NCBI GenBank assembly: GCA_947491315.1
Contig: CANLII010000007.1
Span: forward strand, 1-64,000
Length of the DNA: 64,000 bases
Direction: 5' to 3'
Source of the DNA: Ignavibacteria bacterium
GTDB lineage: Bacteria > Bacteroidota > Ignavibacteria > Kapaibacteriales > UBA961
Below the pieces are notes generated by a model that saw nothing but the letters and a program-made list of their open reading frames with translations, did not search any database and was not told the origin of the DNA. The position numbers and the translations under genes were made by a program. Numbering within the stretch: the first letter of the stretch is position 1; each line of letters starts with the position of its first letter. Shown piece after piece: positions 1-64,000 of this stretch.

Positions 1-2409
1 GTTGACATTGAAGCCAAAGACACAGACTTCGGTAAATGCAAACCAAATGAGACCATCACCAAGTCCATCGATCTTGTGAATAAGAATAAGAATTCATCAG
101 CAGTAGTAAAGAATTTGACACTGAAAACAGGTGGTCAAGGATTTACGATCTTGAATGCGACATTCCCAATCACGATTCCTGCTGGCGGCAAAGTAACCTT
201 GCAGGTAAGCTTCACTAAAGATGTGAAGGGAGAATTCCGTGATATATTCTTGATGGATGATGGCTGCGTTATAGCAGAGAAAGGCACAGTAAAGGCAGTA
301 GTAGGTGAGCCAATTATTTTTGTGAGTGATATTGATTTTGGTACCATTAGAAAGGGTACGAAAGTTGCGCAACCACTTCTTGTAAAAAATGAAGGTGATG
401 CATCCTTAACAATTACCGGTTATACACTTCCGAAAGATCCTGCAGTATTTAAATTGGTCGGCTGGCCTGTTATCAATGCGCAGAATCCACTTGTATTACA
501 ACCGGGTGAAACCCGCCAATATGATGTTGAATTCACCGCAGTTGATCCAACTAGTTATACAGAAGCGATTGTATTCTCCAGTGACGCGCGCACTCGTGAC
601 AGCATTGGCGAACTCAAAGGCAGAGGAATTGAAGGCGGTCTTTTGGCTCGCGGTGCAGACTGGGGCAGAAAGCGCATTGGCAATGGTCCATATATTGATG
701 CCAAGGGAATTATCCTTGAGAATATCGGTAATGGTCCGATTCGCATTTTGTCATCCTCCTCACCAGATGCTGACTTTGCATTTGACAAGAATGTATTCAA
801 TGGTATGACCTTGCAACCGAATCAGGTTATTGAAGTAGAAGCTGCATTCAGCCCAACGGTGATAGGCAATGACAATTTGGTTGTGACCTTTGAAACAGAC
901 TTAGGAACCAGCGTTCCAACTGATCCCCCACTTCGTGGCGCAGGTATCATTGGTCAATTGCAGACAGAAGATTATGACTTTGATTCAACGATTATTCAAG
1001 GTGTAGTGAAGCCTGCGAATCGCAAGATGGTACGCGTGACTAATATAGGAACATTGGATGGCGCAGGCGCAGACTTCTCAGATGATGTAACGATTACAGA
1101 TATGATAGGTGTGACCCCCGGCGCAGTAGCAGAGTCCAATGCAAGTTATGGTACAGAAGGTTTCAAGTATGACAAAGCAGCTTTGTCACTTCCAATCACA
1201 TTGAAGAAAGGTGAATACAAGGAATTCCAAGCAGAGTTCCAGGCACAGAAGAAGGGTTCAGCAATGGCAGAAGTGCAGATTGAGAGCGATGCATCAAATC
1301 CAGCGATCATCACAAAGTGGACAGGATTTGGTATTGATCCATTCCGTCCTGATCCAAAGATTGATCCAAAGGGTGGCAGTGTCAATAATATTTGCGTAGG
1401 CTCCAGTGGAGATATCACAGCGACCATTAAGAATATCGGTAATGTGAAATTCCCTGTATTGAATATTTTCATCAATCCAACGACAGCGACAGAATTTGTG
1501 ATTGATGCAACTTCAAAGGCAGCCTTGCTTGCAAGCAATCTTGAGCTTGATGAGACCCGCAATGTGAAGATAGCATTCAGCCCTGTAGGTGCTTCTGGTT
1601 CACGTACTGTTAAAATGGGCATTGTAGGCCCAACAGTTGATGATACAATGTATGTTGATATCACCGGTGTTGCAGTAGCATATACGACAGAATTGGAAGT
1701 TATCGGTAAATCAAATATTGCGATTGGTTCCAAGACGAATGTAGGCATCAAGTTGAAGTCAGCCCCGAATGCTATTGCAGCGGTACAAAGCATGCCACTT
1801 ACAATTAGTTATGAGCCTCGCGTATTCTCACCAGTTCTCAATGAGGTAGTGTTAGCAGGCGCTTATGCGAATGCGAATTACCGCTTGGTGAATGTTCGTT
1901 TGATCAAAGAAGGCGAGATTGGCTTGACGGTAGAGGCAGTAGGCGCGACCACCTTGATCGATAAGGCAGGCGACATACTTACGATACCGATGAATGTGTA
2001 TTTACCGAATTTTGGTAAGAAGGACTTTGAGGTTGAAGCCAAGGGTGAAAATGTTGGTTGTTTGACAGTAACACCAGGCAAAGCACCGATGGTAGTAGAT
2101 CCGACCTGTGCATTTAACTATCGCGGCGTTGATCCATCGAATCAGTCATTTGGTTTGAAGGCATTGACCCCGAATCCGGTAGTAGATGGCAGAGCAAGTT
2201 TGGAATTCTCAGTTGGCTTTACCGTGAATACAGAGATAGCGATGTATTCGATGAAAGGCGAGCGTATAGCCACCTTGGCGAATGGCCAATTCCAGAAGGG
2301 GGTCTATAGCTCAGAGATACCGATGGAGATGATGCCATCAGGTTCCTATATCATCAAGATGGTAGCAGGACCATTCACAGCAGAGCAGCAGATTACGGTA
2401 TCTCGCTAA
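1..2409 (+). CDS. T9SS surface protein, 3' part only (copy A)
   Basis: The frame is open from base 1, so the gene starts outside the window; 802 residues are visible. The protein looks identical to residues 618-1419 of the next gene. It contains tandem immunoglobulin-like beta-sandwich segments of the ASH/choice-of-anchor-D kind (for example the DFGTI...G motif followed by NEGDASLTI), and ends in a T9SS type A sorting domain. That domain has an LTPNP start, a YSMKGERI strand and an SGSYIIKM strand. By family knowledge such proteins are exported by Sec, passed through the T9SS and fixed on or released from the cell surface. The GTG at 76 is not a real start, because the reading frame continues upstream to the edge. 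Ligand unknown. Confidence 0.85.
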   Translation, partial: VDIEAKDTDFGKCKPNETITKSIDLVNKNKNSSAVVKNLTLKTGGQGFTILNATFPITIPAGGKVTLQVSFTKDVKGEFRDIFLMDDGCVIAEKGTVKAVVGEPIIFVSDIDFGTIRKGTKVAQPLLVKNEGDASLTITGYTLPKDPAVFKLVGWPVINAQNPLVLQPGETRQYDVEFTAVDPTSYTEAIVFSSDARTRDSIGELKGRGIEGGLLARGADWGRKRIGNGPYIDAKGIILENIGNGPIRILSSSSPDADFAFDKNVFNGMTLQPNQVIEVEAAFSPTVIGNDNLVVTFETDLGTSVPTDPPLRGAGIIGQLQTEDYDFDSTIIQGVVKPANRKMVRVTNIGTLDGAGADFSDDVTITDMIGVTPGAVAESNASYGTEGFKYDKAALSLPITLKKGEYKEFQAEFQAQKKGSAMAEVQIESDASNPAIITKWTGFGIDPFRPDPKIDPKGGSVNNICVGSSGDITATIKNIGNVKFPVLNIFINPTTATEFVIDATSKAALLASNLELDETRNVKIAFSPVGASGSRTVKMGIVGPTVDDTMYVDITGVAVAYTTELEVIGKSNIAIGSKTNVGIKLKSAPNAIAAVQSMPLTISYEPRVFSPVLNEVVLAGAYANANYRLVNVRLIKEGEIGLTVEAVGATTLIDKAGDILTIPMNVYLPNFGKKDFEVEAKGENVGCLTVTPGKAPMVVDPTCAFNYRGVDPSNQSFGLKALTPNPVVDGRASLEFSVGFTVNTEIAMYSMKGERIATLANGQFQKGVYSSEIPMEMMPSGSYIIKMVAGPFTAEQQITVSR

Positions 2410-2431
2410 TCTACTGACATATCACAGCTTT

Positions 2432-2471
2432 GGGCGATTGGGTTTATACTCAATCGCCCTTTGTTTTTTTT
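2432..2471 (+). terminator. Rho-independent terminator of copy A
   Basis: A perfect 9-bp stem, GGGCGATTG paired with CAATCGCCC, extends inward through a G-T and two further pairs to a four-base loop. It is followed by TTTG and eight Ts. It lies 22 nt after the stop codon of the surface-protein gene. Confidence 0.9.
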
Positions 2472-2658
2472 GTTACAAAGTCAGTTAAGTACTGTCTATA
2501 TGTAAATCAACATAAAAAAGGTTATTCAGTCACCATCCAATTGCTATTAAAACAAGAAAGTGGTGTGATATTTTAAGTTTTTATGTAAATTCAGATTCTT
2601 CTTTTCAATAGATACTCAATTAATACTCTATTTTCTTTTATGTACTTAGGTGTACCGT

Positions 2659-5600
2659 ATGAAAAAATTGCTTCTCCTTGTATTACTGATATTATCAGTT
2701 AATACAGCTTCCCAGGCAGGTGGCATCGATAAAAAGAAGCTCCCATCATTGCTTGCGGGTTCTAATGCAGGTAATGAGTTTTATGTCTCATTTCCTCCAT
2801 GTTATGATGAAGAATCACCGGGTGGTGATAACTCGCTCCGCATTTTTGTTGCTTCAGGTGTGAGACAAGAAGTTGTTCTCGAAGTGAAGGGGCAAGGATA
2901 CCGTGTTTCTAAAGTTACGGTACCCAATGATGTGATTGAATTCCGTATTCCAACAAATGTGGGTCAACCATATTTGAAGAGAGGAAATCAATTTGCACCA
3001 CCAGAGCAAGTATATCGAGAAGCAGCTGTTCATATAAAAGCTCGTGCTCCAATCATTGTATATGGTATGACCAGATATCAGTATACATCCGATGGATTTT
3101 TGGCAATCCCTATTAATGCATTTGGTACTGAGTATGTTGTTGCTTCCTATCCACAATATACAGCCGCAGGTTCAAATTATGAATTGCCAGCAATGAGTAA
3201 TATTATTGCCGCTTATGATGATACAGAAATGACATTCACCATGGGTGGAACATCAGGCTCAGTAACCTCAGGTGGTTTGAGAAAAGGTCAAAAAGCAACA
3301 TTTAGCATGATGAAAGGTGATGTTGTCTGTTTTGCAAATAATGGTGATGCAGGTGATGTTGCAGGTTCATTGGTTAAATCAACGAAGCCCATTGGCGTGG
3401 TTTCCGGTAATCAATGCGCGAATGTTCCTTCCGGCGTATATGCTTGTGACTATATGGCCGAGATGGAATTGCCAACATTTACTTGGGGTAAAGAATATCA
3501 TGTGACCCCGATTGTTGGCCGCCAAAAAGCACCAGTGATTCGCGTATTTGCAAAAGAAAAAGACACAAAAGTAGCTCGTGATGGTGGTGACTGGATGCGT
3601 CTTACGCTCAATTCACGCGGCGAAGGTGATGCATTTATTGAGCGCCGCGCATTTGATGGTGACTTGAATTCATTGGTGAACCAGGGCGGTACACCTTGTA
3701 AAGTAATATCAGCTGATAAGCCCATCTATGTGATGCTCTATAATCCGGGTCAATCCGATGACAATGTTATTAGTGATCCATTCCAATTGGTGCTCACTCC
3801 GCTTGAGCAATATCAAAAAGAAATCGTATTTGCCACTCCTAATGCGAGAGGTGGTTCGCTTCCATTTACGCGTCAATTCGTGAATCTTGTGTATGAGAAT
3901 ACTCCTGATGGAGCCATTCCGGATGATCTCGAATTTGCAACTGTGGTGAATGGTAAGTTTACTTGGAAAAAGGTAAGCGTTCAATTCGGCCCTTCTCCCG
4001 GTTTCAAATTTGCAATTCCGATTCGTGGAAAGACATATTCCATGAAGCGCCTTCAATTGAATGGCGATGGTGTATTTCGTATTCGTGGTAGTGCTCCATT
4101 TGCAGCTTACGCTTATGGCTTTTCAAATTATGACTCTTATGGCTTCCCAACATCAGTAGCATTGGGAGATTTGGAGAAGAAAGACACCGTGAAACCCGAT
4201 CCAAAATGGAAAGTCCTTTGTGATGGTTCCGTTGTTGGTGAGGATGGCAGTGGTGAAGCAGTTGTAACTGATAAGCCGGATGATCCGAATGTTCGCTCAA
4301 ATCTTGCCCTTATTTATATGGACCTTGATTCCAGTTATAATTATGAATTTGATTATGACAAGGATCGCGAATTTATTGCCGGAACCACGATCAAAACAGA
4401 TTGGTTACTTAAAGTGATTGATCCTGCAATCGATGCTCGTGCTTGGGTAGTATTTGTTGACCGCGCAGGTAATGATACAATCATCGAAGTGATGTATAAA
4501 GCCTTTGCCGTTGACATTGAAGCCAAAGACACAGACTTCGGTAAATGCAAACCAAATGAGACCATCACCAAGTCCATCGATCTTGTGAATAAGAATAAGA
4601 ATTCATCAGCAGTAGTAAAGAATTTGACACTGAAAACAGGTGGTCAAGGATTTACGATCTTGAATGCGACATTCCCAATCACGATTCCTGCTGGCGGCAA
4701 AGTAACCTTGCAGGTAAGCTTCACTAAAGATGTGAAGGGAGAATTCCGTGATATATTCTTGATGGATGATGGCTGCGTTATAGCAGAGAAAGGCACAGTA
4801 AAGGCAGTAGTAGGTGAGCCAATTATTTTTGTGAGTGATATTGATTTTGGTACCATTAGAAAGGGTACGAAAGTTGCGCAACCACTTCTTGTAAAAAATG
4901 AAGGTGATGCATCCTTAACAATTACCGGTTATACACTTCCGAAAGATCCTGCAGTATTTAAATTGGTCGGCTGGCCTGTTATCAATGCGCAGAATCCACT
5001 TGTATTACAACCGGGTGAAACCCGCCAATATGATGTTGAATTCACCGCAGTTGATCCAACTAGTTATACAGAAGCGATTGTATTCTCCAGTGACGCGCGC
5101 ACTCGTGACAGCATTGGCGAACTCAAAGGCAGAGGAATTGAAGGCGGTCTTTTGGCTCGCGGTGCAGACTGGGGCAGAAAGCGCATTGGCAATGGTCCAT
5201 ATATTGATGCCAAGGGAATTATCCTTGAGAATATCGGTAATGGTCCGATTCGCATTTTGTCATCCTCCTCACCAGATGCTGACTTTGCATTTGACAAGAA
5301 TGTATTCAATGGTATGACCTTGCAACCGAATCAGGTTATTGAAGTAGAAGCTGCATTCAGCCCAACGGTGATAGGCAATGACAATTTGGTTGTGACCTTT
5401 GAAACAGACTTAGGAACCAGCGTTCCAACTGATCCCCCACTTCGTGGCGCAGGTATCATTGGTCAATTGCAGACAGAAGATTATGACTTTGATTCAACGA
5501 TTATTCAAGGTGTAGTGAAGCCTGCGAATCGCAAGATGGTACGCGTGACTAATATAGGAACATTGGATGGCGCAGGCGCAGACTTCTCAGATGATGTAAC

Positions 5601-6918
5601 GATTACAGATATGATAGGTGTGACCCCCGGCGCAGTAGCAGAGTCCAATGCAAGTTATGGTACAGAAGGTTTCAAGTATGACAAAGCAGCTTTGTCACTT
5701 CCAATCACATTGAAGAAAGGTGAATACAAGGAATTCCAAGCAGAGTTCCAGGCACAGAAGAAGGGTTCAGCAATGGCAGAAGTGCAGATTGAGAGCGATG
5801 CATCAAATCCAGCGATCATCACAAAGTGGACAGGATTTGGTATTGATCCATTCCGTCCTGATCCAAAGATTGATCCAAAGGGTGGCAGTGTCAATAATAT
5901 TTGCGTAGGCTCCAGTGGAGATATCACAGCGACCATTAAGAATATCGGTAATGTGAAATTCCCTGTATTGAATATTTTCATCAATCCAACGACAGCGACA
6001 GAATTTGTGATTGATGCAACTTCAAAGGCAGCCTTGCTTGCAAGCAATCTTGAGCTTGATGAGACCCGCAATGTGAAGATAGCATTCAGCCCTGTAGGTG
6101 CTTCTGGTTCACGTACTGTTAAAATGGGCATTGTAGGCCCAACAGTTGATGATACAATGTATGTTGATATCACCGGTGTTGCAGTAGCATATACGACAGA
6201 ATTGGAAGTTATCGGTAAATCAAATATTGCGATTGGTTCCAAGACGAATGTAGGCATCAAGTTGAAGTCAGCCCCGAATGCTATTGCAGCGGTACAAAGC
6301 ATGCCACTTACAATTAGTTATGAGCCTCGCGTATTCTCACCAGTTCTCAATGAGGTAGTGTTAGCAGGCGCTTATGCGAATGCGAATTACCGCTTGGTGA
6401 ATGTTCGTTTGATCAAAGAAGGCGAGATTGGCTTGACGGTAGAGGCAGTAGGCGCGACCACCTTGATCGATAAGGCAGGCGACATACTTACGATACCGAT
6501 GAATGTGTATTTACCGAATTTTGGTAAGAAGGACTTTGAGGTTGAAGCCAAGGGTGAAAATGTTGGTTGTTTGACAGTAACACCAGGCAAAGCACCGATG
6601 GTAGTAGATCCGACCTGTGCATTTAACTATCGCGGCGTTGATCCATCGAATCAGTCATTTGGTTTGAAGGCATTGACCCCGAATCCGGTAGTAGATGGCA
6701 GAGCAAGTTTGGAATTCTCAGTTGGCTTTACCGTGAATACAGAGATAGCGATGTATTCGATGAAAGGCGAGCGTATAGCCACCTTGGCGAATGGCCAATT
6801 CCAGAAGGGGGTCTATAGCTCAGAGATACCGATGGAGATGATGCCATCAGGTTCCTATATCATCAAGATGGTAGCAGGACCATTCACAGCAGAGCAGCAG
6901 ATTACGGTATCTCGCTAA
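2659..6918 (+). CDS. Large T9SS surface protein with IgGFc-binding-like N-terminal domain (copy B)
   Basis: 1419 residues. I choose ATG 2659 over GTG 2650, because it begins a clean signal peptide (MKKLLLLVLLILSVNTASQA) and has AGG eight bases upstream. Residues about 30-500 resemble the N-terminal IgGFc-binding-like domain found in large bacterial surface proteins; a telling stretch is GMTRYQYTSDGF at 136-147. Residues about 620-1330 hold repeated ASH/choice-of-anchor-D beta-sandwiches. From 1336 (LKALTPNP) a T9SS type A sorting domain follows. Everything from residue 618 is shared with copy A. Sequence supports a secreted, probably adhesive or structural surface protein; the binding partner is unknown. 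The preceding 187 bp hold no other gene, so this gene probably has its own promoter. Confidence 0.85.
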   Translation: MKKLLLLVLLILSVNTASQAGGIDKKKLPSLLAGSNAGNEFYVSFPPCYDEESPGGDNSLRIFVASGVRQEVVLEVKGQGYRVSKVTVPNDVIEFRIPTNVGQPYLKRGNQFAPPEQVYREAAVHIKARAPIIVYGMTRYQYTSDGFLAIPINAFGTEYVVASYPQYTAAGSNYELPAMSNIIAAYDDTEMTFTMGGTSGSVTSGGLRKGQKATFSMMKGDVVCFANNGDAGDVAGSLVKSTKPIGVVSGNQCANVPSGVYACDYMAEMELPTFTWGKEYHVTPIVGRQKAPVIRVFAKEKDTKVARDGGDWMRLTLNSRGEGDAFIERRAFDGDLNSLVNQGGTPCKVISADKPIYVMLYNPGQSDDNVISDPFQLVLTPLEQYQKEIVFATPNARGGSLPFTRQFVNLVYENTPDGAIPDDLEFATVVNGKFTWKKVSVQFGPSPGFKFAIPIRGKTYSMKRLQLNGDGVFRIRGSAPFAAYAYGFSNYDSYGFPTSVALGDLEKKDTVKPDPKWKVLCDGSVVGEDGSGEAVVTDKPDDPNVRSNLALIYMDLDSSYNYEFDYDKDREFIAGTTIKTDWLLKVIDPAIDARAWVVFVDRAGNDTIIEVMYKAFAVDIEAKDTDFGKCKPNETITKSIDLVNKNKNSSAVVKNLTLKTGGQGFTILNATFPITIPAGGKVTLQVSFTKDVKGEFRDIFLMDDGCVIAEKGTVKAVVGEPIIFVSDIDFGTIRKGTKVAQPLLVKNEGDASLTITGYTLPKDPAVFKLVGWPVINAQNPLVLQPGETRQYDVEFTAVDPTSYTEAIVFSSDARTRDSIGELKGRGIEGGLLARGADWGRKRIGNGPYIDAKGIILENIGNGPIRILSSSSPDADFAFDKNVFNGMTLQPNQVIEVEAAFSPTVIGNDNLVVTFETDLGTSVPTDPPLRGAGIIGQLQTEDYDFDSTIIQGVVKPANRKMVRVTNIGTLDGAGADFSDDVTITDMIGVTPGAVAESNASYGTEGFKYDKAALSLPITLKKGEYKEFQAEFQAQKKGSAMAEVQIESDASNPAIITKWTGFGIDPFRPDPKIDPKGGSVNNICVGSSGDITATIKNIGNVKFPVLNIFINPTTATEFVIDATSKAALLASNLELDETRNVKIAFSPVGASGSRTVKMGIVGPTVDDTMYVDITGVAVAYTTELEVIGKSNIAIGSKTNVGIKLKSAPNAIAAVQSMPLTISYEPRVFSPVLNEVVLAGAYANANYRLVNVRLIKEGEIGLTVEAVGATTLIDKAGDILTIPMNVYLPNFGKKDFEVEAKGENVGCLTVTPGKAPMVVDPTCAFNYRGVDPSNQSFGLKALTPNPVVDGRASLEFSVGFTVNTEIAMYSMKGERIATLANGQFQKGVYSSEIPMEMMPSGSYIIKMVAGPFTAEQQITVSR

Positions 6919-6980
6919 TCTACTGACATATCACAGCTTTGGGCGATTGGGTTTATACTCAATCGCCCTTTGTTTTTTTT
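4510..6980 (+). repeat. Direct repeat, copy B
   Basis: Second copy of the 2471-bp direct repeat that begins the window. It starts inside the surface-protein gene at codon 618, or earlier if copy A continues to match to the left of the window, and ends with the last T of the terminator. Confidence 0.93.
6941..6980 (+). terminator. Rho-independent terminator of copy B
   Basis: Identical to the terminator of copy A: 9-bp perfect stem extended by inner pairs, small loop, then TTTG and eight Ts. It separates the surface-protein gene from htrA. Confidence 0.9.
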
Positions 6981-7057
6981 ACATGATTGCAACAATTTTA
7001 AAAGACATTCGTTAGTTAGTCACCATTTTTCTGTAAATCAAGGATTGAGAAAAATTT

Positions 7058-8599
7058 ATGTCAAAAAAACCAATCGTATCTGCGGTATTGCTCATCGGTA
7101 TTGGAATCGTTTTTGGAATTGCATTAGTATCGACATTCGATACCGGTGGAATAGGTTCTGTTTTTGCAGGCAATAAAGAAATTGGCGCAAAGAATCCACC
7201 AATTACATTAAGTCCACAGGTTCAAGCAATCAATGACGCATTCACATCTGCAAGCAAAACAGTAAATGCAACAGTTGTGAACATAAAAGTCATTACTGAA
7301 TCTAAAGCAGTCAACAAAGATTTGCGTGATCTTTTCCGATTCTTTGGTAGTCCTGAAGACGCACCCGGTGGTGGTGGCGAGGAAAGAGAAATGCCAAAAC
7401 AAGAAGGAGCCGGATCCGGGGTGATTATCTCGGCTGATGGTTATATCATAACGAATAATCATGTGGTTGATGAAGCCAAAGAAGATGGAATCACAGTCAT
7501 TCTTTCAGATAAAAAAGAGTATAAAGCAAAGCTTATTGGAAAAGATCCATTGACTGACCTTGCAGTCATCAAAGTTGAAGCAAATAATTTACCCGTTGCT
7601 CATATCGGCAATAGCGATGAAGTTGCTATTGGCGAAATGGTGATTGCTGTTGGAAATCCACTCGGGCTCAATTCAACAGTCACTTCAGGAATTGTGAGTG
7701 CAATCGGTAGAGGCGCATTAGGACTCAATCGCGATAGATATGCGGTTGAAAATTTCATTCAAACTGATGCAGCCATCAATCCCGGAAATAGTGGTGGAGG
7801 TCTTTTTAACCTTCGCGGCAGTTTGATTGGGATCAATTCAGCAATTGCTACACGCACCGGTGGATATATGGGTTATGGATTTGCCATCCCATCAAATCTG
7901 ATGAAAGCTGTGGCTTTGGACATCATCGAAGATGGTAAAGTGGATCGAGGATATATCGGAATTTCTCTTCGACCTGTGGATGAAGTTTCTGCCAAATCAC
8001 TGAAGTTGGATAAAGTTGTAGGTGCATTGGTTGATGATATTTTAAAAGATAGTCCGGCAGAGAAAGCAGGAATTGAACCCGGTGATGTCATTTTGGAATT
8101 AGATGGCAAGCCTGTGAATTCATCCAATGATCTTCAAAGTTTGGTTGCTCAAAGAAGAGCAGGCGACAAAGTCAATTTGAAAATCTGGAGAGATGGCAAG
8201 TCTATCACAAAATCAGTCACTCTCAAAAAAAGAGATGATGATAAAATGGCATCGAATGATGAAGGAGTGACAGGCTCGGCAAATACTATTGAAGACATTA
8301 GCAATGGAACAGTATCATTCAAAGATTTAGGATTTACCATAAATCCATTGTCTGAAAAGAATAAAACTGATCTCGAAGTCGAGAAAGGTGTATTTGTTTC
8401 AAAAGTTGAGCCATATTCCGTGGCAGGCCAAAGAGGGCTTTCTTCCGGTATAGCGATAGTAAAAGCGGACAAACAAGAAATAACCAAAACAGGTCAGATA
8501 AAAAATCTAGTGAAAGACCGACAAGGTGAAGTTGTGATACTTCAAATCAAAACAAAGGACCGTTTTGGATTGGTTTTCTTGGAGATTCCAAAACAATAA
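7058..8599 (+). CDS. htrA: HtrA/DegP-family periplasmic serine protease
   Basis: 513 residues. An N-terminal hydrophobic segment (about residues 5-27) exports or anchors the protein. A trypsin-like domain carries the triad His135 (TNNHVV), Asp167 (LTDLAV) and Ser245 (NPGNSGGG). Two PDZ domains follow, at about 300-395 and 420-513, the first with the AEKAGIEPGDVILELDG signature. Family role: degradation, and perhaps chaperoning, of misfolded envelope proteins. A Gly replaces the usual Pro in GNSGGP, which is tolerated in the family. It stands alone between a terminator and the rpoZ promoter. The neighbouring secreted proteins make an envelope quality-control role sensible, though that is inference. 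Confidence 0.93.
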   Translation: MSKKPIVSAVLLIGIGIVFGIALVSTFDTGGIGSVFAGNKEIGAKNPPITLSPQVQAINDAFTSASKTVNATVVNIKVITESKAVNKDLRDLFRFFGSPEDAPGGGGEEREMPKQEGAGSGVIISADGYIITNNHVVDEAKEDGITVILSDKKEYKAKLIGKDPLTDLAVIKVEANNLPVAHIGNSDEVAIGEMVIAVGNPLGLNSTVTSGIVSAIGRGALGLNRDRYAVENFIQTDAAINPGNSGGGLFNLRGSLIGINSAIATRTGGYMGYGFAIPSNLMKAVALDIIEDGKVDRGYIGISLRPVDEVSAKSLKLDKVVGALVDDILKDSPAEKAGIEPGDVILELDGKPVNSSNDLQSLVAQRRAGDKVNLKIWRDGKSITKSVTLKKRDDDKMASNDEGVTGSANTIEDISNGTVSFKDLGFTINPLSEKNKTDLEVEKGVFVSKVEPYSVAGQRGLSSGIAIVKADKQEITKTGQIKNLVKDRQGEVVILQIKTKDRFGLVFLEIPKQ

Positions 8600-8606
8600 A
8601 GCCATA

Positions 8607-8638
8607 TTTGGTCATCTCATGATCATTCTCTATGTTTG
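8607..8638 (+). promoter_or_regulatory. Bacteroidota-type sigma-A promoter of rpoZ
   Basis: TTTG at 8607-8610, a 20-nt spacer, then TATGTTTG at 8631-8638, matching the known consensus TTTG-N19-21-TAnnTTTG. The ATG of the omega-like gene is 33 nt further on. This is the best promoter match noticed in the window. Confidence 0.7.
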
Positions 8639-8671
8639 TTGTCCTATTCATCGTTACAAAGTGAGTTCAGA

Positions 8672-8968
8672 ATGAGCACTTATATCGTAAACCCTGTAGA
8701 AGTTCGGATGAAAGAATCTGCCAAAGGTAGTATTTATAAGTCTATCGTGGCCATGGGTATTCGTTCGCGTCAGATCAATGATCAAATCAAGATACAATTG
8801 AATGCTCGCATGGAGAATGTCGAGACTGACACCGATGAAGCGGAAGGTCCAAACTATGATAAATTGGCCATCAGCCGTGAGTTCGATGTTCTTCCCAAGC
8901 CGATCTTCATTGCTATGAAGGAAGTCATGGACGATCAATTGACTGTCCGCATGAATGATGAAAAGTAA
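8672..8968 (+). CDS. rpoZ: RNA polymerase omega subunit-like protein
   Basis: 98 residues from ATG 8672; the in-frame extension back to 8636 is rejected because the promoter -7 box reaches into it. The protein has the small helical Rpb6/omega layout of Bacteroidota: a SIYKSIVAMGIRSRQIND segment followed by an acidic stretch and a C-terminal KPIFIAMKE segment. Omega binds the beta-prime subunit and helps assemble RNA polymerase. The neighbour coaBC supports the call, since omega-like and coaBC genes are commonly adjacent in Bacteroidota. Divergence from proteobacterial omega leaves some doubt. Confidence 0.75.
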   Translation: MSTYIVNPVEVRMKESAKGSIYKSIVAMGIRSRQINDQIKIQLNARMENVETDTDEAEGPNYDKLAISREFDVLPKPIFIAMKEVMDDQLTVRMNDEK

Positions 8969-8969
8969 A

Positions 8970-9003
8970 CTTTCTCAATGAGTCATCTTTCTCAATGAGT
9001 CAT
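8970..9003 (+). repeat. Perfect 17-bp tandem repeat, two units
   Basis: CTTTCTCAATGAGTCAT occurs at 8970-8986 and again at 8987-9003, directly after the rpoZ stop codon and just before the terminator. It looks like a small slippage duplication; no function is evident. Confidence 0.9.
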
Positions 9004-9007
9004 TATG

Positions 9008-9043
9008 AGCCATCGCCTACGAATGTGGAACGATGGCTTTTTT
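9008..9043 (+). terminator. Rho-independent terminator after rpoZ
   Basis: AGCCATCG pairs with CGATGGCT across a 15-nt loop, followed by a run of six Ts. The run ends about 14 nt before the coaBC start, so coaBC may be expressed by read-through or from a promoter I do not recognise. Confidence 0.75.
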
Positions 9044-9056
9044 ATTCCTAATGCTT

Positions 9057-10343
9057 ATGGAATTGCAAGGCAAAAGAATCATACTTGGAGTTAGTGCCAG
9101 TATTGCTGCCTATAAAGCACCCCTGATTGTTCGCGAATTGATCAAGCAGGGTGCAGAGGTACGTGTAATTATGACGCCATCTGCCGAGAAATTTGTTTCT
9201 CGTACAGTTCTGATGAATCTTTCCAAGAATCCAGTTCCAATGGACATGTTTGAGGATGATATCCAGGATGGTGGTTCATGGCATATACATCACGCGCATT
9301 GGTGTGATGCAATGCTGATTGCTCCATGCTCAGCAACAACACTTGCTCGCCTTGCCACGGGGTTTTACGATACAGCATTATCCATCATCGCTTGTGCTTT
9401 ACCGAAAGACATTCCTTTACTCATTGCACCTGCAATGGATTCCGATATGTGGGAACATCCTGCTGTTCAAAGAAATATCGAGACATTGAAACAAGATGGA
9501 ATAATCATCATTCCACCCGCAATCGGAGAATTGGCAAGTGGAATATTCGGACCCGGCAGACTTCCTGATATTGATGTATTGATAGAGCATTGTTCACATG
9601 TTCTCTCAGGAAGTGATGTCTCAATCCACCTAAAAGCTGATCCATCAGAAATTGAAATTCATGAAGAGATTCCTCAGCGATTATTGCTATATGGAAAACA
9701 TGTATTGATCACAGCTGGACCAACCTTTGAGCGAATTGATGATGTGAGATTCATTGGAAATTTCTCCTCAGGCAAAATGGGTTTTGCATTGGCGAGACAA
9801 TGTGCAAAGCAAGGTGCATTGGTGACATTGATTACCGGTCCGGTTTCACTAAAAACACCTGAAGGTCCCATTCAGAGAATCGATGTGGAATCTGCACAAG
9901 AGATGCATGATGCAGTTATGAAGCATCAATCAAAGCAAGACATCATCATCATGAGTGCAGCCATCGCAGATTTCACTCCTGAGAAGAGACATGAAGGGAA
10001 GATCAAAAAAGGTGATTCCGATTCAATGTCTGTAATGCTCAAAAAAACGACAGATATTCTTGCACAGTTGGGTAAGATAAAATCTCATAATCAAATTCTT
10101 ATCGGATTTGCTTTGGAATCCCACAATGCGATGGAATATGGAAAGAAGAAAATCGCGGAGAAAAACTGTGATTTGATGATTGTAAATCTTGCAAATACCA
10201 TAGACAGTGGATTCGGTGGTGATAATAATACCATTTCCATTATAGATCGTGTGGGTGGAATAAAAGAATTTCCCGTTATGACAAAAGATGCATGCGCCGA
10301 AGCAATCATTGAGCAGATTCTAATTTTCGGTGATCAATCATGA
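9057..10343 (+). CDS. coaBC: Bifunctional phosphopantothenoylcysteine decarboxylase / phosphopantothenate-cysteine ligase
   Basis: About 428 residues, near the usual 400-430. It makes 4'-phosphopantetheine for coenzyme A: CoaB couples cysteine to phosphopantothenate and CoaC, a flavoprotein, decarboxylates the product. The N-terminal CoaC half begins GKRIILGVSASIAAYKA and contains the PAMDSDMW segment of the PAMN-type motif. The C-terminal CoaB half has VLITAGPTFERIDDVRFIGN, FSSGKMG and the MSAAIADF stretch. Upstream in-frame codons from 9033 lie inside the terminator stem, so I start at ATG 9057 (9051 is also possible). Its stop overlaps the next start by 4 bp. Confidence 0.93.
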   Translation: MELQGKRIILGVSASIAAYKAPLIVRELIKQGAEVRVIMTPSAEKFVSRTVLMNLSKNPVPMDMFEDDIQDGGSWHIHHAHWCDAMLIAPCSATTLARLATGFYDTALSIIACALPKDIPLLIAPAMDSDMWEHPAVQRNIETLKQDGIIIIPPAIGELASGIFGPGRLPDIDVLIEHCSHVLSGSDVSIHLKADPSEIEIHEEIPQRLLLYGKHVLITAGPTFERIDDVRFIGNFSSGKMGFALARQCAKQGALVTLITGPVSLKTPEGPIQRIDVESAQEMHDAVMKHQSKQDIIIMSAAIADFTPEKRHEGKIKKGDSDSMSVMLKKTTDILAQLGKIKSHNQILIGFALESHNAMEYGKKKIAEKNCDLMIVNLANTIDSGFGGDNNTISIIDRVGGIKEFPVMTKDACAEAIIEQILIFGDQS

Positions 10344-11029
10344 AATCGCCGCATGAATTGATACTGAGAAAAAAGGTGAAGGAGCTGGAATCGCAAGTTT
10401 CTAAGACGAAGTATTCCTTGCTCATTGCCGAAGAGAAGTGGCAAGAGTTTGCCGTCAGCATGGAATGTTTTAAAGCCGGAAATCCCATTGGAATGCTAAG
10501 ACTCTATTATGCTCCGTCAAAAAAGACATTTCGATATGATTTCAGATCATTGAAAGATATCGAATTACAAACATTGCTCGATCAGAATCATACTCAATCA
10601 ACCTCAAAAAAACACAGAAATCATGAAGGAATGCACGCTTATGTCGATGGATCCTATATCGCCGGTAAAGTGGGATATGGTATTGCGATCATTCAAGATG
10701 ATACCTTGATTTTTGAGGATTTCGGATCAGTGAGTAATCCTGAATATTTGGAAGCTCGTCAAGTGGCGGGAGAACTCATGGCTGTTGGGAAAGTTGTGCA
10801 ATGGTGCAAACAGCATGGTCATCAAGAAATCACCGTTCATTATGATTATGCCGGCATTCGAGAATGGGCAATTGGAGCCTGGAAGGCAAAACAAGTTTTA
10901 ACGCAACGCTATGCACATTTCATTCGCACATGTGGTCTTTCCATCTCATGGAATAAAATCGCGGCACATACTGGTGATCATTGGAATGAATATGTTGATA
11001 ATCTAGCAAAGCAAGGTACCCGGCTTTAA
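10340..11029 (+). CDS. RNase H-like protein with uncharacterised N-terminal domain
   Basis: 229 residues, ATG overlapping the coaBC stop (ATGA), so translation is probably coupled. Residues about 95-229 form an RNase H type 1 fold: YVDGSY supplies the first Asp, AGELMA the Glu, HYDYAG the second Asp and GDHWNEYVDNLA the last Asp and preceding helix. All metal-binding positions appear present, so ribonuclease activity on RNA-DNA hybrids is likely. Residues 1-90 start with a Lys/Glu-rich helix and do not match the viroplasmin-type hybrid-binding domain as I know it. Its role is unknown. Confidence 0.75.
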   Translation: MKSPHELILRKKVKELESQVSKTKYSLLIAEEKWQEFAVSMECFKAGNPIGMLRLYYAPSKKTFRYDFRSLKDIELQTLLDQNHTQSTSKKHRNHEGMHAYVDGSYIAGKVGYGIAIIQDDTLIFEDFGSVSNPEYLEARQVAGELMAVGKVVQWCKQHGHQEITVHYDYAGIREWAIGAWKAKQVLTQRYAHFIRTCGLSISWNKIAAHTGDHWNEYVDNLAKQGTRL

Positions 11030-11050
11030 TCCCTTTAGACAAAGCCCGGG
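11019..11050 (+). other. Inverted repeat at the 3' end of the RNase H gene
   Basis: CCCGGCTTT pairs with AAAGCCCGGG, leaving one bulged C and a 13-nt loop. It overlaps the stop codon. No T-run follows, so it is at best a weak or Rho-assisted terminator or an RNA-stability hairpin. Confidence 0.35.
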
Positions 11051-11097
11051 CAAATTCGTATTTTCATACTCACATTTACACTTACATTGATCGAATC

Positions 11098-12516
11098 ATG
11101 GCCACACCTTTGGATGCAATCTTATCATTAAGCAAGAGACGCGGTTTCGTATTTCAATCTTCAGAAATTTATGGCGGTTTGAATGGCTGTTGGGACTATG
11201 GTCCGCTCGGCGTTGAACTTCTACGCAATGTGAAAGAAGCATGGTGGAAAGCCATGACTTTGCGTGATGACATAGAAGGGTTGGATGCAGCAATTCTCAT
11301 GCATCCTCGCACATGGGAGGCGAGTGGTCATCTTGGACAATTCACTGATCCGATGATTGACAATAAAGTGAGCAAGGCCAGACATCGTGCCGATACGCTC
11401 ATCGAGGATTATATTGAAAAACTCAGAAAAAAGGGAAAGACAGATCAAGCAAATGCCGTGGAAGCCAGACTTAATCTAGCAAGTGAGCCAGCACATTTTC
11501 ATGCGATCATCATTGATGAACAGATCACCGATCCTGTGAGTGGCACTACAGATTGGACAGATGTTCGTTATTTCAATCTGATGTTCAAGACTTTTGTTGG
11601 ACCCGTTGAAGATGTGTCGAATACCGTCTATCTCAGACCCGAGACAGCACAAGGTATATTTGTGAATTTCAAGAATGTATTAGATTCAACCAGACAAAAA
11701 CCGCCTTTCGGGATTGCACAAATCGGCAAGGCATTCAGAAATGAAATCAACACAAAGAACTTCCTTTTCCGCACCCGTGAATTTGAACAGATGGAAATGC
11801 AATTTTTCATCAAGCCCGGTTCGGAAAAAGAGTGGTTTGAATATTGGTTTGAACAGCGTTATCAGTGGTTTATCGAGCATGGCATGAATCCATCCTCATT
11901 GCGATCAAAACCACATGAAAAAATGGCGCATTATGCAAATGCGGCAACAGACATTGAATTCCTATTCCCATTTGGATGGGGAGAGATTGAAGGCATACAT
12001 TCCAGAACCGATTTTGATTTGAAAAATCATCAGGAATTTTCCGGTAAGAAGCAAGAATATGTGGATACTGTAACGAAAGATCGGTATGTACCCTATGTGA
12101 TTGAAACTTCGGTCGGTGCCTCTCGCTCATTCATGGCATTCCTCTGCAATGCATTCAAGGAAGAAAAAATTGATGGTGAAAATGGTGCGGTGGAAACAAG
12201 AACCGTTTTGCAATTTCATCCGAAATTAGCACCGGTGAAAGCCGCAATTTTCCCATTAACAAGCAAAGATGGACTGCCCGAACTTGCAGACCCATTGTAT
12301 AAGGATTTACAGAAAGACTATAAAGTGCAATGGGATACTTCCGGCTCCATTGGCAAGCGATATCGCAGGCAAGATGAAATTGGAACACCATTTTGCATTA
12401 CGATTGATAATGATTCACTAAATGATTCAGCTGCCACTATTCGCAATCGCGATACCATGCAACAAGAAAGAATTCCGATTGATAATATAAAAGCCTTTTT
12501 GCGAGATTCACTCTAA
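11098..12516 (+). CDS. glyQS: Glycyl-tRNA synthetase, homodimeric class II type
   Basis: 472 residues, within the usual 450-500 for the single-chain bacterial enzyme. It charges tRNA-Gly with glycine. The N-terminus SLSKRRGFVFQSSEIYGG, the motif 2 region (GKAFRNEI...FLFRTREFEQMEMQFF) and the motif 3 region near the C-terminus (ETSVGASRSFMAFL) are typical. The C-terminal anticodon-binding domain begins near LAPVKAAIFPLTSKDG. Monocistronic by spacing. No T-box or glycine riboswitch is visible in the 68-bp leader. Confidence 0.95.
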   Translation: MATPLDAILSLSKRRGFVFQSSEIYGGLNGCWDYGPLGVELLRNVKEAWWKAMTLRDDIEGLDAAILMHPRTWEASGHLGQFTDPMIDNKVSKARHRADTLIEDYIEKLRKKGKTDQANAVEARLNLASEPAHFHAIIIDEQITDPVSGTTDWTDVRYFNLMFKTFVGPVEDVSNTVYLRPETAQGIFVNFKNVLDSTRQKPPFGIAQIGKAFRNEINTKNFLFRTREFEQMEMQFFIKPGSEKEWFEYWFEQRYQWFIEHGMNPSSLRSKPHEKMAHYANAATDIEFLFPFGWGEIEGIHSRTDFDLKNHQEFSGKKQEYVDTVTKDRYVPYVIETSVGASRSFMAFLCNAFKEEKIDGENGAVETRTVLQFHPKLAPVKAAIFPLTSKDGLPELADPLYKDLQKDYKVQWDTSGSIGKRYRRQDEIGTPFCITIDNDSLNDSAATIRNRDTMQQERIPIDNIKAFLRDSL

Positions 12517-12596
12517 GTTCATATGGTAAATCCTGTCAATGCGTCCGGGTTTGTCATTCATTCTCATCACAGCATGATTTATGCTCTTGTATTTAG

Positions 12597-12604
12597 TATT
12601 TTTG
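12597..12604 (+). promoter_or_regulatory. Candidate -7 promoter box upstream of der
   Basis: TATTTTTG matches TAnnTTTG exactly and lies 22 nt before the der ATG. I find no clear TTTG 19-21 nt further upstream, so this rests on the -7 box alone. Confidence 0.45.
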
Positions 12605-12626
12605 CCTTATTCATATCGAGAAAAAC

Positions 12627-13949
12627 ATGCACAATTTGGTAGCCATAGTCGGAAGACCCAATGTTGGGAAATCAACACTCTTCAATCGCATCCTTGAAGA
12701 AAGAGATGCTATTGTAGATGCAACATCGGGTGTTACACGAGATAGACATTATGGTAGCGGAGAATGGAGTGGCGTTGGATTCATCTTGATTGATACAGGT
12801 GGTATCGTTCCTGAAAGTGATGAACTCTTCGACAGAGCCATTCGCGAGCAAGCGCATTTAGCAATTGAAGAAGCACAATCCATCATTTTTGTCTGTGATG
12901 GTAGAGATGGTCTAACACCGGTTGACAAAGAAATCGCACTCACGCTAAGACAAAGCGGTAAGCATATCACATTGGCAGTCAACAAATGTGATAATTCCAT
13001 TCAAGATGCACAATTGTTTGAGTTCTTTTCTCTCGGAATAGGCGAACCATTCGGTATTTCCGCATTGAATGGAAGAAGCACGGGCGATCTTCTCGATCAT
13101 GTTGTGGAGCCACTCAATAAAGATGAACATCTTGATGATGATGGAAGATTGAAAATTGCATTGATCGGCAGACCCAATGTTGGTAAATCGAGTATCACGA
13201 ATGCACTTCTCGGAGTGGAACGCGCAATTGTATCAGATATTCCCGGCACAACGCGTGATGCCATCGATAGTGTTTTGAAATATTATGGCGAAGAAATTGT
13301 ATTGATTGATACGGCGGGTCTTCGAAAGAGAAGTCATATCAAAGAAAATGTTGAAATGTATTCAATTATGCGAACCGCTCGTGCAATCGACCGATGCGAT
13401 GTTGCAGTTGTTGTTCTGGATGCCGAGCGTGGATTGGAAGCCCAGGATAAACGCATCATCAATGATGCAGTGGATGCACGCAGAGGCGTGATCATTGCTG
13501 TCAATAAATGGGATGCGGTCGAGAAAGAGACAAATACTGCGGTTGAATTCACGAAGAAAGTTCATGAGGAATTGAAAACATTCGATTATCTACCTGTTGT
13601 GTTTGTTTCGGCTTTGACAAAACAGAGATTGTCCAAAGTGATTGATATGGCAAAGGAGATCCAGATACGAAGATCATCTCGCATTTCTACTTCTAAGTTG
13701 AATGATATTCTTCATGAAGAAATCACGAAGACTCCACCACCTTCTTATCGCGGACATGATTTGCGCATCAATTATATCACGCAAACCAAAATTGCTCCGC
13801 CTACATTTGCCTTTTTCTGTAATCATCCGCAAGAATTACCTGATTCATATAAGAGATTCTTGGAAAGAACATTGCGTAAGCATATAGATCTGGAAGGTGT
13901 TCCCGTTTCATTTCTATTCAGAAAAAAGAATAAATCCGATGATGATTGA
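12627..13949 (+). CDS. der: Ribosome-assembly GTPase Der (EngA)
   Basis: 440 residues, the normal length. Der uses two tandem GTPase domains to assist 50S subunit maturation. Both P-loops are present (GRPNVGKST near the start and GRPNVGKSS at about 180). Both switch II regions are seen (DTGG and DTAGLRKR), as are both NKxD specificity motifs (NKCD, NKWD). A KH-like C-terminal domain follows (about 355-440). The next gene begins 22 nt downstream and could be co-transcribed. Confidence 0.97.
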   Translation: MHNLVAIVGRPNVGKSTLFNRILEERDAIVDATSGVTRDRHYGSGEWSGVGFILIDTGGIVPESDELFDRAIREQAHLAIEEAQSIIFVCDGRDGLTPVDKEIALTLRQSGKHITLAVNKCDNSIQDAQLFEFFSLGIGEPFGISALNGRSTGDLLDHVVEPLNKDEHLDDDGRLKIALIGRPNVGKSSITNALLGVERAIVSDIPGTTRDAIDSVLKYYGEEIVLIDTAGLRKRSHIKENVEMYSIMRTARAIDRCDVAVVVLDAERGLEAQDKRIINDAVDARRGVIIAVNKWDAVEKETNTAVEFTKKVHEELKTFDYLPVVFVSALTKQRLSKVIDMAKEIQIRRSSRISTSKLNDILHEEITKTPPPSYRGHDLRINYITQTKIAPPTFAFFCNHPQELPDSYKRFLERTLRKHIDLEGVPVSFLFRKKNKSDDD

Positions 13950-13971
13950 TAATTAATACATGAGGTATTTC

Positions 13972-16062
13972 ATGCGCATAGTTACGATTCTTCTCTTCTT
14001 GATTCTTCAATCCGGAGATCTTTTGTCACAAGACGGCAAAGGATTTTCTGTAACGGTTGAAGCTAAAGTTCAAAGCACACCCAATCCTGCAATTATCTTG
14101 TCATGGAATAAAGATGACAGGGCGGAATCATATGCGGTCTTTCGTAAAGATCCAACCATGCACTCTTGGTCGGATCAAGCAGAATGGGGAAATGCAATCG
14201 CAAATCTTGGCAAAGATGATTTGACATATACGGATGAAAATGTCACTTCTGGCATCGCCTATGAATATCAGATATTGAAAGTATGTACTCCTGCCGGCAT
14301 AAAAACATTGAATCTTGGAGTCACAGATACGGTGACATCATATTTCGGATCCGGCTATGTATTGTCTGGAATCAATGTGTCTCCGGTATTGAGTCGTGGC
14401 ACGGTCATTTTACTCATAGACAGCACGATGATGATGCCTTTGTCCGCCGAAATTGCTCGACTTGAACAAGATCTCAAGAAAGAGTTGTGGACCGTGATAA
14501 AGCGAAGCGCTCCGCGTGCAACCGCATTTAATCCTGAGGCTGTTACCACCACAAAGGAAATCATCTTCAGCATCATTGAAAAGAATCCCAATGAATTGTA
14601 TTCTATCCTATTGCTGGGTAGAATCCCTGTTCCTTATTCGGGTTTGATGGCACCTGATGGACATTCTCCCGATCATGTCGGAGCATGGCCGGCTGATGTG
14701 TACTATGCAGACTTTGATGGTGAATGGTCTGATGAAAGCATCAATTCAAGCGGCGCATCACGAGTGGAAAACAAGAATGTTCCCGGTGATGGAAAATTCG
14801 ACAAATCACAAAATGATGCTGACATAAAATATCCGGTTGGAAGAATTGATTTTTACAATCTCACTTCATTCGCAGAAACAGAACTTCAATTGCTTAAGCG
14901 ATATCTCGACAAAAATCATGCATTCAGATCCGGTGCAATCAAACCGGTATATGAAGCAACGGTTGATGATAATTTTGGGGCATATGGAGAGGGTTTTTCC
15001 GGAAGCGCTTATAGAGGTTTCGGCGGACTTGTGGGCAAAGACAATATCGTGGCAAATAGAGAGTTTCTTGATTCAACAATCACAACAATGTTTTCCTATG
15101 GTTGTGGAGCAGGATCTTATACTTCATGTGCCGGAGTGGGAGGGATTGCTGAATTTTCCAAGCGACCAATCACTTCGATATTCACCATGATTTTCGGTAG
15201 TTATTTTGGTGATTGGGATTCTAAAGACAATGTGATGCGCAGTGTCGTGGCATCCCGCGGAACGGTTCTCACAACAGGTTGGGCTGCAAGACCACATTGG
15301 TTTTTCCATCCGATGGGACTTGGAAAACCAATTGGTGAGGTATTGCTTGGAGCACAAAATAATACGCAACAATATATGCCATCAATATATGTAACCAATA
15401 GATATCCCGGTGGAGTATATTATCAGGTGGCACCCCGTGGAACGCATATCGCATTGATTGGTGATCCAACATTACGCATGACATCCAATATGCCGATTGA
15501 AACACCGAAGAATATTGGCGTTACCTCAACTGTCAGCGCGCAAATAGATTGGGAAAGCGTCCCAAATGCAAATGGATATTTGGTGTATAAAAGTTCTTCC
15601 GAAGCAGGCCCATTTGAAGCATTGACGCCGAGCCCAATCACAGAAACAACCTTCAATGATATTAAAGCAAATTGGAAACAAGATGTTGTATATCAAGTGC
15701 GTGCAGTGATGCTTCGTGAGACAAAAAGCGGATCATTTTATGAAGTGAGCGCGCCAAATACATCTGAAAAAATCAATGTATCTGTTGACGAGAATACAGC
15801 TCAGGAATTCCGCATTGCATGTTCGCCACAACCGATGTCCTATTCAGGTATTATTCAATTTGTTGCTCCTCATGCAGTTCAAGCTGAAATATCTATTCAT
15901 TCGATGGATGGTCGCTTGATGAAAGCATTGCTCAAAGCTCGTATTGAAAGCGGTGGGCATTCACTCATGGTTCCGGCTCAGGAGCTTCCAATTGGAATGT
16001 ATATGGTAAGAATGATTATGGATGGAAAGTCAATTACCACTCCACTGATTATCAGTAGATAA
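13972..16062 (+). CDS. Gingipain-fold (C25-like) T9SS cargo protein, catalytic dyad apparently lost
   Basis: 696 residues from ATG 13972, preferred over ATG 13960 because GAGG lies six bases upstream. A signal peptide (to about residue 20) is followed by a fibronectin-like segment and a region with the peptidase C25 layout: LLLGRIPVPYSG, KYPVGRIDF, and an RSVVASRGTVLTTGW block. Where gingipains carry the catalytic His (GHGS) this protein reads YGCGAGS (Cys378), and where they carry the catalytic Cys it reads TMIFGSYF (about 405-412). I therefore expect no gingipain-type peptidase activity. A second fibronectin III-like domain (about 505-600) and a T9SS sorting domain (about 615-696) follow. 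Secreted by T9SS; function unknown. Confidence 0.7.
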   Translation: MRIVTILLFLILQSGDLLSQDGKGFSVTVEAKVQSTPNPAIILSWNKDDRAESYAVFRKDPTMHSWSDQAEWGNAIANLGKDDLTYTDENVTSGIAYEYQILKVCTPAGIKTLNLGVTDTVTSYFGSGYVLSGINVSPVLSRGTVILLIDSTMMMPLSAEIARLEQDLKKELWTVIKRSAPRATAFNPEAVTTTKEIIFSIIEKNPNELYSILLLGRIPVPYSGLMAPDGHSPDHVGAWPADVYYADFDGEWSDESINSSGASRVENKNVPGDGKFDKSQNDADIKYPVGRIDFYNLTSFAETELQLLKRYLDKNHAFRSGAIKPVYEATVDDNFGAYGEGFSGSAYRGFGGLVGKDNIVANREFLDSTITTMFSYGCGAGSYTSCAGVGGIAEFSKRPITSIFTMIFGSYFGDWDSKDNVMRSVVASRGTVLTTGWAARPHWFFHPMGLGKPIGEVLLGAQNNTQQYMPSIYVTNRYPGGVYYQVAPRGTHIALIGDPTLRMTSNMPIETPKNIGVTSTVSAQIDWESVPNANGYLVYKSSSEAGPFEALTPSPITETTFNDIKANWKQDVVYQVRAVMLRETKSGSFYEVSAPNTSEKINVSVDENTAQEFRIACSPQPMSYSGIIQFVAPHAVQAEISIHSMDGRLMKALLKARIESGGHSLMVPAQELPIGMYMVRMIMDGKSITTPLIISR

Positions 16063-16095
16063 GACCAAAATCTCAGACTAAATCTCAGAAATTAG

Positions 16096-16127
16096 CCGCA
16101 TGTTCATAGTTGTGACATGCGGTTTTT
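16096..16127 (+). terminator. Rho-independent terminator
   Basis: CCGCATGT pairs with ACATGCGG over an 11-nt loop and is followed by five Ts. It ends the transcript of the gingipain-fold gene. The remaining bases to the next start at 16272 show no gene. Confidence 0.8.
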
Positions 16128-16271
16128 CATTTAATTGCTTTGATTCAAACAAGATATTCATGGTCTTCAAGGGTTGAATGTAGTATTCGGGAACAATCCT
16201 GCAATGTTATCTGTTTGCCTAGTTATAAAATATCATAACAATCTTTAATCACATTTCTCATTGGTGAATCC

Positions 16272-17993
16272 ATGAAAATACTCATTCTTATTGCGGCATT
16301 AACTACAATGTTCTCGGCCGGTCTTAAAGCTCAGCAAACCGCCAAGCTACAAGTAATACACAATGCGGCAGACAAAGCAGCTCAAACTGTTGATGTTTAT
16401 GTCGGTGCGATGAAAGCATTCGACAATTTTGCTTTCCAAACCGCAACTCCATTCACCGATGTTCCTGCAGGTATTCCACTCGTTATCGGTATTGCACCCG
16501 GAACAAGTACTTCAGTTGCTGATACAATTGCAACATTTACAGTTACCCTCGAGCCGAATGGCACTTATCAAGCCATAGCGAATGGCGTTTTGACTCCCGG
16601 TTCATTTGCATCAAATCCTGATGGAAAATCCATTGGTTTTAACCTTTTCGCATTGCCGAATGCACGTACAACAGGTGAAAGAGATTCACTTGCTGATATT
16701 CGCGTGTTTCATGGCGCGACAGATGCTCCGGCAGTGGATATCTCAATAGAAGGTGCAAAAAAGATTACAAATTTGGGGTATGGTCAATACTCAACATATT
16801 TGCAAATGCCTGAGGATGGTGCTTCCGGTTTATTTGATAATCTGTACACACTCGATATCGCACCAACAGGTGGAGAAACAATCGCTAGTTATTATCTACA
16901 AGTTTTGGATGGTGAGGCATTCACCATCATTGCATCCGGATTCTTGAATCCTGCCGCAAATGGTGATGGTTCAGCATTTGGTTTATATCTTGTTACCGCA
17001 GATGGTGGTCCATTCCTAAAATTTCCTGCTGTAAACCAAAAAAACGTAAAATTACGCATCGTGCATAATGCTGCAGATCCAGCTGCTGCGAGTGTTGATG
17101 TTTATTTCAATGGTGAAAAAGCATTTGACAATTTCGCTTTCCGTACATCATCACCAACGTACGAATTGAATGCCGGTACCGCTTATGAAATTGGTATTGC
17201 GCCCGGTACAAGTGAAAAAGCCGCTGATACACTGAAGTCATTTACCGTTACTTTGCCTGAAGGAAATTATGTAGCATTTGCAAATGGCGTGATTCAACAA
17301 GGTTTTGCTGCGAATCCATCAGGCGAAAGCATCGGTTTCACGATTTATCCATTGACTGGAATTCGTGATTCTGCTGTAGATTCCAATAATATTGATGTAA
17401 TTGTCTTCCACGGCTCAACAGATGCACCTGCGGTAGATGTTCGTGTTGGTGGCAATAATCTTGTGTCAGCGCTTGCTTATGGTAAAAACTCAGCATATAT
17501 CAGTGTTCCAGCTCAAAATTATGTGGTTGGAATTGCACCCGCAGGTGGCGATGTGATTGCATCGTTTAATGTACCTGGTGCTGCAATTGCAGGTCAAAGC
17601 GTAATTGTATTTGCCAGTGGATTTTTAAATCCTGCAGCAAATCTTAATGGTGAAGCATTTGGTTTGTTTGCGCTTGTTGGAGAAACAGTCGTACAGTTAC
17701 CACCTGCAACAACAAGTGTGAATGAGTTCACAGAAAATGCTGAAAACACAATCGCACCAAATCCAACAAATGGAATGATGATGGCTCATTTTGCAGTACC
17801 ACATGCCGGTCCTGTTAATATCCGCATGCATTCAGTGACCGGTTCTTTGATCGGTGAAACAAGAATCGATAATGCCGAAAAAGGTTCTAATGTTATGCCA
17901 TTTGACATGTCATCCGCAGTTCCCGGAAATTATATCATGACCATTGATGCCGGTACATATCGCTCGATTATTCCTTTTGCCGTGATTAGATAA
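16272..17993 (+). CDS. DUF4397-repeat T9SS secreted protein
   Basis: 573 residues. A signal peptide (about 1-20) is followed by two copies of a DUF4397 unit (about 24-250 and 258-475). Each copy has two halves that begin with a similar strand: LQVIHNAAD and IRVFHGATDAPAVD in the first, LRIVHNAAD and VIVFHGSTDAPAVD in the second. Each ends in an ASGFLNPAAN motif. A T9SS sorting domain starts near 487 (IAPNPTNGMMMAHF). DUF4397 proteins are extracellular beta-rich proteins of unknown function. It is isolated between terminators, so probably a single-gene transcript. Confidence 0.85.
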   Translation: MKILILIAALTTMFSAGLKAQQTAKLQVIHNAADKAAQTVDVYVGAMKAFDNFAFQTATPFTDVPAGIPLVIGIAPGTSTSVADTIATFTVTLEPNGTYQAIANGVLTPGSFASNPDGKSIGFNLFALPNARTTGERDSLADIRVFHGATDAPAVDISIEGAKKITNLGYGQYSTYLQMPEDGASGLFDNLYTLDIAPTGGETIASYYLQVLDGEAFTIIASGFLNPAANGDGSAFGLYLVTADGGPFLKFPAVNQKNVKLRIVHNAADPAAASVDVYFNGEKAFDNFAFRTSSPTYELNAGTAYEIGIAPGTSEKAADTLKSFTVTLPEGNYVAFANGVIQQGFAANPSGESIGFTIYPLTGIRDSAVDSNNIDVIVFHGSTDAPAVDVRVGGNNLVSALAYGKNSAYISVPAQNYVVGIAPAGGDVIASFNVPGAAIAGQSVIVFASGFLNPAANLNGEAFGLFALVGETVVQLPPATTSVNEFTENAENTIAPNPTNGMMMAHFAVPHAGPVNIRMHSVTGSLIGETRIDNAEKGSNVMPFDMSSAVPGNYIMTIDAGTYRSIIPFAVIR

Positions 17994-18013
17994 TTAACAA
18001 AAGTCTTAGATAC

Positions 18014-18049
18014 AAAAAGCCTCATTGTGTTGATACAATGAGGCTTTTT
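18014..18049. terminator. Bidirectional terminator between convergent genes
   Basis: A 15-bp perfect stem (AAAAAGCCTCATTGT with ACAATGAGGCTTTTT) around a six-base loop. T-runs occur on both strands, so it can end both the DUF4397 gene and the minus-strand acyltransferase gene. Confidence 0.9.
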
Positions 18050-18070
18050 CATGTGTATTGCAATTGGAAT

Positions 18071-19210
18071 CTATACAATCAAAGCATAAGCAAGCATGAC
18101 CGCAAGTGTATATTTGATGGTTTCATGTGCATAGTACAGATTCTTTCTCACATATTGCTCAAGAGCTATGAGTCCGGGAGTGAGTGTAACAATCAGCATT
18201 GCCGAGATTGCCCCAATTTCCAGTGATGCTTCATGCATGAATATTCTACCGACGCTTGGGAACCATGGAGTGCCATAGAGCAAAACCAAATGTAGAATAT
18301 AAATATGCAGTGATTTACTGCTGAAGAAAACGAGTCGCTTTTCAAATCTCTTCAAGAGTGCTGAAAGATAGGAGCAAAGACCAATGAAAAGAATGATGAT
18401 TCCCGTGCGTATAATCATTGAACCGGGATTCAAATATTCCAGAATTCTTGCAAAATGAAATGTACTTTGATAGATGCCGATTCCGATTGCAATAGCGGAA
18501 ATTCCCACGAGGAAAATTGTTTTTCTCATGAATGTATTTCTCTGTTCCTCACTGAGTCCATGGAGATATGAACCAAATGCAACACCTAAAAACATGAAAC
18601 CGCTTGTTGGGAAAAGAGGGAATAGAGAGCCTCTTTCAGGACTTAGAAAGCCCGCGAAAAATTCAGGGAGATAGTCAAACCAATGTATGGAATGCATGAT
18701 GGGAGCAAGAAGAAAAATACTCGCGGCGATCAGCCCGGAGCGGCGTCCGAGTGATTTCACGGAATAAGTTTTTGACGATAACCAGACCATGGCCATGAGC
18801 GTGATTGCGGTCATGTGTAAGATATTCACCTGAAATGCATAAGACCAAGCATGTGCTTCCGCAAAAGGTAAATCAATCAATCTATTTGCAGGAAATACAA
18901 GCAAATAACCCCATAGCATGATGATCCATGCCCAATGCATTCTCCTTTTTCTTGTTTCTTCACTCATTGCACCTTGTTCATCTCGCTTCATTGCGAATAC
19001 ATGAACGGTTCCCGATACGATCAAGAAAATAGGAGCGGTAAGACCACGCATGAATTGCCAAATATTCCAGGGAAATGTCCCAAGATCCATCAATTGTGGA
19101 TTGACGAGAGCATCAAGCGTATGACCCTGCATCATCATGAGCATTGCCATCAAGCGGGCAAGATCCAAGGCGAAGAGTCTTGAGCCTTTATGAGTGGTTT
19201 GAATGGACAT
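18071..19210 (-). CDS. Multi-pass membrane acyltransferase-like protein (DUF1624/HGSNAT-type)
   Basis: 379 residues with about ten hydrophobic segments. The start, RLFALDLARLMAMLMMMQGHT, has the arginine, LD..R and conserved-His pattern of the heparan-alpha-glucosaminide N-acetyltransferase/DUF1624 group. It is followed by RGLTAPIFLIVSG, the usual second signature. Family members transfer acyl groups to sugars across the cytoplasmic membrane. The substrate cannot be told; acyltransferase family 3 is an alternative. It lies downstream of secA but is separated from it by a terminator. Confidence 0.6.
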   Translation of the reverse strand: MSIQTTHKGSRLFALDLARLMAMLMMMQGHTLDALVNPQLMDLGTFPWNIWQFMRGLTAPIFLIVSGTVHVFAMKRDEQGAMSEETRKRRMHWAWIIMLWGYLLVFPANRLIDLPFAEAHAWSYAFQVNILHMTAITLMAMVWLSSKTYSVKSLGRRSGLIAASIFLLAPIMHSIHWFDYLPEFFAGFLSPERGSLFPLFPTSGFMFLGVAFGSYLHGLSEEQRNTFMRKTIFLVGISAIAIGIGIYQSTFHFARILEYLNPGSMIIRTGIIILFIGLCSYLSALLKRFEKRLVFFSSKSLHIYILHLVLLYGTPWFPSVGRIFMHEASLEIGAISAMLIVTLTPGLIALEQYVRKNLYYAHETIKYTLAVMLAYALIV

Positions 19211-19257
19211 AGAATCATTAAAAAGAGTACAATCGTTTTAACTTACGGCTTTTCCAT

Positions 19258-19283
19258 AAAAAAAGCCCCGCTTAAACGGGGCT
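19258..19283 (-). terminator. Rho-independent terminator of secA
   Basis: Read on the minus strand, AGCCCCG, a six-base loop and CGGGGCT are followed by a run of Ts. It begins five bases after the secA stop codon. Confidence 0.9.
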
Positions 19284-19288
19284 ATGAA

Positions 19289-22200
19289 TCAGACATTTTG
19301 ACCATGACATTGTTTGTACTTTTTACCGCTTCCACAGGGACAGGCATCATTCCTTTTTACTCTGGGTTCGGTTCGTCTTACTGTATTCCCAGCTTGTTGC
19401 ACTTGCGATTGATCCATTGATTCTTGTCCATATTCATCGATTTCCGGTTTCACGGCTCTGATGCCAGCTGTGGAAGATGTTCTTGATGCAGATTGTCCCA
19501 TGAAACTCAGTGAGGGTGAATTCATCACATTGACATTCTTGTGATCAAGAGCTCCTACTTGAGGTCGAACACTTTGCCCTTGAGAAATCACTTGCGGATA
19601 AAATCTGTACACAGCGGTGATTGTTTCTTTTTGAATTTCCACAAAGAGATTTTGGAATGCATTCAATGCCTCGCCTTTGTATTCGAGGAGTGGATCTTTT
19701 TGACCATAAGCACGAAGATGAATACCTTCTTTCAATTCATCCATCACACCAAGATGTTCGCGCCATTTATCATCGATTGCGCGAAGGAATGCAAATCGCT
19801 CAAGACCAATCATGAAATCAACACCAAATTGCTGCTCTTTTCTTTCGAGGAATTCCTTTGCAAGAGAAACAATTCGATTGGTGCATTCTTCTTCTTTCAT
19901 TGTGCGGAACTCTTGCTCGGAAATTTCAACTTCACAGAGCATGTGAGTGCGAACTTGATCTTTCAATCCTTCAAGATTTTGTTCTTCATGATATTGATGA
20001 TACCAATGATTGGCTAATTGCTCCAAGAATTCAATAATCTCGCCTTTCATTCTTTCGCCATGAATCACAAGACGGCGCATTGAATAGATGGCTTCTCTTT
20101 GTTGATTCATCACATTATCATATTCTATCAAGCGCTTACGAATAGCAAAGTTATTTTCTTCAACTTTCTTTTGTGCTTTTTCCACCGATTTCGTCACCAT
20201 CCCGGCTTGAATCGGTTCGCCTTCAGGCACCTTGAAAGTTTGCATGACGGATGCAATGCGTTCTCCGCCGAAGAGGCGCATGAGATTGTCTTCAAGAGAG
20301 AGAAAAAATTGCGATGAACCTGGATCTCCTTGACGGCCAGCACGACCTCTGAGCTGTCTATCGATACGCCGGGCATCATGTCTTTCCGTACCAATGATTG
20401 CCAAACCACCGGCGGCTTTCACTTCATCATCAAGCTTGATGTCGGTACCACGACCGGCCATATTTGTAGCAATTGTTACTTTCCCTTTTCTTCCAGCTTC
20501 AGCAATGATTTCAGCTTCATGCTGATGCTGTTTCGCATTCAATACACGATGATCGATATTGAGTCTTTTGAGCATTTTGGAAAGTACTTCCGAAACCTCA
20601 ACGCTGGTTGTTCCAACGAGTACAGCTCTGCCTTCTGTCACGAGCTTTTGCACTTCATCGGCAACTGAATTGAATTTTTCTTTTTTCGTTTTAAAAATAA
20701 AATCATCAAGATCTTTGCGAACGATTGGACGATTAGATGGGATGACCACAACATCGAGATTGTAAATTTTATCGAATTCACCTGCTTCAGTTTCCGCAGT
20801 GCCTGTCATGCCGGCGAGTTTGCGATATAAACGGAAATAATTTTGAAGTGTGATTGTTGCATAGGTTTGCGTGTCAGCTTCTACGGCTACGCCTTCTTTT
20901 GCTTCAATCGCTTGATGAAGACCATCTGAATAGCGCCGGCCATCGAGAATACGACCTGTGAATTCATCAACGATTTTGATTTTTCCGCCATCAACAACAT
21001 ATTCCACATCGCGATCATAGAGTGAATATGCGCGAAGCAATTGATGCACAGTATGAATGATATCACTGCGCATGGAATAGCGTCGGATCAATTCATCTTT
21101 TTGAGCTTGCTTCTCATCTGCTGTGAGTCCTGATATTCCTTCCACCATGCTGAGTTCACCGGTGATATCAGGAATGATGAACATTTCAGGATCTTCGCCA
21201 ACTTTTGTGAGTAATTCGCGACCTTTTTCAGTAATGTCTATTTGATGGTTCTTTTCATCGATGGTATAGAAAATCTCTTCATCGATTATGGACATCTTTG
21301 TGCCTTGTTCGCGGAGATATTGAAGCTCTGTATCTCGCATGAGCCTTTGATATTCAGGTTCCTGCAAGAGTTTGGATAATTTCTTCTGCTTGGGCATTCC
21401 GCGATAAGCACGAAGTAAATTTACACCTGCCTGTATTCTGTCTTCTTTATCATTTTTTTGAAGAAGTTTTTCCGCATCATTCACAATGGTATTGATGAGT
21501 CTATTTTGTGAATCAACGAGTCTTCGAACGCGAGGATTCAATTGATCATATTGTTGATCATTGGAATGACTCACCGGACCTGAAATGATGAGCGGGGTTC
21601 TTGCTTCATCGATCAATACGGAATCCACCTCATCCACGATTGCAAAGAAGTGAGGTCTTTGCACCATGTCTTCGGCTTCATTCACCATATTGTCTCGGAG
21701 ATAATCAAATCCGAATTCATTATTTGTACCATAAGTGATGTCGACCGAATATTCATGATGTCTTTGATGCGGTTGCATATTGGATTGAATGCATCCAATA
21801 TTGATATCGAGGAAATCAAAAACGGGTTTCATCCATTCGCTATCTCGGCGTGCAAGATAATCATTGACTGTAACGAGATGGACCCCTTTTCCTGAAAGCG
21901 CATTGAGATACATCGGTGAAACAGCAACCAATGTTTTTCCTTCACCCGTTGTCATCTCGGAAATCTTTCCTTGATGAATGACGATTCCGCCGATGAGCTG
22001 AACATCATAGGGGATCATAGCCCAAACATGATGTTGTCCCACAACTTCATATGAGTGCTTTCTTTCGGTGAGGCGACGACAAGTTTCCTTCACCACGGCG
22101 AATGCTTCAGGAAGAATTTCTTCTAAAGCATCTTGAATGATTTCATATTCTTCATTACCGATTTCTTTTATTCTATCATGAATCTTTGAATTCTCATCAT

Positions 22201-22435
22201 GATTTGAGTCTTGACTTGTCAATTGCTCCCGCAATTCAGCCAACTCTTCTTGAAGGGTGGCAGTGCGAGATTGAATTAATGCTTTGAATTCATGTGTTTT
22301 GGATTTGAGCTGTTCATCGCTAAGAGATGAAAGGCGAGCATATTCTTCATTGATTTGCAGTACGATCGGCTTGAGGGATTGAACATCCTTATCATGCTTT
22401 GTACCACCGAATATCTTCTTGAGAATTGAAATCAT
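19289..22435 (-). CDS. secA: Preprotein translocase ATPase SecA
   Basis: 1048 residues, in the long range usual for Bacteroidota SecA. It powers Sec export of unfolded precursors through SecYEG, which supplies the T9SS and lipoprotein cargo encoded nearby. Visible are the Walker A region (MTTGEGKTL), the DEAD-like helicase segment (VDEVDSVLIDEARTPLIISG), the second motor domain (GTTSVEVSE, NMAGRGTDIKL, QLRGRAGRQGDPG) and the C-terminal zinc motif CPCGSGKKYKQCHG. A Bacteroidota-like -7 box variant (TACATTTT) lies upstream of the start. Confidence 0.98.
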   Translation of the reverse strand: MISILKKIFGGTKHDKDVQSLKPIVLQINEEYARLSSLSDEQLKSKTHEFKALIQSRTATLQEELAELREQLTSQDSNHDENSKIHDRIKEIGNEEYEIIQDALEEILPEAFAVVKETCRRLTERKHSYEVVGQHHVWAMIPYDVQLIGGIVIHQGKISEMTTGEGKTLVAVSPMYLNALSGKGVHLVTVNDYLARRDSEWMKPVFDFLDINIGCIQSNMQPHQRHHEYSVDITYGTNNEFGFDYLRDNMVNEAEDMVQRPHFFAIVDEVDSVLIDEARTPLIISGPVSHSNDQQYDQLNPRVRRLVDSQNRLINTIVNDAEKLLQKNDKEDRIQAGVNLLRAYRGMPKQKKLSKLLQEPEYQRLMRDTELQYLREQGTKMSIIDEEIFYTIDEKNHQIDITEKGRELLTKVGEDPEMFIIPDITGELSMVEGISGLTADEKQAQKDELIRRYSMRSDIIHTVHQLLRAYSLYDRDVEYVVDGGKIKIVDEFTGRILDGRRYSDGLHQAIEAKEGVAVEADTQTYATITLQNYFRLYRKLAGMTGTAETEAGEFDKIYNLDVVVIPSNRPIVRKDLDDFIFKTKKEKFNSVADEVQKLVTEGRAVLVGTTSVEVSEVLSKMLKRLNIDHRVLNAKQHQHEAEIIAEAGRKGKVTIATNMAGRGTDIKLDDEVKAAGGLAIIGTERHDARRIDRQLRGRAGRQGDPGSSQFFLSLEDNLMRLFGGERIASVMQTFKVPEGEPIQAGMVTKSVEKAQKKVEENNFAIRKRLIEYDNVMNQQREAIYSMRRLVIHGERMKGEIIEFLEQLANHWYHQYHEEQNLEGLKDQVRTHMLCEVEISEQEFRTMKEEECTNRIVSLAKEFLERKEQQFGVDFMIGLERFAFLRAIDDKWREHLGVMDELKEGIHLRAYGQKDPLLEYKGEALNAFQNLFVEIQKETITAVYRFYPQVISQGQSVRPQVGALDHKNVNVMNSPSLSFMGQSASRTSSTAGIRAVKPEIDEYGQESMDQSQVQQAGNTVRRTEPRVKRNDACPCGSGKKYKQCHGQNV

Positions 22436-22600
22436 TGAGTGAGAATCCCGATACTTATGAACGATCTAAAATGTAAGAATACATTCTGCATAATCAAAAT
22501 TAGCCTATTTTTCTATTTGCCGGCATAACAAGACGCAAGATGGTGAATAGTATTTACCATGCAGTGCAATTATGGGGCAAATATCGTGTGTGAACTTCGG

Positions 22601-22608
22601 TATATTTG
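22601..22608 (+). promoter_or_regulatory. Candidate -7 promoter box of the epimerase gene
   Basis: TATATTTG matches TAnnTTTG and sits 25 nt before ATG 22634. It lies inside the in-frame upstream extension, which argues for the shorter reading frame. No clear -33 box is seen. Confidence 0.5.
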
Positions 22609-22633
22609 CACATTACTTTTCCACAGGATCATC

Positions 22634-23548
22634 ATGAAGATTGCAGTCACCGGCGGTGCCGGATTTATCGCCTCGCATATTGCGGATGCCTATTTGTCAC
22701 TCGGACATGAAGTTGTAATCATTGATAACCTATCAACGGGAAAGAAAGAGAATATACCCGTTAATGCTCGATTCATTGAAATGGATGTGAATAATCCTGA
22801 AATTCCAGCTTTGTTCATAGAAGAGAAATTTGACATTGTGAATCATCATGCCGCCCAAATGGATGTGCGAGTTTCTGTTCAAGATCCAACATATGATGCT
22901 AGAATCAATATTCTAGGCGGAATCAATATCTATGAATCCGCATTGAGAAGTGGTGTGAAGAAAATCATCTTTGCTTCCAGCGGTGGTACTGTTTACGGGG
23001 AACAAGAATATTTCCCAGCTGATGAAAGACATCCCACAAAGCCGATTTCGCCTTATGGCATTGCAAAACTTTCCAATGAGCAATATCTCTATTATTATGC
23101 TCATGTTCATGGTTTGCCTTCAGTGGCTTTCAGGTATGCGAATATCTATGGACCAAGGCAGAATCCTCAAGGTGAGGCAGGTGTGATTGCTATTTTCGCG
23201 CAGAAGTTACTCAGTGGTGAGCAACCAGTCATCAATGGAGATGGACTTCAAACGCGAGATTATGTCTATGTGGACGATGTGGTAGCTGCGAATGTCTTGG
23301 CTTTGCAACCACAAATGATTGGGGCATATAATATCGGTACGGGCATTGAGACGGATGTTAATACCTTATTCGGTCATTTAAGAGATCTTACCCAATCAAC
23401 GTACAAAGAGCAACATGCACCCGCAAAGCACGGTGAACAATTGCGCAGCGTTCTCTCTAATGAGCGTATCTTCGCTAGTTTTGGTTGGACTCCAAAAATG
23501 GATATAATTGAAGGATTATCGAAAACCGTGGATTCATTTAGGTCCTGA
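22634..23548 (+). CDS. NAD-dependent sugar epimerase (UDP-glucose 4-epimerase-like)
   Basis: 304 residues from ATG 22634; a longer frame from 22559 would include the promoter. It is an extended short-chain dehydrogenase. The NAD-binding GGAGFIAS motif is at the N-terminus, and the catalytic Ser and Tyr-x3-Lys lie in ASSGGTVYGE and SPYGIAKLSNEQY. The GxxTRDYVYVDDV block is typical of GalE-like enzymes acting on nucleotide sugars. Exact substrate (UDP-Glc, UDP-GlcNAc or dTDP-sugar) cannot be told. miaA follows after 3 bp, so the two are co-transcribed. Confidence 0.85.
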   Translation: MKIAVTGGAGFIASHIADAYLSLGHEVVIIDNLSTGKKENIPVNARFIEMDVNNPEIPALFIEEKFDIVNHHAAQMDVRVSVQDPTYDARINILGGINIYESALRSGVKKIIFASSGGTVYGEQEYFPADERHPTKPISPYGIAKLSNEQYLYYYAHVHGLPSVAFRYANIYGPRQNPQGEAGVIAIFAQKLLSGEQPVINGDGLQTRDYVYVDDVVAANVLALQPQMIGAYNIGTGIETDVNTLFGHLRDLTQSTYKEQHAPAKHGEQLRSVLSNERIFASFGWTPKMDIIEGLSKTVDSFRS

Positions 23549-23551
23549 TTG

Positions 23552-24505
23552 ATGCCTATCAAACCCAATACGGTATTAGCAATAACTGGCCCCACAGCTT
23601 CCGGAAAAACTGCATTATCCCTTGAAATAGCCCAAGGAATAGTCCAAGAATTAGGTATTCAAGCAGAGATAATAAGTGCTGATTCACGGCAAATTTTCAG
23701 GGGTTTGGATATTGGTACTGCAAAGCCGAATGCCCATGAACTTGCACGCATCAAACATCATTGCATTGATATTTGCGATTCAGATGAAACCTTCAATGCA
23801 GGTGCATTTGCAAAAAGGGCAGGGGAGATCATTCAAGATTTATTCTCAAAAAACACGCTTCCAATCATTGTTGGTGGTTCAGGACTCTATGTTCAAGCTC
23901 TTTGTGAAGGTTTTTTTGAAATGCCTTCTGATAAAGCGGAATCATTTCAAAAAGCCCGCAAAGAAGTCCAAGAATTCCATGAATTCCATGGCAGAGATGC
24001 CCTTTTTGAGGCATTGCATGCTGTGGATCCGCAATCTTGTGAGGATTATCCCGATAAAAACCCTCGAAGAATCATGCGCGCATTGGAATTTTACAAAGCA
24101 ATGGGGCTACGCTTTTCAGAACAGAAATCAATCATGATGACATATCCCAAGTTTGACACCTGTTATGTGATGATAGAACATGACCGAAAAGAACTCTATC
24201 GTAGAATCAATGGGCGTTGTGATGAAATGTGGGAAGGGACCGTAAAAGAAGCTCAGATAATGCTGGAAAAGGGGATTTCACGCAAGGCGCAATCTTTGGA
24301 TACAGTTGGCTATGCACAAGCAATCGCCAGTATATATGGGGAAATAGATGAAAAAACCGCCATTGAAAAAATGAAGCAAGCCACGAGAAATTATGCAAAA
24401 AGACAAATCACTTGGTCGAAAAGGTTGGAAGGGCTGCATATGTTGCGAGGAAGTAACCGAGACATGGCCATGGAAGCCATAACACTGCTGAATGCAGATG
24501 CTTGA
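23552..24505 (+). CDS. miaA: tRNA dimethylallyltransferase MiaA
   Basis: 317 residues. It transfers a dimethylallyl group from DMAPP to N6 of A37 in tRNAs that read UNN codons. The P-loop GPTASGKTALS, the DSRQIFRGLDIGTAKP block, GGSGLYVQAL and the C-terminal QATRNYAKRQITWSKR are all conserved. The start is ATG 23552, three bases after the epimerase stop. Confidence 0.96.
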   Translation: MPIKPNTVLAITGPTASGKTALSLEIAQGIVQELGIQAEIISADSRQIFRGLDIGTAKPNAHELARIKHHCIDICDSDETFNAGAFAKRAGEIIQDLFSKNTLPIIVGGSGLYVQALCEGFFEMPSDKAESFQKARKEVQEFHEFHGRDALFEALHAVDPQSCEDYPDKNPRRIMRALEFYKAMGLRFSEQKSIMMTYPKFDTCYVMIEHDRKELYRRINGRCDEMWEGTVKEAQIMLEKGISRKAQSLDTVGYAQAIASIYGEIDEKTAIEKMKQATRNYAKRQITWSKRLEGLHMLRGSNRDMAMEAITLLNADA

Positions 24506-24682
24506 ATTTCTTGGCTTTTACATCGAAATACACTATTTTACGAAGCTTAATTATTCCGCATCGTTCACAAAGTTTTAATATGACATCCCCACTATGTGGA
24601 TGGAGTGAAATTGATCAAATGCATGATTATAGTGAACGGCTGATCAAACTCACAAACCGCATCATAGTATGAAAGGAAAATT

Positions 24683-26488
24683 ATGTCTGAATTGACCACA
24701 AATGCCGCTATATCCAAGCGTCCTTCACTCGCAGATTTGCTCAGTGGAGATTTTAATGTGCCCATGATGGATGACAGCACATTTGACACCTTGTTCCAAC
24801 AGAGTTTTTCTGCTGTACAAGAAGATCAAATGGTAAAGGGTACTGTTATGCAAGTGACAAAAGATAATATCTATGTTGACATAGGTTTTAAGTCACTTGG
24901 CGTTATTCCAAGAGCTGAATTTGGCACAGCCGACATCTTCAAAGTTGGAGATGAAATTGATGTATTTATCGAAAAGATCGAAGATGTCAATGGTCGTATG
25001 CTTTTATCTCGTCGTCGTGCTGACTTCATGAAGACATGGGAAGAAATTCTCAAGCTTAATGAAACACAGCAAATTGTTCAGGTTCGCATACTTCGTCGCA
25101 TCAAAGGTGGAATGGTTGTCGATCTGCTTGGTATTGAGGCATTCTTGCCTGGTTCACAAATAGATGTGCGTCCTGTGCGTGATTTTGATGCATGGGTTGG
25201 CAAGATGATCGATGTACGCGTTGTGAAGGTAAATCATCCAAGTGAAAATGTTGTAGTAAGTCATAAAGTGCTTCTCGAAGAGCAATTAGCCGATCAACGC
25301 TCCAAGATTCTTGGTACGCTTGAGAAAGGTTTGGTTCTCGAAGGTGCAGTTAAAGCAATCTCCGATTTCGGTGTATTCGTTGATCTCGGTGGCGTTGATG
25401 GTCTCGTGCACATCACGGATCTTTCATGGGGACGCGTGACACATCCTTCAGAGATTGTCACACTTGATCAAATTGTGAAAGTTGTTGTGCTTGATTTTGA
25501 TGGTGAGAAGCGTCGTATTTCTCTTGGTATGAAGCAATTGACTTCACATCCATGGGATACAATCGGTGAGAAATATGAGCCTGGTACAAAAGTTCTGGGT
25601 AAAGTTGTTTCTTTGACTGATTATGGTGCATTCATCGAAATCGAAAAAGGAATTGAAGGTTTGATTCACATTAGTGAAATGAGCTGGACTCAGCATGTGA
25701 AGCATCCTTCACAAATGGTTTCCATGGGTCAAGTCATTGATGCAATCGTATTGAATATCGACAAAAATGATAAGAAGCTTGCTCTTGGCATGAAGCAACT
25801 CGAGCCAGATCCATGGGCAGATTTACTCGCGAAATATCCTGTTGATTCAGTTCACAAAGGTATCGTTCGCAATCTTACCAATTTTGGTCTCTTTGTTGAA
25901 CTTGAACCAGGTGTGGATGGATTGGTGCATATCAGCGATTTGTCTTGGACGAAGAAAATCCGTCATCCGGGCGAATTTGTGAAGAAGGGTGATTCACTTG
26001 ATGTGATCGTTCTCAGTATTGATTCACAAAATCGCAGAATCGCACTTGGTCATAAGCAAATCACAGAAAATCCATGGGATTTCTTTGCTGAGCGTTATGC
26101 TGTTGGTGCAGATTCACAAGGAAAGATTGAACGAATCATTGAGAAGGGCGTAATCGTCGAATTGCCTGAAGGCGTTGATGGTTTCGTACCGGTTTCTCAA
26201 TTGTCTTTTGCTCCTGTTCGTATTATCACTGATTTCTTCCGTGCTGGTGACAATCTTCCTCTCAAGGTCGTTGAATTCGATCGCGAGTCAAAGAAAATTG
26301 TTCTTTCCGTGGTGGAATATCTCCGTGATAAAGATCAAGCAATCATTGATGTGTATAATGCGGAACATCCTGTTCCTAATTCAGATAAGTTTGCAAATAA
26401 TATTGAAGCGGTTGATCTTTCAGCTCTTGCTGAAGAGATTGAATCAGTATTTGAGGATTCAACTCCAAAGAGTACAGATAATCAATAA
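24683..26488 (+). CDS. rpsA: 30S ribosomal protein S1
   Basis: 601 residues holding six S1 RNA-binding domains, the normal bacterial set. They begin at about residues 50, 135, 215, 300, 390 and 475, and the later ones carry the typical DYGAFIEIEKGIEGLIHISEM type of sequence. S1 binds mRNA leaders on the 30S subunit, which is important in Bacteroidota, where Shine-Dalgarno signals are weak. A good ribosome-binding site (AAGGAAAA) precedes ATG 24683. The gene has its own strong terminator; the 177-bp leader contains no other gene. Confidence 0.96.
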   Translation: MSELTTNAAISKRPSLADLLSGDFNVPMMDDSTFDTLFQQSFSAVQEDQMVKGTVMQVTKDNIYVDIGFKSLGVIPRAEFGTADIFKVGDEIDVFIEKIEDVNGRMLLSRRRADFMKTWEEILKLNETQQIVQVRILRRIKGGMVVDLLGIEAFLPGSQIDVRPVRDFDAWVGKMIDVRVVKVNHPSENVVVSHKVLLEEQLADQRSKILGTLEKGLVLEGAVKAISDFGVFVDLGGVDGLVHITDLSWGRVTHPSEIVTLDQIVKVVVLDFDGEKRRISLGMKQLTSHPWDTIGEKYEPGTKVLGKVVSLTDYGAFIEIEKGIEGLIHISEMSWTQHVKHPSQMVSMGQVIDAIVLNIDKNDKKLALGMKQLEPDPWADLLAKYPVDSVHKGIVRNLTNFGLFVELEPGVDGLVHISDLSWTKKIRHPGEFVKKGDSLDVIVLSIDSQNRRIALGHKQITENPWDFFAERYAVGADSQGKIERIIEKGVIVELPEGVDGFVPVSQLSFAPVRIITDFFRAGDNLPLKVVEFDRESKKIVLSVVEYLRDKDQAIIDVYNAEHPVPNSDKFANNIEAVDLSALAEEIESVFEDSTPKSTDNQ

Positions 26489-26510
26489 TTGTTGCAAATC
26501 AATAATAGTG

Positions 26511-26541
26511 CAAAGGCATCCCAATATTTGGGATGCCTTTG
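26511..26541 (+). terminator. Rho-independent terminator of rpsA
   Basis: A 14-bp perfect stem, CAAAGGCATCCCAA with TTGGGATGCCTTTG, has a three-base loop. The T-tract is short (TTTGTT). In-frame start candidates of the next gene lie inside this hairpin and are rejected. Confidence 0.8.
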
Positions 26542-26574
26542 TTACATAAGACAAATCTTATTGAGGAAATCATC

Positions 26575-28398
26575 GTGTCTATTCAAGCATTCCAAGACAT
26601 ATTGGGTAAGAAACCAATCATCGCATCGGGTTCGATTGCAATGGAATTGTCTTTGCGCGATAAACAAGATATTCCGGCTGATATTTGGAATTTGAAAGAT
26701 CCGGTTACGATTGAATCCATTTATCGAGATTTTGTGGATGCCGGTGCAACATTGTTATTGACGAATACTTCAAAGTCCAATCGACTTGCGCTTGATGCAT
26801 TTTCACTGAGCGATAAAGTCTATGAAATCAATCGAAAAGCAGTGTGGATTGCCCGCACTGCCGCTTTGAGAAAGGCATTGGTGGCAGGTGTAATCGGTCC
26901 TACAGGACATTTCTTTGAACCGATTGGAACCCTAACAAATGAAGAAGCGCATCAAGTATTTGCCGAACAGGCAATGGCTTTGCTTGATAGTGGCGCTGAT
27001 ATGATCATGCTCTCATCATTCATTGATATAGAAGAATTAATCATTGCGATTCAAGCTGTGAGAGCGGTGAATCCAGATATTCTCATCATTGCATTGAAAT
27101 CGTTTCCTGAAGACGGAACTGTACTTGCAACTTCCTATCCTGCTGATATTGCCGAAAGATTGATGAAGCAGAATGTGATGGCTTTGGGAAGCAATGGCAT
27201 CGTTGGACCGCAACGCATGACAGATATTCTGCGCGCTTTATCGGGTTCAACATTACCTCTCTGCATTCTGCCTGATATCGCCATTCCAACCTTGCTTGAG
27301 GGGAGGCCGAGATATAATGCAGAACCGGATTATGTTGCAAGTGTTGCCGTTAAACTCGTACAACAAGGTGCATCAATCATCGGTGCTGATGGAGGCGCGA
27401 CAGTAGAACATGTAAGAGCTATTGCAAAAGCTGTGGAGCATATCATTCCAGGAAGTGAAAGGGTAGAGCCAAAACCAAGTAAATCGATTGATATTCAGCC
27501 GATTGAAAGCGAAGAACAAACCGCATTTGCTCAGAAAATCGGAAAGAAGTTTTTGACTACAGTGGAAGTGGAAATTCCGCGTGGTTTGGATATGAAATCC
27601 GTTCTCGAAGCTGCAATATTTTTGAAGGAACAAGGCATTGATGCAGTGAATGTATTTGATGGAGCCAGAGCGCGTGTCAGGATCAGTCCGATTGCTGCTT
27701 CACAACTCATCACATCCCAAACCGGGATGGAATGCATCACGCATATGGCATGTCGCGATAGAAATATGGTCGGTCTGCAAAGTGACTTGATTGGTGCTTA
27801 TACGCTTGGCATAAAGAATATTCTTGCAGTAACGGGTGACCCGACAACCATTGGTGATTATCCATTCGCGACCTCAGTCTATGATGTGGATTCAATCGGG
27901 CTATGCAGAGCATTGAATCGCATGAATCAAGGACTAGATTTAATCGGTAATGCACTTGGAAGGGCAACGCAGTTCGCGATTGCTTGTGCTGTGAATCCAT
28001 GTGCGGATGATCTTACTGTAGAAATAAAACGATTAAGAAAAAAAGTTCAAGAAGGTGCAATCATTGCATTTACTCAACCGGTTTTCGATATGGAAACATT
28101 GCTGCCATTTCTTGAACGCATCAAAGATTTGAATATCGCAATCATGCTCGGCATAATTCCACTACGCAGCGCAAGACATGCAGATTTCTTGCATTATGAA
28201 GTACCCGGAATGATTGTACCGCAATGGGTTCGCGATGCAATGCAACAGGCAGGAAATGACGCAGGTGAAATAGGTTTGAATATTGCGATAGATTTCTTGA
28301 AGCAAGCCAAAGAACATGTCCAAGGCGTATATATCATGCCTCCTGCGAAGCGGTATGATATGGCGATTGACATGTGCAAACGCAGTGGTATTTTGTGA
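26575..28398 (+). CDS. Methylenetetrahydrofolate reductase fused to a zinc-less homocysteine methyltransferase-like domain
   Basis: 607 residues from GTG 26575, which has GAGG eight bases upstream. Residues 1-300 follow the homocysteine S-methyltransferase barrel (GVIGPTG, EINRKAVWIARTAA). However, the zinc-binding cysteines are missing: the GxNC motif reads GSNG (Gly208) and the GGCCGTTPEH motif reads GADGGATVEH (Asp272-Gly273). Residues about 320-607 are a MetF-like flavin domain with TTVEVEIPRG, THMACRDRN and LAVTGDPTT intact, so 5,10-methylene-THF reduction is expected. Homocysteine methylation is not, unless another metal site exists. The two-domain order matches the known bifunctional enzyme (about 610 residues). 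Confidence 0.85.
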   Translation: MSIQAFQDILGKKPIIASGSIAMELSLRDKQDIPADIWNLKDPVTIESIYRDFVDAGATLLLTNTSKSNRLALDAFSLSDKVYEINRKAVWIARTAALRKALVAGVIGPTGHFFEPIGTLTNEEAHQVFAEQAMALLDSGADMIMLSSFIDIEELIIAIQAVRAVNPDILIIALKSFPEDGTVLATSYPADIAERLMKQNVMALGSNGIVGPQRMTDILRALSGSTLPLCILPDIAIPTLLEGRPRYNAEPDYVASVAVKLVQQGASIIGADGGATVEHVRAIAKAVEHIIPGSERVEPKPSKSIDIQPIESEEQTAFAQKIGKKFLTTVEVEIPRGLDMKSVLEAAIFLKEQGIDAVNVFDGARARVRISPIAASQLITSQTGMECITHMACRDRNMVGLQSDLIGAYTLGIKNILAVTGDPTTIGDYPFATSVYDVDSIGLCRALNRMNQGLDLIGNALGRATQFAIACAVNPCADDLTVEIKRLRKKVQEGAIIAFTQPVFDMETLLPFLERIKDLNIAIMLGIIPLRSARHADFLHYEVPGMIVPQWVRDAMQQAGNDAGEIGLNIAIDFLKQAKEHVQGVYIMPPAKRYDMAIDMCKRSGIL

Positions 28399-28435
28399 TG
28401 CAAATTTGAATTATACATATTTCGGAAATACAATC

Positions 28436-30106
28436 ATGTCTTATCTTCAACTCTTTGAACAGCATGAAGGAACGCTGAATAAAGCGCTTGATGCAATTCG
28501 CTCACGCAGTTTTTATGCACATTGGCCGGAACCTCCGAGCGGTAGGATTTATGGTGAAACCGCACAAGAAGATGGCTTGCAGTCATTCAAATCCTCACTC
28601 AATTCTGCATTCACATTTCCGCAGAAAGATAGTTCAGGAACAGTTGGTTCTGAGCAATCTCCCTATGGCTTTCCATTAGATATTTCTTATCCTGCTTTTT
28701 CTGCGGATGACTTGATTGCTAATGCACAATCAGCACTGAGTGAATGGAAGCAATTTTCAACAAAAGAGCGTGCAGGAATTCTGATTGAATGTTTGGAGAG
28801 AGCTTCCAAGCATTTCTTTCACATTGGTTTTTCTACGATGCATACAACTGGCCAAGGATTCATCATGGCATTCCAGGCATCGGGACCGCATGCATTTGAC
28901 CGCGCACTTGAATCGATTGCAACGGGATATATGGCAATTGATACTTTTGCGGAGTCAGTGCAATGGACAAAGCCGATGGGTAAAATGCAGGTTGATTTAC
29001 AAAAGACATTTCATGTTCGACCCAAAGGAATCAATCTCACGATCGGTTGCTCCACATTCCCAATTTGGAATTCATTTCCGGGCATGTTTGCTTCGCTCAT
29101 CACCGGCAATGTGACAATCGCAAAAAGTCATCCTTCGGCAATTCTTCCGATTGCGATTTGTATTCGATCATTTCAAGAAACGCTCATTGATTTGGGAGTG
29201 AATCCACATGTGATTCAAATTGCAATCGATGATGCATCACAACCAATCACGCTGGATCTTGCGCAAAGAAGTGAGATAACTACAGTTGATTATACAGGAT
29301 CATCTTCATTCGGAAATCATTTAGAGCAAGTGTTACAAGGATCAAAAACGGAGCTGTTCACCGAGAAAGCCGGCGTGAATTGTGCATTGATCGGCGAAGT
29401 TGAATCGCTTGATGCTGTACTGGACAATCTTGCATTCAGTCTTTCTTTGTATAGCGGACAAATGTGTACCACTCCGCAAAATATCTATGTGCCGAAAGAT
29501 GGTGTGAAAACCTCTGAAGGAATCGTCTCTTTTGATGATATATGTACAAAGCTCAAAGAAAAAGTTGATGCTTTGGTATTCAATGAAAAGATGGGTCCGG
29601 GCACGCTTGGCGCATTACATTCACCTGCTGTTATGAGCAGAGTGGAAAAAGCAAAAGCATCTGGATTGCATATCATTCGTGATTCCGCTTCTGTTCAACA
29701 TCAAGGATTTGATTCCGCGATTTCATGCTCTCCTTTGATCTTGAAAGTTGAATCTGCAGATCAAGCGATAGTACATGAAGAATGGTTCGGTCCGATATCA
29801 TTCATCATTCCTGTTGATTCGATTCAAGCAGGAATTACCGCGATGTCTGATTCTGTGAAGAAGCATGGCGCGCTCACCACATTGTTGTATTTGCAAAGCA
29901 AAGAATTGATGTCACTTGCCGAAGAGCAACTCATCGATGCAGGCGTGCATGTTTCATTCAATCTCACGGGTCCTATTTGGGTGAATCAATCCGCCGCATT
30001 CAGTGATTTTCATGGAGCAGGCGCGAATCCCGCAGGCAATGCATCATTTGCCGATTTGTCATTTGTGAGTAAACGATTCAATGTCATAGGCATTCGCAAG
30101 CCATAA
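28436..30106 (+). CDS. paaN: PaaN-like aldehyde dehydrogenase
   Basis: 556 residues, start MSYLQLFEQ. It belongs to the aldehyde dehydrogenase superfamily and resembles PaaN of phenylacetate degradation, which as known oxidises the ring-opened semialdehyde. The catalytic Cys lies in YSGQMCTTPQN and the general-base Glu in ELFTEKAG. The N-terminal extension and the late FHGAGANPAGNAS segment fit PaaN. No other paa genes lie in the window, so the substrate is uncertain. It follows the MTHFR gene by 37 bp in the same direction. Confidence 0.75.
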   Translation: MSYLQLFEQHEGTLNKALDAIRSRSFYAHWPEPPSGRIYGETAQEDGLQSFKSSLNSAFTFPQKDSSGTVGSEQSPYGFPLDISYPAFSADDLIANAQSALSEWKQFSTKERAGILIECLERASKHFFHIGFSTMHTTGQGFIMAFQASGPHAFDRALESIATGYMAIDTFAESVQWTKPMGKMQVDLQKTFHVRPKGINLTIGCSTFPIWNSFPGMFASLITGNVTIAKSHPSAILPIAICIRSFQETLIDLGVNPHVIQIAIDDASQPITLDLAQRSEITTVDYTGSSSFGNHLEQVLQGSKTELFTEKAGVNCALIGEVESLDAVLDNLAFSLSLYSGQMCTTPQNIYVPKDGVKTSEGIVSFDDICTKLKEKVDALVFNEKMGPGTLGALHSPAVMSRVEKAKASGLHIIRDSASVQHQGFDSAISCSPLILKVESADQAIVHEEWFGPISFIIPVDSIQAGITAMSDSVKKHGALTTLLYLQSKELMSLAEEQLIDAGVHVSFNLTGPIWVNQSAAFSDFHGAGANPAGNASFADLSFVSKRFNVIGIRKP

Positions 30107-30112
30107 ACAAAA

Positions 30113-30152
30113 AAGGCCATCCTCTCAGTAAAAGGATGGCCTTCATTTTTTT
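30113..30152. terminator. Bidirectional terminator between paaN and pruA
   Basis: AAGGCCATCCT pairs with AGGATGGCCTT (11 bp) around a nine-base loop, with an A-run on the left and T-run on the right. It serves both convergent genes. Confidence 0.9.
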
Positions 30153-30160
30153 AGCGATGA

Positions 30161-31705
30161 TTATTTTTTCTTGCTGATTGTTTTTGCCTGCATGAAGAGA
30201 AGCATATAATCTCTCCCGCCTGCTTTGGAGTCCGTGCCACTCATATTGAATCCACCAAATGGATGCGCGCCGACCAATGCGCCTGTGCATTTACGATTCA
30301 AATAGAGATTCCCGCAATGGAATTCCGCTTCCGCTCTATCGAGTTTCTTGCTGTCATTCGTGAAGACGGCACCTGTCAAACCATAGATTGTATTATTTGC
30401 GATTGACATAGCATTGTCGAAGTTCTTTGCTTTGATTACTGCAAGGACAGGACCGAATATTTCTTCTTGAGAAATCTTCGCATTCGGTTTTATATCCGTG
30501 AATACGGTCGGCTTGATATAATATCCATTCATACCTTCGACTTTCTCGCCACCACAAAGCAATTTGCCTTCTTTCTTGCCGATTTCGATATACTTTAAAA
30601 TGGATTGTTCCGCTTTCTTGGATACTACAGGACCCATCGCATGATCTTCCATCGGATTGCCCTGTGAAACTGCACTAACGGCAACCTTGAGTTTTGCAAC
30701 GAATTCTTTATAGATATTCTGATGAACAATTACGCGTGAGCAAGCCGAACACTTTTGACCTTGAAAACCAAAAGCTGCTTGCACAGTTCCTTTCACAGCA
30801 TCATCAATATTACAATCTTCATCGATGATCATGCTGTCTTTACCGCCCATCTCAGCAACGATTCTTTTGATCCAGATTTGACCCGGTACTGTTTTCGCGG
30901 CAAGTTCATTGATATGCAAACCAACTTCCATTGATCCTGTGAAGGAGATGAAGCGCGTCTTTGGATGTGAAACCAAATAATCACCTGCTTCAGCGCCGGA
31001 TGCAACGAGAAAATTTAAGACGCCTTTCGGGAGTCCGATAGAACGCATGATATCGACAAAAAGCCAGCCCATCATGGGTGAATCAGAAGATGGCTTTAAC
31101 ACGACAGTATTACCTGCTGCAATCGCTGCACTGGCTGTACCCACGAGAATTGCGAATGGGAAATTCCAGGGTGGAATCACGACGCCTACGCCAAGTGGAA
31201 TATAGACCATTTTGTTCTTTTCACCTTTCACCGGAGTGATTGGTTGTTTGCCCGCATAGCGCAAAGCTTCGCGACCATAAAATTCCAAGAAGTCAATTGC
31301 TTCACAGGTGTCTGCATCTGCTTCGAGATAATTTTTTCCAACTTCAGAAATCATCCATGCATTGATTTCGAGTCTGCGCTTGCGAATCACATTCGCTGCT
31401 TTGAATAAAAATGCCGCACGCTCTTTTGCAGGAACAAATCTCCATGTTTCAAATGCTTTCAGTGCGGCTTGCATTGCTTTTTCTGCATCATCCTTGCCGG
31501 ACTTCTGAAATGTTCCAATCACTTCGCTGTTCTCGGAAGGATTGATTGAAACTGTTTTGGCATCTGTATAAATCGCTTTGCCATGAATATAATTCGGATA
31601 CTCTTTTCCGAATTGAGCTCTGACTGCTTCAAGAGCTTTTCTTTGTTTCTTTGCAATCGAGGGATCTGCAAAATTGAGGAATACCTCATTTGTGAATTCT
31701 TTCAT
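30161..31705 (-). CDS. pruA: L-glutamate gamma-semialdehyde dehydrogenase (1-pyrroline-5-carboxylate dehydrogenase)
   Basis: 514 residues from the ATG at 31705 (MKEFTNEVF); the upstream in-frame extension overlaps the neighbouring gene and is rejected. It oxidises glutamate semialdehyde to glutamate with NAD+, the second step of proline breakdown. Catalytic Cys is in [11 protein letters not shown], Glu in VAEMGGKD, and the NAD-binding [10 protein letters not shown] and FTGSMEVG segments are present. No proline dehydrogenase (putA/prodh) gene is in the window. Likely co-transcribed with the small membrane protein gene 23 bp upstream. Confidence 0.92.
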
Positions 31706-31728
31706 ATTGCCATTCGAGTTATGTGAAA

Positions 31729-32187
31729 TTACAGTACTGTTTTCAATAAGAGATTGATTTGCGAGAGTAGTAATCCAATGCCGAGGATGCAGAAGATCCA
31801 ATTGATGATGACCGCGATATGATATCCTTTTGCACCGGGCAGGAATGTATAGACTTCAAACAAATGCAATGAATCGATAATATCATTGCTGTCAACATGC
31901 GCAATATCCTTTCCTAATTCATGTGATTTGCGGGCAATGACATCTATACGTTTGAATTCTCTGCGGAAGTCAAGACCCCAAAGAGTCATCAATACAACAT
32001 AGATTTGATATTGTTTGAGCTTGAATTCTTCATAACCTTGAAAAGGCATAATCGATTCAGGCAAATAGAGAAAAAACCACAAACACCCCGCACTTGCAAA
32101 AAGTAAAGAAGTGATGCGTTTGAGTCGATTGCGTTTTGATTCATATAATACGCGAATCGATTCGGAGTAGAGTGGTGTAGATTTCAT
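31729..32187 (-). CDS. Small membrane protein of unknown function
   Basis: 152 residues from the ATG at 32187 (MKSTPLYSES). The longer frame to 32256 would contain the -7 promoter box. Two hydrophobic segments (about 28-46 and 126-148) flank a charged cytoplasmic-type middle region rich in Lys, Arg, Asp and Glu. I recognise no family. The gene precedes pruA in the same direction with a 23-bp gap, so the two may be expressed together. Confidence 0.6.
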   Translation of the reverse strand: MKSTPLYSESIRVLYESKRNRLKRITSLLFASAGCLWFFLYLPESIMPFQGYEEFKLKQYQIYVVLMTLWGLDFRREFKRIDVIARKSHELGKDIAHVDSNDIIDSLHLFEVYTFLPGAKGYHIAVIINWIFCILGIGLLLSQINLLLKTVL

Positions 32188-32228
32188 GTTGAGATATGCT
32201 AAGTTTGCATCGCCATTCAAGTCATGCA

Positions 32229-32236
32229 CAAAAATA
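32229..32236 (-). promoter_or_regulatory. Candidate -7 promoter box, small membrane protein/pruA
   Basis: On the minus strand TATTTTTG matches TAnnTTTG, about 41 nt before the ATG at 32187. No clear -33 element. Confidence 0.4.
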
Positions 32237-32381
32237 CGGTTGTTTCCTGACTCCACATTCTGATTTTCAGTGATTTTTGGAGTTCTTGTGAGGGTTCAAC
32301 ATTTCAATGCTCAAAATTGTTCACTGTTTCCGGAATTCATACAACATGAAAGAATTATGTGGAAAAGCTCAAGCCACCATC

Positions 32382-32897
32382 ATGTCATATAAAGGCATCA
32401 TACCCAAAATCGGAAAGAATGTTTTGATTTGCGATGGCGTACGGATTATCGGAGATGTGGAAATTGGTGATGATTCCAATGTGTGGTTCAATGCGGTATT
32501 GCGTGGCGATGTTTTTCCGATCAAAATCGGGAAGAGAACCAATATTCAGGATGGATCCATATTACATGTCACCACAGACAAGTTCGCATTGAATATCGGC
32601 GATGATGTGACCGTTGGACATAATGCCATTTTGCATGGCGCAACAATCGGAAATCGTTGTTTGATTGGGATGGGTGCAATTGTGCTTGACAATGCCATTA
32701 TTGAAGATGAGGCAATCGTAGCCGCCGGTTCTGTGGTCAAACCCGGAATGATTGTTCCATCAGGTATGATGGTGGCCGGCATTCCTGCCAAAATCATCCG
32801 AGAAGTCAGACCCGATGAGAAAAAAGGGTTTATTGAGAGTGCCGAACATTATCGCGAGATTTCGGAAAGCTATCGCGAAGAATATGGACAATCATGA
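32382..32897 (+). CDS. Gamma-class carbonic anhydrase-like protein
   Basis: 171 residues from ATG 32382 (MSYKGIIPKIG). It is a left-handed beta-helix of hexapeptide repeats (VRIIGDVEIGDDSNVWFNAVLRGD and following). Three zinc-binding His candidates are present, in ILHV and GHNAILHG. Such proteins are gamma-carbonic anhydrases or the related YrdA/PaaY group; PaaY is a thioesterase, which is interesting given the PaaN homologue 2 kb away. A C-terminal helix closes the trimer. The stop codon abuts the trpS stop from the opposite strand. Confidence 0.85.
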   Translation: MSYKGIIPKIGKNVLICDGVRIIGDVEIGDDSNVWFNAVLRGDVFPIKIGKRTNIQDGSILHVTTDKFALNIGDDVTVGHNAILHGATIGNRCLIGMGAIVLDNAIIEDEAIVAAGSVVKPGMIVPSGMMVAGIPAKIIREVRPDEKKGFIESAEHYREISESYREEYGQS

Positions 32898-33905
32898 GGG
32901 TTCAACAAATCCCACTTTCTTATACACTTTTCTCAATGTTTTGAATGCTTGTCTGCGCGCCTTTTCCGCACCGATTTTTAATAATGCAGACAATTCATCG
33001 GGATTCGATCGTATTTCTTCGAATCGATTTCGAATAGGGGAAATAAGCTCAGCAACAGCTTCAGCAACCGCTTCCTTGAAAGGAGCATAACCTCTTCCAT
33101 TGAATTCATCGGAAATTTCCTGCATGGACTTTCCTGTGGAAATATGATAGAGCGACATCAAATTTGAAATGCCTGGTGTTTGCTCTGTATCATAGATGAT
33201 ATCCGTACCGGAATCCGTTACTGCTCTTTTGATTTTATTCTTGATCACTGCATCTGCATCATGCAAAAAGATACAAGAATTTTGATTGGGATCTGATTTC
33301 GACATCTTCTTGCGTGGTTCCTGCAAACTCATGATGCGAGCTCCTTCTTTGGGAATGAAAGGATCCGGAACCGCAAAAGTAGGGGAATACAAATGATTGA
33401 ATCGCTCAGCCAAATTTCTTGTCAATTCAATATGCTGTTTTTGATCTTCGCCAACAGGTACAAGATCTGCTTGATAGAGAAGAATATCGGCGGCCATCAA
33501 AACGGGATAAGAGAATAATCCGACATTGACATTTTCACTATGCTGTTGAGATTTATCCTTGAATTGCGTCATGCGTTGGGCTTCCCCAAAGCCGGTGAAA
33601 CAATTCAACACCCAAGCAAGTTGAGCATGCTCCGGCACATGAGATTGAATGAACAGCGTTGATTGCTCGGTATTGATTCCGCAGGCGGCATACATCGCAA
33701 CGACATCCACGGATCGTCTGCGAAGATCGGCCGGAACTTGTCTTGTGGTGATGGCATGCATGTCGGCAACCATGAAATAGCACTCATAATCATCTTGTAA
33801 TTGCACCCAATTCTTCATGGCACCGGCATAATGTCCGATTGTAAGATCACCACTGGCTTGGATGCCACTCAAAATGATTTTCTTTGATGTATTCTCTGTA
33901 TTCAT
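32892..33905 (-). CDS. trpS: Tryptophanyl-tRNA synthetase
   Basis: 337 residues from ATG 33905 (MNTENTSKK). An upstream TTG in the same frame is rejected, since it overlaps the -7 box of the likely promoter. It charges tRNA-Trp. The HIGH-type motif reads GDLTIGHY and the KMSKS loop KKMSKSDPNQN; the AMP-binding GEDQKQHIELTR segment is present. Convergent with the carbonic anhydrase gene: the two stop codons overlap within 6 bp, leaving no space for a terminator. Confidence 0.97.
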   Translation of the reverse strand: MNTENTSKKIILSGIQASGDLTIGHYAGAMKNWVQLQDDYECYFMVADMHAITTRQVPADLRRRSVDVVAMYAACGINTEQSTLFIQSHVPEHAQLAWVLNCFTGFGEAQRMTQFKDKSQQHSENVNVGLFSYPVLMAADILLYQADLVPVGEDQKQHIELTRNLAERFNHLYSPTFAVPDPFIPKEGARIMSLQEPRKKMSKSDPNQNSCIFLHDADAVIKNKIKRAVTDSGTDIIYDTEQTPGISNLMSLYHISTGKSMQEISDEFNGRGYAPFKEAVAEAVAELISPIRNRFEEIRSNPDELSALLKIGAEKARRQAFKTLRKVYKKVGFVEPS

Positions 33906-33929
33906 GACTGTTTCACCAAAAATGATTCG

Positions 33930-33937
33930 CAAATATA
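33930..33937 (-). promoter_or_regulatory. Candidate -7 promoter box of trpS
   Basis: On the minus strand TATATTTG matches TAnnTTTG exactly, 24 nt before the trpS ATG. No -33 element is recognised. Confidence 0.5.
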
Positions 33938-33990
33938 GCCTTTCGAGTCAATTTTCTCCATGTTTCACCTTCGCTTTTCTATAAAGTGGA

Positions 33991-35187
33991 ATGAAAATTG
34001 CACAAATACGACATATGAGTAAAACAACATTTCATGCCGTTGCAGATTCACCAATCCAAAGCTATTGGGAACATACAGCATTTACGGAAGTGGATATTTG
34101 CATTGTCGGTGCCGGCATCATTGGTCTATCAACCGCATTGGAATGCAGGGAAAAATTTCCTTCTGCATCCATAACGATAGTGGAACAGGCGCCGCATGGA
34201 CATGGAGCAACGACAAGAAATGCAGGTTTTGCGTGTTTCGGAAGTGCAACCGAGTTATTGCATGATGTAGATGCATTTGGTCATGATCATGCTTTTGAAA
34301 TTGCCAATGAACGATATCTTGGATTGCAGAAGCTCTTGCAAAGATGTTCTCCTGAGTCCATCAAATATGAACATTTGGGTGGTGCGGAATTGATTCGCGC
34401 GAGTGAATTGCATTTGCTCGATAGACTTTCAGAGATGAATGCACTTGCGAAAGAAATCACCGGTGATTATGAGACTTATGTTTTGCTAAGTAAGGAAGAG
34501 CAAGAATCTCTTGGCTTTTCGACAGCCGTGAAAGCAGTGATCATGAATAAGCATGAAGGTCAATTGCATAGCGGATATCTTCATGCCACGCTAGAGCGTT
34601 TGGCTCGTGAAGCAGATATTCGCATTGAGTTTGGAAGCAAAGTGATGTCCATACAAGATGATCATCAGGCAATTGCCATGATTTCTTGTCCGGTCGGTGA
34701 GTATACATTGAAGGCAAAAGCAATCATCTTGGCAAATAATGCGAGCATTCCTCTTTTGGCTTCGGAATTCCCGATAAAGCCGGGAAGAGGACAAGTGATT
34801 GTAACATCACCGATAGAAGATTTGTCATTCCAAGGTGCCTATCACATTGAAGAAGGATTCTACTATTTCAGATCGCTTGGTAATCGCATTTTGCTTGGAG
34901 GTGGCAGGAATCTGGATGTTCAGACAGAAGAAACCTATGAATTCGGTCATACCGATCTTGTGATGAATGCACTTGAAACATTATTGAGAGATATAATCAT
35001 TCCCGGAAAGGAATATACGATTGACTATGCATGGTCCGGATTGATGGGATTCACGCCGAATAAAAAACCAATTGTTTCCACTGTATCTGATCATGTGTAT
35101 TGTGCATTTGGATGCAATGGAATGGGCGTGGCACTTGGATCGCGCATAGCGCAGTCAATCACTCAACTCATACGGTTTGATGGATGA
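33991..35187 (+). CDS. FAD-dependent oxidoreductase, DAO family
   Basis: 398 residues (or 390 if ATG 34015 is used). The N-terminal dinucleotide-binding motif reads VDICIVGAGIIGLSTALE. ATTRNAGFACFG matches the FAD-contacting loop of DadA/ThiO/GlpO-like oxidases, and the C-terminal GCNGMGVALGSRIA closes the FAD site. Members oxidise amino acids, sarcosine-like amines or hydroxy acids; substrate not decidable. Its stop overlaps the start of the next gene (ATGA), and that gene overlaps the third, so the three form a tight operon. Confidence 0.85.
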   Translation: MKIAQIRHMSKTTFHAVADSPIQSYWEHTAFTEVDICIVGAGIIGLSTALECREKFPSASITIVEQAPHGHGATTRNAGFACFGSATELLHDVDAFGHDHAFEIANERYLGLQKLLQRCSPESIKYEHLGGAELIRASELHLLDRLSEMNALAKEITGDYETYVLLSKEEQESLGFSTAVKAVIMNKHEGQLHSGYLHATLERLAREADIRIEFGSKVMSIQDDHQAIAMISCPVGEYTLKAKAIILANNASIPLLASEFPIKPGRGQVIVTSPIEDLSFQGAYHIEEGFYYFRSLGNRILLGGGRNLDVQTEETYEFGHTDLVMNALETLLRDIIIPGKEYTIDYAWSGLMGFTPNKKPIVSTVSDHVYCAFGCNGMGVALGSRIAQSITQLIRFDG

Positions 35188-36116
35188 ATACCGTATTTGT
35201 CGCATATCTTATTCTGATTTCACTTGGCATAGTTTGGAGATTCATCCCTGGTGTTCCATCGCCAATAATCATGCGAAATGCAATCAGTTCATTGGTGATT
35301 CAAATCTTGCTTCCATTGCTCACAATATCAGTGATAGCAAAAGCCCCAATGACAGATGCAATTTGGCAGATTCCCTTTACGGCGATATTTGTGACCATTG
35401 GATGTCTTCTCACTGCATGGCTTGTATATGCGGGTTTGAGAAAAACCTTGCTGAACAATATGAGCGATGCAACCATGGGAAGTCTGATCATTGGATCTAC
35501 TTGGTGTAATGCGACATATTTGGGATTGCCCATCATCACCGGAATTTTTGGTGAGGAAATGTCATTCATTCCTGTGCTGTATGATGTATTGGCACTCACT
35601 CCATTACTATGGACTCTAGGCGTTTTCATTGCAGGATATTTTCGAGGAGATGAACAATCGCATGGTGAAAGAATGCGAGAATCTTGGCTGAAAATACTGC
35701 GACTACCGCCGATTTATGCAGTGATTATTGGTTTGACATTAAAATGTTCATCTGTGCAAATTCCTGATATACTTCTTCATGTTTCGGACATTGCCGGAAA
35801 GGCAGTGCCTCCTATCATGATGATTTCCGTGGGAATGGCATTGACATTGCCGAAATGGAAATCCTTGCTGATTCTCATTCCGGGAAGCATCATTCGACTA
35901 TTCATTGGTCCTGCTTTGGCTTCACTGTGCATAGTGTTTTTTGGTATGCACAATACTATTGGTCAAGCATTGATTATAGAATCGGGCATGCCAACGATGG
36001 TTTTGACATTAGCCTTGATAGACATGTATGAATTGGATGCTGAGATTTTATCGCATCTGATTGCTTTCACTACGATTAGTTCATTCATCACATTGCAGTT
36101 TCACTTGCTTTCATGA
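35184..36116 (+). CDS. AEC-family (auxin efflux carrier-like) permease
   Basis: 310 residues with about ten hydrophobic segments in two inverted halves, characteristic of the AEC family. The pattern STWCNATYLGLPIITGIFGEE is a typical signature, with another in the second half (IIESGMPTMVLTLALI). Family members move small organic acids such as malate or malonate. Translationally coupled to the upstream oxidoreductase and the downstream protease by 4-bp overlaps. A shared metabolite between oxidoreductase and carrier is possible, but inference. Confidence 0.8.
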   Translation: MNTVFVAYLILISLGIVWRFIPGVPSPIIMRNAISSLVIQILLPLLTISVIAKAPMTDAIWQIPFTAIFVTIGCLLTAWLVYAGLRKTLLNNMSDATMGSLIIGSTWCNATYLGLPIITGIFGEEMSFIPVLYDVLALTPLLWTLGVFIAGYFRGDEQSHGERMRESWLKILRLPPIYAVIIGLTLKCSSVQIPDILLHVSDIAGKAVPPIMMISVGMALTLPKWKSLLILIPGSIIRLFIGPALASLCIVFFGMHNTIGQALIIESGMPTMVLTLALIDMYELDAEILSHLIAFTTISSFITLQFHLLS

Positions 36117-37744
36117 AAAAAACACTTTTGATACTCATGGCATTCATCGGTTTGACCGCCGGTGCAATCGCATTTAAATTCTCTGATCAGGAATTGTTTC
36201 GGAGAATCACGAATGCAATGGACTTATTTGGTTCGGTATTCCGTGAGGTGACACTGCATTATGTTGACCCCGTGGATCCCATGAAATTCGTCAATGATGG
36301 TACCAAATCAATGCTTTCATCGCTCGATCCTTATTCAGAGATATTGGATGATAGCGGGGAAGATGATATGGAATTGCTATCGACAAATTCCTATACGGGA
36401 TTTGGCATGATCATCGGAATCATTGATGATATGCAAACTGTGATCGACATTTATCCAGGATATTCTGCGGAAAAGAATGGACTGAAACCGGGCGATAGAA
36501 TCTGTTATGTGGATACCACCTTTGTTCTCACAGACACAACCAATCTCATTAGATCATATAGTCGTGGCACCGTAGGTGGTAAGGTTGCCATGAAAATTCT
36601 TCGTTCCGGAAAATCCGATACCATTCATGCAGTGCTCACCAGAGAAATCATTCGCGTGAAATCACTTGGATTATCCGGGATGGTAAATGACAGTATCGGT
36701 TATATCAAAATTGATCGATTTTCCGCCAGCACAAAAGATGAAATGAAAAGAGCATTGGCACAATTCAGAAGGGAGTATCCAAAATTTGCCGGTCTCATGC
36801 TTGATTTGCGTGGGAATCCAGGCGGATTATTGGAGTCTGCAGTTGATGTATGCGATTTATTTGTGCCAATGAAATCCACAATTGTTATAACTAAAGGCAG
36901 AGATGCCGAGCAAGAGAGAACCTATCTTTCGCAGTTTCAACCGCAAGAACCGAATATCCCGCTCGCTGTATTGATCGATGGAGAAAGTGCAAGTGCAAGT
37001 GAAGTTGTTGCCGGAGCCATCCAGGATTTGGACCGCGGTGTCATACTTGGATCGCGTTCTTTCGGAAAAGGCTTGGTGCAAACAGTGATGTCGCTTCCAT
37101 CCAACAAATCATTGAAATTGACAACCGCTAGATATTATACACCTTCGGGAAGATGTATTCAGAAATTGCCTACTTATAATGAAGATGCCAAGATTGAAGG
37201 TAAAGAAGTGCAATTCAACACTGCAAATGGTCGTCCCGTGACCTCAAGACATGGAATCGATCCAGACACAATACTAAGCGAATATTCCAATTCTCAAATA
37301 CTCAATGTGCTTGAAGAAGAACAATTGCTCTTCCGATTTGTGAATGAATACTGTGCAAATATCGACACACTGTCCAAAGACTGGAAAGCAGGTGATAAAG
37401 AATTTAAGAAATTACAGGCATGGCTTCTCAAACAAGATGATTTCAGCATTCCTGAACCATATGCACTTTTGGAGAATTCTGATAATATTGCCCATAAAAA
37501 TGGATATTCAATTGTTTTTTCAAATTCTATGAAAAAGGTATTGAAAGGTGCAAAAAAGGACTTTTTGAAGGGATTATCTGTATTTCGTCCTGATATTTTG
37601 CGGAAATTGACCATACTCTTGCAAACCAGATATAGAACATCCAAGGAAATGACATCATTATTGTTCACTTATGACCAATTAATAGTAAATTCTACCATAA
37701 TCTTATCCGGTAAAACATATCAAAAATTATTATTGCCACAATGA
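36113..37744 (+). CDS. Carboxyl-terminal processing protease, S41 family
   Basis: 543 residues. An N-terminal hydrophobic segment targets the periplasm. A PDZ domain lies at about 85-165 (GFGMIIGIIDD...GLKPGDRICYVD). The S41 core contains the DLRGNPGG loop, the Ser in GESASASEVVAGA and the Lys in SFGKGLVQ. This protease class cleaves periplasmic proteins from their C-terminus. Residues about 400-543 are an extra helical C-terminal part common in Bacteroidota members. It is third in the coupled operon. Confidence 0.92.
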   Translation: MKKTLLILMAFIGLTAGAIAFKFSDQELFRRITNAMDLFGSVFREVTLHYVDPVDPMKFVNDGTKSMLSSLDPYSEILDDSGEDDMELLSTNSYTGFGMIIGIIDDMQTVIDIYPGYSAEKNGLKPGDRICYVDTTFVLTDTTNLIRSYSRGTVGGKVAMKILRSGKSDTIHAVLTREIIRVKSLGLSGMVNDSIGYIKIDRFSASTKDEMKRALAQFRREYPKFAGLMLDLRGNPGGLLESAVDVCDLFVPMKSTIVITKGRDAEQERTYLSQFQPQEPNIPLAVLIDGESASASEVVAGAIQDLDRGVILGSRSFGKGLVQTVMSLPSNKSLKLTTARYYTPSGRCIQKLPTYNEDAKIEGKEVQFNTANGRPVTSRHGIDPDTILSEYSNSQILNVLEEEQLLFRFVNEYCANIDTLSKDWKAGDKEFKKLQAWLLKQDDFSIPEPYALLENSDNIAHKNGYSIVFSNSMKKVLKGAKKDFLKGLSVFRPDILRKLTILLQTRYRTSKEMTSLLFTYDQLIVNSTIILSGKTYQKLLLPQ

Positions 37745-37840
37745 AACTGAATGTAAAAGAATAAACTTTTCACATATTCTCAATTTTGGCAAGTAGTTTG
37801 CTTCGATTATCTACAAAAGTTATTTATATGGGTTATAGTA

Positions 37841-39724
37841 ATGAAAACACTCGCTTACTCTCTTCTTTTTATCTTCTTTATAGGGCAAAGCTCTGATTTG
37901 CGTGGACAATTCATTGCTGATAGATTTACCAATCGACCTCTTACCTTGATGAATGATGCAACTTCTGTTGGTTGGAATCCTGCCGTACTTGGCATGACCG
38001 GCAAAACAGATGTTGTTCTTGTTGTTCCTTATGACAGATCATGGCAAAACACACGATTGATTGGAGCATTTGCCTCTTCTCAAGGCGTTGGTTTGGGATA
38101 TACTTCTGTAAGACATGAAAGACTTCCCGACATATCATATGTACCATTTAGTTTTTATGGTGGTATCGGAACCAAGATTTCGGGATATAATGTGTGGGCA
38201 GGAGCATCTTTCAGATATTCAGAATTTGGCGGACGAACAATTCGCTATAGCGGATCTTTGATTTATAATCCATATAATAAATTATATCTCTCAGCTGGAA
38301 TGTCGAATCTGTATTCTGTGGATACAAAGGACATGGTATATCAAGCATCAGCAACATATTCGCTTCTCGACTGGCTGACCATGCATGGTAGATTGCAATA
38401 TTGTGCAGAAAAACCAATTTTTTGGGGTGAGAAATACTCCTCAGAATTTGGTATTGTCGCGGCAGTTAATAACAAAAGAATCATTTCCTCATTCTCTGTC
38501 AATCCTGTAGCAAGAGAAGCAAGATTCGGACTCGAAGTTGCATTTGATGTGTTCTCTATTGGTGTATTAAGCGAAGGCTCAACATTAAATACTTCCAGCG
38601 GCAGATTCAATGGTGGAAATATTCTCCTGAGAGTGAATCATGATTCAATATATGCCAATGAACATTATCGCTATCCCAAAGTTGAATGTTCTCTTCAGAA
38701 GTGTACAGATCAAGGTTGTGCAGGAAGACGATGTTATGATGCAATCTGTCCGGCATACCGTTGTATCAAAGTAGATTGTCAGGGAAGAACTTGCTCGCGT
38801 AGCATTTGCTCGGGACTACATTGTACACATGGTCATACATCTCGAACTGTGACTACAATCACTGAAAAGCAAATGGTTTGCAATCATTGTTCTCATCCAA
38901 CGCATCCAACACATACCACGAATACCACGCATGGCGTACATATTAATACTCATCCATCTCTCGGCGGATGTACTGTTTGCGGTTGCTCTAAAGAACAACA
39001 TGGCTCAGGATTTATACAGAATAATAGCGTAGGCGGAACTTCAGGTGACGGAAATTCAGGTGGTGGAAATTCAGGTGGTGGTGGCAATGAGAATGGTGGT
39101 AAAGGAGTTGGAAAAACCGGCATTGGTTCAGGTGAAAAGCCAGCTGAAAAGCCAACTGAAACACCAGCAAAAACACCATCAAAGCCTGATGCACAGCCAG
39201 TAAAAGAAATTGAAGATCCTGATGCTTGGGATACAGGTAATGTAGATGAAAAACCCGAGCCCGAAGTAGGTGAAGATGATGATCCATTCGAAGAAGTTGA
39301 AGAACCAATTTCAGAAAATATTCAGACGCCGGCTAATCCAGAAAAACCTCAGAATAATATTGACGGAAAAGGTGGTATTGGAAAGTCGTATAAACTTCGC
39401 AGAGTATTTTTCGATCATGATAAATGGGATATCAAACCTGAAAGCATTGAAGAATTGAACACACTCAAGTCATATCTCACCAAAAACTCTGATTTATGCG
39501 TTCGCTTGGATGCACATACGGACAACAATGGTACGGATCAATACAATAAAGAATTGTCAAGAAAAAGAGCACAATCCGTTGTTGATTATCTCATCGGAAA
39601 TGGCATAGATCCTGTTCGCTTATCCGCTCAAGGATTTGGCGAAGAACATCCCGTAACAACAAATGATACTCCCGAAGGCCGCGAAGAAAATCGCAGAGTG
39701 GAGTTTACGAAAATTGGATGCTGA
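37841..39724 (+). CDS. Outer-membrane protein: barrel-like domain, Cys-every-fifth-residue tract, His-rich segment and OmpA domain
   Basis: 627 residues. A signal peptide (about 1-22) is followed by a beta-strand-rich region (about 23-275) resembling outer-membrane barrels (MNDATSVGWNPAVLGM). Residues 283-328 contain ten cysteines spaced exactly five apart, with nothing else conserved between them. Next come CNHC (347-350), a run of about seven His in THP/THT contexts, and a CxxCxC (377-382). Residues about 390-510 are a Gly-rich then Pro/Glu/Asp-rich linker. The OmpA domain (about 516-627; LDAHTDNNG, SRKRAQSVVDYL, NRRVEF) should bind peptidoglycan. Overall: a peptidoglycan-anchored outer-membrane protein with a probable disulphide- or metal-bearing module. 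A TAGTTTG box lies 41 nt upstream. Confidence 0.8.
   Translation: MKTLAYSLLFIFFIGQSSDLRGQFIADRFTNRPLTLMNDATSVGWNPAVLGMTGKTDVVLVVPYDRSWQNTRLIGAFASSQGVGLGYTSVRHERLPDISYVPFSFYGGIGTKISGYNVWAGASFRYSEFGGRTIRYSGSLIYNPYNKLYLSAGMSNLYSVDTKDMVYQASATYSLLDWLTMHGRLQYCAEKPIFWGEKYSSEFGIVAAVNNKRIISSFSVNPVAREARFGLEVAFDVFSIGVLSEGSTLNTSSGRFNGGNILLRVNHDSIYANEHYRYPKVECSLQKCTDQGCAGRRCYDAICPAYRCIKVDCQGRTCSRSICSGLHCTHGHTSRTVTTITEKQMVCNHCSHPTHPTHTTNTTHGVHINTHPSLGGCTVCGCSKEQHGSGFIQNNSVGGTSGDGNSGGGNSGGGGNENGGKGVGKTGIGSGEKPAEKPTETPAKTPSKPDAQPVKEIEDPDAWDTGNVDEKPEPEVGEDDDPFEEVEEPISENIQTPANPEKPQNNIDGKGGIGKSYKLRRVFFDHDKWDIKPESIEELNTLKSYLTKNSDLCVRLDAHTDNNGTDQYNKELSRKRAQSVVDYLIGNGIDPVRLSAQGFGEEHPVTTNDTPEGREENRRVEFTKIGC
38687..38824 (+). 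repeat. Cysteine pentad repeat (C-x4 repeated, ten Cys)
   Basis: Codons for Cys recur every 15 bases from 38687 to 38824, giving nine consecutive C-x4 units plus a final Cys. The four intervening residues vary freely (SLQK, TDQG, AGRR, YDAI, PAYR, IKVD, QGRT, SRSI, SGLH), so selection seems to act on Cys spacing. Both TGT and TGC are used, which speaks against a simple DNA repeat. Confidence 0.97.
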
Positions 39725-39755
39725 TAAGCAGATGAGAAGCTCCCTAAAAAATCAG

Positions 39756-39763
39756 TAGATTTG
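39756..39763 (+). promoter_or_regulatory. Candidate -7 promoter box of metG
   Basis: TAGATTTG matches TAnnTTTG, 25 nt before the metG ATG. No -33 box recognised. Confidence 0.45.
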
Positions 39764-39788
39764 CACTGATTCATTAGCAGAGTATTAC

Positions 39789-41957
39789 ATGTCAAGAACA
39801 CTCATCACGGCGGCATTGCCATATGTCAATAGTTATATTCATCTCGGACATCTCGCCGGGGCATATTTGCCCGCGGACATGTATGCTCGCTTCCTGCGAT
39901 TGAGTGGCAGGGAAGTCCTATTCGTATGCGGTTCCGATGAACATGGTGTGGCAATCACAATTAGTGCTGAAAAAGAGAAGACAACCCCACAAGCCATCAT
40001 AGATAAATATCATCCGATGAATGAGCAGTCTTTTGCCACATTCGGAATGAGCTTTGATATTTATTCTCGCACATCACTTCCAACGCATCATGAGACCGCC
40101 AGGGAATTTTTTCTGGATTGGCTCGAGAAAGGACTCCTCACGGAAAAAGAAGAACCCCAATTCTTTGATGAATCCGCTAATATGTTTCTTCCCGATAGAT
40201 ATGTGGAAGGAATATGTCCAAATTGCAAAAAAGACGGAGCGCGTGGAGATCAATGTGATAGTTGCGGAGCCACCTATGAACAAACTGCATTGATTGATCC
40301 CAAGAGTGTGATCAGCGGAAAAACACCCATCGTGAAATCAACCAAACATTGGTATTTCAAAATGGGCGAATTTCAAAAACCACTTGAAGAATATATTGAA
40401 TCACATGCGAATGATTGGAAAGAGAATGTACTCCAGCAAAGTCGTTCATGGCTGAAACAAGGCTTGAATGACAGAGCCGCAACACGCGATATGAACTGGG
40501 GAATCAAAGTGCCAGTTGAAGGTGCTGATGGCAAAGTGATTTATGTGTGGTTCGAAGCCGTATTGGGATATATCTCGGCAACAAAGCATTGGGCGCAAAG
40601 TCAAGGTCTGGGACCGGATGCATGGAAAGAATGGTGGTCAGCGCCAAAAGGTGAAGATAGAAATTATGTCGCCTTTTTGGGTAAAGATAATATCGTCTTT
40701 CATACGCTGATTTTCCCGATGCTTTTGATGTCCAAAGGCGACATGATACTTCCGCAATATGTACCCGCAAATGAATTCTTGAATTTCGAAGGAAAGAAAT
40801 TTTCCAAGTCGAATAATTGGGGAATTTTCCTGCGAGATTATCAAAGGGATTTTCCTGGCGAAAGCAATACTGATATCCTGCGGTATGCACTTGCGACGAA
40901 TCTTCCGGAATCGAAAGACAGTGATTTCACATGGAAGGATTTTCAGGCAAAAACCAATAATGAACTCGCGGCAATTCCCGGTAATTTCATCAATCGCGTC
41001 ACGCAATTCTTGACGAAAAACTTTGATGGAAATGTACCTAATCTCGAAGGGAAATATGCTGATCTGCCAAATCAATGGCATGCATTGATTGATTGGTTCA
41101 ATGAGAAACAGTGGAATTCCAAAGAAGACATGATTGCTGAGATTCCTGCATCCTTTTCAGAAATCTTCAATGAACATGATCTTCTCATGATTGCATCCTT
41201 GCACTGGGGAATGCAAAGTACCAAGCAATCCTATCTTGGATTCAGATTGCGCGATGCCGTGATGGAAACCATGAATATCGCTCGCTCAGCAAATAAATAT
41301 TTCAATGATGCCGAGCCATGGAAATCCATTAAAGCAAATCCTGAAGAAGCTGCAAAAACAGTATATGTCTGCTCACAAGTATTGTATGCTCTGTCCATCG
41401 CATTTGCTCCAATCATTCCGCATACAGCAAAGAATATCGCCATTGCATGCGGTCAGGAACCCAAGACGGGAGATCACTCCTCGATCGGACTCAATTACTG
41501 GAATTGGATTGCACAACCTGTCCTTGAATGTGGACAGCATATTGCGCAACCTCCGATACTATTCAATAAACTCGAAGATTCTGTCATAGAAGAGAAAATA
41601 CAATCCATGGAACAAGCCCAAAAACCCGCTGAAGAATTGATTTCAATTGAAGATTTCAAAAAAGTGAAATTACGCACCGCGAAAATCATTCATGCAGAAG
41701 CAGTTCCAAAAAGTGAAAAATTGGTCAAACTGCAAGTCGATTTGGGTGATGAGCAAAGACAAATTCTCGCAGGTATCGCAAAACACTATTCACCCGAATC
41801 CTTGATCGGAAAAACAATCGTTGTGGTGGCAAATCTCAAGCCGGCGAAACTCATGGGAATGGAATCTCAAGGAATGCTTCTTGCGGCAAATGCCGAGGAT
41901 GGTTCTTTGGGACTCGTCATTCCTGAAATTGATGGTATTGGTTTAGAAGTTCGTTGA
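39789..41957 (+). CDS. metG: Methionyl-tRNA synthetase with C-terminal tRNA-binding domain
   Basis: 722 residues. It charges both initiator and elongator tRNA-Met. The HIGH-type motif reads YIHLGHL, and KFSKS stands in for KMSKS (FEGKKFSKSNN). A zinc knuckle is present (CPNC and CDSC, about 145-163), as in the long MetRS1 type. Residues about 618-722 are an EMAP/Trbp111-like OB fold (DFKKVKLRTAKI...LMGMESQGMLLAA) that helps dimerise and hold tRNA. Followed closely by the OsmC-like gene. Confidence 0.97.
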   Translation: MSRTLITAALPYVNSYIHLGHLAGAYLPADMYARFLRLSGREVLFVCGSDEHGVAITISAEKEKTTPQAIIDKYHPMNEQSFATFGMSFDIYSRTSLPTHHETAREFFLDWLEKGLLTEKEEPQFFDESANMFLPDRYVEGICPNCKKDGARGDQCDSCGATYEQTALIDPKSVISGKTPIVKSTKHWYFKMGEFQKPLEEYIESHANDWKENVLQQSRSWLKQGLNDRAATRDMNWGIKVPVEGADGKVIYVWFEAVLGYISATKHWAQSQGLGPDAWKEWWSAPKGEDRNYVAFLGKDNIVFHTLIFPMLLMSKGDMILPQYVPANEFLNFEGKKFSKSNNWGIFLRDYQRDFPGESNTDILRYALATNLPESKDSDFTWKDFQAKTNNELAAIPGNFINRVTQFLTKNFDGNVPNLEGKYADLPNQWHALIDWFNEKQWNSKEDMIAEIPASFSEIFNEHDLLMIASLHWGMQSTKQSYLGFRLRDAVMETMNIARSANKYFNDAEPWKSIKANPEEAAKTVYVCSQVLYALSIAFAPIIPHTAKNIAIACGQEPKTGDHSSIGLNYWNWIAQPVLECGQHIAQPPILFNKLEDSVIEEKIQSMEQAQKPAEELISIEDFKKVKLRTAKIIHAEAVPKSEKLVKLQVDLGDEQRQILAGIAKHYSPESLIGKTIVVVANLKPAKLMGMESQGMLLAANAEDGSLGLVIPEIDGIGLEVR

Positions 41958-41965
41958 GGTACACT

Positions 41966-42376
41966 ATGAAAGCAAGTATTGATTGGAAAGGCGGAATGTT
42001 GCTCGAAGGCAAGAATGCCGAGGGTATGTCCACATATTTTGACACTCATCATCCTGAGCAAACACATGGCACTCCGATGGAGATCATGCTTCAGGCGATG
42101 GGTTCTTGTTCCATAATGGATGTGATTGCGATTCTCGAAAAGAAACGCAAGACAATCACGGCATTGCATGTAGAGATTGATACGGATAGAGCATCCGAGC
42201 ATCCGAAAGTATTCACAGCCGTGAGACTACATTATACATTGATCAGTCCGGATGCAGAACTTAAAGATCTGGAGCGTTCTGTAGAACTTTCACAGCAAAC
42301 ATATTGCAGCGCTTCTGCGATGTTTCAGAAATCAGGTTGCGCTGTATCATGGACTTGCGAACTGAAATCTGCTTAA
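41966..42376 (+). CDS. OsmC/Ohr-family protein
   Basis: 136 residues from ATG 41966, with GAGG six bases upstream at the end of metG. OsmC-type fold: PMEIMLQAMGSCSIMDVI carries the first redox cysteine and TYCSASAMFQKSG the second. Such proteins reduce organic peroxides through the two cysteines. It is probably co-transcribed with metG, eight bases upstream, and its end overlaps that of the convergent TPR gene. Substrate unknown. Confidence 0.85.
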   Translation: MKASIDWKGGMLLEGKNAEGMSTYFDTHHPEQTHGTPMEIMLQAMGSCSIMDVIAILEKKRKTITALHVEIDTDRASEHPKVFTAVRLHYTLISPDAELKDLERSVELSQQTYCSASAMFQKSGCAVSWTCELKSA

Positions 42377-43260
42377 CATTTCCCCAGCATTTTAAGCCTT
42401 TCGATTCTTGATGCTTCATTGCGAAGAAGCCATTCATCTTGATTCAACACCGCATAAGCAGAAGCAAAAAATGGTTGTGCTTGATCATGATGTCCTTTCG
42501 CGAGCAGGCATTCACCAATTTCTTCGACCAAGTATCCATCATTCGGAAGACTGCGCTGTTTGCGCTCATCGGCAATCACATATAATTCCCTCAAAGCCTC
42601 ATCAGTTCTATTCAGTAGACGAAGCATCTTAGACATCGACCAATGTGCGATCAATGCTTCTTCATGTCGATGTCTTTCTCTATACCATGTTTCATTATTG
42701 AGAAAACATTCCAAGGCTTGATCGAATCGACCCAATCCATGCATGGTCCATCCGATATTATTATACAAAGATCCCAACCAACTTTTTGTTTTCGCATCTT
42801 GAGAATCTTCCGCATACTGCAAAGCTTTGAGATTCCATTCCAATGCTCCTTCTCCCTCTGAAATGATGCCAAGCATATGTGCGGCATCCACTCCATGAAA
42901 ATCAATGCCATGTTCAACTGCCTGATTCCATGCAGTGAGAAAATCTTCACGGCCACAGTCTTCGATTTGCATGGAATTCAATAATCTTCCTCTTTCAAGA
43001 TGATACCGAATCAATGGAATGATGCGATCTATTCCATTCAGATCATCGATAAGTTCTTTGGCAGATTGAAGATATGCCATGCATCCTTGAGCATCTTGGA
43101 GAAGACTTTTGCAACGAGCAAGTTGAGTGTACAATTGAGGAAGAAGCGTTGAATCATCATGCTCAGTAAGCTCATCAACATATTCCAAAAAAACTTGTTC
43201 TGTTTGATCAAGATCTTGATAGTTCCACTCTTTTTCAAATTCATGTGCCTCAAAATTCAT
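42373..43260 (-). CDS. TPR-like helical protein coupled to the orphan ABC ATPase
   Basis: 295 residues, all helical, with degenerate tetratricopeptide units. The clearest is SWLGSLYNNIGWTMHGLGRF followed by DQALECFL (about 160-190). No signal peptide or enzyme motif, so probably cytoplasmic and protein-binding. The ATG overlaps the TGA of the upstream UgpC-like gene by 4 bp, so the two are translationally coupled. Role unknown. Confidence 0.7.
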   Translation of the reverse strand: MNFEAHEFEKEWNYQDLDQTEQVFLEYVDELTEHDDSTLLPQLYTQLARCKSLLQDAQGCMAYLQSAKELIDDLNGIDRIIPLIRYHLERGRLLNSMQIEDCGREDFLTAWNQAVEHGIDFHGVDAAHMLGIISEGEGALEWNLKALQYAEDSQDAKTKSWLGSLYNNIGWTMHGLGRFDQALECFLNNETWYRERHRHEEALIAHWSMSKMLRLLNRTDEALRELYVIADERKQRSLPNDGYLVEEIGECLLAKGHHDQAQPFFASAYAVLNQDEWLLRNEASRIERLKMLGKC

Positions 43261-44351
43261 AATCTATCTCCTGTTTCGGTGGAGAAGATACACATGTGAT
43301 TCACATCAAAATGAACACAGATATCCTTGCCATTTGGATGCATTTCAGAAACGGGAAGTCGCATGGATTTTCTCGTACCACCGGAGAGCATATGAAGTAT
43401 CATTTCATGACCATGATATTCAGATTGATTGATTGTGGTATTCCACATAGGACCGGATTTATCATATGCCTGAATGGAACAATGTTCGGGTCTGATGCCG
43501 ACAGTAATATGTTTGGGAATGGACATTTGTGTTGAGAGCACGGAATGTGGAATAGTGAATTGTGCACCTCCATTTTCTTCCGTGAAATGTATCACATCTC
43601 CCTCTGAATGCGCAGTACCATTGAAGAAATTCATGTTCGGACTACCCAGAAATCCGGCTACAAAGAGATTGTTTGGGGATTGATATATTTCTTGAGGCGT
43701 TCCTATCTGCATCAATTTCCCTTTATTCAATACAGCGATTCGATCGCCCATCGTCATCGCTTCTGCCTGATCATGCGTCACATAAATGCCTGTGATGCCG
43801 AGTCTTTTCTGAAGATTCACGATTTCTGCACGCATGTGGAGTCGCAATTGCGCATCAAGATTTGAGAGGGGTTCATCGAAAAGGAAAACTCTTGGCGTGC
43901 GAATGATTGCCCGGCCCAATGCCACGCGTTGTCTTTGTCCACCCGAGAGTTGTTTTGGCTTTCTGTCAAGTAATGTTTCAAGTCCGACTAGTTCAGCAAC
44001 TTCTTGCACCCGCTGTTTGATTTCGCTTGCATTCACTTTGCGGAGAGATAATGGAAATCCCAAATTTTCAGCCACCGTGAGATGCGGATAGAGAGCATAA
44101 TTTTGAAATACCATGCCGATATCGCGTGATTTGGAAGGCATATCATTGACGATTTGATCATCAAAGAGAACTTGGCCACCAGTTATGTCTTCAAGTCCTG
44201 CAATCATGCGAAGCACCGTGCTTTTTCCGCAACCCGATGGGCCGACCAGCACAAGCAATTCACCGGGATTGATGGTGAGTGATAAATCAGGAATGATATG
44301 TTTTCCTGATTCATATTCTTTGACAATATGTTGTAAGGTGACTTGTGTCAT
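43257..44351 (-). CDS. ABC transporter ATPase, MalK/UgpC type
   Basis: 364 residues. The ATPase has a Walker A (GPSGCGKST), signature (LSGGQRQRVALGRA), Walker B (VFLFDEPLSNLD) and switch His (YVTHDQAEA). The C-terminal part (about 240-364) is an OB-type regulatory domain as in MalK and UgpC. These ATPases drive import of sugars or glycerol-3-phosphate with separate permeases and binding proteins, none of which is in the window. It may serve several permeases encoded elsewhere. Confidence 0.88.
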   Translation of the reverse strand: MTQVTLQHIVKEYESGKHIIPDLSLTINPGELLVLVGPSGCGKSTVLRMIAGLEDITGGQVLFDDQIVNDMPSKSRDIGMVFQNYALYPHLTVAENLGFPLSLRKVNASEIKQRVQEVAELVGLETLLDRKPKQLSGGQRQRVALGRAIIRTPRVFLFDEPLSNLDAQLRLHMRAEIVNLQKRLGITGIYVTHDQAEAMTMGDRIAVLNKGKLMQIGTPQEIYQSPNNLFVAGFLGSPNMNFFNGTAHSEGDVIHFTEENGGAQFTIPHSVLSTQMSIPKHITVGIRPEHCSIQAYDKSGPMWNTTINQSEYHGHEMILHMLSGGTRKSMRLPVSEMHPNGKDICVHFDVNHMCIFSTETGDRL

Positions 44352-44393
44352 GAAAACTCCGAAATATTCTTTTGTTTTACTCTGCTATAGTAT

Positions 44394-46187
44394 TCATCGC
44401 AATTGAAGGGCCGACAAATGGGCATACACTCCATTCTGTGCAAGCAATGCATCATGAGTTCCATATTCGATGATTGAACCTTTATCAAATACAGCTATTG
44501 CATCACAGTTTTTGATGGTTGATAATCTATGTGCGATGATGATTGTGGTTCTCGATTCCATCAGTCTTTCCAATGCCTCACTGATGAGATGTTCCGAAGA
44601 TGAGTCGAGTGAACTGGTTGCTTCATCAAGGATCAAAATCGGTGGATTTTTGAGTATTGCTCTCGCGATTGCAATCCTCTGCCTTTGTCCGCCGGAAAGC
44701 GTGATTCCTCTTTCACCAACAAGGGTTTCATATCCTTCTGGGAATCGCTCAATGAATTCTTTGGCATTGGCAAGTTCCGCTGCTTGCTTAATCTCATCCA
44801 ATTCAGCATGAATACTTCCATAGCGAATATTTTCGGCAATTGTCCCGCCGAAGAGCACGATGTCTTGTGGTACTATACTGATGGATGCTCGAATGCAGGA
44901 CAAACCAAGTTCAGAAGCGGGGATTCCATCATAGAAAATGGTTCCTTCGCTTGGCTGATAAAATTGTTGTAAGAGTGATGCTGTTGTGCTTTTGCCTGCG
45001 CCACTTTCACCAACGAATGCTATGCGTTGACCTGATTGAATTTCAAGATTGATGGATTTCAATGCCGGAATATCGGGTCTGGAAGGATAATGAAAATTCA
45101 CATCTTTCAATGAAATCGAATGAAGAGGTCTGAATGATTTGTTTTGATCAATTGACTCAATCTTTTCGATATCTGTATCGAGAATTTCTCTTAATCTGAC
45201 AGAAGCGCCGAGTGCCTTTTGAATCTGACCCAGCAATTCGGCAAAACTTCCCATCGCCCCGCCCACAAACATCGCATAAATGAGGAATGTCGCAAAATCT
45301 CCGACGGTGATGGTGCCTTGTTGCACAAGACTTCCGCCATACCAGATCACCCCGGCAATACCACCAAAAAAGGTGAAGAGAATGAATGACACAAATGCCG
45401 AGCGTAGTTTTGCGGTTCGAATCGCAAGATCAATCATATTCTGCAATGCACCTTGATAACGCTTTGTCTCAAATTGTTCATTGGTAAAGGATTTCACGCT
45501 TGAAATTGCTTGAAGTGTTTCCTCGATGATTGTTGCCGAGATCGCGAGTGCATCTTGTGTTTTTGTGCTTTGCTTTCTGATGAAGCGACCAAACATCACG
45601 GCAATCAATACAAGAATTGGTAATGCCAGGAGAACAGGCAATGCAAGATCGAGTCCTGCAGTGAGAATAAAACCAATACCACCAATCATGAAAATGGTTT
45701 GTCGCAAGAGTTCGAGTATCGTAAAAGCAAAGGTATCTTGAATTTGGGACAGATCTGAAGATAATCTCGAGGAAAGTTCGCCCACTCTGCGTTCGGCAAA
45801 GAAATGCATCGGTAATCGAATGATATGATCGAATGCTTTGGTGCGCAATTCCGCGAGTGATGTCTCGGTGATGCGGGCAATGGTCATTGAAGCGAAGAAT
45901 CGAATGGTACTTTGTACTGCGATCAAAATCAGGAGCCAAACTGCAAGCATGCCCGGTGAAGGAGCAATGCCGAAGAGTCCATGAGATTGTTCAGGATGAA
46001 TGAAGCCATCGAGCATCGTCCCGATCATGGCCGGAAAAATGAGTCCGATGGATGCCGTGATCAGCATGATGACGAGTGCCATAATGCCTTTTACTGCATG
46101 CGGCCTGTAAAAACTCAAGAGAAATCTGATCTGTGCACCTGATTCACTTGAATTCATGCGCTTATTCTGTTGTTGATCCATGGTCAT
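44394..46187 (-). CDS. ABC exporter, MsbA/BmrA-like half-transporter
   Basis: 597 residues. Residues about 25-320 hold six transmembrane helices, with the intracellular coupling loop marked by FDHIIRLPMHFFAERRVGELSSRL. The ATPase domain has GESGAGKST, LSGGQRQRIAIARA, ILILDEATSSLD and the switch His in IIIAHRLSTI. Homodimers export lipids (lipid A in MsbA) or drugs. Substrate not decidable; proximity to lptE 2 kb away and on the other strand is only suggestive. It lies upstream of ugpC on the same strand with a 42-bp gap. Confidence 0.88.
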   Translation of the reverse strand: MTMDQQQNKRMNSSESGAQIRFLLSFYRPHAVKGIMALVIMLITASIGLIFPAMIGTMLDGFIHPEQSHGLFGIAPSPGMLAVWLLILIAVQSTIRFFASMTIARITETSLAELRTKAFDHIIRLPMHFFAERRVGELSSRLSSDLSQIQDTFAFTILELLRQTIFMIGGIGFILTAGLDLALPVLLALPILVLIAVMFGRFIRKQSTKTQDALAISATIIEETLQAISSVKSFTNEQFETKRYQGALQNMIDLAIRTAKLRSAFVSFILFTFFGGIAGVIWYGGSLVQQGTITVGDFATFLIYAMFVGGAMGSFAELLGQIQKALGASVRLREILDTDIEKIESIDQNKSFRPLHSISLKDVNFHYPSRPDIPALKSINLEIQSGQRIAFVGESGAGKSTTASLLQQFYQPSEGTIFYDGIPASELGLSCIRASISIVPQDIVLFGGTIAENIRYGSIHAELDEIKQAAELANAKEFIERFPEGYETLVGERGITLSGGQRQRIAIARAILKNPPILILDEATSSLDSSSEHLISEALERLMESRTTIIIAHRLSTIKNCDAIAVFDKGSIIEYGTHDALLAQNGVYAHLSALQLR

Positions 46188-46291
46188 ATGTGTAGTGTTG
46201 CATTCTCCGAGTATTCCTAGAAGAATCTTCTTCTAATGTGGGTGAATACATCGGGAATTCTCATTTTTGCCAAAACATTTACAAAATTACA

Positions 46292-46972
46292 ATGAAAACA
46301 CTCGATACATTCACCAATCCGGCATTTCCTTCCAATGAACAGCCAATTACCGATTGGCCCGAGGAGTTTTTCTTTCTTAAAGGAGTTGATCATTCAGTCA
46401 TTTCCATGAAGAAAGGAGAAAAAGTGTTCACCGAAGGCGAAGGATGCGGTCGTTTGGGATTCATCATCTCTGGAACCATCAAAGTGTTCAAAGACAGTCC
46501 AAGTGGCAGGTCTATGACGCTCTATCGCATTGGTCGTGGTGAAAGTTGCATGCTCTCGATGTCATGTGCTTTGTCGAATCCCATCCATCAGGCATCTGCC
46601 ATGGTTGAGGATGATGCATGGGTGATCACGCTCAGACCAGATATCTTCAGAACACTCATGAATGATTCCGAAGATGCAAGAAATTTTGTATTCACGCAAT
46701 TTGCGCTTCGCATGACAGATAATATGGTGCTTATTGAAGAAGTGGTATTTAAGAGAATGGATCAAAGACTCGCCGATATACTCATCGAGCGCTCGCAATC
46801 CGGCGGGGAAATCATCAAGATGACGCATGAAGAATTGGCCACTGAACTTGGAACGGCTCGTGAAGTGATTAGTAGATTATTAAAAGAACTTGAGTTAACC
46901 GGACTCGTCAGACTGCAAAGAGGAAGCATTGAAATCTTGGATCTGAAAGCTTTGTCCAAAAAAGGAGCATGA
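46292..46972 (+). CDS. Crp/Fnr-family transcriptional regulator
   Basis: 226 residues from ATG 46292 (MKTLDTFTNP). The N-terminal cyclic-nucleotide-binding-like jelly roll has GEKVFTEGEGCGRLGFIISGTIKVF. The C-terminal winged helix has TREVISRLLKELE as recognition helix. No Fnr-type N-terminal Cys cluster is present, so iron-sulphur oxygen sensing is unlikely; ligand unknown. A -7-like box (CATTTTTG) lies 22 nt upstream. The next two genes follow at 1 bp and with 1-bp overlap, so the regulator heads a three-gene operon. Confidence 0.88.
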   Translation: MKTLDTFTNPAFPSNEQPITDWPEEFFFLKGVDHSVISMKKGEKVFTEGEGCGRLGFIISGTIKVFKDSPSGRSMTLYRIGRGESCMLSMSCALSNPIHQASAMVEDDAWVITLRPDIFRTLMNDSEDARNFVFTQFALRMTDNMVLIEEVVFKRMDQRLADILIERSQSGGEIIKMTHEELATELGTAREVISRLLKELELTGLVRLQRGSIEILDLKALSKKGA

Positions 46973-46973
46973 T

Positions 46974-47306
46974 ATGTCGGCCTATTATGAAGTCACCATG
47001 GAAGTTGATTCCTCCATTGCCGAAGAATGGGTGGAATATATGCGCTCGGAACATATCCCTGAAGTGATGCATACAGGTGTATTCTCATCATGTCAATTCC
47101 TGAGAATCATCGAGCCTGCCAAAGAAGGATTTGAATGTTTCCGGATCACCTATGAAGCAAAGAATTTATCAGCCATTCAGGAATATCGTGCTGAAATGTC
47201 TCCCGAATTGCAAAGAAAACATAATGAGCGCTATGGCGAATATGCAAAAGGTTCGAGAAGAGAAATGATCGGTGAATTCGGCATCACTTTCATGGAACAA
47301 TCTTGA
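46974..47306 (+). CDS. DUF4286-family protein
   Basis: 110 residues. The pattern YEVTMEVDSSIAEEWVEYM...HIPEVMHTGVF followed by FRITYEAKN matches DUF4286, a small ferredoxin-like alpha-beta fold of unknown function, widespread in Bacteroidota. Lies between the Crp-like regulator and the metallo-hydrolase gene with essentially no spacing. Confidence 0.75.
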   Translation: MSAYYEVTMEVDSSIAEEWVEYMRSEHIPEVMHTGVFSSCQFLRIIEPAKEGFECFRITYEAKNLSAIQEYRAEMSPELQRKHNERYGEYAKGSRREMIGEFGITFMEQS

Positions 47307-47974
47307 TGGAACAGATGAAAATCTATTCGATTCCAAAAGCTGAACATTTGCAAGTTCTCTGCATCGAAGCTGGACCAGTTGCTACCAATGGCTATATGCT
47401 CATGGACATGGATTCAAAAACAGCAATCATCATTGATGCTCCACATCAAAGCGTGAAACTTTTTGAGGTCTATGCCGAGGAAAAAGAATTGAAGATTTCC
47501 GCATTATGGCTCACGCATACGCATTGGGATCATACAGCCGATGCAGAATTGTGTGCTGAAAAAGGTATGGACATTCTTGTCCATCCACTTGATGCCTATC
47601 GCTTGCTTGATCAATCTGCTCATACTGTATGGCCACTTCCATTCACACTGGGAAATGTGCAATACACAGGTATGATCGAGCAAGGGGATTTTCTCACTTG
47701 CGGAGACTGGAACTGCAAAGTACTCCATACACCAGGACATACCGAAGGTGGCGTATGTTTTGTGGATCACTTGCATTCTTGCATCTTTGCCGGTGACACA
47801 TTGTTTGCAGGAAGCATCGGCAGGACGGATTTACCCGGTGGCGACATGAATACATTGCTCAATTCCATCAAGAATTCTTTGCTCGAATTGCCTGAAGACA
47901 TGATAGTGTTTCCGGGTCATGGTCCACTGACAACCATTGGTGATGAAAAAGAAAGTAATCCATTTTTACATTGA
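47306..47974 (+). CDS. Metallo-beta-lactamase-fold hydrolase, glyoxalase II-like
   Basis: 222 residues from ATG 47306; its first base is the last base of the preceding stop (TGATG). Metal ligands are visible in LTHTHWDHTAD (HxHxDH), HTPGHTEGG, FAGDTLF and the late PGHGPLTTI. The group includes hydroxyacylglutathione hydrolases and persulphide dioxygenases. Operon position with a Crp-like regulator leaves the function open. Confidence 0.85.
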   Translation: MEQMKIYSIPKAEHLQVLCIEAGPVATNGYMLMDMDSKTAIIIDAPHQSVKLFEVYAEEKELKISALWLTHTHWDHTADAELCAEKGMDILVHPLDAYRLLDQSAHTVWPLPFTLGNVQYTGMIEQGDFLTCGDWNCKVLHTPGHTEGGVCFVDHLHSCIFAGDTLFAGSIGRTDLPGGDMNTLLNSIKNSLLELPEDMIVFPGHGPLTTIGDEKESNPFLH

Positions 47975-48003
47975 AATCCATCTGATTTCACGGACATATT
48001 TTA

Positions 48004-48522
48004 ATGATGAACAACTATTCATATTTCAGTAATAGAGTACTCACCATCCTTTCTCTAATTTGCATCTCATTGTTTGCGGGATGTTACTCTTTTACTGGTG
48101 GATCCGTTCCGGATCATCTGAAGACAATAAGTCTGACGGCCGTTCAAGATAATAGCGGTTTTGGAAATCCTCGATTCAGAGATGTGCTCACGAGGAGTTT
48201 ACTTGATAAATTTCGTAATGACAATACCCTCGTTCTTGTTGAGTCCAATGGCGATGCCCAATTGCAGTCCACCATCATTCGAATAAATGATGATGTTGTA
48301 TCGGTCAGCCCCGGTGAAGTTGAAAGAGAAAGAAGAATTACCGTATCGGTGGAAACCGACTACACAGATTATGTGAAAAGAAAGCAAGTCTGGAAAAGAA
48401 CATTCTCAAACTTTCAAGTTTATCTCATCAGTCAGGGACAGCAAGCCAGAGAAGATGCAGTAATCGCTGCTTTGCAGCAAATTGGCGAAGATATTCTTCT
48501 TGCCGTAGTATCGGGATGGTGA
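48004..48522 (+). CDS. lptE: LPS-assembly lipoprotein LptE-like
   Basis: 172 residues. A lipoprotein signal ends at SLFAGC (lipid-modified Cys at 27). The body has the LptE layout of Bacteroidota: LKTISLTAVQDNSG, FRDVLTRSLLDKFRNDNTL, then a strand pair and a C-terminal helix AREDAVIAALQQIGEDIL. LptE plugs the LptD barrel that inserts lipopolysaccharide in the outer membrane. Follows the hydrolase gene by 29 bp; the glycosyltransferase gene is 48 bp downstream. Confidence 0.82.
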   Translation: MMNNYSYFSNRVLTILSLICISLFAGCYSFTGGSVPDHLKTISLTAVQDNSGFGNPRFRDVLTRSLLDKFRNDNTLVLVESNGDAQLQSTIIRINDDVVSVSPGEVERERRITVSVETDYTDYVKRKQVWKRTFSNFQVYLISQGQQAREDAVIAALQQIGEDILLAVVSGW

Positions 48523-48570
48523 TCCCGTTTACCGGGCAAACATTCATTCACTCTTATCCCAACACATACC

Positions 48571-50022
48571 ATGGAAGTTGCAATACTTATTGTGTACTTT
48601 ATCTCTCTCAGTATCCTATTTGCATTTGGTCTTCACGGACTAGTGATGATTTACTATTATCACAAAACCAGAGCCTATGCAACACCGGATATAGAACTCC
48701 CCGAAGTACTTCCCATGGTCACGGTGCAATTGCCGGTTTTCAATGAAGTATATGTCATTGAAAGACTTGTAAATGCCGTTTGTGAAATGGATTACCCCAA
48801 AGACAAATTAGAAATTCAATTGCTTGATGATTCCACTGATGAAACAGTTGAAGTATCACGCCGTTTGGTGGCTGAATGGGCTTCACGCGGATTTGACATC
48901 AAACACATACATCGCATTGATAGAACTGGCTTCAAGGCAGGTGCTTTGAAGAGTGGCCTTGAAAAAGCCAAAGGTGAATTCGTGGCGATTTTTGATGCTG
49001 ACTTTGTTCCCAATAGCGATTTTTTGATGAAAACCATTCCGCATTTCCGCAATGATGGAGTTGGCATGGTACAAACCCGCTGGGAACACTTAAATGAAGA
49101 TTATTCCTATCTCACTCGCGCTCAAGCTTTGGCTCTTGATGGTCATTTCGTGATCGAGCAACAAGTTCGTAATAAAGCCGGATTTTTTATCAATTTCAAT
49201 GGTACTGCTGGAATTTGGAGAAAGTCCTGCATCTTCGATGCCGGAAATTGGCATGCAGACACATTGGCCGAGGATTTGGATTTAAGTTATCGCGCTCAGC
49301 TTCGCGGTTGGAAATTCGTCTTTTTGAATGATGTCACCTCACCGGCTGAATTGCCTGCTGACATCAATGGTTTGAAGACTCAGCAATTCCGTTGGACAAA
49401 AGGCGCTGTAGAAACTGCGAAGAAATTATTGCCTCTTGTATGGAAATCAAAATTTCCAATGAAGATTAAATTGGAATGCACGGTACATTTGACAAGTAAT
49501 ATCGTCTTTCCATTCATTCTTCTCACGGCATTTTTGAATGTACCTTTGGTTGTGATTAAGAATACGGTTGAAGGATATGATTCAATCTTCACCATGATGG
49601 GAATCTTTGTGCTTGCCTCAATCAGCACATTCATGTTTTACATGTATGCACAAAGAGCAATCCATCTTGACTGGCGCCGTAGATTGATGCTGTTTCCGGT
49701 CTTCATGGCAGGCAGTATGGGTTTTGCTGTGAATAATACGAAAGCTGTGTTTGAAGCATTGACAGGCAAGAAATCTGCATTTCTCCGCACTCCGAAATAT
49801 AAAATCGTTGGTGCTGAAGGCGATTGGAAAAAGAAGAAATATGTGCAAAAGAAAATTGGTGGTGCGGTGTTCATGGAATTATTCTTCACATTATATTTCA
49901 TAGTCGGCATTTCAATTTCACTGTTCTATCTTGAAATTGCCGCAATCCCATTTCAATTGCTCTTTTTGGCGGGATTTGGTACTGTAGGCGTATTGTCTCT
50001 TAGACATGCCCTCGAGAGTTAA
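48571..50022 (+). CDS. Membrane glycosyltransferase family 2, cellulose synthase-like
   Basis: 483 residues. One N-terminal membrane helix is followed by a GT-A catalytic domain (about 45-275) and several C-terminal membrane helices. The processive-GT2 set is complete: LLDDSTDET, FDADFVPN (DxD), EDLDLSYR (TED-like base) and QQFRWTKGA (QxxRW). Such enzymes build and extrude polysaccharide, or glycosylate lipids, with a nucleotide sugar donor. Product unknown. Confidence 0.87.
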   Translation: MEVAILIVYFISLSILFAFGLHGLVMIYYYHKTRAYATPDIELPEVLPMVTVQLPVFNEVYVIERLVNAVCEMDYPKDKLEIQLLDDSTDETVEVSRRLVAEWASRGFDIKHIHRIDRTGFKAGALKSGLEKAKGEFVAIFDADFVPNSDFLMKTIPHFRNDGVGMVQTRWEHLNEDYSYLTRAQALALDGHFVIEQQVRNKAGFFINFNGTAGIWRKSCIFDAGNWHADTLAEDLDLSYRAQLRGWKFVFLNDVTSPAELPADINGLKTQQFRWTKGAVETAKKLLPLVWKSKFPMKIKLECTVHLTSNIVFPFILLTAFLNVPLVVIKNTVEGYDSIFTMMGIFVLASISTFMFYMYAQRAIHLDWRRRLMLFPVFMAGSMGFAVNNTKAVFEALTGKKSAFLRTPKYKIVGAEGDWKKKKYVQKKIGGAVFMELFFTLYFIVGISISLFYLEIAAIPFQLLFLAGFGTVGVLSLRHALES

Positions 50023-50061
50023 GATTCCACTCATTCAAGACTCTTAAATTCTGTAATTTTG

Positions 50062-50093
50062 AAGGTGTTCGATTGAAACGGACACCTTTTTTA
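50062..50093 (+). terminator. Rho-independent terminator after the glycosyltransferase gene
   Basis: AAGGTGTTCG pairs with CGGACACCTT (ten pairs including one G-T) over a seven-base loop, followed by TTTTTTA. It ends just before the ribosome-binding site of the FAH-family gene. Confidence 0.8.
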
Positions 50094-50106
50094 TTGAGGA
50101 TATATC

Positions 50107-51087
50107 ATGAAACTCATTACTTTTCAGCTAGCTCCTAATGTGGAGCGTTTGGGATTCCTTTTGAATGATCGTGTATTCGACATTGCTTCATTGCGAGATG
50201 GAGCTCAATCCAATGATCAATTCATATTACCATATTTGCCTTCGGAGATTTTATCATTCTTGAGACTCGGTGCTCCTGCGATGCATGATGCCAAAATATT
50301 GAATGAAATGGCGCCATCAATGATGCATCTGGGAACCCCCGTTTCAGAAGTCAAATTGATGTCACCCATACCTAGACCAACATCCATGCGTGATGGATAT
50401 GCATTCAGACAGCATGTTGAGGCGGCACGCAGAAATCGTGGACTCGAGATGATTCCCGAATTTGATGAGATTCCGATTTTCTATTTCACGAATCATCAGG
50501 CGGTATTTGGTCCGGGACCAATCACCGTGCGCCCGATGCATTTGGACCAATTGGATTTTGAACTTGAAGTTGCGATTGTCATCGGTAAACAAGGAAGTGA
50601 TATCCCAGTTTCTGAAGCAGACTCATATATAGCAGGTTTCATGGTGATGAATGACTGGAGTGCTCGAGCAATGCAAATGCATGAAATGAAGCTGAATCTT
50701 GGTCCTGCAAAAGGAAAAGATTTTGCAACTACTCTTGGTCCATGGCTTGTGACAATGGATGAACTTGCTTCTATGAAAATTGATACGCCGAATGGTGCAA
50801 CCTATGATTTGGAGATGACTTGCACTTTAAATGGCGAACGCGTATCACTCGGTAATGTGAAAGACATGTCATGGACATTTGCTCAAATTATCGAGCGAGC
50901 CAGTTATGGTGTAACATTGCATCCGGGTGATGTGATTGGTTCCGGAACATGCGGAACAGGTTGCTTTTTGGAATTGAATGGTAGTAAAGTCTATAATCCA
51001 CCATTATGGGTGAAAGAGGGTGATACAGTTGTATGTTCCATTGATGCACTCGGCTCCCTGTCCAATTCAATTGAGGTACAACGCTAA
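50107..51087 (+). CDS. Fumarylacetoacetate hydrolase (FAH)-family enzyme
   Basis: 326 residues. The N-terminal small domain begins [19 protein letters not shown]. The FAH fold follows, with metal-binding Glu residues in [12 protein letters not shown] and Asp in [13 protein letters not shown], and [14 protein letters not shown] near the active site. Family members cleave or decarboxylate beta-diketo or 2-oxo acids from aromatic and sugar catabolism. GAGGA precedes the ATG. Its last base is the first of the next ATG, so the two are co-translated. Confidence 0.87.
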
Positions 51088-52031
51088 TGCCTCGCATACT
51101 CATCACCGGTGGTGCCGGATTCCTTGGATCTCATCTCTGCGAAACATTCATTGAGAATGGATATCATGTTATTTGCATGGACAATCTCATCACGGGATCA
51201 CCTGAAAATATTGCTCATTTGATGGGTAATGAAACCTTCCGTTTTATACATCATGATGTGACAGAGTATATGTATGTAGATGGTGATTTGGATGCCATTC
51301 TGCATTTCGCATCTCCTGCATCTCCCGTTGATTATTTGCGCTATCCTATTCAAACATTAAAAGTGGGCTCGCTTGGAACGCATAAAGCATTGGGTTTGGC
51401 AAAAGCTAAGAATGCTAGGTTCCTGCTTGCAAGCACAAGCGAAGTCTATGGCGATCCACTCATTCATCCGCAGGAAGAAATGTACTGGGGAAATGTGAAT
51501 CCCGTGGGCATTCGAGGTGTCTATGATGAGGCAAAACGGTTTGCTGAAGCCATGACGATGGCATATCATCGATATCATGGACTCGAAACACGCATTGTCC
51601 GAATTTTTAATACATATGGTCCGCGCATGCGCATCGAAGATGGAAGAGCGATTCCGGCTTTTATGTCACAAGCATTGCGTGGCGAAGATATCACCGTTTT
51701 TGGCGATGGTTCACAAACACGCTCGGTATGCTATGTTGATGATTTGGTTGATGGCATTTATAGATTGCTGCTATCTGATGAATCCAATCCCGTGAATATT
51801 GGTAATCCCAATGAAATTTCAATGCTTGATTTAGCAAAAGAAATTCTTGAAATATCAGGTTCCAATTCAAAAATCATCTTTAAGGATTTACCACAGGATG
51901 ATCCCAAGGTGCGACAACCAGATATCACGAGAGCTCGAGCAATTCTGGATTGGGAACCACATGTACAGCGCCGTGAAGGATTACTTAAAACATTGGAGTA
52001 TTTCAAAAAAGCACTTAGGAAGGAATCATGA
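51087..52031 (+). CDS. uxs: UDP-glucuronate decarboxylase (UDP-xylose synthase)-like
   Basis: 314 residues. It is an extended SDR enzyme with [12 protein letters not shown], the Ser in [10 protein letters not shown], Tyr-x3-Lys in [10 protein letters not shown], and [11 protein letters not shown]. The [22 protein letters not shown] block is typical of UDP-xylose synthases. These convert UDP-glucuronate to UDP-xylose for cell-surface glycans. Overlaps the preceding stop by 1 bp and the following start by 4 bp (ATGA), so it sits in a three-gene operon. Confidence 0.9.
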
Positions 52032-52270
52032 ATCAAGACTTGATTATTCGCGTTCAAGAAGTGATCGATGCTGAAATTAAACCAATGATCGAAAGAGATG
52101 GTGGTTCAATCGAGCTTATTTCTATTGATGAGCAAGGCATCGTGAAAGTGAGACTCAATGGTGCATGCTCCAAGTGTAGTGCATCCTCTATCACATTGCA
52201 TGGTGGCATTGAGCGTATTCTACGGAAAAGATTTCCTGAAATACAGTCTGCTGCACTTGCTGATGCATAA
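52028..52270 (+). CDS. NifU-like iron-sulphur scaffold domain protein
   Basis: 80 residues, only the NifU C-terminal domain. [12 protein letters not shown] and the cluster-binding [11 protein letters not shown] (CxxC) are conserved. Such proteins hold and pass on Fe-S clusters. Short single-domain versions are common in Bacteroidota and often lie near apbC/mrp, which is not seen here. Confidence 0.9.
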
Positions 52271-52312
52271 AGAAGAATCATCTCACGCTCTCTGTACATG
52301 AAATATCCTTAG

Positions 52313-52579
52313 CAGCAATATCCAAATACTCGGTTTTCACTTGTCGAAACGGAATTACAAACGGGGAGAAGACATCAAATACGAAAGCATTCTGCGCATC
52401 TCAGACATCCCATCGCGGGAGATGTTCGCTATGAAGATGGTACATTCAATATGCTCTTTGTACTATCACTGCAATTCATACACCCAATCACGCAAAATGA
52501 AATCGCAATCAAGTATGATCCTCGGCAAGAAGATGCTGCACTCGATGTTTTCTGCGACTATCATGGCTTCAGTTTTTGA
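52313..52579 (+). pseudogene. Remnant of an RluA/TruC-family RNA pseudouridine synthase
   Basis: The frame opens after a TAG at 52310 and runs to TGA at 52577 with no usable start before an internal ATG at 52457. It encodes the family's C-terminal core: FSLVETELQTGRRHQIRKH, then AHLRHPIAGDVRYEDG, then LQFIHPITQNE and a final helix. The normal start, the catalytic-Asp region and roughly two thirds of the protein are absent. Between RYEDG and LQFIHP a few residues also seem missing compared with the family. I read this as a decaying gene fragment between the NifU-like gene and the TPR gene. Confidence 0.72.
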
Positions 52580-52583
52580 TTGA

Positions 52584-53567
52584 TTATTGTTTTTCAATCA
52601 ATGTACCGGTCTTGAAAAAATCCGACCATTCTTGAATCAACTTCTTGGATAATTTCTTTTCTTTCACTGCCCTGAAATTCCCATAGATGGTTTCTTTACC
52701 TTTGATTATATGCCATAATTGAGATTCAGGTTTTTTGTGATTCATGGTTTTTGGAGCTTCCATCACGACAATCATCCATGGATTTTGACCCTTCTCATTT
52801 TCTTCAATGATGCGCATGGTTGCTTTTGGAGCCCGATTGCGAAATTCCTCTCGGACATTGACAATGAAATCTTTAAGTGAAGTGTTTGTATCGAATCCTC
52901 GAACAGTCAACATTGCCCCATATTCTGTCCATGTGTCGGGATTTTCATTATTCTTTAAATACTCAATCAAACGAAATGTCGAATCTTCTGAAGAACCTTG
53001 CATATTCCATCCTTGTTCAACCGGCCATTTGAGAACATACCATTCGGTTGAATCCCAAGTATTCCCGCAATGCTTCTGATATAAATCCGCTCCTTCTTTG
53101 TCGCCCATTTGCATAGCATGAAAAAAATCCGTGCATCCTGAAACAGTATATCCAAGATATGAAAGAATCTGTCCTCGCATTGTGCGATTTGGTGGATAAT
53201 CAGGATTTATCTGAATTGCTTTGTCAAGATGGGGCAATGCGCCTACATGGTTGTTTTCGGAAAGATATGTGATGGCTACCGAATAATACAAATCCAGATT
53301 CATGGGATCCTTGTCGAGATATTTCAGGTAATCAGCTCTTGCATCTTGCTGATTTCCCAAAGACATATGACAAGTGCCCCTTCCGATATATGATTCTACT
53401 TGATTTGTATCCAATTCCAATGCTTTTGTATAGTCTTCAATAGCTCCTTTGAGATCCTGCATGGCATGTTTCACGGTTGCCGATGCAATATACTCCTTAA
53501 CAGTTTTTTGCGCTTGAGCAAAAGATGTACAACTACAGAACAAAAAGAGAGTGATGATTGTTTTCAT
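52584..53567 (-). CDS. Secreted TPR protein
   Basis: 327 residues from the ATG at 53567; this start gives a signal peptide (MKTIITLFLFCSCTSFAQA). Residues about 25-165 form three to four tetratricopeptide repeats (LKGAIEDYTKALELDTNQVESYIGRG, then ARADYLKYLDKDPMNLDLYYSVA and the next unit). The C-terminal half has no recognised domain. Probably periplasmic, with a protein-binding role. It is divergent from the pdxB-like gene. Confidence 0.75.
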   Translation of the reverse strand: MKTIITLFLFCSCTSFAQAQKTVKEYIASATVKHAMQDLKGAIEDYTKALELDTNQVESYIGRGTCHMSLGNQQDARADYLKYLDKDPMNLDLYYSVAITYLSENNHVGALPHLDKAIQINPDYPPNRTMRGQILSYLGYTVSGCTDFFHAMQMGDKEGADLYQKHCGNTWDSTEWYVLKWPVEQGWNMQGSSEDSTFRLIEYLKNNENPDTWTEYGAMLTVRGFDTNTSLKDFIVNVREEFRNRAPKATMRIIEENEKGQNPWMIVVMEAPKTMNHKKPESQLWHIIKGKETIYGNFRAVKEKKLSKKLIQEWSDFFKTGTLIEKQ

Positions 53568-53603
53568 GATGCGTATCCAAATGTGCATTACAAATTACTA
53601 AGG

Positions 53604-53633
53604 TTGTTGGAAATGATGAAGAAAGTATATTTG
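53604..53633 (+). promoter_or_regulatory. Bacteroidota-type promoter of the pdxB-like gene
   Basis: TTG at 53604-53606, a 19-nt spacer, then TATATTTG at 53626-53633. The GTG start is 23 nt downstream. Spacing and -7 box fit the Bacteroidota consensus. Confidence 0.6.
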
Positions 53634-53656
53634 TAAGCACTTCTCAATGGCCTGCC

Positions 53657-54715
53657 GTGATTCTTTATGATGCACATATTCCTCTTCCTCAATACTCCGG
53701 TATAATCACCGAAGAGTTGATGCCATTGGATGGTAGAACAATTACGAAGAAAGTATTGCTTGAAACAGGCGCTCGAGCACTGTTTGTACGCTCGGTGACC
53801 CCAATAAATGATGATTTGATTGCCGGAACTTCCATTCGATTTGTGGGAACAACCACTGCCGGATATGAACATGTGGATATTCAATCACTTCGAAAAAAGG
53901 GAATTGCTTTTGCTTATGCTCCGGGTTCGAATGCGATGCCAGTCGTGGAATATGTATTCTTTGCATTGCATGAATGGATTGAATCACAGAATCAGTCCTT
54001 AAAGGGAAAGACTATTGGCATCATTGGCATGGGTGAGATTGGAAAACGAATTGCAAACATGTGTAAAACATTGGGAATGCATGTTCTTGCCTCAGATCCC
54101 CCGCTAGAAATATATGGATTGATGAATTCGGAAGAGTATGAATTGACTTCGCTGCGTACTATATGTCGAGAAAGCGATTGCATCACGATCCATTCTGCAT
54201 TGACAGATTCCGGATTTTTTCCATCAATACACTTGCTTCAGGATACACACTTTGCTTCAATGAAAAGAGGAGCGCTGTTGATTCAAGCATCCAGAGGTGG
54301 AATTGTGAATGAGAGATCACTACTGAATGCATTGAATATCAATGATCTTCATCTAGCGATTGATGTTTGGGATGGTGAACCACGCTGGAATGCACAGATT
54401 GCCAATCATCCCCGTGCATTCATGACAACGCCTCATATAGCCGGATATACAAGTTCGGCTCGAAAAAGGGGAATTGAAATGATTGTGAAACAGTATTGCG
54501 AATTCTATGGTATGGAATGCGATATTCAACATTTAGATGCTGAGGGAATATCATTGCAAAATCCCAATGCTTTATCATTGCTTCGTGAAAGACGCTTTGC
54601 GAAGGATAAGATGGAATGGTTGAAAGGAAAAGTAATTGATACTCAAATGTTCGATGAGGGGAGAAGGCAATTCATGCATGATCAAGAAACTTTTGCAGAC
54701 ATATCACTTTCTTGA
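53657..54715 (+). CDS. pdxB: 4-phosphoerythronate dehydrogenase (PdxB)-like
   Basis: 352 residues with a GTG start (ILYDAHIPLPQYSG). It is a D-2-hydroxyacid dehydrogenase: GIIGMGEIGKRIA binds NAD, and catalytic Arg, Glu and His lie in QASRGGIVNE, DVWDGEP and TPHIAGYT. HIAGYT plus a C-terminal extension favour PdxB (pyridoxal phosphate synthesis) over SerA. Its last 12 bp overlap the end of the convergent ACMSD gene. Confidence 0.82.
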   Translation: MILYDAHIPLPQYSGIITEELMPLDGRTITKKVLLETGARALFVRSVTPINDDLIAGTSIRFVGTTTAGYEHVDIQSLRKKGIAFAYAPGSNAMPVVEYVFFALHEWIESQNQSLKGKTIGIIGMGEIGKRIANMCKTLGMHVLASDPPLEIYGLMNSEEYELTSLRTICRESDCITIHSALTDSGFFPSIHLLQDTHFASMKRGALLIQASRGGIVNERSLLNALNINDLHLAIDVWDGEPRWNAQIANHPRAFMTTPHIAGYTSSARKRGIEMIVKQYCEFYGMECDIQHLDAEGISLQNPNALSLLRERRFAKDKMEWLKGKVIDTQMFDEGRRQFMHDQETFADISLS

Positions 54716-55714
54716 TGTCAATTGCATTCCAAGAAATTCCATTGCCGATAATCCCATCACTTTTTCTTTGATTTCATTTGAAATGTCCATTGATTCTATG
54801 AATGCGCCATGTTCAAGATCCCCCAAAGGAAATGGATAGTCTGTGCCATAACACATGCGATCAGCTCCAATCACGTCAAGCAAAAACTTGAATGAAGGCT
54901 CATCATGCGTGATGCCATCCACCCAAAAAGCTCCCGCATATTCTCTAGGATCTTTGATTGTATGTACATCGCAGAGATCGGGTCTGACATGCCAACCATG
55001 AGAAATCCTTCCCATTGTGAACGGAAATGAACCGCCCGCATGAGCAAAGAGCACGCGTAATTTTGGAAACTTGTCAAAAACACCACCGAATATCATCGAT
55101 GTGATTGCAAGCGTGGTCTCTGCCGGCATGCCCACAAGCCATTCCTGAAAATATCGTTTCATGCGATCTGCTCCAGCCATTTCCCATGGATGAACCATAA
55201 TGCAGACTCCCATTTCTTCTGCGGCAGCCCAAAATGGATGAAGCGATGGATCATCGAGATTCATTCCATTGATATTTGAACCGATTTGCAAGCCGGGCAT
55301 ATTGAGCGTATTCTTGACATACTCCATTTCTTTGATGGCAAGATCAATATCCTGCATCGGCGCAGTACCAAGTCCGATAAAACGCGGAAAATCAGTGCAA
55401 ACTTGTGCGAGATGATCATTCAGTAATCTTGACCAATCGGCACCATGTTTTGGTTTTGCCCAATAATTGAATAAGACAGGAACCGTGCAAAGCGTCATAT
55501 AATCAACCGAATGCTTATCCATGTCTTTGAGAATCACTTCCGGATTCCAACAATTTTCCTGAATCTCGCGAAAGAAAAATCCATCATCGCGCATCATTTT
55601 GGCGGATCCTTCGCGAAAATGATCAAGCTCTATGAATCCTCCATATCCATAACGCTCTTTGAGCGATGGCCAAGTTTTCGGAAGAATATGTGCATGTATA
55701 TCAAGCTTGATCAT
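54704..55714 (-). CDS. 2-amino-3-carboxymuconate-6-semialdehyde decarboxylase (ACMSD)
   Basis: 336 residues, the normal length. Amidohydrolase fold with metal ligands in DIHAHILP, HPWEM, FAHAGG and GTDYPFPLGDLE. The whole length recalls eukaryotic ACMSD: RYGYGG, ENCWNPEV, TVPVLFNYWAKP, LVGMPAETT and GRISHGWHVRPDLC. It diverts the kynurenine-pathway intermediate away from quinolinate/NAD toward complete breakdown. It follows the double ABC ATPase gene by 15 bp. No 3-hydroxyanthranilate dioxygenase or kynureninase is in the window. Confidence 0.9.
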   Translation of the reverse strand: MIKLDIHAHILPKTWPSLKERYGYGGFIELDHFREGSAKMMRDDGFFFREIQENCWNPEVILKDMDKHSVDYMTLCTVPVLFNYWAKPKHGADWSRLLNDHLAQVCTDFPRFIGLGTAPMQDIDLAIKEMEYVKNTLNMPGLQIGSNINGMNLDDPSLHPFWAAAEEMGVCIMVHPWEMAGADRMKRYFQEWLVGMPAETTLAITSMIFGGVFDKFPKLRVLFAHAGGSFPFTMGRISHGWHVRPDLCDVHTIKDPREYAGAFWVDGITHDEPSFKFLLDVIGADRMCYGTDYPFPLGDLEHGAFIESMDISNEIKEKVMGLSAMEFLGMQLTSRK

Positions 55715-55729
55715 GAGCGTATTCCGAGA

Positions 55730-57502
55730 TCATTGAAAAGTACGAGTACCAGGAATTGATTCAATCAATCTGCGTGTATACTCATTCTTTGGAGATTCAT
55801 AAATTTCCTGCGCTGTTTCCAATTCAATGATTTTTCCTGCATTCATAACAGCAATGCGATCGCTGATGAATTTCACTACACTTAAATCATGAGAAATGAA
55901 GATATAAGTCAATTTGAATTCCTCGCGCAATTTCACGAGAAGATTCAATACCTGCGCTTGTACCGATACATCCAATGCGGAAACCGATTCATCACAAATC
56001 AAAAAGGATGGTTTGAGTGCAAGTGCTCTCGCAATGCAAATTCTTTGTCTTTGTCCACCAGAAAATTCATGCGGATAATTTCCATAATGATGCGGTTCGA
56101 GATTCACTTTGTCCAAGAGATAGTGTATATACTCTCTTCGCTGGGTATCATTGTCCATCACATTATGGACTTTCAACACTTCCATGATGGCACTTCCAAC
56201 GCTGAGTCGTGGATTGAGGGAGCTATATGGGTCTTGAAAGATGATTTGAAAATCCTTGCGAAGAGTCTTGAGCGCGCCTTTTGACAATCCACGGATATCT
56301 TTCCCGGCAAATTCAATATCTCCACCTGTGGGTTCAACCAAGCGCAAAATTGCTCTGCCGGTCGTTGTTTTTCCGCAACCGGATTCACCCACAAGACCAA
56401 GTGTTTCACCGGGATATACATCAAAAGAAATATCATCAACTGCTTTAACAAGGCCCTTGGATTGACCAAAAATATTTCCAGATCGTATAGGAAAATGCAC
56501 TTCAAGATTCTTCACGGAGAGAATGGGCTTTTGCGCTCTGAGTTTTGCATTGCGCTGATTGATTTCCTCACGAGAAATGACATTGCTTTCAATCACATCA
56601 TTGATTGATACACCGGCAAGTTCCTTTGGCGTAATAATTCCATCGGCTGTTTCATCCATGAAATCACGAACAGTTGGGAGGATATGGAGTTTTTTATCCA
56701 TGCGTGGTCGACAAGCCAATAGACCCTTCGTATAGGGATGTTGAGGATTATCGAAAATTTCCGCGACGCTTCCTTGTTCGACGATTTTGCCTTTGTACAT
56801 CACGATGATATCATCGGCTATATCTTTGATCACACCTAAATCATGCGTGATGAACATCATGCCCATATTATGCTTCTTTTGGAGATCATGCATGAGGTCC
56901 AAAATTGTTGACTGTACAGTCACATCCAATGCAGTTGTTGGTTCATCAGCGATAAGCAAAGCAGGATTGCATGACATTGCCATTGCAATCATTACGCGTT
57001 GTTTTTGTCCACCCGAAAGTTGATGTGGATATTGATTCATCATGTCTTCGGGTCTTGGCAAATGCACTTCTTTCATCAATTGCAAAGCTCTTTCTCTGGC
57101 TTCATCTTTTTTGATGCCTTCATGCAATATGATTGATTCCATGATTTGATTACCGCATTTGAATACGGGATTTAATGATGTCATGGGTTCTTGGAAAATC
57201 ATCGAAATACGATTCCCGCGATATGTTCGCATGCGTTCTTCGGGAAGCGCGAGCAAATCGGTTATGGATCCATCATCTTCATGAAAATGAATGGAGCCAC
57301 CCGCTATTCTACCCGGAGGATTCGGGATGAGTCGCATCACTGAGAGTGAGGTCACGCTTTTTCCGGAACCTGATTCGCCGACTATACCGAGAGTTTTTCC
57401 ACGATTGACAGTAAAACTGATGGAACGAACCGCTTGATGCACGCGATCTTCACTACGGAATTCGGTGATCAAATCCTTGACTTCCAAAAGAGTTGTATTC
57501 AT
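55730..57502 (-). CDS. Oligopeptide/dipeptide ABC transporter, two ATPase domains in one chain
   Basis: 590 residues, equivalent to a DppD-DppF (OppD-OppF) fusion. The first ATPase has GESGSGKS, LSGGQKQRVMIAMA and LLIADEPTTALD. The second has GESGCGKTTTGRA, FSGGQRQRICIARA and FLICDESVSALD. An unusual linker of about 60 residues joins them. These energise peptide import with membrane partners, which are absent here. Precedes the ACMSD gene in what looks like a two-gene transcript. Confidence 0.92.
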   Translation of the reverse strand: MNTTLLEVKDLITEFRSEDRVHQAVRSISFTVNRGKTLGIVGESGSGKSVTSLSVMRLIPNPPGRIAGGSIHFHEDDGSITDLLALPEERMRTYRGNRISMIFQEPMTSLNPVFKCGNQIMESIILHEGIKKDEARERALQLMKEVHLPRPEDMMNQYPHQLSGGQKQRVMIAMAMSCNPALLIADEPTTALDVTVQSTILDLMHDLQKKHNMGMMFITHDLGVIKDIADDIIVMYKGKIVEQGSVAEIFDNPQHPYTKGLLACRPRMDKKLHILPTVRDFMDETADGIITPKELAGVSINDVIESNVISREEINQRNAKLRAQKPILSVKNLEVHFPIRSGNIFGQSKGLVKAVDDISFDVYPGETLGLVGESGCGKTTTGRAILRLVEPTGGDIEFAGKDIRGLSKGALKTLRKDFQIIFQDPYSSLNPRLSVGSAIMEVLKVHNVMDNDTQRREYIHYLLDKVNLEPHHYGNYPHEFSGGQRQRICIARALALKPSFLICDESVSALDVSVQAQVLNLLVKLREEFKLTYIFISHDLSVVKFISDRIAVMNAGKIIELETAQEIYESPKNEYTRRLIESIPGTRTFQ

Positions 57503-57564
57503 AGTGCAATTCGATTGATGAAAATGTTGACCAAAATACGACTTTTTTCGGGGGTGCTAAACAG

Positions 57565-57595
57565 TTGAAAAAAGAGAGGCGAATTCTCTAGTTTG
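57565..57595 (+). promoter_or_regulatory. Candidate promoter of the RidA gene
   Basis: TTG at 57565-57567, a 20-nt spacer, then CTAGTTTG at 57588-57595 (seven of eight consensus positions if C replaces the first T). The ATG is 32 nt downstream. Confidence 0.45.
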
Positions 57596-57627
57596 CGGAC
57601 GATTTTTTACACAATTGGACTTATATC

Positions 57628-58008
57628 ATGAAAGAACATGTGTTTACGGATAAAGCACCTGCACCGATCGGACCATATTCACAAGGCGTAAAAGTTGACT
57701 CCATGTATTTTTTCTCCGGTGTCATTCCATTGTCAGCGGATGGACAATCCATCATCGGAGCGGAAATCGTCGAGCAAACGCAACAAGTGATCGCAAATTG
57801 CACCGCCCTATTAACCGCATGCGGACTCAATGCGTCAAATGTGGTAAAAACAACCGTCTTCTTGAAAAACATGAATGATTTCTCGGCTATGAATGCTGTC
57901 TATGCTGAGTTTTTTGGCGATTCAAAACCGGCAAGAAGCACCGTTGAAGTGAGCCGACTCCCTAAAGATGTTCTTGTGGAAATAGAAATGATTGCATCGC
58001 AATCGTAA
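57628..58008 (+). CDS. ridA: RidA-family enamine/imine deaminase
   Basis: 126 residues. It starts with the family pattern KAPAPIGPYSQGVKV. Substrate-binding Arg lies in STVEVSRLPKDVLVEIEMIA. RidA hydrolyses reactive enamines left by PLP-dependent enzymes such as threonine dehydratase. A 2-aminomuconate-deaminase role is also known for relatives, notable given the ACMSD gene 2 kb away. Convergent with the beta-CASP gene, 2 bp between stops. Confidence 0.93.
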   Translation: MKEHVFTDKAPAPIGPYSQGVKVDSMYFFSGVIPLSADGQSIIGAEIVEQTQQVIANCTALLTACGLNASNVVKTTVFLKNMNDFSAMNAVYAEFFGDSKPARSTVEVSRLPKDVLVEIEMIASQS

Positions 58009-58010
58009 AT

Positions 58011-59393
58011 TTACACCTGATATCCTGCGCCTTGTCGAGGCAAAATGATTCTGATATCGCCGTCAAAATAATCCAATGTTTCGGCGGCGATTTGTTCAAC
58101 GGCTTCTGTTTCGCCATGAATCAATACAAGAGTCTTGGGCCGAATATCAGTAATCAATCCAATCACATCCGCCTTTCTTGCATGTGCGCTCATGCGTACT
58201 TTTTTCACGGCACATGATCTCTCAATGCGATGTCCGGCAAACATGAATGGTACTTTTGCTGTAGAATTGCTAAGCGCAAATCCCGGTGAATCAGGTTCTT
58301 GCCAACCATTGAACAATATTCCATAATTGGGCTTTTGCATCCATTGCAATGCGAGCTTATAACTCGTTGTTTTTGCATGCATCATTCCACTGGATGCAAT
58401 CACAATGGATGGTGTTCCGAAAAATGGGGCCTTACTCAATGATTCATATGGAATGGGATTCTGAGGAATATCCGATAATTCAAAACCAGGTTCCAATCGA
58501 GGGGAAGTATAGCAATAGCGATCGAGCAATCGAGAAATCTTGGTGCTCATGCCACCCGTGAATATCGGTAGATTTGGAATGATTCCTTTTCTCTGCATCT
58601 CATGAAGCATGACGAGTGTTTCTTGTGTTTTCCCAAGCGCAAAACATGGAATCAAAATACTGCCATTCGCATTGGAGATTTCATTGATGAATTGCGCGCA
58701 TTCTTTCATGACGGACTCCTTCGTGGGATGCGACTCCTCAGCTCCATTAGTGGTTTCGCAAAACATCAAATCAACATGATGTCTAGGAAATCGTGCTTTA
58801 GGGATGAGCCACTGATCTTGCAAGCACATATCACCCGTATGGAATATCGAATGACCATTCCATTCAAGCATAATGCCCGCCGATCCTGGAATATGTCCTG
58901 CATCATGAAAAGTACATAGGATTTCAGAAATACCTCTTTTACCCAAAATCTCGAATGACTCATTATAGAGATGCGTTTCAAACACGGTTGAAATATATTC
59001 TATGATGTCTTTGTCATAGAGCGAAATAGCATCCTGCATTTCTTTGGAATACTCGATTTGCTCATTGATCAGTGATACTGTATTCTTCAGCATAATCGAA
59101 GAAATATCACGCGTCAGAGGAGTTGTATGCATTGCAAGGTAAGGATGCTTTTTGAGCAGATATGGCATGCCTCCGATATGATCTGTGTGCGCATGTGTGA
59201 TCAGCAATGCATCAAGTTCTTCATGTTCAAGGGCATCAAGATTCGGAAATGCCCTCAGATCACGATGCTTTGGGTGGAGTCCAGCATCAATCACGATGCC
59301 TGTTCCGCCGATGGAAAGATGTATGCAATTAGCGCCGATTTCTTCGGCACCACCAAGTACTTTGAATTGAATGTCTGAACTCACTCCATCCAT
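58011..59393 (-). CDS. Beta-CASP metallo-beta-lactamase hydrolase (CPSF73/RNase J-like)
   Basis: 460 residues. The metallo-beta-lactamase core has ITHAHTDHIGG (HxHxDH), HDAGHIPGS and FHTGD. The beta-CASP region contains ILIPCFALGKTQE, IVIASSGMMHAK, a motif C-like stretch VRMSAHARKAD and LIHGETEA. Family members are endo- or exoribonucleases for mRNA or rRNA maturation. It starts 13 bp inside the end of asnB, so translation is coupled. Confidence 0.88.
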   Translation of the reverse strand: MDGVSSDIQFKVLGGAEEIGANCIHLSIGGTGIVIDAGLHPKHRDLRAFPNLDALEHEELDALLITHAHTDHIGGMPYLLKKHPYLAMHTTPLTRDISSIMLKNTVSLINEQIEYSKEMQDAISLYDKDIIEYISTVFETHLYNESFEILGKRGISEILCTFHDAGHIPGSAGIMLEWNGHSIFHTGDMCLQDQWLIPKARFPRHHVDLMFCETTNGAEESHPTKESVMKECAQFINEISNANGSILIPCFALGKTQETLVMLHEMQRKGIIPNLPIFTGGMSTKISRLLDRYCYTSPRLEPGFELSDIPQNPIPYESLSKAPFFGTPSIVIASSGMMHAKTTSYKLALQWMQKPNYGILFNGWQEPDSPGFALSNSTAKVPFMFAGHRIERSCAVKKVRMSAHARKADVIGLITDIRPKTLVLIHGETEAVEQIAAETLDYFDGDIRIILPRQGAGYQV

Positions 59394-61300
59394 ACCTTAT
59401 GCCAAAGCGCGGCATTCAGAGCGGAATACAGAGCTTTGCCATGTTTGCCACGCTGTTGTTTATGATCATTCAACATCACTCTGAAATAGGCATCATTGAG
59501 CAAACCGGATTTGATGAGAGGAGATTGCAAGATTGTTTTGACAGTATAATTATACCACGGCCCCCGAATCCATTCAGCAACAGGTGCTGCAAATCCTTGT
59601 TTTTTGCGATAGATGATTTCATGCGGAAGAAGGGCATCCACACCTTTTTTGAGAAGATATTTCGATTCATTATAGGATTTGCGTTTGAGTTCGGGTCTGA
59701 TGCGCATCGTATATTCCACAAGCCTATGATCCAAAAATGGAACGCGTGCTTCGAGTGAATGCGCCATCGTGATTTTATCAACGCGCATGAGCAATAGTTC
59801 AGGCAATCGATGCGCCAATTCATAATTCGCGATGCGTTGCGCATAATCTTCCGGATGAGCTTGAATCTCGGCGATTTCTTTGTCCAGTCGAATAGGCATT
59901 TCACTTACGGTATCAGCAAGATATCTATAAGCGGGCCCAAGCGCTTGTTGCAAATGCGATGGCGTATAATCCACCGCACCGCCCCAATACAGGGGATGAC
60001 CATCAATGGCTCTGCGCATATAATCCAAAATGAGATAGCGCTTCGATGCCATAAGAAATGGCTTTACCAATTCATAAATCATTTTCTGAATGGCTCTTGG
60101 ATAAGAAAGAAAACGCTTCCATTCTTTCTCGTAAAATTTGAGATCACGAATCATCCATGAATATCCAATGAACTGCTCATCGCTTCCTTCGCCAACTTGT
60201 ATAACGGTTGTGCCGGACTCGCGTGTCAATTTGCTGAGGAAATGCAGCGGAATACACACTGGATCTCCATTGGGCTCATCTTCATGCCACACCAATGTCT
60301 CGAGGGCGGGCAGTGCATCATTATGATCAATCACAATCTCATGATGATTCGTATTGAATGTTCTTGCAATGAGTCTTGCCTGCTCGAGCTCATTGTATTT
60401 CTGTAATTCCTTGAAGCCAACGGTGAATGTGTCAATAGGACGATCCATGAGTTCAGACATCAATGCGACATTTGTGCTGGAATCGATGCCGCCACTCAAA
60501 AAGACACCGAATGGCACATCACTCATCATGCGATCTTTGACGGCCTGGCGAAGTAATCGCATGATTTCATTCACGGTTGTTGGCTCATCATGATCCCAAT
60601 ATTCAGCACCTTTTTGTAGTGGTTGCCAATATCGATGCTTGATGAATTCACCATTTTTGAGGATGCCGAAATGTCCTGCTGGTAATTTGTGAATGCCGTC
60701 AAACATGGTATGTGAATCACTCGACATGGAAAATGTGAGATAATTCGCGAATTCATGATGATTGATATTGCGTGAAATCGAGGGATGTTTGAGTATAGAT
60801 TTAATTTCAGAGCCAAAAATGAAACGACCATTCTCATGATGATAATACACGGGCTTTATGCCAATGCGATCTCTAGCCACAAATAATGTTTTTTCATGTT
60901 CATCCCAAATGGCAATGCCCCACATGCCAATCATTTTGTGGAGAAATTCCGGACCATATTCGGCAAATCCATAGAGGATTGTTTCAGTATCCGAATGAGA
61001 ACGATAGCGATATCCTCTTTTTTCGAGATCTTCTCTCAAGAGCATGTGATTATAAATCTCACCATTGAACACGATCGTGAATCTACCATCGGGAGTTGAC
61101 ATCGGCTGATGCCCTGCGGGAGTCAAATCAATGATTGCCAATCTTCGAAAGGCAAATCCTGCTTTGCGTGAAGGTGAAATCCATTGTCCATCATCATCAG
61201 GACCTCGATGATGAATCACATCACTCATGGATCTCAAAAGATCTTCATGAATGCCGGATTCCGAAATCGAATACTCAATAATGCCTGCTATTCCACACAT
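59381..61300 (-). CDS. asnB: Asparagine synthase, glutamine-hydrolysing
   Basis: 639 residues from the ATG at 61300 (MCGIAGIIEY), needed because Cys2 is the glutaminase nucleophile; the longer frame overlaps the upstream gene and is rejected. The glutaminase domain (about 1-210) has RRLAIIDL and FNGEIYNH. The synthetase domain has the PP-loop LSGGIDSST and the RVDKITMAHSLEARVPFLDH stretch. It converts aspartate and glutamine to asparagine and glutamate; a role in glycan or peptide amidation is possible for such 600+ residue homologues. Confidence 0.92.
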   Translation of the reverse strand: MCGIAGIIEYSISESGIHEDLLRSMSDVIHHRGPDDDGQWISPSRKAGFAFRRLAIIDLTPAGHQPMSTPDGRFTIVFNGEIYNHMLLREDLEKRGYRYRSHSDTETILYGFAEYGPEFLHKMIGMWGIAIWDEHEKTLFVARDRIGIKPVYYHHENGRFIFGSEIKSILKHPSISRNINHHEFANYLTFSMSSDSHTMFDGIHKLPAGHFGILKNGEFIKHRYWQPLQKGAEYWDHDEPTTVNEIMRLLRQAVKDRMMSDVPFGVFLSGGIDSSTNVALMSELMDRPIDTFTVGFKELQKYNELEQARLIARTFNTNHHEIVIDHNDALPALETLVWHEDEPNGDPVCIPLHFLSKLTRESGTTVIQVGEGSDEQFIGYSWMIRDLKFYEKEWKRFLSYPRAIQKMIYELVKPFLMASKRYLILDYMRRAIDGHPLYWGGAVDYTPSHLQQALGPAYRYLADTVSEMPIRLDKEIAEIQAHPEDYAQRIANYELAHRLPELLLMRVDKITMAHSLEARVPFLDHRLVEYTMRIRPELKRKSYNESKYLLKKGVDALLPHEIIYRKKQGFAAPVAEWIRGPWYNYTVKTILQSPLIKSGLLNDAYFRVMLNDHKQQRGKHGKALYSALNAALWHKVWME

Positions 61301-61319
61301 GATCTGATGCTCAGTAAAT

Positions 61320-62441
61320 TCAAGATGATTTTTTTGTATCAGGAAACATACCTGATTGCGAAGCGATATTAAGCAAAATACCAACTGCCATAGCAGAGAA
61401 TAGAACAGCGGTTCCACCATAGCTCAAAAATGGCAATGGCAAACCCGTCGTTGGAAGGATGCCACAATTCACACCCACATTTACAAATGCATATGCAGAA
61501 ATCGTGATAGTGATTCCAAAGGCCAACATACTCCCAAATCTATCGGGCGCAAATCGTGCAACACGAAGTCCGCGATAGAGAAAAAGTCCGAATAATGTGA
61601 TCATGATGAAAATACCGAAAAATCCATATTCCTCACCGATGATTGAGGAGATGAAATCACTATAACTTTCAGGAAGAAATTTATCGCGCTGATTGCTTTG
61701 TCCGGGTCCGACACCAAAAAATCCACCATTCGCAAATGCAATAAGCGCTTGTTCCAATTGATAATTGGTTGAATGACTATCGCCCATGCCGATAAATGAC
61801 ATGATGCGCTTCATGCGGTATTCTGCTGAGACACCATATATACCCAAAAGCGAAATGGCAACTCCAAGAATCGTGATGAAGTATTGCAGTCGTACATTCC
61901 CAACAAAAAGCATGGAGAGCACGATGACTGAAATAACGAATGCCGATGAAAAATTAGGTTGCAATGCAATGAGTGCAATCACCAAAGTGCTGGCACCCAA
62001 AACAGGCAATAATCCTTTTTTGAAATCATTCAGTTTATTGAAATTATCCGAAAGCCAAGCAGCTATGAAAATCACGAGAGCGAACTTGGCATATTCCGAT
62101 GGTTGTATGCTGACTCCACCAAGATCAATCCATCTCACCGCACCTTTTGTTTTGGCTCCGACAAATAATACGATGACAAGCGCTCCAATGCCGATGATAT
62201 ATAACAATTTGGAATAATGCTTATATCGATGATAATCAAATTGTGAGAATGCTATGATGCAAACAAGAGATATGCCTACTCGCAGGATTTGTCCCGTCAC
62301 AATTCCTTCGGTCGATCCAAACTTTTGCGAAGCCACATAAGCACTTGCACTATATACAAAAGGAATCGAGAATAAGAGCAAGGCCGTTACGATAAAAAAA
62401 ATCAACCAATCAATTTTTCCGGGTATTTCCGTGATTTTCAT
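61320..62441 (-). CDS. FtsW/RodA/SpoVE-family SEDS protein
   Basis: 373 residues with about ten membrane helices. SEDS signatures are clear: RWIDLGGVSIQPSEYAK, ALIAFANGGFFGVGPGQSN, FLPESYSDFISSIIGEE, and ILPTTGLPLPFLSYGGTA. These are peptidoglycan glycosyltransferases for division (FtsW) or elongation (RodA). The gene lies outside the usual murein cluster, so which is not clear, though the GPGQSxxKxFLPExxxDFI pattern leans to FtsW. ATG overlaps the metB stop by 4 bp. Confidence 0.9.
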   Translation of the reverse strand: MKITEIPGKIDWLIFFIVTALLLFSIPFVYSASAYVASQKFGSTEGIVTGQILRVGISLVCIIAFSQFDYHRYKHYSKLLYIIGIGALVIVLFVGAKTKGAVRWIDLGGVSIQPSEYAKFALVIFIAAWLSDNFNKLNDFKKGLLPVLGASTLVIALIALQPNFSSAFVISVIVLSMLFVGNVRLQYFITILGVAISLLGIYGVSAEYRMKRIMSFIGMGDSHSTNYQLEQALIAFANGGFFGVGPGQSNQRDKFLPESYSDFISSIIGEEYGFFGIFIMITLFGLFLYRGLRVARFAPDRFGSMLAFGITITISAYAFVNVGVNCGILPTTGLPLPFLSYGGTAVLFSAMAVGILLNIASQSGMFPDTKKSS

Positions 62442-63601
62442 TGCAGCGCCCTTTCAAGATCATGAATGATGTCTTGTGCATCTTCAATTCCGACGCTGAA
62501 ACGAATAAGCATATCAGTAATTCCCAATAATGCTCTCTCTTCCGAGGTTAACAAATAATGGGAAGTCTGCGCAGGTATGGTCATCGTTGATTCCACGCCT
62601 CCCAGACTTGTCGCTATTGTGACCATTTGGAGTGTTTTAAGAAATTGATCGCGATATTCTATGTCATTCCCTGCAAGCTCGAAAGACATCATGCCCCCAA
62701 ACCCCGACATTTGTCGTTTTGCTATGTCATGACCCGGATGTGATTGCAATCCGGGATAATGCACTTTTGCAATTCTGGGATGCTTGCTTAACCACTCGGC
62801 AATCTCCAAAGCATTCGCATTTTGTTGCTTGACTCTCACACCGATGGTTTTTATGCTTCTTTCGAGCAAGGATAAATCAACGGCATTGAGCGACATTCCA
62901 TAGATCGCGGAAAGTTTTCTGCATTTTTCAATATACTCAGCAGAACCAATTAATGCTCCGGCCATTAAATCGCTATGTCCGCCCATATACTTGGTTGCAC
63001 TATGCATAATGATGTCACAACCCAATTCCAATGGCTTCTGATTCACGGGTGATGCGAAAGTATTGTCAATCATCGTCAGAATGCCATTGTCTTTGGCCCA
63101 TTGTGTGATTGGCTCAATATCGATAATCTCCAACATTGGATTTGTGGGAGTTTCCACATACACCAAAACAGTTGCATCAGTCAGGCTTTGCGCTAATGAC
63201 TCCGGAGTCATGGAAGTAATCAATGTCACATTGATACTATGTTTTTCTCTGAGCAATTCAACGAAAGCTCTTGTACCACCATAGATATTGTTTTGCATCA
63301 GAATATGATCACCCGGTTTGGCAATTGCCAATATTCCTGCTGCAATTGCAGACATTCCCGTTGACAAAACGATTGCCGACTCTCCACCTTCCAATGCAGC
63401 TATTTTCTTTGAAACTGCCTCATGATTGGGAATATTGAAATTTCTAGGATAGGGAATATTGCCATCACCACTCAAATACTCAATGGCAGTTGAAGGTTGT
63501 ATGGGAGTATTCACTCCACCAAATGTATCACGAATAGTGCCTGTATGAACTGCAATTGAACTCTGGCCTATTGTGTTCTGTTTGTGTTTGCTTTCGGACA
63601 T
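62438..63601 (-). CDS. metB: Cystathionine gamma-synthase/lyase (trans-sulfuration PLP enzyme)
   Basis: 387 residues. Fold-type I PLP enzyme with the lysine in HSATKYMGGHSD, phosphate-binding YGGT and MQNNIYGGTRAF, and the late SLGGVEST. It either makes cystathionine from activated homoserine and cysteine (MetB) or cleaves it (MetC/CGL); sequence alone does not settle which. It heads a minus-strand transcript metB - ftsW/rodA - asnB - beta-CASP hydrolase. Confidence 0.9.
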   Translation of the reverse strand: MSESKHKQNTIGQSSIAVHTGTIRDTFGGVNTPIQPSTAIEYLSGDGNIPYPRNFNIPNHEAVSKKIAALEGGESAIVLSTGMSAIAAGILAIAKPGDHILMQNNIYGGTRAFVELLREKHSINVTLITSMTPESLAQSLTDATVLVYVETPTNPMLEIIDIEPITQWAKDNGILTMIDNTFASPVNQKPLELGCDIIMHSATKYMGGHSDLMAGALIGSAEYIEKCRKLSAIYGMSLNAVDLSLLERSIKTIGVRVKQQNANALEIAEWLSKHPRIAKVHYPGLQSHPGHDIAKRQMSGFGGMMSFELAGNDIEYRDQFLKTLQMVTIATSLGGVESTMTIPAQTSHYLLTSEERALLGITDMLIRFSVGIEDAQDIIHDLERALQ

Positions 63602-63636
63602 TGAAGTATTTGCAATGAAAGAGGTTATGCTGCACG

Positions 63637-63644
63637 CAAAGATA
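63637..63644 (-). promoter_or_regulatory. Candidate -7 promoter box of metB
   Basis: On the minus strand TATCTTTG matches TAnnTTTG exactly, 35 nt before the metB ATG. No -33 element recognised. Confidence 0.5.
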
Positions 63645-63712
63645 CGGGAAAAAAAGCACTTTCTCGGCTTGAAACATAGCTGTAATTTACCAAGAACAAT
63701 GAGTACAATTAC

Positions 63713-64000
63713 ATGAAAACAAATGCCTTTTCCATCCTTTCATTCACCATGATATGCTGCATTGCATTGCTCATAGGTGGATGTTCGGAAGATTCTGTAG
63801 AACAGCATGATTCAAAGCAGATTTCAACAGTAAACTCAATGAAACATCCACTTCGGGAAAGAGATGATACATTATTGATGCCCTTGACGCCCAATACTGC
63901 ATGGTTTTTTGATATTTCTTATCAAGATGTGAATACAGGGAAATTTCTTGAGCCGAATGCGGATTTTCCATTTCCTTTGGGCGATACCCTTTATGTGCAT
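63713..64000 (+). CDS. Lipoprotein, 5' part only
   Basis: From ATG 63713 the frame is open to the window edge (96 codons). A lipoprotein signal is clear: hydrophobic residues 5-23 followed by LLIGGC (lipid-modified Cys at 24). The visible mature part is Asp/Glu-rich and contains a WFFDISYQDVNTGKF segment. No family recognised. It has no stop in the window. Divergent from metB. Confidence 0.75.
   Translation, partial: MKTNAFSILSFTMICCIALLIGGCSEDSVEQHDSKQISTVNSMKHPLRERDDTLLMPLTPNTAWFFDISYQDVNTGKFLEPNADFPFPLGDTLYVH

Follow-up and report, generated by a model that had tools for sequence, protein, structure and literature searches.

A cysteine ladder in the hinge of an OmpA-family protein from one Kapabacteria genus

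Proteins of the OmpA family connect the outer membrane with the cell wall, and the linkers in them are commonly regarded as passive. A gene in the window, a 64,000-nucleotide stretch of DNA from an uncultured Kapabacteria species, raises the question of what such a linker could do with ten cysteines spaced exactly five residues apart. The cysteine ladder of this tract of only some 50 residues is strongly selected, and an unrelated-looking OmpA-family group of the same order carries poly-cysteine linkers. If these linkers hold metals or form stacked bridges, metal or redox state could influence how far apart membrane and wall lie, or how stiff the connection is.

An OmpA-family protein and its cysteine tract

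The encoded protein comprises, in order, a signal peptide, an N-terminal domain, the cysteine tract, a Cys/His stretch, a low-complexity linker and an OmpA domain (Table 1). An S41 peptidase gene lies upstream and metG downstream, and the same order is found in relatives; the peptidase is a conserved neighbour whose functional link to the OmpA-family gene may be considered a possibility. Cysteine and histidine are concentrated in a 111-residue region from residue 283, which holds 15 Cys and 11 His; elsewhere in the open frame, 544 residues hold 4 Cys and 7 His.

Table 1. Positions of the features discussed, numbered in the window unless a locus is named
Feature	Position	Strand	Basis
Whole gene, 627 aa	37841..39724	+	ORF list and translation; orthologues at the same locus between S41 peptidase and metG
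Signal peptide, about residues 1-22 (MKTLAYSLLFIFFIGQSSDLRG)	37841..37906	+	sequence reading, with the cleavage site inferred
N-terminal domain, about residues 23-273 (NDATSVGWNPA)	37907..38659	+	homologues with 32-76% identity
(C-x4)9-C tract, residues 283-328 (CSLQKCTDQGCAGRRCYDAICPAYRCIKVDCQGRTCSRSICSGLHC)	38687..38824	+	translation, spacing count
Stretch rich in Cys and His, about residues 329-389; motifs CNHC and CTVCGC, some ten His	38825..39007	+	Cys/His count
Linker, Gly-rich then Pro/Glu/Asp-rich, about residues 390-520	39008..39400	+	read from sequence
OmpA C-terminal-like domain (HTDNNG...LSRKRAQSV motif)	39407..39694	+	PF00691
S41/CtpA-type C-terminal processing peptidase with PDZ domain	36113..37744	+	PF03572 E 7.6e-50; TIGR00225 over its cut-off
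OmpA-family proteins and homologues of family f2 with Cys-rich linkers	L096 1459-2952; also L097-L102, L105, L107, L109, L111, L113, L115

The assignment to the OmpA family, made in the earlier note, holds through the C-terminal domain, where PF00691 matches residues 523-618 (E 1e-22, 80.7 bits against a curated cut-off of 27.2). The motif listed for this domain corresponds to HTD ... LSxxRA, of which we take the Asp and Arg to be the peptidoglycan-contact residues, and the domain is probably bound to peptidoglycan. Because the protein carries an OmpA domain, the cysteine tract is placed, by inference, in the periplasm. The N-terminal domain, which returned no match in Pfam, NCBIfam or PDB sequences, is probably located in the outer membrane and is possibly a beta-barrel; a simple strand-alternation (amphipathic-strand) test was not significant for the window protein (p 0.53). 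Within the OmpA domain, C553 and C627 (39497-39499 and 39719-39721) occur together in 6/6 proteins with C553 and are both missing in the relatives G001 and G004, hinting at a disulphide between them, although the six proteins are close relatives, so the count carries little weight. Elsewhere in this genome, neither the ten-cysteine ladder nor the Cys/His stretch was seen in the frames that match the OmpA domain.

Translation bears out the position and numbering first given for the tract. It consists of the units CSLQK, CTDQG, CAGRR, CYDAI, CPAYR, CIKVD, CQGRT, CSRSI, CSGLH and a final C, so that ten cysteines (22% of the tract), encoded by eight TGT and two TGC codons as the mixed usage already reported implies, are separated by nine gaps of exactly five. 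When the 118 residues around it were shuffled 200,000 times and runs were scored at every spacing from 2 to 11, the best shuffle reached a run of 7 and none reached 10. The 36 intervening residues have an entropy of 3.65 bits per residue, whereas at the viral-contig loci that were examined every (C-x4)8+ reading has 2.9 bits or less, most of them resembling simple repeats or antisense or out-of-frame readings of pentapeptide-repeat genes. The high entropy between its cysteines shows that the tract is no artefact of repeated DNA.

The four residues between cysteines had been described as varying freely, which overlooks an alternation with a ten-residue period. Two residues after the cysteine, odd units carry L/T, G, A, G and G and even units carry D/V, D, K and R; in the window protein the third residues of the units read L, D, G, D, A, K, G, R, G. 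Adjacent units are less alike than units separated by one other. Permutation of the unit order gave p 0.008 for the window protein, 0.03 for the orthologue in G003 and 0.10 for a paralogue, with a joint p of 0.008 for four orthologues that are not independent of one another; the period was tested after the pattern had been seen, which makes these p-values optimistic. On the basis of these permutations, the true repeat is probably the decapeptide C-x-[G/A]-x-x-C-x-[charged]-x-x (permutation p about 0.01) rather than a pentapeptide.

Relatives of the tract and selection on its cysteines

Whether homologues keep the cysteine spacing, a point on which the earlier note had staked its reading, receives a divided answer. 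All ten cysteines stand at spacing five in four same-genus orthologues, namely those of G005, G002 and G006 and the window protein. The orthologue in G003, whose sequence is cut by a contig end (some same-genus orthologues are likewise read only in part), keeps the spacing apart from one +1 insertion and one Cys-to-Tyr replacement, and has extra Cys upstream. In G001 and G004 the C-x4 run is lost, and the same place is occupied by a dense, irregular, metallothionein-like segment with CC, CxC and CxxC. At least two of the relatives are metagenome assemblies, and several of the contigs are fragments.

Tandem paralogues are present at the same locus (L034 5116-6642, L038 2-1543 and L036 6760-9456), some with Cys-rich linkers; in others an inserted VWA-like region with a DCSGSM motif takes the place of such a linker. 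The G002 paralogue retains much of the tract with the same Cys-to-Tyr replacement as G003, and the G006 paralogue does not keep it.

A tract-profile search of 123 genomes of the order recovered six loci in five genomes, all of this genus, and within those 123 genomes the tract is known from this genus only. A further 395 genomes of the phylum were scanned for seven TGY codons at 15-base steps, as expected of long C-x4 runs; outside the genus, the matches listed were unrelated Cys-rich genes, simple repeats and pentapeptide repeats read in antisense. Among the genomes scanned, G207 and G243 (also G181 and G276) contain a (C-x-C-x-x)n repeat reading near or in open frames of about 180 aa (L065 1636-2166, L066 1516-2061).

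Codon comparison provides direct evidence of purifying selection on the tract cysteines, since these stay constant while their codons turn over silently and other residues are replaced. Between the window protein and G002, the ten cysteines are identical, 5/10 of their codons differ silently, and 20/36 of the other residues are identical; between G005 and G002, 7/10 cysteine codons are silently changed. Such differences amount to 3-7 of 10 across orthologue pairs, and 20-21 of the 36 non-cysteine residues are common to both clades of the four regular orthologues. This codon pattern nearly excludes the idea that a non-functional low-complexity linker drifted into a repeat. The restriction of the tract to one genus and the variability of linkers in the OmpA-type family here would suit such drift, which we nevertheless consider very improbable, given ten cysteines kept through silent turnover while their neighbours change, high entropy between them and no repeat at the DNA level.

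Downstream of the tract, a CxxCxC motif recurs in the orthologues with a complete segment and in one paralogue (CTVCGC, CPVCGC, CPYCKC, CRYCGC, CQHCTC, CMFCSC); the four regular orthologues have 9-13 His close by. Another family of the same order, f2, contains OmpA-family proteins and neighbouring homologues with extremely Cys-rich linkers. Many of these linkers end in poly-Cys runs (for example HCCHHCCCCCC and CCCCCCCCYCC) at the same position as the cysteine tract, and His-Cys segments also occur.

Possible metal thiolates or disulphides, and the redox context

The stacked disulphides, the row of metal sites and the crosslinking module proposed in the earlier note are all possible, with a weak and indirect lean to metal. 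In the reading tentatively preferred here, which falls short of an even chance, the tract and the Cys/His stretch would together form a metal-thiolate (Cys/His) hinge. An N-terminal domain in the outer membrane and an OmpA domain on peptidoglycan would be joined by this periplasmic hinge, beginning with the ladder of ten cysteines in decapeptide units and continuing into the His-rich stretch with its CxxCxC motif. Soft metal ions, for example Zn, Cu or Cd, would be held by reduced thiols together with nearby His and the CxxCxC ligands, and the metal-loaded segment might act as a stiffened spacer or as a metal buffer at the junction of outer membrane and wall. The evidence, all of it from sequence, establishes the tract's position, the selection on its cysteines, the ten-residue period and the restriction to one genus, whereas periplasmic location, metal binding and function are putative.

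The metal-thiolate hinge is favoured over a disulphide-ladder solenoid because the CxxCxC motif recurs, the neighbouring stretch is His-rich, the sister versions are metallothionein-like and the disulphide machinery is poor; it is further supported because f2 proteins carry poly-Cys or His-Cys segments at the same position. Several features argue against it: metal clusters need neither exact five-residue spacing nor a ten-residue period, the tract itself contains no CxxC or CxC, and in G003 the region, as far as it is sequenced, lacks His.

The redox context enters this choice directly. DsbB (PF02600) was not found in seven genomes of the genus, and VKOR (PF07884) was not found in this genome, a metagenome-assembled genome of 100% estimated completeness; Thioredoxin_4 gave matches below cut-off only. 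DSBA (PF01323) matches were obtained in G001, G003, G004 and G005 and not in this genome, and among the G001, G003 and G004 matches that were read are open, full-length proteins in which a signal peptide and a CGWC motif are present. The DsbA-like gene of this genome (L131, about 1410-1690, minus strand) has a TAG in the CGWC motif and an early end, and the match covers only the first 61 residues. Because the known disulphide catalysts appear weak or missing, the evidence leans to reduced thiols. Air or spontaneous oxidation without Dsb proteins, or unlisted enzymes, could possibly form disulphides all the same, which counts against the metal-thiolate hinge.

In the disulphide-ladder solenoid, a Cys(i)-Cys(i+5) disulphide would close each ten-residue unit into a tight coil, and about five such coils would make up a short rigid rod within the hinge; a structure of this kind has been proposed for the midge antifreeze protein. 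A closed, coil-like structure is favoured by the exact spacing, free of indels in the four orthologues, and by the decapeptide period, in which small residues or Gly alternate with charged ones at the second position after Cys; the even number of tract cysteines and the scarcity of cysteine in the window's other exported proteins point the same way. Against the solenoid stand the broken DsbA-like gene, the missing DsbB and VKOR, and the tolerance in G003 of an insertion and a Cys-to-Tyr change, the latter shared with a paralogue. AlphaFold gave it no fold, at pLDDT 41 for the tract (2 sequences) and 26 for the N-domain plus tract (3 sequences), though models with no usable fold are uninformative. 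We regard the solenoid as a possible alternative, somewhat less likely than the metal-thiolate hinge.

The chlamydial outer-membrane complex offers an analogue for a third arrangement, in which tract cysteines would link neighbouring molecules by disulphides into a protein lattice under the outer membrane. The many cysteines of a wall-anchored envelope protein and the recurrence of Cys-rich versions in the order are consistent with such crosslinking; exact spacing would be unnecessary for it and disulphide catalysts were not found, so we regard it as improbable.

Comparison with known systems

In searches of the tract and the whole protein against Pfam, and of the tract against PDB sequences, no named domain covered the tract, and its fold could be new. 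The earlier impression that no named domain has this pattern stands for these collections and needs qualifying in view of the midge antifreeze protein, which is non-homologous and has a cysteine every five residues. Two other candidates were rejected: the pentapeptide repeat (PF00805) shares the five-residue spacing, but the tract gave no Pfam match and lacks a central Leu/Phe or an A-D/N-L-x-x pattern, and a c-type cytochrome or multihaem reading finds no CxxCH in the 627-aa protein.

Wall-anchored members of the OmpA family (OmpA, OprF, Pal, PorE) share with this protein the C-terminal domain, its HTD...LSxxRA motif and a flexible linker before it, and the OprF linker contains Cys. In contrast to these proteins, the N-terminal domain here matches no named family.

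The closest precedent for the spacing is the insect midge antifreeze protein, which Basu et al. (2015, PNAS) reportedly described as having Cys every five residues in a ten-residue repeat. The midge (Chironomidae) repeat is a decapeptide solenoid of the formula xxCxGxYCxG. The protein holds eight disulphides in 8.2 kDa (PMC4838330) and adopts a beta-solenoid fold (PMC9418140). The tract resembles it in having Cys at i and i+5, a ten-residue unit and Gly two residues after alternate cysteines. It differs in that no homology was found, in being bacterial and part of a larger envelope protein, in lacking a Tyr row, a regular Tyr/Thr position or any other ice-binding face, and in that its disulphide-bonded coils are putative. 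A bolder proposal, which we hold to be unlikely as it stands, is that the tract is a new bacterial decapeptide cysteine solenoid, closed by disulphides or by metal, that arose within a single Kapabacteria genus, independently of the insect antifreeze solenoid, on which it would have converged, and that serves as a rigid rod spanning from outer membrane to wall. More broadly, hinges dense in Cys would then have evolved repeatedly in this order at one and the same position of OmpA-family proteins.

Metallothioneins and other Cys-rich metal-binding segments provide the second comparison. Six tract sequences gave no Pfam match to a metallothionein model at E 10, regular C-x4 spacing is not a metallothionein pattern, and the tract lies inside an envelope protein. 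The likeness lies in the cysteine content of the tract, in CxxCxC and His nearby, and in the irregular CC, CxC and CxxC arrangements of the sister orthologues.
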